From: Gigantopelta aegis
Lineage: Eukaryota; Mollusca; Gastropoda; Neomphalida; Peltospiridae
Length of the DNA: 64,000 nucleotides
Assembly: GCF_016097555.1 (NCBI RefSeq)
Contig: NC_054702.1
Span: 105,014,226 to 105,078,225, forward strand
Direction: 5' to 3'
In this document: one piece after another, positions 1 through 64,000 of the stretch
Numbering within the stretch: the stretch's first letter is position 1
How the letters are laid out: the number at the start of each line of letters is the position of its first letter
The notes under the pieces: model-generated
What the model was told of the DNA's origin: nothing
The model's input: only the letters and a program-made list of their open reading frames with translations
Databases searched by the model: none
Translations under genes and position numbers: made by a program

Positions 1-1091
1 CAGCTTTTAACTAGACTTCAAAGGTGTCATTTTCATTGTGCCATTTATACATTAATTAAGCTATGTTTGTTTGGGCTTTATTTTTTAAAGAAACGGTGCT
101 CTCCTTTCAAGATAAAAAATTATAATACATATACGTGTATATATTTTTAATTTATTACCTGGATGAATTTATTTTTAATTTTTATTTTATTATTGTAAAA
201 TTATCTGTTATAAGTTTTTTTAAATTATAAATTACAATGTTGTTGAAATCTTTTGGTCACTCTTTCATGGTGCTGAGTAATAGTCCTTAAAATGTAACAG
301 AAACATAGTTAAAAATAAGTTACGGAAGTAAACATTTCTGAAGTCTTGTTTGATTTTAATCTGCTTTATATGTTTGCTTTAAACTGTACTGTCCTCCTCT
401 GCATGTTATCTTCACATCATCACCTTCATCACTCATTGTTACATAGCAGTGTTCAGTGTTATTACTGAAAATGTGCTTGTCAGTAATAACCAATCTTTTA
501 AAAATGTAGAGATTTTGTCACTGATTTAGCCATGTATGTTGTCATGTACTGTTTGTTTAGTTATTAATTGTTGTATTACACATACTAATTAATAAAGGAC
601 TACATGTATGTTAATATTTAGCCTTTTTCGTAACTGTTATTTCCAGAATATCTCTTGAAAATAAGTGTTATACACCAATTTCTAACAACAGTTGTAAAGC
701 CGTAAAGCATAGATGCATATCATTATTCCCCCCACACCAAAAAAAAAAAAAAGCCGTCCTTCATTAATTAAAAGTTTGTTGTTTTTGTGAGTTGCTCAAA
801 ACTTAATGAGTTAAGTAAAACCAAGACCACTTTTACAAATTGATTAATTTTTATTTATTTATTACTGAAATTTGTTTTAATTAATCACATTTGTTTAATT
901 TCAATTAGCTGGATTCCTTCTGTTTTAATTTTGGCATGTCTTTATAAATATTACATAAAACATTGTAATAAATGAGCCAAAATACTGTACTCACAAAAGC
1001 TTTTAAAGTGTGTGAACAATTTTAGTTATTTCTGTTTTTTAGTTCTGTAGTTGTTTGTGCATGAATGTTTGCATGGTGTTTCTTTGAACAG
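1..1091 (+). other. Beta-spectrin intron (partial)
   Basis: AT-rich sequence upstream of the first visible spectrin exon, ending in an AG acceptor at 1090-1091. I see no coding potential and no recognisable element beyond short A and T runs. Confidence 0.6.
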
Positions 1092-10390
<9,299 letters not shown>

Positions 10391-11720
10391 ACTCATTCTT
10401 AAGCACTTTTCAGTTTTATAGCTTGAAAGGAATCTCTATTGCCAACTTTGGACATGTGTAATGTGGATTACGGACAAAATGAATTTTAGTCGAGAGTTTC
10501 TTGGGGCTTTTGGGGAATAATAATTAAATCATTTTGGTGTCCGTTGAACATGGCAATATTCTGATAGATTTTTTAATATTTTGGCAAGCTTAGCTTTTAT
10601 GACTGCAATTGTTTTAAGACTATTTTTACTTAAATGTGGGATTATATACATACATACATATATATATGTGTGTGTGTGACCTCGAGTGGATTTCAGTTAC
10701 AACTGTTGAGGTTGTCTGGACACCGACCATTCCGAACAGCAAACCTCTTGTCATCTCTGATCTCCACATGTCTTGGGATAAACTACCGATCAACTAGCTC
10801 TCTTTGACAAAATACAGACAAAATAAACATCAACAAGATATATATTCATCAAGTAATGCATTTGGTATGGAAAATACATGCATACAATTTTTTAAAATTA
10901 TTATTATTATTACATGGAATTTACAAATTTTGAAACTTATTCAAGATTACCATGAGCTGAAGACTGTTTGCTGGCAGATTATGAATATAAGGTTTTAAGA
11001 GGAATGATAAAACATTATTGCTTCATTCATTCATTCATTCATTCGTTCGTGTATATTCATTCATCTGCCACTATGTTGCTGTATGTTACTTCATTTCTCC
11101 CTCTGTTCATTCATGATATTCCTCTTTTGTGTTGTCTGCAACAGTTTGTTGGACATTACAGATGAGTACTTGAGTAGTGTTGCCTCTGAATGTTGCATTC
11201 CATCTATGCAAGGCAGACATGATCAGCATGCCAGTGGTGAACGACGACCTCGTCACATCACGGACCTGGTATTATTCTGCCAGCAATCAGGACGTCGCCA
11301 GATTCGGATTCATTCATTCATAAAGACAGATTTTCATGCTCGTAGTGTTTTGTCAACCTTTTTTTTGTTTTTGGCTGCTATATTTTCTAGCATGGCAGCA
11401 GCAGTGTTGTGACTTGTGCAAACCAACATCCTTGTTTTTATCTTTAATTTTGTTACCATTACAATTTTGTTACTTGCCTCCACTGCTTGTTACGAGGCTA
11501 TGTACATGTAGATAGTGTAATGTATGCGTGTTGTAATTTTAAGACATTGTAGTGTCAATATATATAATATAATATATATATATATATACATGTCTCTGGG
11601 AAGCATAGTTTGTTGACTGTCATTGTTGGGTTGTGTTTCTTGTTGAATTGACTGCTATGCTGCCAGTATGGGATGTGACGGTGCAGTGTATAGACTAGAT
11701 TCAATAAAATATCTTATCAT
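10391..11720 (+). other. Beta-spectrin 3' UTR
   Basis: Follows the spectrin stop codon. It contains a CATT run near 11022-11045, a TA run near 11560-11590 and an AATAAA signal at 11703-11708, which is the best candidate polyadenylation site. Another AATAAA-like hexamer near 10820 could give a shorter end. A 109-codon open frame here (11083-11412) resembles nothing known and is taken as chance. Confidence 0.55.
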
Positions 11721-13302
11721 AGGGTTCTACTTTAAATTGGTTTTAGAAACTAGCATTTCTTGATAAAGTGACTGCAGTTGGCCATTTAATTATGATGGTA
11801 TTTAATATTGCAATACAATACAACGTAGACTGATAATTATTGCAACAAAAGACCTAAGTATAATTTTAAAAATTTCAACTGAAACAAATGACCAATTTAA
11901 CAATAGGATGGCAGTATAGAATTGTGGGTCAGATTATACATAGACATTTGATGTGAGTGAATAATGTGGCGACTAAGAAAACGCAGATGAGCATGATTGA
12001 AATGTTCCTTATGAAGAAGGTTATTCACATGATTATTTACATAGACACTTTTGTGTCCGGTATGCAGCATCATGATGCTACATGCCGATATTGTCGTAAT
12101 TACTATCACTCCATGTTGTAGTACATAAAATCACTCTAAACTTTGCTCATTCTGTTATTGCTATGTGCAATTAAAATAGCATTATGAGCATTTTCAATAT
12201 GAAAGTATTTATCAACTTCGTAGTTTTATTATTATTCCCTAGAGGGCTAGCGACTTAATAAAAAAAAAATATGCCACGTCTTTAAATGGACTAGAGGTGG
12301 ACTATAAAAATTACCTGTTAACCGTGTCTGAGAATGTGGTATTTATCCACTTGTTAATCATTTACATTATTTCAATAAAAATTTCACTGTAACATCAATA
12401 TCCAGATGATCAAATAAAAATAAGATAAAATATGTGGTATCCAATTTTCTGTGCATTTTTTTATTTATCGGTATGACCCATAATTTCTTTTTCACCATTA
12501 TTTTCCTGTTATGTTTGGCAAATTGGGAAGGCCAATGATGCACGGGCCGATCAATATTAGATGAAAAATGTAGTTGCGGAGTATATGCTGGTGAAATCAT
12601 ATGATTAGAAGTGTATTTAATATTTACATCGCTAGCATGACTATAGTGGACATTTTGTAACTTCATTAGAAGATTCTGTGAATTCATTTGCTTCTTCTTA
12701 TTCACCCAGAGAACAGTGCCTGAGTAAGTAGAAAGTATTGTGTCAAGGATCCCAGCAAGTCTGACAAACAGCTACCATGACTGGTTAGTTTTCAACACTC
12801 TGGACAGATTGTATTTGAAACGGCCACTAGAAATATTATTTACAATGTAGCTATCTTCCTCATTGCATGTAGGTATACAAGTAGTAGCATCATGTCACCC
12901 GGCAAACTATTAATCTGCTTCATAATTTTAATTGGGAAAACTAAAATCATCTGAATAATGGCAGTGTTAGATGTCACTTCACACCTTTGGCTTTTTTGTG
13001 CTCTTTCCATCTAAAGAAGGCTTGCTTTTACCAGATTTTGTATTTGCTTAAAAGGTATAAACAATAAATCATAAATATTTCAAGCACTGGTTGTTATTTT
13101 TGTATCTATTTAGTATTTATGCGACTTGTCAAATGTGTCAAATGGATTTACCCAGTGATCGCATGTTTCATGGTGGTGATTTTAACATTTCAACATCTTG
13201 TGTTTTCGGAATTAGCTGTATTTTAATTCATAGTTTCCATCATTATGCTCACGATGCATTGTGAAGTATCTGAAGTGTGTAATGTTTATATATTTGAAGA
13301 CT

Positions 13303-13430
13303 GTTATTAATACTTGCGAAAACAATTTAAATACTGTACTAGAAACTGATCTGAATCCCCAATATGTTATTAGTACTTGCAAAAACAATTTAAATACTGT
13401 ACTAGAAACTGATCTGAATCCCCAATATTT
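13303..13430 (+). repeat. 63-bp tandem duplication
   Basis: Two copies share aacaatttaaatactgtact and agaaactgatctgaatcccc at a 63-nt spacing (13321 and 13384) with only a few differences. Both strands stay open through it by chance. Confidence 0.9.
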
Positions 13431-13484
13431 TCCATTTGCATGATAATTCAATCATTTTTCACATTGAATTGTACAACAAAGAAA

Positions 13485-13740
13485 GGTATGTTTTACTTGA
13501 CGATGCACTTGACACATTTTAAGGATCACACGGATAATACGAGGAGAGGAAACCTATTGCCACCATGCAATGGGTTACTCTTTCTGATGAGCAGCAAGGG
13601 ATCTTTTATAAGCAGCATCCCATAGACAGGATAGTACATACCACAGACTTGGAACGAGAAATATCACATCGACTGGGATATTTCCTGCTTCCAGTGGTAC
13701 ACAAGTCGTTCATTTAATGATGTGAACATACATTAAGTGA
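13485..13740 (-). mobile_element. SINE family A, old copy
   Basis: On the plus strand it reads as the reverse of the family: a tail-like acgatgcacttgacacattt, then gcagcaagggatcttttata and gacaggatagtacatacc. The tRNA head is lost or eroded. Confidence 0.65.
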
Positions 13741-14404
13741 AACATTCTTAGCCAAAAAAGTTTAGCAATTTGGTAAATGTACTTAAATAAAAGAGAACTG
13801 AAATCATACATTGGATTTAATTATGGCATCATTTGTCTGTATAAACAGGCGATTTTCAGTACAAAGTTCACTAAAATGTGAAAATTGTTGGGGTGTCCAA
13901 GCAACTTTGGTTTGCATGTTGACAGCGGTACAGTGTCAGCTCGTGCTTCTGAGACTGGATCTTTGGAATAGTGATAGAGATCCATTCACAAGTTGAAGCA
14001 TGTTGTGGATGTGAATATGCACATGGTTCTCTTGCACCCTACGACCCAACAAATCCCACAGGGAACAAATTGGGTGATCTTGCAAGCTAGTTTAGGATTT
14101 CAATATTGTTTTGCTAAAGAAATCCAATAGTTAGTCTTGTCTGAATGCTGGTGTACATGTCCTGTTCACACAAAAAGCCTGGATACTGCTGCATGAATGG
14201 AATGACAATTGGTGATGATTTCTTCACTAATGCTGAGCATTCAGGTTCCCATGAATGATGAAAATGAGGTTGTTTTATCCGATGTCATGAATTTCTGTCC
14301 ACAGCACAACGCTACTACATCATATCAGTCATGTTCAGTGCATAAGGAAACATTGTACCATGGTCAATGCCCAAGGTGCTCGGACATGTTACTTGCATCT
14401 ACTA

Positions 14405-14463
14405 TAGTTTGACACCCAATAGCCAATGTATGTTTCGTGTTGGGGTGTTGTTAAACATCTATT
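14405..14463 (+). mobile_element. 3' tail fragment of the ribozyme-headed retroposon family
   Basis: Matches the last part of the elements at 17828 and 60664 (gtttgacacccaatagcc, then gtgttggggtgttgttaaac) and ends in an ATTCT repeat. It is 5'-truncated, as expected from incomplete reverse transcription. Confidence 0.7.
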
Positions 14464-16796
14464 CTATTCAGACACGTTACTGACAATGTAGTTTTGCCTT
14501 TAGCTTGTGAGTGCTGGATAACAACTATTATTACCAGCACCAGTTCAGGTGCAACTGCCTCCAGAAATAAAACCCAAAAGCAATATTATTTATAAATGTT
14601 TCAATGTGTTTTATTTTGACTGATATAAGTAACAAATGAAGGCAAGTTGTTCATGAGATAAAATAAAATGATCCATAAACCAAATAAACTTCAAAAAACA
14701 AAATACTCAAAACCACTGTCAATAAATAAATACATTATTGTATCATAATAAGCTTATGTACAAAAACTTCAACAAAAATGGATGAGTGATAAGATTACTG
14801 GTAATGCTGAAATAAGAAGAACCTGTCACCGGCTCCAGTAATTGTAGTATAATTTGAGAAAAATAAAAATATGCTTCTGTTTTCCATGTGCAGTTGCTGG
14901 TATGGTGAAGGTGTGTACAGTGGGGAAAATGTACGCATAACTTTTATTCTATGGTTATCATTGGATTATAATTCCAATCTGTAAATATTCTTTTTGTTAT
15001 AAATGCTTGGATTTTGTCAAATTACATTTTGTGACTTTTGAAAAACCCTACCCCAAAACGATGAACTGCAGCTTTAGACTATTTTGTTTATTCATAGAAT
15101 ATTTAAGAATAAACATTTTCGGAATAATCTGTAAGTAATCCTAAAAAAACAAAAAAACACACAAAACTGTCAGGTAACTGCAAAAGCTAAATCTTTCAAA
15201 TATTAATAATTTAACGTACATCTATTAATTATATTCTTTTTATTTCCACTTTCATATACTTTTATTTTCAATATTTACCCATCAGCTGCCAACACCACTT
15301 CGCTTAGTGAATTTGGCTGCCATCTTTATTTTTGTTTACATTAAAGTGATGAAGTTATTTTGATAAACTGCTAAAAAAAAAAACTATTCTTTACTGGAAT
15401 GCTGAACATTTCACAGCATATTCTACACAAATACATTACATTTATTTGAAAAATACAATTTAATATTTAAAAATGCATAATTTATTAGTGTGGGCCTCTA
15501 ACACACTAGTATGCTGGTTATGGATATGAAATTAAAAAGCAGGATTATTAAGGGGTAAAAACCCCAACTAAATGGATGATTTCAGCTGCTTTCTTTGTTT
15601 AATATTAATAAAATAACTCATTATATCTTAACATTGAATCGGTAAATGTTATTGTTTATTGAAATAACATGCAGATATACTTTTTAAAAAAGAATGGAGA
15701 TTCTCCTTATGCTGTGGATTAATTTTCTAAACAAAGGGTTCAGCTGTTATTAAAGTATATGCATTTTATATTGATGTTACAAAAACAGTTATACACTTGA
15801 AATTATAAAAATTTGACGGTAATAATTTTTAATGTTTATGGAAGAATGATCACACAGAATTCTTAAATGAGTGCTGCTGTTTTTTGTTTTTTTGGCTTTT
15901 TAATATGTAAACCTAAATTATTACAGATAATGCCAGTCATTCAGTACTGCCAATAAAAAAATGATCAATACATATTCAATTTATATATGTTCTGTATTAA
16001 GTTGAGAGAGAAATTCTAATGTAAGAATAAATAGGTTCATAAACAAAGGAAATGAAAACTGGAGATGAGAGTTAAAGGGGTAGGAACCATAAGTACAAAC
16101 TGCCTGAACTCTTAATGGGATTAAACAAAGTAAAAAAACCCACCAAAACTACTACCTAAAATAAAATTTAAAATCGGCAGTCTTAAAAAAAAAAAGTGCA
16201 CCTCACATTTCATCTCTTAAATACTGAATATGAAAAAAAGCAGAGTAATCAGTTAAGATAAAAAAAATAAACTAGAGTTCACATAATTACAAATTCATTT
16301 ACCACAAAATAAAACAAAAACAAACAGTCTAGTCTTCAATAAAACAAGAAATATAATTCTGGAATTTGAGCATATTCAGCCTTCACATAGCTAGTTTCAG
16401 TTTTATTTTCAACGATAAGGTCCATGTACTTTTTAGATATAAAACACAATATGACATTATAACCACTGGAATCACACCACAGTTTACATAAAGAACCAAC
16501 ACACATGACATACTAACAATCTTTCACTACCACATAAAAGATCTGTACACATTATTTCATCCTGATCACTAGCAACGAACATGGTTTATTTTATTGCCTA
16601 AAAAAAAAAAAAAAAAAAAAAACTAACAAGATGTAAATAATCTGGCCACCATTTGTAAATGAAAACATACCATTAAACGGTGGCTTATTATATATATACA
16701 AGCTAGGTACGATGAAGGTGATAACACTTATCACAATATATTGTTGTGATCACCAATTTTGATGGTGTCGTATTATAAATGTTAAAGAACTACCTG

Positions 16797-17040
16797 ACTG
16801 GCCTTGTTGGTGTAGTACTTGAAGCAGATAGGTACTGGGTTCACATCTTCGTACAGGCGACCACCCAGAGCAAGTATTAACGACTCAGTGGGTAAGTGTA
16901 ATGCCACTAAACCGACTGCTCTCTCGCTAACCCGCTGTCCTGGACAAACGGCCCATATAGCCGAATGTGTGTGCCCAGGTCAGCAAGACTGAACCTTAAT
17001 GAGGTAAAATCATGAAAATAAGTCAACATGAAACGAAGGA
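16797..17040 (+). mobile_element. tRNA-headed SINE, family B
   Basis: Head ggccttgttggtgtagtact (A box) and ggtactgggttcacatc (B box) are followed by the family B body (acgactcagtgggtaagtgt, ctctctcgctaaccc, gtcctggacaaacgg) and end in tgaaccttaatgaggtaaaa. Confidence 0.85.
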
Positions 17041-17514
17041 ATCCGACTCAAGCACTTCATAGTGTTATGGAATGTTTGCTAGCCTGGTTTTGGCAATTAA
17101 TAATTATGATAAATAAATGTAAGATAGGACCAGTCGGTATATGCAAAGCGTGACTTCATGGTGGAATATTTGTTATTAAGTATTTTAAGCAATCTTTTGC
17201 ATGGGTTGGCTGATGATATTCTGTCCAAAAGGGTAAATCTAACTCCTTTGTAAATGATGCAAAAAAAAATAAAGAAAAAAAAAAAAGAAAAATATAATTA
17301 AAAATAATAAAAAGGTTGTGGGAAAAAAAAAAAAAAAAAAAAAAATCCAATATATCCCCCCTCCCCCCAAAAAAACAAACACAAAAAACACGAATACTGC
17401 TTTTGTAAGTAACCATTACAACACTGACTGAAGCAAAATTCCTCCATTGTTCATGCATACTAAAATGGTTGTTTTCTTCCAGACATCTGCTAGAATCTTT
17501 ATATAAAAATGTTT

Positions 17515-17690
17515 TGTTTCAATCTATTTATTAACCACGGACTATTGGACATCAAATATTTGATAATTTTAAGAGTCCTCAAAAGAAACCCACTACATTT
17601 TGTTCCAATGGCAGCAACCTTTTATATGCACCTCCCCACTCAGGACAGCAGATGCCAAGGCCTTGGATATATCAGTGCCATATCAAAGAT
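17515..17690 (-). mobile_element. SINE family A, old 3' portion
   Basis: Reverse-complement matches to the family tail: attggacatcaaatatttga, aagaaacccactacattttg and ggcagcaaccttttatatgc. Diverged and without a recognisable head. Confidence 0.55.
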
Positions 17691-17827
17691 AACGACAGTC
17701 TAGTACTACTACTAGACACTACAGTCAAGTCATTCATATAATGTCATGCTTGCAAAGACAGACATCAGCCCTGTTTGACGTATTCCTGATGTGGTCTAGT
17801 TAAAGTTTTTCTGCTCGGTCTGGCTGA

Positions 17828-17899
17828 CCCCTGCGCGTGCTGTAACCTCACCGTGGTGCAGGGGTGTAACATTCTCTTTGAGAATGGCCAATACAGCAC
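17828..17899 (+). ncRNA. HDV-like self-cleaving ribozyme (copy 1)
   Basis: The order of helices matches the HDV ribozyme. P1 is CCCCTGC (17828-17834) with GCAGGGG (17858-17864), 7 bp. P2 is GTGCTGTA (17837-17844) with TACAGCAC (17892-17899), 8 bp. P3 is ACC/GGT (17845-17847 and 17855-17857), 3 bp, closing a 7-nt loop TCACCGT. P4 is CATTCTC/GAGAATG (17870-17876 and 17880-17886). The J4/2 strand reads GCCAA, so the predicted catalytic C is 17888 inside TGGCCAA; the HDV genomic ribozyme has TGGCGAA at the same place. P1.1 is not obvious. Cleavage would fall between 17827 and 17828, exactly at the target-duplication/element border. Activity is inferred, not shown. Confidence 0.8.
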
Positions 17900-18120
17900 A
17901 AATTGAAGTTTAGAGTAGAATTCGGTGTCCGTAACATTCTGTGATATTTGTATTTGTATTTTTGCACAGTTCTTTACACTGTTTTTGTTTAAACCTTGAA
18001 TTTTTATATTGATGTTGATCATCACTTTATTTATTTGCATTACCATAGTTTGACACCCAATAGCCGATGTATTTTTCGTGCTGGGGTGTCGTTAAACATT
18101 CATTCATTCATTCATTCATT
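17828..18120 (+). mobile_element. Ribozyme-headed short retroposon, copy 1 (full length)
   Basis: A 293-bp element flanked by the 12-bp target duplication CGGTCTGGCTGA (17816-17827 and 18121-18132). It begins CCCCTGC, carries the HDV-like ribozyme fold (17828-17899), an AT-rich body of unknown origin, then the block gtttgacacccaatagccga and gctggggtgtcgttaaac, and ends in ATTC repeats. It has no A/B-box head like the other SINEs here. Copy 3 (60664-60956) has exactly the same length and start. It looks like a non-autonomous passenger of a LINE that supplies reverse transcriptase in trans; that partner is not in this window. Confidence 0.88.
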
Positions 18121-18121
18121 C
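18101..18121 (+). repeat. (ATTC)n retroposon tail
   Basis: Four to five ATTC repeats form the 3' end of the ribozyme-headed element, next to its target duplication. Confidence 0.9.
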
Positions 18122-19479
18122 GGTCTGGCTGAACTAGGCAAGCTTTATGAAGGGAGTCTGTAGCTTACAGTTTAAAAAAATTCAAAAGTCAGAATAACAG
18201 CTGACCTACCATTGTAAAAACACATTTAAGTAGACAAAATGGTTTTATAGGCATCAAATTCAATGATGTTTTTTTTTTTTTTTTTTTTTTTATAAAAATA
18301 TAATTTCTGAAACCTGAATATTTATAAACAAGTACAGAAAGCAGATTACACCCCCCCCCCCCCCACACACACACACAAATCCTTGATCCCACATGTTCAT
18401 ACTGTAATGTACATTCCATTATAATATTTAGGTCACTAAAAACAGACATACTTTTGGTTTTGATGTTAATGTCAACAGAATGAATGCTAAACAATAAGAA
18501 ACATGTAACATAGTTCTGTCTTTCTTAGTTCGAAAACTAATCGGACCCATCTTCCCATCTATAACTGATAAAGATCTCAATTCTATAAGTTTACATGTGT
18601 TATAAAAATGAGACTAATATCATTCCAAAAGTCATTTGAAAATAGAAATAGTCACCTGTTTATGTTCAAACCATCGAAACTTTGTATATCTGACCAAGCA
18701 ACTTGATATTAAAACTGATGATGGTTGACCATATGCATGGCTCAAGATGATTCATGTTCATGCACGACTAGAATTATCGCTAACATTCAATGACTACACA
18801 TGATTGACTGCAAACCAGTAATGTAATGGTTCTTATTTAAACAATCAGGCTGACTGCAGTACACACAGTGAAAACCTTCTGTTGTGAATGACGTGCTTTT
18901 GTTGCTGATGAAGTCCTCGTAACAAAACTTGTTTTACAAACATCACAATGTAATAAAATAAATATGCATTATCATGAATAAGGTGGGTTGTCCATTTTTG
19001 GTTGATCAGTGCTTATATTTACTGAACCACAACCATTACCGATTGTTGCATAACCACTGCTTGAATACTTAGGAAGCAAATTTACACCAAGGATGCATCA
19101 ATAAAACACCACACGTTCTCATACTATAAAAATTAATCTAAGAAACCAATTCATCTGGGTGTAAAGAATACAAAACACTTGACCGATATTTACAGCTCAA
19201 TATATACCTTAAACAAGGTATGGTACACATTTGCATTCAAACTCATTCCCGTGAAGAGGACAACATTTCAAAATCTTAGGTAACCTGAACCAGGTTCACC
19301 TGATTTTAACTTGGTGATCGATTGTTTGGTTATGTGATTTGTATGTACATAACCTAATCAATTCCCTCAAACTGGCACTAAAATGAATTATCTTTGCAAC
19401 TCTCAATTTCAGAACATGTAACAGTTCAGTGTAACTAATTGGCAGTTTGCATCAATTTAAAGATGCATAACAGCTCACA

Positions 19480-19601
19480 TTTTCAAAGTCATCTTAGCAT
19501 TACGATATTGTAAAACTGCCGTAGGCCACGACATGCGTTGAAGTGACGTCATAGCTTATGTCAGTTTTACGATATTGTAGCACTAAGATAGCTTGAAAAA
19601 T
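19480..19601 (+). repeat. Palindromic foldback MITE with a CRE octamer, copy 1
   Basis: Left arm cttagcattacgatattgta and right arm tacgatattgtagcactaag pair over about 40 bp, and the pairing extends outward to ttttcaa and ttgaaaa. The centre contains TGACGTCA at 19544-19551. A related palindrome is at 58334-58439. Confidence 0.75.
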
Positions 19602-19949
19602 GTTTAACCTGTTCCATGAATAGAACAACAGTTATTGTGTCCTGCCAGTGCCAGATTGAATCATAGGTGGAGTGCAGCGTAGTGCCAGCAGCATGTAGTT
19701 TGGCTGAAAGGCATGCTGTCTTCACAGACAGTGTTAGTGCTCAGCAGATATCAAGAGCTGCCAAGTGATATTAAACTTTAAACTCCCGACTCAAGGCTTT
19801 AACGAAGTCTTGTCAGACAAATGGTGTAACAGATTCTCAGATAAAGTCTGGGCACTTTGCTAAGTAGTCTGGACTTTTAATGAAAACTGTGTAACTCTAG
19901 TTGGCATAGTGCCAGTGTTTGACAAATGTTTGAAGCTTTAGCTAGTGCC

Positions 19950-20040
19950 CTGCAAATTTTTGGTACTACAATTGATAATTTCCACTAGGCCCGACAAAAC
20001 ATTTACTAGCCGGGACCGAGGGTTAGTGGATTTGTCTAAC
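19950..20040 (-). repeat. Fragment of a dispersed repeat rich in GGCTAGT
   Basis: Its reverse complement contains cggctagtaaatgttttg and gggcctagtggaaa, resembling 25140-25480, where ggctagtg occurs repeatedly. Family unknown. Confidence 0.35.
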
Positions 20041-20148
20041 CTTGATCCATACTACATCACTTGTTTTCAAATCGCTCTGAAAGTGATCAAAACACATTGT
20101 GTTTCTACACCATGCCACCCTCAGTAACTTGCGCCAATATTACAAATA

Positions 20149-21373
20149 CAGTTGAGCACCTTTGTGTCACCTTGCTCGAGTCGATATATCATTTGTGTCG
20201 ATGTGACTGGCCGGTCCCGGCTGAAACGTGTATTAAATATAATGTTTTTTACTCTGTCGAGTCGATACGATTGAGTTGATATTACGTTTGTGTCGATATA
20301 TTTTTTGGGTCCCTAATTAAACTTTTATGTACAAAAGTGCCTCGATGTGTCGATAGTAAAATTATTTGTTAAGTATAAGGGTAAGTATAAATTGCACAAC
20401 CTATAATTAACGCTCTGACAGGATTTTGGGCACGTAACCAAACCATTGCCGACATTCCACTGTAAACAGATATGATTTGTAATTAGTGTTCACATGTGAG
20501 ATCAATATTATTATCTAAAACAGTAATCAAGGTAATAAATGGCCTCACCGATCTTAAAATTAAACGCGGTAATCGAGCAGACGAAATGATTGTTACAGGA
20601 ATGCAGCAAGTCACGTGACTTATGGCTTTCATAAATTGAGGACTGGTAAAATGGACTCGGATTAAAGTAGGATTAATTTGTGGTGGTCGGTTATTTGTTT
20701 GTTAATTAACAAAGAAGCGATGTCGGTGTTTCTTTAACGACACCTATCCTATTTAAGCAAAGTGGACCGTTGGTCATTTAACCAGAGCACCATGTCTGAG
20801 CAATCTAGTGAAGGACTTGGCTTATCTGGGGTGAAAACTGGATCAGATAATGCTCCAAAGAAACGCAAGTTGATGGTAAAATCCATTGAAACAAAATTAG
20901 AAGCTATCCAAGCTGTTGAGAGAGGTGATAAATCAAAAAGCGTTATTGCAAAAGAATTTGGCATTCCTCAAAATACTTTGTCTACATGGTTAAAAAATTC
21001 TGATAAAATTAAATTATTTAGTAATTTTTTGTTTAATTGTCTCCATATCCACAGTCATTTTAATTCCACAATTTATAAAAACTTAACAGATTCAGTAAGC
21101 TTGTGCACATCGGTATTATTGATTGGTTTATTGATTGATTACTTTGTTATTATTAATTTCAGTACATTTTTCTTTGTGTTACATTATGTTATTGTGAAAT
21201 TAAATGAAATTCTTGATTTGATTTAAACAAATAAATTATATTTCATTTTTAAATTTGACATCTTTTGTTTGTAATTTTTTACTTACATACTTGACTAAAC
21301 GTTTAAGTCAATATTTGGTGAACTCGATATTTATGTGCGGTCCCCACGATATCGACACAACAGTGCTCGACTG
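20149..21373 (+). mobile_element. Non-autonomous pogo/Tigger-like DNA transposon
   Basis: Flanked by TA at 20147-20148 and 21374-21375. Terminal inverted repeats read CAGTTGAGCACCTTTGTGTC on the left and CAGTCGAGCACTGTTGTGTC on the right (inward). The 1225-bp element encodes only the N-terminal HTH part of a Tigger/CENP-B-type transposase; no DDE catalytic domain is present. Subterminal TCGATA/TCGATGT motifs are clustered, about seven in 20178-20355 and two near the right end, and are probably transposase binding sites. The TA target lies inside a unit of the 95-bp minisatellite to its right. Confidence 0.88.
20792..21226 (+). CDS. HTH-only pogo/Tigger transposase fragment (psq domain)
   Basis: A 144-codon frame starting at an ATG in good context (caccatgtc); the frame is open ten codons further upstream. 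Residues 1-27 are Ser/Gly-rich with an APKKRKL basic stretch like a nuclear signal. Residues about 30-72 form a psq/CENP-B-N helix-turn-helix (KSIETKLEAIQAVERGDKSK, then EFGIPQNTLSTWLKNSDKI). After DKI the frame changes to hydrophobic, AT-rich sequence with no similarity to the second DNA-binding domain or the DDE catalytic domain of Tigger proteins. It is about a quarter of the usual length. It may be a decayed transposase, or a short protein able to bind the element's ends without cutting them. Expression is unknown. Confidence 0.7.
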   Translation: MSEQSSEGLGLSGVKTGSDNAPKKRKLMVKSIETKLEAIQAVERGDKSKSVIAKEFGIPQNTLSTWLKNSDKIKLFSNFLFNCLHIHSHFNSTIYKNLTDSVSLCTSVLLIGLLIDYFVIINFSTFFFVLHYVIVKLNEILDLI

Positions 21374-22117
21374 TACATAGAAACAAATTACTGGTAATAT
21401 GTGCACAACACAATGCAGAGCTTAAACTACACACCACCTACGGGTTAGTCAGTCACCAGCATTACAAATACATAGAAAAGAATTTCTGGTAATATGTGCT
21501 CAACACAATGTACAGCTTACACTACACGCCATCTCAGTGTTTATCCATCACCAGCATTACAAATACATAGAAAAACATTACTGGCAACATGCGTTCAACA
21601 TAATGCTACATACCACTTATGAGTTAGTCCGTCACCAGTATTACAAATATATTTAAAAAAGAATTACTAGCAACATAAACTCAACATAACGCACAGCTTA
21701 TGCTACACACCACCTACGAGTTAGTCTGTGACCTGTATTACAAATACATTGAAAAGAATTACTGGTAAGATGAACTCAACATAACGCACGGCGAACACTA
21801 CACACCACCTACGAGTAAGTCTGTGACCTGTATTACAAATACATTGAAAAGAATTACTGGTAAGATGAACTCACCATAACGCACGGCGAACACTACACAC
21901 CACCTACGAGTTTGTCTGTCACCGGCATAAAGCTGTTCTGAATTGTGAGAAAATATGTCTTGTTACTTAATGAAATTTGTTCAGGAACATTTCAGCGATT
22001 CCCTTCCATTATTCTACAGGGTAGGAAGTTCTGTTGTGGAGTTTGTTGCAAGACGATCACAGCAAGTAGAACCTGTATAAATAACTGCCTATCACTGGAG
22101 TGGAATCATGCTCGTTG

Positions 22118-25100
22118 CTAGTCATGTGTGTGCGGGTGTATACCGGCCATGATGCTCGGCTTCGTGTGATGGCTACCCGGCGACGAGCTGGGACGGACAA
22201 GAGGTGGGGGTTGGTGCAGAATAGTCTTTTGTGGCATCAAGCTAAAACAAAACAAAAATCAATTAGCTACACATTTGGGATTACGGATTAAGGATTATCT
22301 GATTATCTAGCGTTAGAAGGTCAGGTAACATTGTTTCAAGTCAGAAGAATAATCATATAACATATACTCCATGTCACTGTGAGATTCATCCTGGCAGCAA
22401 ACATCTCTCTGTGATATCATTACAAGAAGGAATGAAAAGGAGAAGAAGATCATATAACATACTGGAATAATACGGTAAACTTGGATCCAATTCTACACCT
22501 ATCTATGCCAGTACAGTATGTTTATTAACCTTCTGACTACTGCAGGCGAGATATCTCGCCCGACGTCACGTCAGTCGATATACTGTACACTGTATACAGT
22601 GCATTCCCCAATTCATATTTCCCGCCGTTTTGCACACGACACTCACCGGAAACGGAAATATAATTAAAGAAAAAAGAATTTTTTTCAAAATGGTGGTTTT
22701 TGTTTTGATTTTTTCAATTGAAAATACCTTGAAATTTTGAGTTCAAAAAGTGGTTTTCGGCAAGTATTTTCGCTTGACAACAATGGCGGCACGTCGCGGT
22801 AATTTTTAGGGATCGATAGCTGATTGTAACAGCTAATTTGATAATAAATTTGATCGTTTTACCAACAACGAAAATTACCAAATATTGCAATATGAATTGT
22901 AGTTCGGGTTTAAAAAAAAATTCTGGTCAGAAAACCACTGTTATCGGGAATAATGGACATAAATACTGGACAGCTGGCCACAAATGCCCGTAAGTAAACG
23001 CAACTTTTTCGATTTTTTACCTAATTTTAATCACCATTAGCCGATCTAAAATAATAAAAATTACAAAAAAAGACACGAAAATAATACTTACCGATTCTTA
23101 TTTGAACTTTATTTCATGTATTTATGAAACATTTAAGTGAATATATGTGAGTAAAAATTATAAACTTGTACCCACTCAACGTGGTTTTTGTTAAAAATTA
23201 ATCCAGTAGTCTAAAGGTTAACTGATGTAGTTTAGTTTTGGACAATTTCTTTCAATAAAAAAAAGAGAAGACAAACAACCCATGGTCAATCTATACCAAT
23301 ATCTGTCTGCAAAGTTCTTTGTTTATGCTATAACTTGTCATAACAACATACAATAATGACAAAGTACACTTGTAATTGGTTTCATCTAATTCAATTTATC
23401 ACAACCATTTGATTTCAAATAAATTGTATTCAATGCCATAAAGCAACACTTTTCATTAAAAAAATTAGAAAAAATTAATTACATTTTACAGATTATTTTC
23501 ATTTGAAGATCACCAACATTGAGACAGACTAAACCTGGATCAGCCAATAACTATGCAACTTGCCAATAACTGACCTGACAGAGTAAACCTGGATCAGCCA
23601 ATAGTAACAGTGCAACTTACCGAGGGTGATTGTTGTGACTGTGGTGTGGTGGGGAACCTTTTGCTGTAGCGGGGGGTTGTTTCAGGAGAGGGGGAGGTGC
23701 TGCAGCGGTGGGAGAATTACTTGCTGGGTTTATGGAACATGGGGAACCATCTATAGATTTGTCAACATCCATCTGTAATGAAAAACAAGAAACTGACATT
23801 GATTTATTAATACCAGAGACATTTTGAAAACAATCTTGTCCTTTCGGTATACATTTTCAGAAAATGTTTACAGTAGGTTACTGATGTTTTAGTCATCTAA
23901 AATATTACTTGGAATGTGCACTGAACACAACATGACTCCATTTAGACTAATGCTTAACACACAAATGTTTTAGTTATGACCTATATATTTCTCCCTATGG
24001 TACAAGCTTAAATCTCTTACACAATAAAATAAAACAAACCTATGAAAATAACAAAGTCTGTTTACCTTTTCAGTCTCCCCATTTTCCTCTTCCTCCTTTA
24101 TGGAAGAATCGACCCCATGTTCCAGTTCGTACTCTGCCAGGACCTCGTCCAGGTTGTAACGTCGGCGGAAGTTGACAAAGAAACTTCGAACATGAGCCTC
24201 TAGTTTGTTACCAATGACATCGGCAATCGCTTGGAAATCTTTTCCGTATTTCCTCACACCTGAATACCATAAAATTTTATGGAATATTTGTATTAAAAAT
24301 GACAGGCTTTTTTTTTATCACAGCAAGTGAAATAAATTATCTTATGAAGATATAAAATAATAAATTAAAAGCAATGGTATCAATATTTATTTTTTATTAA
24401 AGCCAGTTAAGAAAAACAGATTATGAACATCTTCATTTAATAGCTACAGAAGGCACAATCTTACCTTGAACAGCAAGCAATAACTCTTCGTTTGTCCATC
24501 GGGCATTGATTTTGAAAGGAGCCTTTAAAACAAAAGGTAATTCATTTACAAAAACTATCATGTTTCAAAAGATATTTTATTGCAATTGAAGTATAGTTGT
24601 TCTTGTGAACATTACGTCAGTTTATGTTAGCATGGAACATTTTATCTAATACAGTCAAACCTGTCTGAAGTGGGCATGCAAGGAAGTAGACAAAAGCAAC
24701 AGCTGAAGACAGGTGGCCGCTGATTACAAGTTGCCAAATATAGTCTTTAAAATGTTTGTTGTTTATTTTTTTACTGTCTGTACTGCTAATTAAATTATTA
24801 ATGGAAGTGGCTTTATAGTTTACTGTCAAAATCATCTTCTTCAGAAATAATGAAATGTAACTGGAATGTATTAATTTAACAGTTTCAAATTCATTATCCC
24901 TCAAGTTTGTCTTCTTTGTCCATTTAATTACTATTTCATGCGGCATATTGTCACAGTAGATGAATGTACAAATGTCAAGCGTAACCTACCCAGAGGCAAC
25001 TAGATGCATTCCAGAGTCATACCTTTTTAGCTCATACATAGTGGAGATGTCGGACTAAATGGGTATTACTATCCATTAAGGTGTGAGCATTACTTATTTG

Positions 25101-28100
25101 CATCATCTTGTCATTGTTGTTTAAAATATCCCTTTTATACAGGGGTTCTAGATTATGGTAGCCCCACTCCCATGGCTAGTGATATTCAGTATTGGGCTAG
25201 TAAATAACTATTATAACTAGCCCGATGGCTAGTGAAACAAATACCTTGTAAAATGCTACAGTTAAGTCTTATTTTGTAAATATGAATATTCTGCCCCTCT
25301 TTCCACCCCTAATATAATGGTTTTTAAGATCTATCTCCCTCTTTAGGTGATTTATCTGATTATTACTACATGTATTAGTAAAACAGTATTTATTTAAAGT
25401 AGGGCTAGTGAATTTTCAATCATGGCTAGTATATTTTTAAAATAACTGATCCCATGGCTAGTGGAATTTTATAAAATTCTAGAAGCTCTTTTTATAGAAC
25501 AGTAAACACTTACTATGGCAGCTGTGGCATTAGGTGGTACAAGTACATTTACATTACAAGTGTCCGCTTACAGAAGGTGACCGCTGATTACAGGTGATCA
25601 CTTTTGACTATTATATTTAGAAACCCAAAATCTGTTAAATAATTACAATCCCATCACATACTCTAAAACATACAGACTGTTATGCTGGGTTTAGCCAAAC
25701 AGAATAGCTCACCTCTGGAGGTTGGAACTCTTTTACACCATTTCCCAACTTTTCTTTTTGAAAACTGATCATCTGCTTGTTACTCTGAACCTGAAGAGAA
25801 CAACAGGTTACTTAGTGACAGTAATTTTGAGGTGTGAAGATAATATTTAGGGCCTGTTTTAGTTTCACAACAGTGGTGGAGAAGCTGTCATTATGAGGAA
25901 CTGACAGCTGATTGTAACAGCTAATTTGATAACAAATTTGACTATTTCAACAATATTATATATTAATACCTCGAATATATTACATATAAACTTTCAACTG
26001 GTCAGTATAATCAAGCTGCACTGCTTTGTGGGTTTGCAAACTAATAAATCATATTATACTCTTCCTGTCTAAAACATGGCACAGCTTCACAGTGTTCAGT
26101 TTGATCGACAGTATTTGGAAATGGTGGGGTCCTACAGTGGATAATAATGCAAAATACTATTGCTTGCTAGATTGTATATATTTATTAAATTGACTGATGT
26201 ATTACAATAATCACCGTGATGAGACTGTTGTTTTATGAAAAGCAAAACAACACTCAGACGTTTCTCTTTTTTTCAATTCTCATCACAGTGCCATAATTGC
26301 ATAATAACAGCTAATTTGATAACAAATTTGACTATTTCAACAATATTATATATTAATACCTCAAATATATTACATATAAACTTTCAACTGGTCAGTATAA
26401 TCAAGCTGCACTGCTTTGTGGGTTTGCAAACTAATAAATCATGATATTATACTCTTCCTGTCTAAAACATGGCACAGCTTCAGAGTGTTCAGTTTGATCG
26501 ACAGCATTTGGAAATGGTGGGGTCCTACAGTGGATAATAATGCAAAATACTATTGCTTGCTAGATTGTATATATTTATTAAATTGACTGATGTATTACAA
26601 TAATCACCGTGATGAGACTGTTGTTTTATGAAAAGCAAAACAACACTCAAGACGTCTCTCTTTTTTTCAATTCTCATCACAGTGCCATAATTGCATAATA
26701 TTAGAATATTCTGAATTGTATTTTGCCAAAATAAATCTGGCCAGACACAGTAACTGAGAATAATGGTAGTAAATACTAGACAGCTAACCACAACTGTTTG
26801 AAAATAAGCCTAACTAAAAATTAATTAAGTGTAATATTTTTTTTTAAACTTGCCAGGGTCTACTTTAAACATGAAGCGTAATATACATTTAGCAGGGATG
26901 TGATTTTTTGTTGTTGCATAAATTGATTTTCATAAAGCAGATTAAATTTGAATAATATTTATTTAACTACAGTATAGTGTTTTCAATTTATTTTAGATAA
27001 TACTGTTTAATTTTTCATTTTCAAATGTGTATCACATCTCTACTTTACTATTTGCTCAATCACCTGCACATTCATAAACAGAAGGCACAATCCACCCCAA
27101 CAGTTTTCCCAATCCTAAAGCAATCAGAAATACTTAGTTAGCTGTTCTAGTTAACTACAGAAACACAACAGTCAAGTCCACATTCATCTTCATCATAAAG
27201 AATAACAGTACACAGCTCACCTCGCGTTTTAAAGCAATGTGTTCAGAATCTAATGACTTCAAGATGGCTTCCGGTTGGGCGGCGGGCCCGGTCAACATGG
27301 CCAGCATGTCTTCCTTGGTGAGGAACATTCCTTTCGGAGGCTTCCTCTTGTGCTTCATCGGATGCGCTCGAACCATGTGTTGCTGTTCGTGGCGTTTCGA
27401 ACCCTGGGGCCGCATAAAACCAGTCCGTCTAAAAACAGGTAAAGAGTAAAAGGTTTTTTTTTAAAAACACAAACAACATTTTAAAAAGTAGAAAAATTTA
27501 CTTTCAAGGACTTATACACAGGTCTATACACCACAAGTAAAAAAAACCCAAAATCATAGTGGTTATTTTGTTATTATGAGTCTGAAAATAAAGCCATAAA
27601 AAGATATATCAATTGCAAATTAATTCCTAACTTTGTGCAGTAAGGATGGGTATATGGTATACAGTGGACACGTTCGCATTTAGTGATACAAGCCTAAAGA
27701 TCTCTTTAACTAAAGATTGAAATGTAGGTGAAAACATTTCTATTCTGATCAGAGACAAAAACCTCAACAATGACCATAAAAACATAAAACAGGCTTCATA
27801 CATGTTTACAACTAAATTCCACAACTTTTAACAACATTTTCAACAAATTTTCCATCACCCTTTTCAGGATTTTCCTGGACTTTTTTGGCAGTCATAAAAC
27901 AAACCAAGCCAAATATTACAATTTTATTGCAAATTGCCAATCTGGTTTTATTTTAAATTAAAAAGCAAATTTTCATTTTGATGACTCAGCTCAAAATTAA
28001 ATAGACTTTTCAAATCTGTAAAAGATTAAAATGCAATTTCCAAGACTTACCAGGAATATGATCCATATGACCCTGTACAATTATTAAAAACTAAAAAATC

Positions 28101-31100
28101 CAAGCCAATTTTAAGTACCATTTCTAATACCATTATCACAACATTAAAACCCCCGCAAAAAACCAGTGTAGCAAATAAAGCAATATTCTCACCTCCAATA
28201 CTGGTAACAGAAGTTACAGAGCGAACCCTTGGGTGTGACGTGAATCTGAGTGGTTTTCACCTTACAGTTGTTACAGTGGTCCCTGTCAACAGTCTGAAAG
28301 AAGATGGCAAACAATGATTCACTGTTGTGAGAAGTGAAACATTGGAGCTGTGTGAAACACACAGTCAGATATACAAGAATGAAAAATAAACATGACATTT
28401 TCTTAGGAACACAAAGGAATTTTAATGGAATGCGATATTGATTAACAACAAAATTTTAAATATTATTTTTAAGAATTAACAGTATAACAACAAAAGCTCA
28501 TTCTTACCCCATTCTCTTTAGTTTCACTGTCGCTATCAGAATTTCTTTCACCTTCATCAGACATGTCACTGTAAATATAGAACACATATTATAGTTTGTA
28601 AATACAACAAAATACCTCTTATGTTCTGATTTATTACTAAGACCTGTACAGTTTGTTGTAAAGCATCAAATGTGAATCAGTAGGTTCATCTGCAATATTG
28701 TACTACTTTAAATATTATGACCAGGCAATGTGTTGAGAAAATAATTTTCAACAATAATTTATTCTTACAGTGTAAATATGCGCATCATGCCATGATAATA
28801 ATGACCGAGCATGAGCAGACGCTACTTCCTCTTCCTTTGAGCACTTGCATTAAGGTATCTAGAAAAGCAAGCGACTGAAATTGTAAAAACTACACACCTG
28901 TCTGTGCCCCGCTGACTGTGAAGTCGCTTGGCTTGTCTGTCCATCAGACTGGTTCGAGATCGTGTTTTCTTCCACGAATAGTAGTACTTCACCAAGGCTG
29001 CTATAGACTTGTCAGGCAGCTATCAATGATAGAAAAAAAATAAAGATGTAAAATTATTAAAACAGGCTTCAAAATGTACTGTATATCTTCGCCTATATGT
29101 CAAAATATCTTCATCAAAGTATTATTTTATAACTTAGGGGGTCGACTTATAAGGGGTCAGATAATTACACAAAAATATTAGCATTTGGTGAAGGTATTGC
29201 AAGTTTTTATTGTTGAATTATTCCAGTGTTTATACTCAAATGTATTAATTTTACAATTTAATTTTTATAACTTTTGTTTTTTGGCATTAGATAAATTTTG
29301 GTTATAAAATGTGTCATGGAAAGATTTTTACTCAGATTGGGAACTTTTAAATAATTAAAACAGAAACTACATGTACAGCTGATTTATAAAACTGGCCCAA
29401 AGAAAATAGTTTGCAATATAAACCATGACAACAGCAATGAAATAGACTGAATTTTGGTTTTAATCCTGTTTATGTAAACCAAGACATTCACACTGCAATC
29501 ATGCTTATCATGCTTGTGTGAGAAATTTACCCAAAACATCTACAACACCATAGGTGCTTTGACAAATTTTAAACAGCCGTTCTCTTACTATCACCTATCT
29601 AACAATTAAAAAAATATATCAATTAATTTCCGAGATTTTAGGGTATGTAATTTTACCCTGTGTACCTTCCGACAGAAACCCTAACTGTGAGATGACTGCA
29701 CAAATATTTTAGTCTTCATCGGCTTACCATTTGTCGGATTCTGTGAAAACTCTTTCCGTGAAAGCTGAATGCCTGTTCAAACAGAACCTTATCTTCAACA
29801 GTCCACTCATCGGGAAATGGGGTGAAATTGGCCAAGTCCGCCAGTGCCCGGTCCACATTGTGCTTGTGCCAAAATAACATTCCCAATGCCTAAAATGAAC
29901 AAAACAAATTGAGAAAAGAAAATAAATATTTCAACATCACAACATAAAAGATAATATTTCATTAACAAGTACAATTTAAACGACATTATGTTGTTAATAT
30001 GCCCATAAAGTCTAAATTAATACATATTAGATCTTGCTATTAAAAAAGGTTGAGGGAAGTGATTTAATTGCTCCCCGAACTTAGATTATGGGGAGTCATT
30101 TAAGATCTTACCATATTGGAAGGAAGGAAATGTTTTATTTAACGACACACTCAACACATTTTATTTACGGTTATATGGCATCAGGCATATGGTTATGGTT
30201 ATGGACTACACAGATACTGAGAGAAAACCCGCTGTCGACATAGCCCAACGGGCCCACCGATGGGGATCGAACGCATTAAAACTGTGCGTCGAGCGAGAGC
30301 TTTACCACTGGGCTACATCCCACCCCTTACCATACTGATACCATATGAAGTCATATGCTAAGGGGAGCTAAAAATTACTCTTGAATTAGTCTCAGGGGAT
30401 TGATGAGGAGCGAGAGTGATAGCTCTCCTTAAAAGCTGAGATCTAGTGTTTATTTTTATTGAACTCACCTGTTCAGTGTTGTAACCATGCTTCTCCTTTG
30501 CAATGGTTGTGTATTCATCAACTTTAAAAAGAAAATAATTAGGGAGTTTATTTCTGAATTTTTGTTTTAAAATTTTTAATTAAAATGTTAAAACGACAAA
30601 GCTGTGATGATTAGCATAAAACTGTTAACCCTCGCACAAAGTGTAAAACTATTGAGGTCCGAATCGCACAACAAAACTAGATACGTCTGAACAGGTAGAA
30701 CTGAATTTTATTTCTTATTACCCCATGTAATCATGAAAACAGCAAATTTGAATGCGAAAATTAATTTTAAAATGTCTAAAAATTACAACTGATGACATTA
30801 ACATAAAAATACCCAAATATTGAATGAATAATATTTAACATCATAGCAACAAAAAAAAAGCAAAAACATTCTACCAATTCACATATAAGAGAAAAAATTA
30901 ATACACACACACACACTTAAGGTAAATATAATGTAGACATAAAAATTTACTTATTGTTATTTATGACTAACTTACTTTTAAGATCTTCCATCTCAATAGA
31001 TGGAGCCCACACGAGCATGGCATCTGTCCGAGAGTCATTTCGAATGCCTGAAACAAAGAACAATGGGTAACTTAAATAATTTATTAACAAGCATGAATTT

Positions 31101-32132
31101 GCAAAACATAAATTTAATATATTTTATTTGACACATATGATTGTTCTGAACTTCGCCTAGCACCATTTCAGGAGAGTGATCTACAGCTTGGCTTGATAAT
31201 GCTCATGATGAAGACTGCAAGGATTAATGAATCACCGGATGTCAAACATTTGGTAATTTTTAGGTCTTGGGAAGCAATTTGCTCCATTTTTCCTAAACAG
31301 AAGCAGACAATCTTTTACATGCATCTACCCACAGAAAAAGACAATATTTGATATACTGGTTATATGGGAACCTGATAGTGATGGGGAAAACTCAATATGT
31401 TCACTTAAGGGGTTCAATCCTACGACCCACGCACCTTGCAAAACATTACTGACTGAACCAGATCCCATCCCTTGTTTCTGTTCTGAGACCACATTCATGA
31501 AAGCAATTTAATAAAGTATAAATATAATGCATGCATTGTTTTTAAGTTTAAAAAGAATGCATCTTACATTAAACATTACAATAAGCTCACCAGACCTGTT
31601 AATCGGTACATCCTTCAATTTTTATTTATTTTTTAAATCAGTATTCAACAATGTTTGTTTTTTTTTTTTACTGGGGAAATAAAATATTTAAGGTTGCTTG
31701 GGTTTTTTCTCCATCTCAAACAGTGCCCCACAACTGCTATATCATAGGCTGGTATGTGCTGTCTTGTCTGTGGGAAGGTGCTTATAAAAGATACCTTACT
31801 ACTAATGGAAAAATGTAGCAGGTTTCCTATGAAGACTACACAGCTGTAGCCAGGAGAGATGAGCGATCACTTGCACTTGCCTAAATACTGACCTGAAAAG
31901 TTTCAGGAGTGACAAATTGATCACTGTGTAATAAACATTTTAATGCATTTTATTTGAAACTTCATTTTATTGCTCGCTTAGCACCATTTCTGGAGAGCAG
32001 ACTTTCTGCCAGAAAATAATTTAAAGGTACGTAAGAAAAACAAAACAGGTCATAAACATCCATGTGCCCCATATAAGTGTTTATTCATTTCATACACTTG
32101 ACAAATTTTAAACTGTAGTTCTCTTACTACTG

Positions 32133-32227
<95 letters not shown>

Positions 32228-33155
32228 TATATCCATTAATTTCCAAGATTTTAGGGTACATATTGTTGCTTGCTTGATTTTGGTCACATGTGGTGAAGAC
32301 TTCTATATCTCAGAATTACCAAAAGTATATTCAATTTCTGATGATTAATAAATAAATGTGTAGCACGTGTTGATAGGGGGTGGAGTTTTTTTTATCTAAC
32401 CCCCCACCCCCGCTCAAGCAATTTTTTTTTTTTTTTTTTTTATCAATACATTTTCCAAAGTAGCATGTCTTGAACTTTGCTTGCCAGTCTAGATCCCCCA
32501 CCCTTCCCTGTAAACAAAACAAACTTTTTACAATAACCTAATATATTTCCAATTGATTTAAATATATAATATAAATTATGATTAAAAAATTTATGTACAA
32601 ACATTCTCAATTAGTTATTTGTAACTATGTATTAGCCTAAAGGTTCATGTTAATCTAAAAAAAGGTTTCCTATAAACTAAATTAAAAACGAAATACTTGG
32701 TATTGTGAATAAAATACCATAGTTTTAATGCAAATATTTTTTAAAAATTAAGGAAACGACATACTCCTATTTTATTAAGAGATTCTTTTATTACAGTACT
32801 CGTATCACCCCAGTGACACTGGTATCAATGATCTATAAATAGATCACATGCGCCAATGTGTATATGCAATATTACCGCGTCTTTACTTACCGGTAATTAT
32901 ATCTGGTATCTCAGCTTGGTATTCATCACCAACTCTCATTCCATTTTCTAAAAATAATAAATTATCACCAGTTATTTATTTTTAAAACATACAAATAATA
33001 TGCTTAGCGAGTTCACATTTTCTATGGAGAACTTCAACGGATAAACGCCAAAACTCACCTTGATCGGAATCATCCCCACTACTATCTTCAGAATTCGGAC
33101 TAGCGCCTCTAGATGGCCTTCCATTGCGATAGTCGTCGGAATTTCTGTCTGCCAT
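22118..33155 (-). CDS. RCOR: REST corepressor (CoREST/RCOR), complete coding region, 14 exons
   Basis: CoREST links LSD1 and HDAC1/2 and carries their activity to nucleosomes. Exons, 5' to 3': 33155-33059, 32947-32891, 31047-30976, 30521-30469, 29889-29728, 29019-28898, 28568-28508, 28293-28193, 27428-27221, 25790-25713, 24522-24465, 24259-24066, 23772-23621, 22241-22118. They total 1539 nt with consistent phases (512 aa). ELM2 is about residues 35-115 ([29 protein letters not shown]). SANT1 is 120-166 ([30 protein letters not shown]). A Cys4 finger (C215, C218, C234, C237) follows, then the conserved [10 protein letters not shown] linker at the start of the LSD1-binding region, and SANT2 345-392 ([20 protein letters not shown]). 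The tail is Pro/His-rich, ending HPHTHD. An in-frame ATG two codons upstream (33161) could also start translation. Human RCOR1-3, as I recall them, lack the Cys4 finger. Confidence 0.95.
22525..23221 (-). mobile_element. piggyBac-like MITE, long copy in the last CoREST intron
   Basis: TTAA at 22525-22528 and 23218-23221. The left end reads CCTTCTGACTACTG and the right end CCTTTAGACTACTG (inward). It is the reverse orientation of the copy at 7804-8447, with high similarity along its whole length and about 50 extra bases near 22700-22750. It includes the same palindromes ggcgagatatctcgcc and cactgtatacagtg near the left end. Confidence 0.9.
24651..25617 (+). mobile_element. Possible degenerate TIR element in a CoREST intron
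   Basis: The left border cagtcaaacctgtctgaagt and the right border (read inward) agtcaaaagtgatcacctgt resemble the ends of Tc1/pogo-class MITEs, and both sides carry ggnccgctgattaca. The similarity is weak and TA duplication is uncertain. The interior holds the GGCTAGT-rich repeat. Confidence 0.35.
25140..25480 (+). repeat. GGCTAGTG-rich dispersed repeat
   Basis: The motifs cccatggctagtg, gggctagta, gatggctagtg and catggctagt recur, and the ends carry ttctaga and attctagaag. Related sequence is at 19950-20040. Class not recognised. Confidence 0.4.
25860..26820 (+). mobile_element. Diverged piggyBac-like MITE containing a tandem duplication
   Basis: The left part (cagctgattgtaacagctaa, ttgataacaaatttgac) and right part (atctggccagacacagtaac, then aatactagacagctaacc) match the internal sequence of 22525-23221 in the same order and orientation. 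The terminal repeats are not recognisable. Between the two parts lies the 390-bp duplication. Confidence 0.6.
25915..26700 (+). repeat. Two tandem 390-bp units
   Basis: The block beginning taacagctaatttgataaca at 25915 restarts at 26305 and runs to about 26700. The copies differ at only a few positions, so the duplication is recent compared with the surrounding MITE remnant. It lies in a CoREST intron. Confidence 0.92.
29500..29700 (+). repeat. Dispersed repeat family R1, copy 1
   Basis: Shares tttgacaaattttaaac, gttctcttacta and tccgagattttagggta with 31970-32290 and 59940-60260, all in the same orientation. No terminal repeats or coding capacity seen. Confidence 0.6.
30048..30440 (+). repeat. 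Dispersed repeat family R2, interrupted by a SINE
   Basis: The left part (gattatggggagtcatttaa) and right part (catatgctaaggggagctaa, then agctctccttaaaagc) match 58028-58500 and, reversed, 44160-44310. A SINE at 30116-30325 splits it. Confidence 0.65.
30116..30325 (-). mobile_element. tRNA-headed SINE, family A
   Basis: Flanked by the target duplication CTTACCATA (30107-30115 and 30326-30334). On the minus strand it has a tRNA-like head (gatgtagcccagtggtaaag, A box; gttcgatccccatcggtggg, B box), then the tail gacagcgggttttctctcag and ataaaatgtgttgagtgtgt. It is internally shortened: the central domain is missing. Confidence 0.88.
31205..31475 (-). mobile_element. SINE family A, old copy
   Basis: The reverse complement shows a head (gatctggttcagtcagtaat, then gtaggattgaacccc) and, further on, the eroded central and tail parts (agattgtctgcttctg, aaatggagcaaattgc, ccaaatgtttgacatc). 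Confidence 0.6.
31690..31845 (+). mobile_element. SINE family A central fragment
   Basis: Matches the central domain: cagtgccccacaactgctat, ggtatgtgctgtcttgtctg, tgcttataaaagatacctta and gtagcaggtttcc. The head is absent. Confidence 0.65.
31970..32290 (+). repeat. Dispersed repeat R1, copy 2, containing (AT)n
   Basis: Shares ctttctgccagaaaataatt, acttgacaaattttaaactg and tccattaatttccaagattt with 59940-60260. An (AT)n run of about 84 nt (32137-32221) lies where the other copies have only a short A/T stretch. Confidence 0.75.
32137..32221 (+). repeat. (AT)n microsatellite
   Basis: About 42 uninterrupted AT dinucleotides. Confidence 0.97.
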
Positions 33156-34319
33156 TACCATATCGTACTCTTGGGTACCCGAGGTACCTTTTCTTCGAGT
33201 TCTAAGCTGAATTCGTTCAATTTTGACGACTTAGTGCTCCGACGTTCTAAACACAGGCAACCAAAGGAAGAGACTGTTGTGTGGTCAGGCATATAAAATA
33301 GTTCAATGTGGAACTTATGAAATTAACCATCCTGTTACATTTACAAATTACAAATAATGACGAATAATTTAATTTATAGTCAATGATATTATGCAACTAA
33401 GTTTTATATTCAGTCTTTGTCATTTTGTGATAATTCATGCAACTGTTCGGCGGATAAATACAATATCCTTAGTTCCGCCTGATCTTTTTCGGCAACTATA
33501 AAGCACACAATTGCAAATTAAAAAAAAAAATTGGTCCAAGAACCAAAATATATAATTTGGACAAATTGTGGTCCTTGACACGATGTGGAGAAATATAAAT
33601 AAATGAAAAGCCTTGTAATAGGACAAAACTGACGTCGTTTGTGTTCTAGTGTACTTCCATCCAACTGTGCAAAAAATGGTTTGCTAAATATTTCGATAAG
33701 CAAATATTATTAGTTTTTACGCTCAAAACAAATACGTAACTGACAAACATGAACTAATATCATTAACTAAGTCAACCGTTCGATGAATTTTGAGGTAGTT
33801 GTCTCCTTTTATTAATTTGGATATATATACTCTTTGTTAAATTTTAGTCTCATGGTTGTCCCCACCAGACCACCGTAGCAAATGATTCTTGGTATTTTCG
33901 CTTTGTGTGTACGGGAAGTGTGCGTGCGAAAAGTCTGTATCGATAGATCCAAAACAGTATGGTGTACCTAGTTTTACTACCGTGACAAATAAATTTAGAG
34001 TTTGTCGGAAATTATTTACATAGCCTTATATTAAAACAAAAAACCCCACCCCAAAACAACCCAAACAAACAAGAAATTGGGACTGAATTCATTTTTGTTT
34101 TCAACACATACAGACATGGTACTTAATCGGGCCCACTTAAGCCGCACCCTCTATGAAGTAGGGTCCGTTAAACAATTATTATTACGTAACGGTAGCGGGT
34201 ATCAGATGCGTTGCGAGGGTGGGGTTGGGGGAATAGGTATTTGTCACGAGTTACATATCGTTTTTAAAACAATTGTCTCATTATTTATAAAGTAGAAGGT
34301 AGTAATTGTTCTTTAACGG

Positions 34320-34360
<41 letters not shown>

Positions 34361-34462
34361 ATCTAATCCAATAGAAGAAAAAAAATTGGACAAATTACGC
34401 CATTATGACTGAAAAATTAGTAGACAAGCCTTACATAATTTTAGAGGGGAAAGTGACCGTAG

Positions 34463-34651
34463 CAGTGGCGGATCCAGGAAATCGGGGGAGGGGGATGACG
34501 TGTCCGAAGGCTTTAAACGTTCCTGAAGGGATGCCTCGGATTCTCCAACGTAAAAATTTATATATATATGTATATATATATATATATATAATATATGTCG
34601 TAAAATTTAGGGTGTGGCGGACCCCTGGGGCCACATTTAGATCCGCCACTG
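34463..34651 (+). mobile_element. hAT-like MITE
   Basis: Terminal inverted repeats CAGTGGCGGATCCAG on the left and CAGTGGCGGATCTAA on the right (inward), 189 bp in total. The interior is mostly a TA-rich palindromic stretch. CAGTGGCGGATC is a common hAT terminus. I do not see an exact 8-bp duplication. Confidence 0.7.
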
Positions 34652-35094
34652 CTTAGTGTTACAAAATGACAAATTACATGTTATATAATGGTTGAACGGC
34701 TCCTTACTGGGCCCAGAGTAGATCCATGTTGCATAATGAGGCGTGGAGATTAACGTAATGTGGTTCGGTATCGTTGATAAGCAAGACCCCACCCTTTACC
34801 ATGAGGCAAAATTAATTACTGACCAAAATGGGTGGGGGTGCTAAATTCCTGCTAGAATTTCATGGATTTCCTGTCTGGGGCATAGCTTCTTTGTAAATCC
34901 ATACAATATACAGGATCATCAAACCTTGCATGCCACTACAACTTGGGATGGTGGTATGTTGCATATCATAACTAGGTCACCATGACCTACTTTTTAGATT
35001 ACTGCACAATAAAGGAAATCAGTCTGGGCCACATCTCCCTTAACAATTCAAATAGGATCACCAAACCTTGCCTCTGGCGTAGAAAGTGTGTGTG

Positions 35095-35127
35095 TGGGGG
35101 GCGGGGGGGGGGGGGGGGAAAGGGGTC
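35095..35127 (+). repeat. G-rich homopolymer tract
   Basis: A run of about 22 G with a single C, followed by aaagggg. It could form a G-quadruplex and is prone to sequencing error. Confidence 0.85.
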
Positions 35128-35274
35128 ATGTGCCCCTCACTTTTCAGATATTCTGCTTTATTTTGTGTGTAAATATAAAAGTGTGCTCCCCACTTTTTGG
35201 CACCTTCCTATGTCACTGCATTGCACACAAGTACAACTAAGGTTAGCCGTTTGTCATACACCTACTTTTCATGG

Positions 35275-35480
35275 GGTGGGACATGGTAAAGCACTCTCTG
35301 ATGAGCTGTCAGTCTAGGGTCAATTCCTGTCTGTGGGCCGATTAGGCTATTTATCATTCCAACCAACGCACCACAACTGTATAGTATATCAGAAGCTGTG
35401 GTAGGTGCTACCCTGTCTATGAGATGATGCATAAAAAAAGTTCAAGCTAGCACCATCACCAACTTGCAGCTATGGTCTCA
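35275..35480 (+). mobile_element. SINE family A, 3'-truncated
   Basis: Head ggggtgggacatggtaaagc and ctagggtcaattcctgtctg, central part cattccaaccaacgcaccac and ctaccctgtctatgagatga. The tail is missing. Confidence 0.75.
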
Positions 35481-35627
35481 AGACCAAATTTAACAATAGA
35501 GCTCATACTACAGCAGTGCCCAATCTGAGCGGCCTGTTGAAACAACCATACAAACCAAACTCAATGGTGAAAGAGAACTGGAAACGACAGCTCATTTTAT
35601 TTTACAGACTGGTATAACTTGTGAAAT

Positions 35628-35895
35628 GGGTGGGAAAGTGCTCGACTGATGTGTGTGGTTGGTTTGGGGCCGATCCCTATCAGTGGGCTCATCGGGCTAT
35701 TTTTCGTTCCATCCAGTGAACCACAAAGGATGTAGTATGTGCTATCCTGTCTGTGGGATGGTGCATATAAAAGATCCCTTGCTACTAATGGAAAAATGAA
35801 ACAGGTTACCAAATGTTTGACATCCAATAGCTGATGATTAATAAATCAGTGTATCAGTGTGCTCTAGTTGTGTCATTAAACAAAACACACTTTAA
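35628..35895 (+). mobile_element. SINE family A, near full length
   Basis: Head (gggtgggaaagtgctcgact, ggggccgatccctatcagtg), central domain (cgttccatccagtgaaccac, gctatcctgtctgtgggatg, ataaaagatcccttgctact) and tail (aaatgtttgacatccaatag, gtgtcattaaac). Confidence 0.85.
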
Positions 35896-36197
35896 AAAAA
35901 ATTGTACTAATAGCTGATATAATTTGTCTCGATTCTGAACATCACTGGAAAGTCTTCTGTACATGACTCCACCCCACTCTTGTGTGTAAGTCTCAACAAA
36001 CCAAGACCCTTTCCTGGCCATATCAGGGTTTCTGGCAGAGGGTAAAACAGGTATGGCTCCATACCCAAATTATTTAGCAGATTTTATTTTTTTGACAAAA
36101 TTAATTACTTATCATTGCTGTATGATTTTCTTAACCCTAAGCCTAAACTTAACACATTTTCTTTCTGGGGGAGGATCCCATATCCCGTTGACTGTGG

Positions 36198-36748
36198 TTG
36201 CATTCCAATCTGATTAAAATTAGCTCTACTGGGTCTAGCCAGTAGATCTAACAGCATTGCGTGGACTTCCATGTCCAGGTGACATTTCATCTATAAATAA
36301 CAATTTAAATATCGACCAATTCCACTTTGCCTTTTATGGCATTATTTGGGAGCATACAAATTCTAAAAATATCAGGCGAGACTATTTATGCATTAGGCAA
36401 ACTTGGTGGTCTATTTCAACATTGAAAAAAACCAGGGGGAAAAGTGCAGTAATAAACTCTGGATTGTATACTAGTATAAACAGATTTCATGGCTATGCCA
36501 TAACAGGTGGGGTTTTTCGTCTTGAAACAAATTTTATATAAAATTTTATATTGAAATTAGTTTCTGACATACTTCGTAATTCACCCGAATCATTTCGTAT
36601 ACCCTTGGCATAATCCCGAATGTTTCCAAATTCTTTTCAAATCACTGGCATGATTTTGCAAGTAAGGTCAACTGGACATGAGCTCCAACGGGCTGCTGTT
36701 AGATCCACATGTAATAGTGGAGCTAATTTTAATTAGATTGGTTGCATT
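36198..36748 (+). repeat. Foldback element with about 85-bp inverted arms
   Basis: The left arm 36198-36285 (ccaatctgattaaaattagc, gtagatctaacagc, catgtccaggtgac) is the imperfect reverse complement of the right arm 36666-36748 (gtcaactggacatg, gctgttagatccac, gctaattttaattagattgg). The loop is about 380 bp with no known domain. It resembles a foldback-type MITE. Confidence 0.7.
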
Positions 36749-37644
36749 CAATTCCATAGTGTCATACCCAAAATTTTATTTCTGGCAGAAACACTGCATA
36801 TGTATGCATTATTCATTAATAAGCAATTATAGCATGTTTAAACCAGCCCTAGACATAATTAAAAATGGTCTAATAACAAGTGTACAGATTCCAATAACTC
36901 TTAATGGACAATCATAATTTTATTTTAAAAGAACAAGAAATTTAACAGAACAATAAATAAAAACACATCAACACCATACATATACATGTATAAAATTACA
37001 ATTGGGTATTTTGCTAACAATGAAGAGCATAGTATATATTTGGATTTTATAATATTAAATATGGGGATAAAACCCCAAACGAAATCAAGAAACATTTTAT
37101 TGTGAATATAAATAACCAAAGTTCTAATAACATGAAGGGTCTTAGCTTATATTTAGAATCTTTTTGGCGAGTGTGAACAATAGGTAACTTTTCTCTTTAA
37201 TTACAATTATATAATACAACACAACCCCTGCAATTGTCCACAGCAGTCGATAATGCTGTAGAGGTTTTAGTTCTCCACAGCATTTTTCTGCCGTGGACTA
37301 TTTGGGGTGGGGTTTTTCAATGGCATGTTTTTTTTTGCCATGGACATTTTCTTAATTGCAGGAGTTGCAAGATCTTTAAAGTTTAAAGGTCAGAGGTTTT
37401 GATTCCTGATGAATGCTCATTTAATTATTGAGATAATATTTATATTGAAGTTATGCCACAATGGCCTATCAAACATGATGAAAATGTTATAATTTGCAGT
37501 TTAAACATTAAACAAATAACTTAGCACAGAGTGCAACTGTCAATGTATAACTTCAAGATCATACCTAATGAATTCGGAAACACTCTGTTTAAGTTACAAA
37601 TGTCTTTTTTGTCTCAATGAAGATTATTGCACACCAAGACAAAA

Positions 37645-37790
37645 AAGTTAGCAATTTGGTACTACTGCATTTTACTTTAGAATTAAGCTACAGTTACACA
37701 TTTTCTGTTACTTATACTGATAAATAATGCATCAATAAAATTCAATGTCTGATTTCACTTTGAGAGTCATGAGTTTTCTGTTATTTAAGA
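37645..37790 (+). repeat. Dispersed repeat family R3, copy 1
   Basis: Shares atttggtactactgcatt, acttatactgataaataatg and gagttttctgttattt with 56090-56235 in the same orientation. Confidence 0.6.
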
Positions 37791-39162
37791 CCATTTACCC
37801 AATTGCTAAACCTTTTTGACTTAGTATATATATATAGCTGCACCTATATGTTCAATTTTTGTAACAACAGCCCCTGCCCCATTATTTTTGGATAGGTACT
37901 TCCATGAAATTAGTAACAACCATCAATATCAGACGTAACAATACATTCTGTAGAAATTCAGTACTTAAAAAACTAATACAAACAAGTGAGCACTGCTCAC
38001 ACATCTTCAACCATAACCACCTATTCCAAAATTAATAAAATCTATAACATTGTTAAGATATAAATCGTACTATAACATTAAAATTATTCTCTTGACTGGA
38101 ACAATTAAGTTGCACTGGTTATTATAGTGCGTTTCAGAAAATCTGTACATAGATTTTACAGTGTTTTTCATAAGGTATTTAATACTAGTTCACAACACAT
38201 ATGTACAAAAACATGTATACAGCATCAGTAAACTAATATCAATATGCGTCATATATGCCTATATTAACTATTAACAATAATTTCAAAAGAAAAAGAGAAA
38301 ACACAAGTAACTTCAATAGATACATTATATTAAAAACAAAATTTTGTTTTTATTAAATTTTAATAAACTGTTTTTACCATACGAGTGTTGATTGTACACC
38401 TACCATATGATTTATTATTATTTTTATTAAAACCAAACAATCATGCAAATGTATTGTCAATAAACCAGTCTAATTGTCAATAAACTAATCAACATCCTGA
38501 CCCATCAGTAAACTGCTTTCCAAACAATGGTCAACCATTGTGTCAGCACTTATTCTTACTACTACTACTATATATCACTCCAACAGTGAAAAAATACATG
38601 TAAAAGAAAATGTTATCTTATTTGAAGATTCTTTGGAAATGAGAAGACAGGCAGTAACAAAAAGCCAAAATCAAAACTGCTATGGATAAACTGCTGCTTT
38701 GTGCCGTATTCTTCTTTGGGTAGGGAGTCTCCCCCCAATGACTATTTGTTAATTATTTTATTTTACCATATTTATATTTAGTATATTTGTAATGAATTTC
38801 GCACTCAAGTATGAAACAAAATCATGCCACTTGAAATTTTACCCGGGTCCAGCTACCCCTTTCAGTTGTAGACTTCAATGTACTTAACACTAAATAGGCG
38901 GCCTTGACATACCACGTCTAAATACTAGTATCAGACAGACTACATAACAATAGAACAGATTATATATTTATTCAAGGGGGTCAACACAGAAAACAGTTCT
39001 CAACATTTCGCAATACGAAGACAGTTGACATTTAAATTTTAATAGTTATTTACAAATAAATCTAAGTTCAATTTTAATTAACACCTCCCCATCACAACGT
39101 TCACCAATACTAAATGAGATTGAGATATCCGCTAGCTCTTCTCAAAACACGGAAAAACAACT

Positions 39163-39314
39163 CCCTATTATAGTCTAACGGCACCCTTTTCGTTAGCTCC
39201 GTTTTGCTAATTCAGAAAGCGATTTCTTCAACAAGTCAAACCCTGAATCCTACTTCCTATTATAGTCTAACGGCACCCTTTTCGTTAGCTCCGTTTTGCT
39301 AATTCGGAAAGCAG
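39163..39314 (+). repeat. Short duplication, 92-bp offset
   Basis: The stretch cctattatagtctaacggca through ttttgctaattc and gaaagc occurs at 39164 and 39256, with one substitution over about 57 bp. It contains the inner palindrome-like pair cggcacc/cgttagctccg. Confidence 0.9.
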
Positions 39315-39917
39315 ATTCCTTGACACGCTGCCCTAGACGGATAAACTCCCAACCCACTCAAAATGTGCTAGCGTAATCGTTGGGAAAGGAATTTCCTTTA
39401 GCCAAATACAACCATTTAATTAATTAATCTCTTCCCCACCCATAATAATATTTAAATACGTTCTAATGATTTGAAAGCAAGCACAAATTCAATCAAAAAA
39501 ACATCCTACAGAACAAAACAAGACGTACTTGTTTGAAACCCAAAAACCAAGTAAAGGATAATGCCTTGGCCCGATCTGCATGGACTTTCATAACCCTTAA
39601 ACCCGATAGGTCAGATAATAACGAAGCCCGTAAACTACCGACAACCCCCGAGTAATTTTCCACCACAATATAAATTAGACTGGTCTCATACCATACTTTA
39701 TAACATGCACAACGTAACGTTCCTGGCATTCCCTTATTAGTAAGGTTAATATTAGAGATTAATATAATTAATAAGAAGAAGAATAACAAGAACCAAATAA
39801 AAATAATAACCAAGGCAATATGAAATGATAGATCGACAGAAAACCAGGAACACTACATATTTATGCTGAAATAAAGATTTAAATTAATGAAACTTAACAA
39901 ATAACAAATTTATAACA

Positions 39918-40015
39918 TGTAAAAAGAAGAGAAAAGCAAAAGAGAGAAGGGAGAGGAAGGCAAAAGGGGAAGAAAGGGCAGAGTAGCAGAGGAAAAGAGA
40001 AGTGAAAGGGAAATA
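39918..40015 (+). repeat. Polypurine tract
   Basis: About 98 nt that are almost all A and G (agaagagaaaagcaaaagag and similar). It may form unusual DNA such as H-DNA. Confidence 0.85.
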
Positions 40016-40041
40016 ATTTTTAATGCCACGCAAGCACCATG

Positions 40042-40879
40042 TTAATCCTAATTGGTTTCAATGTGATGAAGTTACTGTTAATGGCATTATCTAAAAAACA
40101 ATTGTTATAGATTATACTGTGATTTGTTTCCTTATGAAAACATAACTCTTGTTATGTTAATTAATATGTTTTGTATATTATGTCAGTGATCGATGAAATC
40201 AGTGGCCACTTCTGCATGGTATCCAAAATAAAAGTATTTCACCACAGATGCCACAATCTCCTAAATATTCTGTAATTACTGTGTAGCTTATGGTGAATAA
40301 ATAAGCAACCACTCTCAATAGTTACTTCCTCTGTTGTTGGCTTTCATCGATTATTGACATAATTTTCTAAACATTAAAAAAAAAAAAAAAAAAATTATTT
40401 AATGACACACTCAACACATTTTATTTAGTTATATGGCGTCAGACATATGGTTAAGGACCACACAGATTTTGAGAGGAAACCCGCTGTCGCCACTACATGG
40501 GCTACTCTTCCGATTAGCAGCAAGGGATCTTTTACTTGCGCTTCCCACAGGCAGGATAGCACAAACCATGGCCTTTGTTGAACCAGTTATGGATCACTAG
40601 TCGGTGCAAGTGGTTTACACCTACCCATTGAGCCTTCAGGGCACTCACTCAGGGTTTGGAGTCGGTATCTGGATTAAAAATCCCATGCCTCGACTAGAAT
40701 CCAAACCCAGTACCTACCAGCCTGTAGACCGATGGCCTACCACGACGCCACCGAGGCCGGTTATCAAAACAAGAGTTATGTTTTCATAAGGAAACAAATT
40801 ACAGTATAATCTATAAAAAAATGTTTTAGATAATGCCAATAACAGTACCTTTATCACATTGAAAGCAATTAGGATTAAA
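40042..40879 (+). repeat. 112-bp inverted repeat enclosing a MITE and a SINE
   Basis: The left arm 40042-40153 (ttaatcctaattggtttcaa, ggcattatctaaaa, ttccttatgaaaacataact) is the close reverse complement of 40768-40879. The loop holds a smaller TIR pair (40179-40201 and 40341-40365, tatgtcagtgatcgatgaaa with its complement) and a minus-strand SINE. The right arm ends about 90 bp from the stop codon of the 294-aa gene. Confidence 0.85.
40385..40765 (-). mobile_element. Chimeric SINE: family B head with family A tail
   Basis: On the minus strand it starts ccggcctcggtggcgtcgtg (A box) and ggtactgggtttggattcta (B box) and has the family B segment ctcaatgggtaggtgtaaac. After that it continues with family A sequence (aaaggccatggtttgtgcta, ctgcctgtgggaagcgcaag, agatcccttgctgctaatcg) and ends ataaaatgtgttgagtgtgt. 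A second copy of the same chimera is at 52263-52622. Confidence 0.88.
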
Positions 40880-40967
40880 TTAGTATCTAAATTTTCAGTT
40901 TACAACAAATGATTGTTTCTTTAAGTTGAAAATCACTCCTTCATCTCTGTTAGTTCAAATATGAAGT

Positions 40968-41852
40968 CTATTCTTCTATAACATTTGGGACGATGTGATC
41001 CTGATTGATACAAGACTGCATTACTCTCTGATGATGTGGCACTGGCAAGTCATTGTTATAAAACACACGAGTAGTGTTGCTACTGTTGTGGGCATTCATT
41101 AGTTGAGATACTTGTGGTACAACATGATCATCATCGGCACGATTAGACTCTGGACACCAAGTTGTTGGAGTTTCTACATCTGGAATCGGAATTACCTCTG
41201 TTGTGCAGATGCTGGTCTCGGGCAACAAAGAATTAGTCTCAACACTTGAAGACGACTTCGGCAACAGAGAACTGGTATATTGTGATTCTTTACTCGTGTG
41301 TGTCAGATTGTTCATCCTTGTTTTTTCGAGAATGTCAAGCAAACAAGTGATGAAAGGATTGTCATATGAAATATCTCGCTTTATTCCATTACAAGGCGAG
41401 TTTGGTGGAACAGATAGGATAGGTGTTAGTTGAAGCTGTTCACACAAAGGCAGACTTTTCATAGATGAATTATTCAAAGACTTACAAGACCTTTTTCTTT
41501 TCAACAATTTTAATTTTGTTCTGTTTTTATCTTTTTTGTTAGTGTAAACTGATGTTTCAAAATGGAAATCAAGTTCTGTGTTGTCTTCAAAATCAAGCAA
41601 TTTTTGGATACGAGAAGTTGCAGTATTTTTCTGTTTGTATTTCTTCTGTTCAGGGGAATTCCAGAGGATATTAGATGACTTGTGACATCTTAAGTTAATT
41701 TCAGTATCTGGTACCTCAGCTGTTGTCTCATCACACAAACCAAAAAGATCAGTATAATTATTTTCCTCAATTACGTCCTGGTCATGGCTGAGGTTCATAA
41801 CAGTTTTTACACCTGACAGTCCAGTTTCAATATTGCCACCATCCACGGCCAT
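40968..41852 (-). CDS. Unrecognised 294-aa, probably nuclear, protein (single exon seen)
   Basis: An open frame of 294 codons with ordinary coding composition, far longer than neighbouring chance frames and free of low complexity. I do not recognise the family. It is acidic at the N-terminus, has a basic cluster at 106-121 (KKDKNRTKLKLLKRKR) that looks like a nuclear localisation signal, and Ser/Thr-rich stretches at 184-220. A hydrophobic helix-like segment lies at 165-180 (NPFITCLLDILEKTRM). A short motif recurs near the C-terminus: DHVVPQV at 242-248 and DHIVPNV at 285-291. A pyrimidine-rich acceptor (ctttttctattacag) lies eight bases upstream of the ATG, and the frame stays open to it, so there is at least one upstream exon, coding or not. 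Mostly disordered; probably a rapidly evolving linear-motif protein. Confidence 0.7.
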   Translation of the reverse strand: MAVDGGNIETGLSGVKTVMNLSHDQDVIEENNYTDLFGLCDETTAEVPDTEINLRCHKSSNILWNSPEQKKYKQKNTATSRIQKLLDFEDNTELDFHFETSVYTNKKDKNRTKLKLLKRKRSCKSLNNSSMKSLPLCEQLQLTPILSVPPNSPCNGIKRDISYDNPFITCLLDILEKTRMNNLTHTSKESQYTSSLLPKSSSSVETNSLLPETSICTTEVIPIPDVETPTTWCPESNRADDDHVVPQVSQLMNAHNSSNTTRVFYNNDLPVPHHQRVMQSCINQDHIVPNVIEE

Positions 41853-41861
41853 TATATATTC

Positions 41862-43400
41862 TGTAATAGAAAAAGAATGTATGAATATTTAAATTATCGA
41901 TACAGTTATGGCATTTGTTTGTAGTAGTTAAATTACTAACTGGCACCATTATTTGGTTCTTTTTCTTCACCTCATACTTATTACATTCCTATCAGCTTGA
42001 AATGTTATGTTCTTGCAATTCTGTGCTTACAATAGGCAGTTAAGAGTAATGTCTGCTTTGATAAAGCATAAAGCGCATATTAAATATAAACATTAAAATG
42101 TATCTATATATAAGTATTCCTTGGGTTGTTTTTGAATAGTATAAATCCTTAAACAAATTAAGATTAGTCATTGCTATATTTCAACTGTAGTGATTTCCCT
42201 AGAAATTTAGCAAGGCAAGGTAGACCAAACACTTTTGGGGCATTTTCACCATTTTCGGGGCACTTGTTTTTTTATTAAAAATACACAAAAATTAATTGAA
42301 ATAAACATTAATGTAATTTATGAGCTTTTTTTAATAAATGAATGGAAAAAGATATAAAAGGCATATTTTATTAATTAATAATACCTTTTTGGGTTTTTTA
42401 TAAAGGCAATTTTAGAATTAATTACTGAAAAAGGCTTGTTTAATCTATTTATATAATTTACAGCACTTTTTTGTTGCAACACAGAAGTGTAGGGTACATG
42501 TGACATCTTCATATATGGATATAAACAAGTATTGACCATGCAGTGCTGTATTACACAGTGCTTTTATATGTTAGTTAAGCATTACTTGCCTAACAATTTC
42601 ATTAACAGACCTTGCTGTTTAAGGGAACATATCTCTTTGGCTTCCCATAACTCCCCTGAGACTAAAGTCAAAACCACATCATTAACAACTACATTTAATT
42701 ACCACACTTTGTCCAAACACAAACTGTAAAAAAAACCCCATTTAGAATGACACAGATTTAGCATGCTAAATTATAGACAAAACACATGCAATTTTTGCTG
42801 CATTTTTTTTTATGGAATACTCTTCAAAAGGGATGTATCAATATGACATAATCTTATGACATAATCTTACAATGTCATGACATGTGCTAAGGTATAAAGT
42901 AACCATCATGGCATCAAATTAATTACTTTTATACATCAGAGGCTTCCACATCTCAAGAGTACCAGTATTTCATAAAAAAGAAAAATGACAGACGGTGAAA
43001 ACTTGTATGTGTTTTTCCTAGAACTGAAGATCTTAGTGAAGCCTATATAGATATGGTTCCAGTCTATTCTAATATGTGGAATCCATGTCATTGTAAATTA
43101 AAATCATTACGTTTTATGTCTGGGCAACATGTGGAGAAAATCTAAAAATAATTAAAGGTATAAAAGTAAATTTTTGTAGTTGTTAACATTGTGGTTCAGA
43201 CTTTAAGGTTGACAACAGTCTTTCTTCGCACCCTTGTTTTTGCTTCATATACAATAAATATAACATATCCAACAGTAATTTTCTGATATGATATATTTGA
43301 CAAAAGGTACTTTTTATTTCTTGCATCTTTTTAAACTTAAACTTAATATTTTGTCCCAAAAAAAAGAAAGAAAAGAAATACTGACCTATAAATAGCGTTT
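41862..43400 (+). other. Upstream intron or intergenic DNA of the 294-aa gene
   Basis: Starts at the acceptor of the 294-aa exon (minus strand). No further exon of that gene could be identified. AT-rich; no recognised element. Confidence 0.4.
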
Positions 43401-43403
43401 AAA

Positions 43404-43665
43404 AGTTAAAGTTTGTTTTCTTTAACGACACCACTAGAGCACACTGATTAATTAATCATCAGCTATTGGAAATAAAATATTTGGTAATTGTGACACGTAG
43501 TCATCAGAGGAAACCTGCTACATTTTTCCTAATGCAGCATAGGATCTTTTATAGACAGGAAAAACACATACCACGGCCTTTGACCAGTTGTGGTGCACTG
43601 TTTGGAATGAGAAAAAACCCAGTCAGTTGAATGGATCCGACTGAGCTAAATCCCAGCCCAAACAG
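43404..43665 (-). mobile_element. SINE family A
   Basis: The plus strand shows the reversed tail (gtttgttttctttaacgaca, catcagctattgg), central domain (ataggatcttttatagacag, ataccacggcctttgaccag) and head (ggatccgactgagctaaatc). Confidence 0.8.
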
Positions 43666-43727
43666 TGTTGTCCACTCATTATAGAGTTTTGACAGGGGGT
43701 CACGGTTAGTACTGTAGACTAGTTTTC

Positions 43728-43905
43728 TTTTAATGTGACAAAGCATTGTAATAACATAGCTGAGTCTGAATTTGAATGACATCAGTATTCCAATGACATC
43801 ACTTTGTATATCCTTACAATAACAATAAACTGGGTACATGGCTTTCCGTTTTAAGAATGCTGAAAAAATTCCAATGCAAAATTGCTGTTGAAATTTTTGT
43901 TGTAA
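43728..43905 (+). repeat. Dispersed repeat family R4, copy 1
   Basis: Shares caaagcattgtaataa, gtcagtattccaatg-type sequence, caataacaata and ctgggtacatg with 52068-52240, the same strand and order over about 175 bp. Confidence 0.75.
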
Positions 43906-44069
43906 CATTACTAATTCACCTGAAGGTTTTTAGAAAATTAATTTGTAATTAAAAAAATGTACTATTTACGAAATATGGATTACAAGTAAAATTAAAGTGA
44001 GATATGCTATATTTATTGTGTATGAAACCAAAACAAGGGTGCGAAAAGTAACAGTTGTCGACCTTAGTT

Positions 44070-44136
44070 TAGTTTAACAGCCAATGGCCAATGTATTTTT
44101 TGTGCTGGGGTGTCATTAACATCTATTCTATTCTAT
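44070..44136 (+). mobile_element. 5'-truncated tail of the ribozyme-headed retroposon family
   Basis: A 67-bp insertion with the target duplication TCGACCTTAGTT (44058-44069 and 44137-44148). It keeps only the tail block (ccaatggccaatgta, gtgctggggtgtcattaac) and ATTCT repeats. Confidence 0.85.
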
Positions 44137-44159
44137 TCGACCTTAGTTCAAGGAGTCAT

Positions 44160-44310
44160 TTTTAGCTCCCCTTAGCATGTGAATTAAAAAAAAAAATTAT
44201 AAACAAGATTAAATATCAATGTTCATTATGGTACTATCTTAAATGGCTCTGAGATATTTTTAGGGAAGACTAGTAATTATTAATCACTACCCTAATTTAA
44301 AAAAAATAAA
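44160..44310 (-). repeat. Dispersed repeat R2, minus-strand copy
   Basis: Its reverse complement contains ggtagtgattaataatta, aatgaacattgatatttaat and catgctaaggggagctaaaa, matching 58028-58180 and 30048-30400. Confidence 0.6.
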
Positions 44311-45297
44311 AATATTCTATTTACTTTTTGGATTGCTAGGTCTGATTTACACTATTAAAATAATAGTATTATTAAATGCCATATTTACAGGGGGTTTTTT
44401 GGTGGGATTTTGTACACTTTTTTTATAACAAATGCGATATTTGTTGACGTCCGTTCTTCATTATGCACCGATTGCATGCAAAAAAATGGCGTATAAATTG
44501 CCATTCGAAAACATAAGATGATCGAAAATGTATAACAGTGTAATACTGTTCATGTATCCATAAATAAACTGAACTTAATTGAATTGCAATAAAATTATTA
44601 AGCCTATAAAATAATGACTGATCTGTGATACTAATAATAAAATTAACTAATGGTGTAACCGCTTATATTATTTACCAAAACAAACTTATCGTGCACTTGC
44701 TAAAAATGAACTGAATTTACCGCCGAATAGACTTGTGGGTATTTTCAACAAAATTGTTTAATAGATAATAATTATTTTGTTTCTAGTTTAAATTAGAATA
44801 TATATAATGTTACTAAATATTATGTTATATTTTAATTTTAATTAAATGGGGAAACTTTGTATTACTCGACTCCCCGAGACTAAAATCAAATCTTGCATAA
44901 AATTTGGAAACTTGCCAACGTTCAGTCAATCGTATTTCGCTAAACGTTTGCAAACTAAATAGACTGGTTCCCGAAGTGGTCATTCGGTTTAATGTGTAGC
45001 GTACAAATCAGTCTAACAAAACGTTTGCGACAAAAAGGCTGATTGAACTTACACCACCAATAGACTATATTTACGTACACCGTAAAGTTTAGTTTTCTTT
45101 CTGTGTCTTATTCAAAATGGACAAAAACGCATTCTGGCGGGTGGGGTTAGGGTTAGGGGTTGATATTTGTGTTCCACTTGAGGACAAAAATGTACGGTTT
45201 TTTCCCGTTTCTATATATTCAATTCAATTCAGTTTATTGCTCAATACCAAACAATCTGGAGTCCGCAAACGAATCTGACTCAGGGCGAATCTGAATA

Positions 45298-45645
45298 AGG
45301 CCAAATAAATTTAAAAAAGAGTTGGTGATCGTCCCCGCCCGTACCTGAAAAATGTGCCCGCCCCTGAATTTATTTTATTTTTTATTTTGTTAAAAATGCG
45401 TCGAGATAGCAGCAATTCAACTTTCGTAAGCACCGTAACGGGTTAAACCATCACCAGGTCCATCTGGCGGCCAGTGAAGGAACTACAACATCCAGGCGCA
45501 TGCACTGTTGGCTACTATTCCCGCAAACAAAATGGTCTCCAGGGTTTTATAAAGTTTTTCACAAAAACAAAAAACCTCCCCCCTACCCTGATTTGTGTGA
45601 TCAAAAGGACGATCACCAACTCTCTTTTTTTCGGCCTAAGGGCAA
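45298..45645 (-). mobile_element. TIR MITE, complete copy, with promoter-like core
   Basis: The ends pair: ggccaaataaatttaaaaaa then gagttggtgatcgtcc on the left, and the complement of gagttggtgatcgtcc after ggccgaaaaaaaga on the right. The interior, read on the minus strand, is repeated in opposite orientation at 51795-52066. Confidence 0.7.
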
Positions 45646-46275
45646 AATGACCTGATACCTCGGCGAACGGATAAAAAAAGATATACGTAGAGGTAAAAAT
45701 CTTGCCTGTGTCTTCCCACTTCAGCTTGTGCCCGCACTGCAGGCTATACCGACACACACTTCAGATGTCGTTCCTGAAAAGTACCTACAGTTATCTGTTT
45801 ATTGTAAAAACTCTATGTAGAACTTAATGTCGCTGATCACATTTTTTTTCTTTTGAAAATGAGATCAACGACAGTAATTTTTTCGTACGGGCTTCAAAAA
45901 CAGGTGTATTAGTGATTTTCAAACGACAAAATTTTAAATAGCAAATTTTGCACTGGAATTGTTTTAGCGTTCTAAAAACGGAAACGTCATTTACGTAGTT
46001 ATTTATCATTGCAAGGAGTGAAGGAGATATAAGTTGTCGTCATTGGAATAGTGACGTCATACAAATTCAAAATTAGCTATATTATTACAATTATTGGCCA
46101 CATTAAAATAAAAACCGGTCTGCTTATCTTGTTAAAATGATTATGAGTTCTATATTGATTAGACGACGCCGTTTATAAATCATTTATACAGATATGTCGG
46201 TATATATTTAATAATTTTAGACAAAATATCAGGTTTAAGTTTAAAAAGATGAATGAAATAAAAAGTACCATTTGT

Positions 46276-46280
46276 CAAAT

Positions 46281-46351
<71 letters not shown>

Positions 46352-46352
46352 T
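46276..46352 (+). repeat. (ATATAC)n microsatellite
   Basis: About twelve hexamer units of atatac, followed by a short TA run and an A run. Confidence 0.95.
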
Positions 46353-47731
46353 ATATATACATTAAAAAAAAAAAAAAAATCCGTTGGATATGTTATATTA
46401 ATTTTTTACTGTTTTAACAGCGTTTCCTGTTGTTCGTGAATACCACGGCTGTCGTACAATTAATCAATTTTGAAAATTAAATGGCGTCTGTTCTCTTTTG
46501 CGACCACTTTTGTTTCTTGTTTTAACAATAGAGACAGTGTATATTGTGTCCTATCCAAGGGTGTTATAAAAAGTTTAATACTTGTTGATACTAACAATTC
46601 ATACTCGTAATTAAATTGTTCAAACACAAAAAAAAAAAATCAAATAATGTATTTCTATGTGTTCTCTGCGTGAACAGGTGAAGTTCGTCCGACTCGGCGA
46701 TATACCGGTCATGGTGGTTACTTGACACTGTCTGTGCACATCCTTGAGATTAGAATTGATTTTCTAAGGTGAGATATTTGTTAAAAGACATGGTAGAACT
46801 TTTTTTTACTTTAAATTTAAACTACATCATCTGGTTTCAAAGTTCTCACTGGTTGAAAATTAAAGGGGGCGCGACCACTTTACTCTCGAGTAAAATACAT
46901 TTGAAAGCTTGGTTCCAAACGTTCCAGCATGTATCCTTCTCAAACCTTAACCCTAAACCTAAGCCTGAATGAACAAACGGAATGCTGGAATATTAGGAAG
47001 TCTTGCCATATCTCGTAGCTAAGGTCGACAGTAGTAAATGAGCGCAAATAGTGTTTGTTAGTCATATAGGCCATAGGGCAATCAGTGATAATTATGAAAC
47101 AAAATAGGCCATGCTGTAAGCTTTATAGCCTGAGCAGCCATATTGGTTGTGTTGTGTCACTCGGAGGGAAATTCAAAGTATACTTGGATGTTTACGTTAA
47201 CAGATAAAATAAAACATTTATTAAATTTTTGGGTTCATACATTGCAATAGGAGAAGCCATGTTTTTAGGGAAGTGACGTCACGTATCAGCATGCGTGCAC
47301 ATCTGGTAGGCAGAAGTCTATCGTAATGACCATAATAATAGTAACAAAGCGAACTAGCGTAGCGTGAATAGCAAAGAATGGCCAAAACGTGCTTAAAATA
47401 CCGCTTGTAGCACGGGAACGCTATTCTACATAGCTCCTGTATGGAGGAGATACATGTACTCTTTCCACCCATACAATTTGACGATTGACCGAGTTCAAAA
47501 CTATAGCAAACTTCCTTTTTTTTCTTTTTCTTTTCACCTGAATAAATATTTTTAGTCCATGTCTTTTTAAAGCGTCTGGTCCATATTTCAAGTAAAGCAT
47601 TACAAACGAGCGCGCGCACACAAATAAAAATAATAAAATAAAACAAGTAGGCCTATATTTTTTTATTTAAAACTGTTTAAAAGAAATAATTGGCCTACAC
47701 TTTGTTAAAGGAAATTATTTCTTTAAACAAC

Positions 47732-47781
<50 letters not shown>

Positions 47782-47836
47782 GTGTGTATATATATGTATG
47801 TGTGTATATATGTATGTGTGTATATATATGTATGTG

Positions 47837-47885
<49 letters not shown>

Positions 47886-47898
47886 GTATGTATATATG
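47732..47898 (+). repeat. (TA)n microsatellite with TGTG and TATG interruptions
   Basis: About 45 nt of pure TA, then alternating tatatg, tgtgta and tatata blocks. The open frames over it are artefacts. Confidence 0.95.
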
Positions 47899-48508
47899 AA
47901 CATTTGTTACAAATGAACAACCAGTAGACAATATATAGACAGTAGTTATATATATAACACATCAGACTTGTCTACTGGTTCATTTGTAAGGCTTTTCATC
48001 AACAATAAATTTAAGCAAGTATCTTATTAGAAAACTTTACAAAAACTTTAAAACTATTAATTTTATCAAGTCCTTTTTTATTCCTTAAACTTGCTGATAT
48101 TGGATACATATTAACACATTGTATTAAAATGGAGGAACCTAAATTTAGTTTCCATACATGTTCCATGACCACACATACATTGCTCCCTCTAGCTAGAGCG
48201 TCCCTTTTTAAATATTAGTACAGAACTTAGCCTTTTAAACAGGATACATCTCAAATTTACTTGGTCCCTCATCTTTGCGGTTCCATCTTCAGAACATTTT
48301 GTAGCATTATTTTATATATATATATATACACACAAAAAAATTGCCATTAATATTTTAATCGCCTAATCCCATGCAGGCCAGGACCTAGTTTAATACGCAG
48401 TCGATCTAGGATTGATTCCTGTTGGTGGTCCTATAGGGCTATTTCTCATTCCAGCCAGTGCTCTACAACTGGTGTAACAAAGGCTACACTATTTATTATC
48501 CTGTCTGT

Positions 48509-48776
48509 AATGAATGAATGAATGAATGAATGAAAAATACATCGGCTATTGGGTGTCAAACTATGGTAATGCAAATAAATAAAGTGATGATCAACATCAA
48601 TATAAAAATTCAAGACTTAAACAAAAACAGTGTAAAGAACTGTGCAAAAACACAAATATCACAGAATTTTACGGAAACTGAATTTTACTAAAAACTTAAA
48701 TTTTGTGCTGTATTGGCCATTCTCAAAGAGAATGTTACACCCCTGCACCACGGTGAGGTTACAGCACACGCAGGGG
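48509..48776 (-). mobile_element. Ribozyme-headed short retroposon, copy 2 (nested)
   Basis: The minus strand begins CCCCTGC at 48776, follows copies 1 and 3 through the body and the tail block, and ends in ATTC repeats at 48509-48532. Two extra bases (TG on the minus strand) lie between the 5' target duplication and the first base of P1. The tail end is about 25 bases shorter than in the other copies. Confidence 0.88.
48705..48776 (-). ncRNA. HDV-like self-cleaving ribozyme (copy 2)
   Basis: All helices of copy 1 are kept: P1 CCCCTGC/GCAGGGG, P2 GTGCTGTA/TACAGCAC, P3 ACC/GGT and P4 CATTCTC/GAGAATG. The only change is in the P1-P2 joiner (GT instead of GC). The predicted catalytic C is the complement of 48716. 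Confidence 0.78.
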
Positions 48777-49884
48777 CATATCCTGTCTGTGGGCTGATGC
48801 ATATAAAAGATCCCTTATTGTTAATCGGAAAGAGTAATCCATTGTGTGACAGCAGCAGGTTTCCTCCCTAATATTATCTGTGTGATACATATGTGTTGTC
48901 TTTTGTTTCTGGATATAATTTTATTGATTTTGTAAAGTCTGTTTTTATTAGAAAATAGAGATCCTGGTAAAAAAAGATTAAATCCAAGTGTTATCAATGT
49001 CATCATCACATACTGAATAGCCCCAATAATATTGCATATATGGTAGTTTGGAAAGTCAGTGAAAAAGGTTCTGGTATCCTTCTTATGCACAGAAACATGA
49101 GATACTGTAGAAAAGAATCGCTGAATCTGATACCAGTGTTCTCCTTAGCATCCCTTAATTCACCCTAAAACTTAAACGCCCTTAATTCATCGTGAAAGGC
49201 CCATTTTTCATCCAAGAGTTGCTGGTTCTCTTTTTGTCCATAAACAGGGATCACTGATAGTAGTGATACCTAGAAAAAAATATGAAAATTGGTAAATTTC
49301 TATGATATATAAGTATGAAAGTTTTATATTGTGTACATATTAGTACTAGTAACTATAGCATTTTTTGACTGTATCATGTAAGCCCAAGATGTTGGTCAAG
49401 GACATATATATATATTGAATATTATTGAAATATTTGAATACACATAAATGTATTTGTGAAGACATATTGACATCTGTCACTGATGACAATAATACTTATA
49501 AATACAATCAGCTCCCCTTTTCTTTCTTTATTTGCTGCAAACAAATTCAGATAACTTATATAATAAATGCATGTAACATAATTTATGTTTTTAATAAAAT
49601 ATAGTGGCTATCACCAACTTGTGGATCAATATCCAGTTTTATTATTATTATTATTAATTTATTTTTAATCCCAAACAAATGATTTAATACATCTGATATC
49701 CCACCCTGAAATGTTTATACCTTTTATTTTATTATAAAAAAATCAACTTACACATTACAAATACACCTGTGGATCACTTCTTCAATAAAAAACTGTAAAA
49801 CATTATAATTAACATATAATATAATTAATAAATGGAAATATTTCGGAACCATTTTCATATGAAACAATATATATATGCTTGATT

Positions 49885-49885
<1 letters not shown>

Positions 49886-49949
<64 letters not shown>
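49886..49949 (+). repeat. (CA)n microsatellite
   Basis: About 32 CA dinucleotides. Confidence 0.97.
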
Positions 49950-49950
<1 letters not shown>

Positions 49951-50538
49951 CTCCCTGTTATTTAATTAAAAATATAAATACTCAGCCACCTACATATTTT
50001 ATGGCATAATACAATATAAAATATATTCAGATTTTTGTTTTACCCACTATAATGGATCTGTCAATACAAACAAAAAGTTACATAAAACGTTGTTTGTCGA
50101 TTGACTGGGTAGCCCTACTGTTCACAGGGTATCTTTGTTTCCATGTCAGTTTGGTGGGGGCTTTTATTATTATTTTATTTTATTGTCTTTTCAATTTTTC
50201 ATTTCAATAAATACTGACGTGTATTAGTATTACGAATGAATAACATACAACAAACCTTGTATAAAATGACGATCTCCGTTGGGGGATGGGCAAAGTTGAT
50301 TGTTGTCAGCTTTAATTGTTCAACGTTTCGCTTCCACATTATTTGATGTAACTAATTTCATAATCCTTACTACAGTGACTTGTGCATCTAACAACAACGT
50401 ATGAAATTACCATGACAAAATACCATTCATCAAAACTAGTCTACACTGATTTAATTGACGGAAAAACATTCAATTGTTCATTACTACTAATGCCAGTATT
50501 ATCAACTGGTTTCTTGCCTACCAGCGCTCATGCGGTAC

Positions 50539-50563
50539 CACGTGATCAAAACATGTGACGTCA
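50539..50563 (+). promoter_or_regulatory. E-box plus CRE pair, possible promoter
   Basis: CACGTG (50539-50544) and a full TGACGTCA (50556-50563) lie 12 bp apart, between the divergent 294-aa gene and CLASRP. There is no other support; a CLASRP 5' exon here is only a guess. Confidence 0.2.
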
Positions 50564-51489
50564 CCGTGGCTTCTCCTATACGGTATATGTATTGAAGCCT
50601 CTGTAAAAACAAGGTTGATATACATAGTTGATCATTACAGCGGTGAAAGACATGTTGACGTGATACAAAAACGTTGATCGAGGCTGGAAAAAGTATACTT
50701 TTGGATTAATTCAGAGGGTTTTTTTCAATTCAAATTGTTATCTGTCAGTTTTAGACATATATTCACAATCAAGATATGTTGTTTTAACAATTGTTTTATG
50801 CATTAAAAACCCAGTTTGTTTACAAACATACCCAATACTAATTTTAAAACGTAATTAACATGCACAGACTAATGTGACATGAGTGTCGACATTCAAAATA
50901 TTTTTATACATAGGTTATGTATATCACGACCGCCATTTTGCACTGTGCACACTATATTAAATGGCGTGTAATATTAAACAAATCTAAATAAACAAGTTTC
51001 ACACCACTGTCATTGTCAAGGTCTCGTCTGCTTCAAAGATTCATTGCATAAGAGTTGTGACATCGTGACATGCATCAGTCTTGAAAAACTAGCCTTGTTT
51101 ACGGGAGTAGCTGAACAATGTCAACATTAGACTGACATGCATTTAATCTCTTCACAACTGAAAATGGCATTGATATTAACATTTGTTGGTTGATTTTGAC
51201 AAGAAAGTGAACACAGTAAAACATTATTTCATCAAATCGATTGTACATAACAATGCGCTTGTGCAGAAACCGTTTCCCGTTAGTAGGCCGGTTCAGGGTT
51301 ACTCACGGCTATAGTCTGTCCCACATGAACATGTATTTTTTTCATACTATACAATTTACTACAAGTTGGTTATTTCTGAGCCAATTGATTTGTCAATTGC
51401 AGACAAAAATAGGTGAGTTTTTTTATTTCTTCTTACATCAAACCAAACTGAAATTATGTACAAAAACATTTTTATAGAATGATGGGACG

Positions 51490-51785
51490 GATTATAGGGG
51501 TGTTGTGATATACTTGAATATTCGGTGCACCAAACTGATCTGTATCGTAGTTGCATTCGTATTCATCACTAGCTGAATCGAATACATATATGTAATGCTA
51601 ACTGTATAATTTAAAAATAACATGATAATACTTAATAGACATGATTAATCCGTTTTTACTTTAAATAAATAAAAACTTTTTTTCCTTTCTGAAAACCTTT
51701 TCACTTTTGTATTCATGGACGAGAATACATATTCGTATTCGTTAACTTATATTTGTGATATGTATTGTATTCGCCACCATGTGTT
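51490..51785 (+). mobile_element. Possible hAT-type MITE remnant
   Basis: The left side ggggtgttgtgatatacttg and repeated attcgtattc-type motifs (51556, 51735) up to ttgtgatatgtattgtattc on the right suggest subterminal repeats of a hAT element. The right terminus is not complete. Confidence 0.3.
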
Positions 51786-51794
51786 TAAAAATGT

Positions 51795-52066
51795 TCTGTG
51801 AAAAACTTTATAAAACCCTGGAGACCATTTTGTTTGCGGGAGTAGCAGCCAACAGCGCATGCGCCTGGATGTTGTAGTTCCTTCACTGGCCGCCAGATGG
51901 ACCTGGTGATGGTTTAACCCATTACAGTGCTTACGGAAGTTGAATTGCTGCTATCTCGATGCATTTTTAACAAAATAAAAAATAAAATAAACTCAGGGGC
52001 GGGCATATTTTTCAGGTACGGGCGGGGACGATCACCAACTCTTTTTTAAATTTATTTGGCCTTAAT
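51795..52066 (+). repeat. Second arm of a 270-bp inverted repeat (MITE copy lacking its left end)
   Basis: Close reverse complement of 45298-45560: ctttataaaaccctggagac, cattttgtttgcgggagtag, tggccgccagatggacctgg and the right terminus atcaccaactctttttt...ggcc. It contains the palindrome GCGCATGCGC at 51855-51864. Confidence 0.85.
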
Positions 52067-52067
52067 G

Positions 52068-52240
52068 TGGCAAAGCATTGTAATAATGTAGCTAATTTTG
52101 AATTTGAATGATGTCAGTATTCCAATGATGTTGCTTTACATCTTCTTACAATAACAATACACTGGGTACATGACGTTTCCATTTTCAAAATGCTGGAAAA
52201 ATTCCAATGTGAAATTGCAACAAAATGTTTTGTTTGAACA
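52068..52240 (+). repeat. Dispersed repeat family R4, copy 2
   Basis: Matches 43728-43905: tggcaaagcattgtaataat, gatgtcagtattccaatgat, caataacaatacactgggta. It begins directly at the end of the MITE arm. Confidence 0.75.
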
Positions 52241-52262
52241 TTTATTACATATATACTAAAAA

Positions 52263-52622
52263 AAAAGTAAAGTTTGTTTTATTTAACGATGTCACTAAAG
52301 CACATTGATTTTTTATCTTATCATCGGCTATTAGACGTCAAACATATGGTCATTCTGACACTGTTTTGTAGAGGAAACCAGCTGTTGCCACATAGGCTAC
52401 TCTTTTATGACAGGCAGCAAGGGATCTTTTATTTGCGCTTCCCACAGGCAGGATAGCACAAACCATGGCCTTTGTTGAACCATTTATGGATCACTGGTCG
52501 GTGCAAGTGGTTTACACCTACCCACTGAGCCTTGCGGAGCACTCGCTCAGGGTTTGGAGTCGGTATCTGGATTAAAAATCCCATGCCTTGACTGGGATCC
52601 GAACCCAGTACCTACTAGCCTG
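52263..52622 (-). mobile_element. Chimeric SINE (family B head, family A tail), second copy
   Basis: Near-identical in structure to 40385-40765 (gggatcttttatttgcgctt, ggatcactggtcggtgcaag, ctcagggtttggagtcggta), but the tRNA head stops at agtacctactagcctg, so the A-box end is missing. Confidence 0.85.
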
Positions 52623-55083
52623 TTTTGTTTTGACATCAAAATCAAAGTAAAATTAATTTGGAAATAAAAAACAAACTATTTTTGTGTGGAATTTAAAAAC
52701 AGGGTTTTATTTCTAAAATTTTACATGACGCCCATGGCTTTGACATTGGGAATTTTGTGTCATTTTACAAAATAGAAAAGGGAATTTTCATCTTATTAAA
52801 CAAAGTTAGATTTTAAAAGTAATACAACAATGTACAGTAATGTAACAAATACATGTACTTGTTTATTGAAATTAATATATTTTATTTTGCATTATGAAAT
52901 GTCATGGGTGAGGGAAGGAGTGTTTGTCAAGTAATACGTATCGATTTCAAAATCTATCTGTATAATAATAATGAACAAAAGGAATATCTACATTCATATT
53001 GGGTATGTTTTAATCCAAAATTGGGAATAGAAACTGACGTAGCCATTCGTGAAAGGTAGTGAATGATGCCGATTAGCCGAGTAGAAACGTGTGATAAAAT
53101 CCTGAAACAATCGGCTCAGAAATAAATAACTTGTAGAAAATTGCATAATATGAAAAAAGGCATTCCCTGTGGGAAGGACTATAAATAAACATTCAGACAG
53201 GCCATACCATTTTAAAAAAATTGATTCATAGGCCTGCTGACATGCAATCTGAAAGTGAAACTACTTTTTTTCAATACATTTTCTTGTGGAGCATGTTCTT
53301 AACCCCAAGTTTAAAGTTCACTTGCTAGTTTAGACCTCTCCCCCCCCCCCCCACCTTAAAACCTCCATTCATATCACATGAGTCTGCTTTATAATACCAG
53401 TATACAACATTTTAAGATGCAACGCTATTTAGAAATATAATGTCATTTTAACCACTTAATAACTTTCCTACTATGAGTTAACTAAATAAAATGTTAAAAG
53501 TATTAAGTTACCAATAATTTGTTTTATTTCAATGTCGCGGAAAAAAAATTGCCCACTAACCAAAAAGATTTTTACCTACCCACAGACTAGGCAAAGATTA
53601 CTGGTCTTAATTAATACAACAATAATTATATGTTTGACATTGATTGTTTTGAGTTCGCTGATAACAAATATTTTACATATTAATCAGTAATATACTCACC
53701 ACAGGGAAAAACCAGGTAGTACCTACATATTTAAAGGAAACATTGTTAAAACATAAAAGGTACTTGGTAGAGGGTCTTAGGTGAAACAAAAATGTTCTAA
53801 GTCCGTTATGCTGGAAAAACCGTAGCAGAGTAAATCTATTTTTGTGTATAACATGTTCTTAAAGATTAAGTTTACGGTGAATTTTATTAAAAAGTATATA
53901 TTTCACAGACAGCATAGTCTCTTTTTTCTCTCCGTGTTCCTGAAGCATCTCGTTTCTATTTCTAGTCTCTGATCACAAATCAGGCTGACAGCAATTGCAT
54001 GTTTGTGTTTAATATTGAAGTGTTTCTAATTTGTTTCAATTTAGTTGTAAGGTACAATGTATTTCTTGTAGTTGTTGTTAACGTTTGTTTTTTAAACTGT
54101 TGAAGTACAAGTTGATTAATGTTATTTTTTATTAAAACGTATTGATCATATACAAAAAAATCTTAAATTAAATGATAACTGGATACATGTTGGGGTTTTT
54201 CAGTGATTTTGATGCAAGTTTGGGATTGATGAACTAATGGGAAGAACTGACAAATGACCATGTTGAATGATGTACAGTAGAAACATAAGGTAAACAATGT
54301 TATGTGTGTCAGCTGATTCTCTGTAAATTGACACTTAGTCACATATGGATTTAAGATGTCACAAATTTGAGCACAAGGTTTTTTATCTGCACTAAGCATT
54401 GTTTAGAGCATTAATGTTATTAATCGATGCTGAAAATTTGTAGATGTTTAGAAATGCATTTCAAGTACTTTTAATATGATTAAAGCTTTTTAAACATTCA
54501 GTGGTTTTGATGTAAAATGCTTTGAGGTCAGCATGTTTGTATTTAATTTGGGCATATGTATTTTAGGTATATGTATTTTAGGCACAATGTTTATTGCCTA
54601 GACTTAGGTGTAATCTAAAGCTGTGTCACAGTTTTATAGTTTAAAAACAGTATATTTAGGGATTGGAGAAAGTCTGCCTATTAATTGGCCGAGTTAGTAA
54701 CTTTTAGAGTGTGTTTTTATTTTAATAGTATTGTGTTGACAAACCATTACAGGCGTCGAATCTTGGTATTGGAAGGAAAAGGCTATGATAGCCTTTAAAA
54801 ACCTATAAAATGAAAAGCAACCAAGCTAACCTAAAATCCATCAAGTCAACTTTCATAGACTTAGGTAGTTATATATAAAGTTTCATGTATTTAATTAGTA
54901 GGAGGTAAAGATGACTCGAAATTGTCCCAGATTTATGCAAGATCACATGGACCATTTATATACTTTGTTCATAAGTAACATTAGTATGGTTAGTATGGCC
55001 ATTTTGCTATTTTCTTCTTGTTTTCTTAGTTCTTCAGATAATCCTCATATAATGACATAGCATAGATACTGAAGGAAAACACC
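52623..55083 (+). other. Upstream of CLASRP coding region: 5' intron or intergenic
   Basis: AT-rich. A likely splice acceptor (ttttcttag at 55021-55029, or the cag ending at 55035) shortly before the CLASRP ATG implies an upstream non-coding exon, which I could not place. A C-rich run lies at 53338-53352. Confidence 0.45.
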
Positions 55084-58000
55084 ATGTGGCACGAAGCGCG
55101 GAAACAGGAGAAGAAGATCCGTGGGTTGATGGTCGACTTCAAGAAGCGAGCAGAGAGAAGGCGAGAATTTTACGAGAAAACTGTAAGAGCTGGATTTGTT
55201 TTTTTTTAACCTTTGTGGTTTGTATTACAAGTGTGTGAAACATGAGTTAGACATCTTGAATTACACCTATGGGTAACATTGAAATATATATGATCATATA
55301 TTTCTTTTATAATGGTTAATGTTACAACATGTTTTAGTATCAATTAATCTACCATAACTTAGCCTAATCAATCACAAATACCCATCACCTATGACTACGC
55401 TCAAGACACTGATTGTTGCTATGGCCATTTGATTAAATATGATGCTATATTTTATATTGCATATTATTTTGAATCTGTTTATTTTGCCCTGTTTTTTAGA
55501 AATTGGATCCTACTCAGTTCCTTCGCGTGTATGGCCGACCATATAAGATTAATCTGGATCCAGCCATCGCCATGGCAGCTGAGAGTCCACAAAGCATGTG
55601 AGTATTTTCTTGAAAAGAATCTTTTAACAATATTATTGTTGGGTTAGCAGTGTTGAACATCAGTCCTAAAGTCATCTTTATTTGAAATTCAGTACAAAAT
55701 ATTTACTTAACCCTATTCACAGAAGGTTGGCATCTTTTATGTGGAACAGTTGTGCATGATGTTGTTGTCTATCAAATAGAGGATACTCTACGAATGTCTT
55801 GTCATTTAATTTAGCAGCATGAGTTGATAAAAGTATGAAGTCCGAGGCTTTTTATACTTTTATCAATGAGTGCTGATAAAATGTCATATTCAGATGTTTG
55901 TACTGGATTATATTAAGACAGACTAATGTTAAAAATTGCGCCTAAAGAGAATGATTCTTTTTTTTTTATATATATATATATGACTGAAGATTCTTGCAAT
56001 GTCAACCAATTTCAGTGAAATGTTGAATGTGAGATTACATACAAATAGACTGTAACATGCTGTCAGACTATACTACATCAGTTTGTTTTTAGCATTTTGG
56101 TACTACTGCATTGTATTTTAAAAGTATGACGTGACAGTTATTCATTTCATTTTGTACTAAAAACCTCCTGTTAATTATACTGACAAATGATGCATCAATT
56201 AAATCCATTGTCACAAGTTTTCTATTTTGTCTCAGGATATATTATATTTAATTAAATTGTTTTTGAACAGGATGCCGTGGCAAGGCAACAGAGACAACAT
56301 GATAGATCGGTTTGATGTTCGAGCTCACCTAGATTTTATACCTGAGTATGATCCGAAAAAAGAGACACCGTAAGTTAGACATTTATATATTTTGTACTGT
56401 TTAAATTTGAGTCAATTTACATTATAGATTCATTACAAGAATTTTAATTATATAAAACCTCATTGACCTTTTAAGAGATTTACCTTGTCTGACTGCTTTA
56501 TGCAAACACCTTTGTTATTCAATTTTTAGTTTATATTAAACTATTTTTCTGGATGATTTTGACAGTGTTATTTGTCCATTCGTGACATAAAGGCAAATAT
56601 TATTTGTTACAACATGTTTTAACATGGATGGGTATAGGTTTATTTATGTATATTTTTAATTATAGAATGAAGGTGAATGATGATGAAGAGAGACACTTGA
56701 ACTATGAACGGTATCGAACGCTGGTTGAAAATGAAGCTGCAGGCTGTAGGCAACTTTAGTTTTTTACATTTACCAAAAAACTACCCCAAACCCATAGGCT
56801 TTCATATATTTGACTGGTTTTGTACATCAGTATCTCTTAAAGAATTTTGTATTAGAAGAGTGACATCTTTTATATTCTTGAATGGCAGGCATAGCAATTC
56901 AGAAAATTACTGTAGTAAAAGGAACTTACCTTAGTCAAAATTTACTTAAGTCATCACTTAAATAAAAATGTCTTTTTAAATAAAAATGTCTTTTTGTTTG
57001 AAATTGTGTAAAGAAAGAGTCCAGTCCATAAAGGCAGCTATTAACTTTGTTGATAAAACTAAATGTTGATAAGAGCTGACTGTAAAAAGGTGTATTGAGC
57101 AAATCACCATTTCTATTTTGATGATTACTAATCTGCTTGAATAACAATGTCCATATTGTGTTGTTTTGTCTTGACCTTGCTATGTATGTTGTTTGTTTTA
57201 GTGACTGAAGAACAAGCCCTGCAGCAAATCTATATTGATGAACAGTTCGGACCTCCAGACCGCACTGCTGAAGAAGAAAAGAAAAAGTAGGTTTCACTGT
57301 GTTAGTTCTTAAAAGATAGTTAAAGTACCACTAACGAGTCATCAGTCATTGTTAAATTTAGTGACATTAATTTGCATTAATTTAATATGTGTAGACACAA
57401 TTCAACCTGGGGTAAAATAAACCAAGTTATATTTATCCTAGGGTAAAACAACCCAGGTTAAAAGATGGCCAGTGTATTAGTATTATCTTATATGGTAGTA
57501 GATATTGATATTTATTATCCACATAGTTCAAAATATTCAGGAAATATAACCAGTATGACACGTGTGTCATAATGATTTCTCATGCACAACTACAGCGAAT
57601 GACTTAATTTTGTGATGCGACTTCTAGTTCTAGTTCTATGTAAATGCTTACCAAAATGATGTTGTTTTGTCGTCTGTTTCTAGTTATGTTTGAAATGTTT
57701 TGACATTAAAACAATATTTTGGATAATGTGGATAATAAAGAAATTATTACACTTGCGTGTGAATCGTACTGATTATACGAAACTCGTGTCAGAATTCATG
57801 TATTACCCTAATGAACGTGAGGGTAATACATTAATCCTGACACTTGTTTCATAAAATCAGCATGACACACAAGATATAAATATTGGTATTATTGAGCAAG
57901 AATGCGAAATATTTGCACAAAATATGCAAAAAAATGGTAATGCGGGATATATATTTGGATTCCTTGCTTAAATCTTTCTAATCAAATTATAAATTAACAT

Positions 58001-61000
58001 TTGTATGTTAACAATTGAAAGATAAATTGAGGGGAGTGATTAATTGCTTTCCAAACTTAGATTATGGGAGATATTTATATTATTATCATACTGAACATTG
58101 AAATTTATTAATCCTTTTGTAATACTATTGTAAGAAAAAATTCATATGCTAAGGGAAACTAAAAAATACTCTCCTTGATATAGCCCCAGGGTAATGAAAG
58201 GGAACCAGGCTAGGGATTTTCGAAGCTACATGGCTGCTAACTGTCCGTCGTGAGACAGATTTCCGTCGTCGGAGAAATTGTGGAAATGATGTTTTCAGTG
58301 GGGTTTTTTTGTGTTTTTTTAAAATGAGAATCACTTAGCGCTACGAAATCATAAAATCATCATAGGTTGTGACGTCACCATAGCACAGGCCATAGTGACG
58401 TCATAGCTTATGATGGTGTTACGATTTCATAGCGCTAAGATTGCTTCGAAAATATGTGCACAGAGTGAGAGCTCGCCTTAAAGAGCGAAGTGTGATTGAT
58501 GATTTAATCTAACACAGCAGCACATGGTACTTGTAGGTTGGCCGGTAAGAAGGCTGCTATAGGATACACGTACGAGGATAGCACCCCGGCTGTAGACGAG
58601 GAAGATGAGGATGAAGACACCGATGAGAGCAGCGACACTGACATCGAGGCTGCTGACCTTGGTAAACTGTTATACTTTGTTATTACTTGTAGTTTTTCAT
58701 GAAAATTTGTAAGGTCTGTTCATAGGCATATGAATTCAAATTCTTCATCAGTTCATATATAGTCTTAACTGATTGGTAATGCTGGACATATATTTGGATG
58801 GCAAGCTTAAATTATTGTAATAAAATTACTAAATTACCATTGGTATGTTAGAAATAGAAATATAAAGCTACGGTTGATGATTTAATTTTAACAAAGCATG
58901 TGGTACCTGTAGATTGGCAGGTAAAAAGGCAGGAAAAATACCAATATCGAGGTTGATGATTAGGTAAACTGTCATTTTTTTTCTGAAATTTGTACAGTCA
59001 ATCCATAGGCATAATAATTCAGATTATTCCTTAGTTCAAATATATTCTAACCGATTGTATTATCGAAAGTCAATCGGCTGATGTAAGCCAATTATAAATT
59101 ATAGAATTCTAACCGATTCCCAACACTAAGACTCGGTGAATATGATATATGATTCTGTTTGTGTGTTACAGATATCACACTGAACGTGGATGAACTAACG
59201 CCAGATCAGATCGTTGCTGTTAACCAGTGTGCCGAGATATACGGCATGAAAAATGATGACTTTGTCAGGTAAATGAATACCACCTAGAGTAATTAAGAGT
59301 ATTAGAGAATAGATTGAAGATTCTATTTTATATATAGTAAATAAAATGAGGTAATATCAATCTCTCATTCTGATATTGGTCCCTTCATTTTAAAGCAATT
59401 TTGAACATTCTTCTATTCTTCTTTCTGCAAAAAAAAAAGAAGGTTTTTTTTTTACAGTATTTACAATATAGAGGGTAGGTGATAAAACAAATCGAAATTT
59501 GTCCATTCAAGATGCCTGAGGACGCAACATTTGGATTTGTAACTGAAACTTGTACAGCTCACACTCACTATTAAATAAAAAAATTGCTGTTTTTACAAAA
59601 CATTAACACTTAAATATTTTGTTATGTCCCAACAGTGTTTACTATTCTCACTGGTTTTATATCTTTCTCTTTTCTCCAATTTTACTTTAAGGTTGCTTAT
59701 GAAAGATAAAGAAGAGTTGGAAGCCTTGAGACAAGCTAAGATTATTGAAGAAGAGAAAGCTCAGTTTGCAGTATGATTTTTAATTTTATAAGTTTAAAAA
59801 AATGCTTGTTTTAATTGTTGGTATTCTATTGAAAATAACAATTTTTGTACAAATTTATTTTAAATTACTTTTTTGTTGTTGATTATGTCAAATGTTTTGT
59901 GCAGGATTTGATGTCTAGTTAAAATTTAGATTTTTACTAATGGCTTGATCACCTAGCTTCTGGCATTGTTTTTTGGTGGTAAAAACATCAGCTTAACATT
60001 CCCAAGGCAGGCCTTCTGCCAGAAAATAATATGAAGATATGTAATAAAAACTAAACAGATCATAAGTCTTCCTACTAGGTGGTTATGGGTTTGAAATCTT
60101 TTAAAATTGGACACTGCATTTCATGTACTTTAAGAAATTGTAAACAGTATTTCTCTTATTATATAATCTTTCAAAAAAGTATTAAAATGTATCCATTAAT
60201 ATCCAAGATTTTTGGGTAAGTAATTTTATACTTCATAACCACTGACGTCATGTCATGTGTCTTGTTGAATTTATTTTTCAGCCACTTTTTAAAACATAGG
60301 AAATGTCATCCAGGCCTTTTTTTTACTGGCTTTTTTTACTGGTAAACAAGTTGGTCCTCTCCTTTTGCCAGTGACAAGTTTTTGTCACTTGTCTATCACA
60401 GACTTGTTACACACTGCCAATGTTGTCACCCTATCCAAAAGCATTGGTATGGAAATATCAGTTTGTTGCCAAAAATATACATTGAAACAGATTTTATTTG
60501 TGACTTACTAAATGTATTTCAAAGCAGATTTGTAAATTAATTCATGACACTATGCAACTATAATGATAATTGTTTTGTTGCTAAATAGTTTTGTTACGAT
60601 TGTCAGTAGGTAATATTCATCTGGTTGCAAAACATAGTTAATGTAGCATTCAAGTAGGGTAACCCCCTGCGCGTGCTGTAACCTCACCGTGGTGCAGGGG
60701 TGTAACATTCTCTTTGAGAATGGCCAATACAGCACAAATTGAAGTTTAGAGTAGAATTCGGTGTCCGTAAAATTCTGTGATATTTGTATTTGTATTTTTG
60801 CACAGTTCTTTACACTGTTTTTGTTTAAACCTTGAATTTTTATATTGATGTTGATCATCACTTTATTTATTTGCATTACCATAGTTTGACACCCAATAGC
60901 CGATGTATTTTTCGTGCTGGGGTGTCGTTAAACATTCATTCATTCATTCATTCATTCAAGTAGGGTAACAGCAGAACAAAGCTATTGATTGTTTCAGTCT

Positions 61001-63677
61001 TGATTTCTATGATCAGTATAGTCAGTCTAGGTGGAGCTTAGATTATTGATATCTGTCACTTTGCAGGGTCGAAAGTCTAGACGAGAGAGACGTGCATTTA
61101 AAGAGAAGCGACTCGCTGGGAGGAAAATAAGTCCCCCAAGGTAGGAGTTTTGTTTCAGCATTGGAAATTATGTTGTACCATTTACTTTTAAAATATTTGT
61201 TAAAACAAGTGATTTATTCATTTGTCATAATGGAAATACACTACATTTTATAGCATAATCTTTTGAAACATTTTGACTGGACTGCACAGTGTCAAGTCTA
61301 TAAAGACTGTCTTGGGGCGAGGCGTAGCCCAGTGGTACAGCGCTCACTTGATGTGACTGGTATATCAAAGGCCGTGGTATGTGCTATCCTGTCTATGAGA
61401 TGGTGCATATAAAAGATCCCTTGCTGCTAATCGAAAAGAATAGCCCATGAAGTGGTGACAATGGGTTTCCTCTCAATATCTTTGTGGTCCATAACCATAT
61501 GTCTGACACCATATAACAATAAATAAAATGTGTTGAGTGCGTTGTTAAATAAAACATTTTCTTATAAAGACTGTCTTGGGAAGGAATGGGTCCATCTGTA
61601 CAGGAAAGAGATTGTTTTAAATATATTTTTGTTTCTGTTTGATCTACAGAAACAAGCAGGAAATGAGGGGGTTGTGTGTGTGGATTTTTTATTATTTAAA
61701 TTTAATGAAAACAAGATGTTAAAAGTTAAAGATAATAGTGGATACATAACTTTTTCTGTGCTTTGAAAGTTTAGATAATGTGAATGCTGAACATAGTAAA
61801 TCATTTTCTGAAAACAAAAATAAATTAACATTAATTAATAAATCAATGTTCTTATTTGTTTTGATGTAGCTATGCTGCCCGAGATAGTCCGAAGTATGAA
61901 CCGTACAAAAAGTAAGTACCTTGTCTTCTGTCTTGTTTTCTTATTTGTAATAGTAGTTTATTAAAAATTTTAATGAGCTGAAATACAAAAGAAAAATATT
62001 AAAGGCTCTAGATAATTAAATTTGTGATAATTTGTATATTAATTCATGAAATAGTATAATATCTGCTTTTAAATAAAATGTTTTTAACACAGAAAATTGA
62101 AATTTGATTTTTACAATCTACACATTGTTAACACAAAATTTCTGTTCATTTTAGTTTTTGGTATCACTTTTTCTGGATCGCTTAGAACAATGTGCTTGTG
62201 TTTACAGAGAATCTTCATCGTCGTGTTCGAGATCCCCATCCCCTACCCCGGCGAATATCGGCAAGAAGTTGTTCATCACGAGTTTCGGCAAGGAGTCTGA
62301 CAACGAGGAACTGCGCATGGTTCACGGGCCGTCTCTGCCGTCGGAATCAGGGCCTCAGTCTGAACATTCTCGCTCGAAAAGATGCTCATGGTCGGTGTTT
62401 ACATTTTCTGCTTTTCTAGGGGGTCCTGTGTCTTTTATAAATACACAGACAAAGCTTTTAGGGCAAACAGCAGTTTGTTGACTTTGCCATGCCTTGACAA
62501 AACACTGGGAAGATCTAACCTTATTCGAGACATTTAGAAGCTTGTGTAAAAAAAAAATGTCATTGATTAGAATTTGTGTTGGTTGCCTGTGGAGTTTTCT
62601 CAACAAAGGTGGGTATGTGTGACAAGTGATTGACTTCACTGTGTGGGAGGTAGCTTTGTCAAATGTTTGATGACATGATATGAATAATGGGCAGATAACC
62701 CAGAATCTATGACAAGGAAATGAGAAAAAATTGTTACACTAAGAATACTGTTGCCTCAGCATTATCGCTGATTCCCGACTGATCAATCATTAGGTGTGTG
62801 CTAAGACACTACAGTCGACAGTCGTGTTTAATCTGCAGTTTTGTAACATCATCTTCCATCAGAATTAGGGTAATGATGACAAGACGGTTGTGTCCTCTGG
62901 TGTGTGCTGGCACACTTAGTAAAAAGACCTATTACAGATTTGACCGTCAAATTGGTGATAAGTGGTAGGTATGTGTTAAGTACAATACTATTAAAATAAA
63001 CAAAGTAAAACAAAATTCATAAGCAATATCAGTGTAATTGTACTATGTATATACATGGCTGTTTTAACTTATGAGGCCCATGACAAATGTGTATGTATGT
63101 CTATCTGGCTGCCTGCATGAGGTGAATATTTGTAGTTAAATTGCCCGATCCCCACCTAAAAAGTCTCACCAAAATCAAACAAATATATCTTTTAGAAGCA
63201 TTTTCGTGGGGACTACATAACTTGCTTTATAAGAATGCCTATTGAAATGGTGAATTGTTCTGACAGGAGTCCACGGTCGAGGAAACACAGCAGCAGTAGC
63301 CGATCAGCCGGCCGTGATCGACCTCCATCTCCTTCTTCCTCGCGCTATCGCAGAGACTGGCGGGCTCGAGGTGCGGCAAGGTCACGATCGAGGTCACGGT
63401 CACGATCCCGCGGATACGGATGGAGAGACAGGAGAGACTGCAGTCAGTACTCCAGATCGAGATCTCCCAGATGGAGGAGCAACTACGATAGGAGAAATCA
63501 GTACAGGAGGTACTCGCGGTCGAGGTCAAGGTCAAGGTCTTTCCACAGGAGGTCACGTTCTCGGTCAGGGTCTAAAGCCAGTTCAAGATCATCTCTGAAA
63601 TCTCTGTCTCGTTCACGCTCCAACAGTTCACAGTCATCTTCCTATTCTAGCTCAAGTTCTAGATCGAAATCAAGCAG
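55084..63677 (+). CDS. CLASRP: CLK4-associating SR-rich protein (CLASRP/SWAP2), 5' twelve exons; 3' end outside window
   Basis: CLASRP is a nuclear SR-like protein tied to CLK kinases and alternative splicing. Coding exons: 55084-55182, 55500-55597, 56271-56369, 56666-56745, 57202-57286, 58537-58661, 59172-59268, 59692-59770, 61067-61140, 61870-61911, 62208-62390, 63267-63677. All phases agree, giving 490 complete codons. It begins MWHEARKQEKKIRGLMVDFK, near-identical to the vertebrate start, followed by DPTQFLRVYGRPYKINLDPA, MPWQGNRDNMIDRFDVRAHL, LNYERYRTLVENEAAGLTEE and QIYIDEQFG. A Glu/Asp-rich stretch and DITLNVDELTPDQI follow, then RRERRAFKEKRLAGRKISPP. Exon 12 is the Arg/Ser-rich domain (SRSRSRSRSRSRGYGWRDRR). 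The exon 11 donor reads GTCGGT and is weak, but it is the one that restores phase. The C-terminal Lys/Glu coiled part lies beyond 64000. Confidence 0.94.
56090..56235 (+). repeat. Dispersed repeat family R3, copy 2
   Basis: Matches 37645-37790 (tttggtactactgcattgta, tatactgacaaatgatgcat, caagttttctattttg). It lies in the second CLASRP intron and ends close to exon 3. Confidence 0.6.
58028..58500 (+). repeat. Dispersed repeat family R2, copy with a foldback inside
   Basis: The left part (gaggggagtgattaattgct, catactgaacattgaaattt, catatgctaagggaaactaa) matches 30048 and, reversed, 44160. The right part (gagagctcgccttaaagagc) matches 30410-30440. The palindrome at 58334-58439 lies between them. 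Confidence 0.6.
58334..58439 (+). repeat. Palindromic foldback MITE with two CRE octamers, copy 2
   Basis: The left arm cttagcgctacgaaatcata pairs with the right arm tacgatttcatagcgctaag; the pairing covers about 45 bp per side with a 12-nt loop. Each arm carries TGACGTCA (58370-58377 and 58396-58403). Confidence 0.85.
59940..60260 (+). repeat. Dispersed repeat R1, copy 3
   Basis: Shares ccttctgccagaaaataata, gtatttctcttatta and tccattaatatccaagattt with 31970-32290. It lies in a CLASRP intron. Confidence 0.65.
60664..60735 (+). ncRNA. HDV-like self-cleaving ribozyme (copy 3)
   Basis: Identical in sequence to copy 1 across P1 to P2'. The predicted catalytic C is 60724. The first base of P1 follows directly on the target duplication. 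Because it is sense to CLASRP, it would be transcribed within the CLASRP pre-mRNA intron. Confidence 0.8.
60664..60956 (+). mobile_element. Ribozyme-headed short retroposon, copy 3 (full length)
   Basis: 293 bp, flanked by the 13-bp target duplication CAAGTAGGGTAAC (60651-60663 and 60957-60969). It is almost identical to copy 1 over its full length, so both moved recently. It lies in a CLASRP intron in the sense direction. Confidence 0.9.
61317..61562 (+). mobile_element. tRNA-headed SINE, family A, with internal deletion
   Basis: An 18-bp target duplication TATAAAGACTGTCTTGGG lies at 61299-61316 and 61563-61580. The head (gcgtagcccagtggtacagc) jumps from the A box straight to gtgactggtatatcaaaggc, so the B box is deleted. 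The tail reads gacaccatataacaataaat and gtgttgagtgcgttgttaaa. It lies in a CLASRP intron. Confidence 0.92.
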
Positions 63678-64000
63678 GTATGATTGTGCAAGGATATTCT
63701 TCTTTTTTTTAATTCATTGTACAGTTTTAACTCATATTTAAAAAAAAACCAATTTGTGTAAACAATATTTTCCGTTTTGAGTCTAATAATCAATAAGTTC
63801 TTCAGAGACATCAACTCATAACAAGCGTATTACAGAGTTGTTGATAGTTATTGGTTAGTGGCTGTATCAGCGAGTTGTAAGATAAATTGTATCCTAACAG
63901 ACACAAGTGTAGTACTCTATTTCATGCATAGCCTCAAAAACCAGGGACTTAGGTTTTGTCTTTGGGCTTGTAGAACATGTCCTGTGAAAAGCTTGTATGT

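Follow-up and report, generated by a model that had tools for sequence, protein, structure and literature searches.

The stretch of DNA analysed here (the window, 64,000 nucleotides) carries three copies of a dispersed short retroposon whose first 72 nt can pair as a delta-like ribozyme. We are fairly confident that the element is a non-autonomous retroposon in which such a ribozyme frees the 5' end from host transcripts and which is moved by a LINE. In place of a pol III promoter, this element of about 290 nt would then be headed by a delta-like self-cleaving ribozyme. Where a host transcript contains a copy in sense orientation, that copy would fold and cleave immediately 5' of nt 1, and the freed RNA, with its 3' tail domain and (ATTC)n, would be recognised by a LINE reverse transcriptase, whose machinery would insert it by target-primed reverse transcription. 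If true, self-release from host transcripts spares a short retroposon the need for its own promoter, and does so in a dispersed family instead of in rRNA genes or polycistronic genomes. The features of the three copies are as follows (window coordinates, strand, feature, basis).

17828-18120, +, copy 1, about 293 nt (window comparison)
17815-17827, +, 5' target-site duplication TCGGTCTGGCTGA of copy 1, adjoining nt 1 (letters, duplication test)
17828-17834, +, P1 5' strand, with the predicted cleavage between 17827 and 17828 (letters, descriptor, Rfam 28.3 bits, below gathering)
17837-17844, +, P2 5' strand, partner 17892-17899 (letters, descriptor, pair count)
17845-17857, +, P3 (17845-17847 with 17855-17857) and the 7-nt L3; P1.1 possible between 17849-17850 and 17865-17866 (letters, pair count)
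17858-17864, +, P1 3' strand (letters, descriptor)
17870-17886, +, P4 hairpin, 7 bp, UUU loop (letters, folding)
17887-17899, +, J4/2 with the predicted catalytic C17888, then the P2 3' strand at 17892-17899 (letters, descriptor; catalysis by analogy)
17900-18039, +, AT-rich body without notable sense reading frame, three T5 runs (letters, ORF list, box scan)
18040-18097, +, 3' tail domain homologous to the tails of other repeats, predicted GACACCC/GGGTGTC hairpin (alignment, folding)
18097-18119, +, terminal repeat (ATTC)n (letters)
18120-18132, +, 3' target-site duplication of copy 1 (letters, duplication test)
60664-60956, +, copy 2, 99.66% identity, duplication CATTCAAGTAGGGTAAC at 60647-60663 and 60953-60969 (window comparison)
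48509-48776, -, copy 3, 88.8% identity, tail domain shorter by 20 nt, duplication ACAGACAGGATA with an extra TG at the 5' junction (window comparison)

The segment 17828-17899 makes up the first 72 nt of copy 1. Its possible pairings are P1 (nt 1-7 with nt 31-37, 7 bp), P2 (nt 10-17 with nt 65-72, 8 bp), P3 (nt 18-20 with nt 28-30, 3 bp, closing a 7-nt loop) and P4 (nt 43-49 with nt 53-59, 7 bp), and a 2-bp P1.1 (C22-G39 and A23-U38) can form as well. As far as pairing goes, all five helices of the double pseudoknot can be drawn in the HDV-like order, and the letters agree with the original prediction of P1, P2, P3 and P4 at these positions. J4/2 reads GGCCAA and contains C61 (window position 17888), which we take, by analogy with HDV, to be the catalytic C; the role of the U that opens L3 is assumed on the same grounds. 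The element has TGGCCAA where HDV genomic RNA has TGGCGAA. Folding without pseudoknots retains P1 and P4 and loses P3, and 6 of 200 shuffled sequences fold equally well.

We searched the window with a strict descriptor (P1 of 7 bp, P3 of 3 bp, L3 opening with U, P4 of at least 4 bp, G-C-N-R-A, P2 of at least 5 bp) that was composed from known HDV features after the sequence had been inspected. It matched three times on the two strands, and each match starts at nt 1 in one of the three copies of the element. One hundred dinucleotide shuffles of the window gave 15 matches in total (0.15 per window), i.e., a chance rate of about 1e-6 per position (15 in 100 x 128000 positions). A laxer descriptor gave an extra overlapping match at 17808, with the P1 5' strand drawn from the flank, and in a 200-kb stretch of another contig it found four matches unrelated to the element, two of them of identical sequence. 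The fold alone is therefore not rare at relaxed settings, and what counts is its position at the first base.

The covariance-model search suggested with the original prediction missed the curated threshold: HDV-F-prausnitzii, a 74-nt model, scored 28.3 bits (E 0.0036 for 701 bases scanned) against a gathering score of 44, and no Rfam match was found at the ribozyme segment at gathering thresholds. Each of seven loci scanned gave one row for the same model (22.4-30.8 bits). No HDV row appeared in scans of the whole window or of a 70-kb control at E<=2, nor at E<=1 in the older second copies found at two of the genomic loci (L036 and L040). Rfam support for the HDV-like class is thus weak; since HDV-F-prausnitzii covers one named group, a score below gathering is still compatible with that class. 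Exact ribozyme or tail patterns were absent from the viral and prokaryote contig collections, a result that says little for collections of this kind.

The element's own genome (1.149 Gb, 5216 contigs) gave 51 first-look candidates, of which 40 were scored, so that the counts are lower bounds: at least 40 places and one partial module, spread over many contigs. The 5' starts of the 40 matches listed fall at nt 1 in 37 cases and at nt 2, nt 21 and nt 50 in one case each, a share at nt 1 that is possibly inflated because the matches listed favour full-length, well-matching copies (copy 3 is not among them). Adding the three window copies to 38 genomic copies with flanks gave 41 copies for examination, of which 39 start at nt 1-2 and two (L037 and L045) are 5'-truncated. 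The 200-kb stretch of another contig held no full copy (top model score 15.5 bits) and one older relative, 74% identical to nt 138-270.

The 5' end is fixed independently by target-site duplications. Of the 39 copies starting at nt 1-2, 34 are flanked by an exact duplication 8 bp or longer, which directly adjoins the start in 28; with swapped flanks the corresponding counts are 20 and 2 of 1482. In this count L013 was measured from its first module, and the duplications of L015 and L041, both among the 28, are simple repeats. The five copies with no such duplication are L020, L021, L024, L034 and L044, and a 12-bp duplication was found in L024 behind a longer tail. One or two bases separate the duplication from nt 1 in six copies (e.g., TG in copy 3). 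The insertion marks, namely duplications some 8-17 bp long and 5' truncation in the odd copy, together with the dispersed copies, the ATTC tail and the 37 of 40 listed matches that begin at the predicted cut, bear out the earlier description of a short non-autonomous retroposon with the fold at its exact 5' end. Twenty-one of the 34 duplications open with at least 2 nt from the end of the tail unit CATTC, which would be consistent with pairing between tail and target at priming.

Three other types of element were considered and rejected: a cut-and-paste DNA transposon, given the variable length of the duplications, the 3' simple repeat and the two 5'-truncated copies; a satellite array, as the copies listed are scattered over many contigs; and a site-specific element of the R2 type, as the flanks of the copies differ.

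One locus has an unusual 5' end. In L013 (237-643; G000:C12:772363-772769) modules of nt 1-56 and nt 1-57 stand ahead of a full copy; both half-ribozyme modules restart at nt 1, with one base between, and a single duplication, TTCTTCTTTTAAA, encloses all. Such restarts are expected of a reverse transcriptase that reaches the end of its RNA template at nt 1 and then switches back. Run-off at the RNA end followed by template jumps is the simplest reading, and duplication at the DNA level may be an alternative. The ribozyme, being internal to the element, is retained in a full-length copy. At the other end of the element, the final 20 nt of the tail domain are missing from copy 3 (48776-48509, minus strand), whose ATTC tail and duplication are normal, meaning that the 3' hairpin was absent at insertion or was lost afterwards. 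The element is apparently non-coding. Antisense stop-to-stop frames at 17765-18091 (minus strand, 108 aa, copy 1) and 60550-60927 (minus strand, 125 aa, copy 2) have a common antisense peptide.

We then compared the variability of the ribozyme with that of the rest of the element. The rate of minor states among the 39 copies is 0.016 in nt 1-75, where the unpaired nt 9 in J1/2 accounts for roughly one third, and 0.072, 0.037, 0.029 and 0.088 in the successive regions that follow. Minor states occupy 4 of 546 cells in P1, 2 of 624 in P2 and none of 234 in P3. C61 is present in 38 of the 39 copies (it is changed in L015), nt 21, the U of L3, is unchanged in all 39, and L044 carries a 7-nt deletion through nt 40-46. 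Variants common to at least 3 of the 39 copies number 3 in the 72 nt of the ribozyme, 12 in the 140 nt of the body and none in the 57-nt tail. The three in the ribozyme lie at nt 9 (J1/2), nt 24 (L3) and nt 47 (a U-G pair), and none of them breaks a pair. Private changes per nt per copy are fewest in the ribozyme (0.0050; body, 0.0130; tail, 0.0153), which is possibly a search effect because candidates were perhaps chosen by uncommon words.

Pairs were counted in 19 rows, 17 of them distinct: copy 1 of the window, 16 ribozymes out of the 20 distinct ones among the genomic copies, and the two older second copies (L036, L040). The paired share is 98.7% of 459 cells, a value flattered by the four ribozymes left out (L015, with its changed C61; L044, with its 7-nt deletion; L021; L030). 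None of the 27 pairs is changed on both sides in the 17 distinct rows, the copies being too similar, and in the covariation control shuffles match the observed values 500 times out of 500. This absence of covariation, the Rfam score below gathering and the matches of the relaxed descriptor at places unrelated to the element would all suit a chance or decayed fold with no function that happens to head an ordinary retroposon. Such a fold would however have to arise exactly at nt 1, where the strict descriptor expects one match in about a million positions, and the three common ribozyme variants would all have kept their pairs by accident. Largely from the position at nt 1 under the strict descriptor, we regard this explanation as very improbable.

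A second explanation is that a promoter starts transcription at nt 1 and that the fold does not cut, being a remnant or having a role in translation or in RNP binding. The element does contain an A-box-like 11-mer at nt 27 that matches at 11 of 11 positions. Its best B-box match reaches only 8/11, and T5 runs occur at nt 132, 155, 174 and 245, which together make full-length pol III transcription unlikely. In the control on SINE-like repeats of the window, the repeat at 52353 reached 10/11 for the B box and that at 35806 only 8/11. Given that we take the latter for a SINE with a tRNA-like head, the box scan must be considered weak. ARAGORN found no tRNA anywhere in the window, SINE-like repeats included, so that both tests discriminate poorly and the proposed lack of a tRNA-type head is tentative. 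A promoter with an inert fold is also hard to reconcile with helices, L3 U and C61 that are nearly invariant (nt 61 changed in 1 of 39 copies, nt 21 in none), and we judge it improbable, if clearly less so than a chance fold. The two functions can coexist: Pr77 of L1Tc reportedly acts as a promoter and also as a ribozyme (PMC4035085). By analogy, an internal promoter may overlap the ribozyme here too.

The 3' end of the element connects it with other repeats. We aligned the tail domain (18040-18097) to nine window repeats preselected for resemblance and compared the scores with those of 300 single-base shuffles: six alignments beat all the shuffles, one was equalled by 1, and two were equalled by 57 and 13. 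The SINE-like repeats at 35806-35836 (plus strand) and 52353-52322 (minus strand) have tails homologous to that of the element, and none of the 300 shuffles was as good for either; the B-box-like sequence of the latter stands where the element has the ribozyme fold. Two of the six best matches are tail-only insertions ending in (CTATT)n. A common tail of this kind suggests that one class of LINE recognises these repeats and the element. It may be, with chances a little short of even, that the element represents a class of SINE in which a delta-like ribozyme replaces the tRNA head, ribozyme- and tRNA-headed SINEs sharing the tail of one LINE. If so, the same LINE machinery serves elements that use pol II read-through and elements that use pol III.

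The tail-only insertions at 14389-14470 and 44070-44138 (both plus strand) are about 65-80 bp long, end in (CTATT)n and have near-exact flanking duplications by eye; they probably derive from a related element by extensive 5' truncation. The 200-kb stretch has several more tail-only insertions, and duplications can be seen by eye around some of them. As a genome query the tail gave no rows, in a search that skips very common words.

The element could also have originated as a SIDE, by internal deletion of a LINE that carried this 5' ribozyme and this 3' tail. The mechanism would be that of our preferred reading, with a different origin, and both can hold. Precedents are found in the R2 SIDEs and R2/R1 hybrids of Drosophila (PMC3414825) and in NARTc and RIME (PMC4035085). 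On the other side, no such LINE was seen in the window and the 200-kb stretch, where a crude scan for reverse transcriptase motifs gave no match, although this says little either way. We consider this origin plausible, while leaning very slightly against it.

Delta-like ribozymes are already known at the 5' end of some short retroposons. The R2 SIDEs and R2/R1 hybrid SIDEs of Drosophila combine a 5' delta-like ribozyme with a LINE 3' end, and in the hybrids the ribozyme of one element is joined to the 3' end of another (PMC3414825). Like these, the element described here is non-autonomous with a delta-like fold at the 5' end. R2 SIDEs reside in rRNA genes and are co-transcribed with rRNA, whereas our element is dispersed, with unrelated duplications, and has a tail common to other short repeats. 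The trypanosomatid retroposons NARTc, RIME and SIDER are likewise short and internally deleted; they have the 5' Pr77 region, whose delta-like ribozymes have proved active in several of them (PMC4035085). They derive from L1Tc/ingi LINEs in polycistronic genomes, and our element is likened to them by description, not by sequence. Animal non-LTR retrozymes, reported from a mussel among others, are short non-autonomous elements with self-cleaving hammerheads and circular RNAs (PMC7761336); our element differs in having one delta-like fold and no tandem full units among the copies examined. The variability of R2 ribozymes and R2 in animals are treated in PMC3774820 and PMC5035012, respectively. 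A survey of bivalve transposons mined SINEs partly by tRNA-related heads, and the words 'ribozyme' and 'hdv' are absent from its main text (PMC10294476). No description of the element was found in the literature searched, to which subscription papers were largely external. What is new is thus a dispersed element of this type, outside rRNA genes and trypanosomatids, whose tail is common to differently headed SINE-like repeats. SINE finders that require tRNA-like heads would miss such families, and the many natural copies, being of different ages, would allow ribozyme retention to be compared with mobility.

The window has other features. A 0.7-kb repeat is present at 7804-8454 and 23221-22518 in opposite orientations (90% identity), and a tandem pair lies at 25915-26306/26305-26700 (98% identity). 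Rfam reports a U3 snoRNA-like match at 30529-30695 on the plus strand (27 bits, gathering 34). An open frame at 41001-41888 on the minus strand, with a single relative at 51% identity, is perhaps a fast-evolving host exon.
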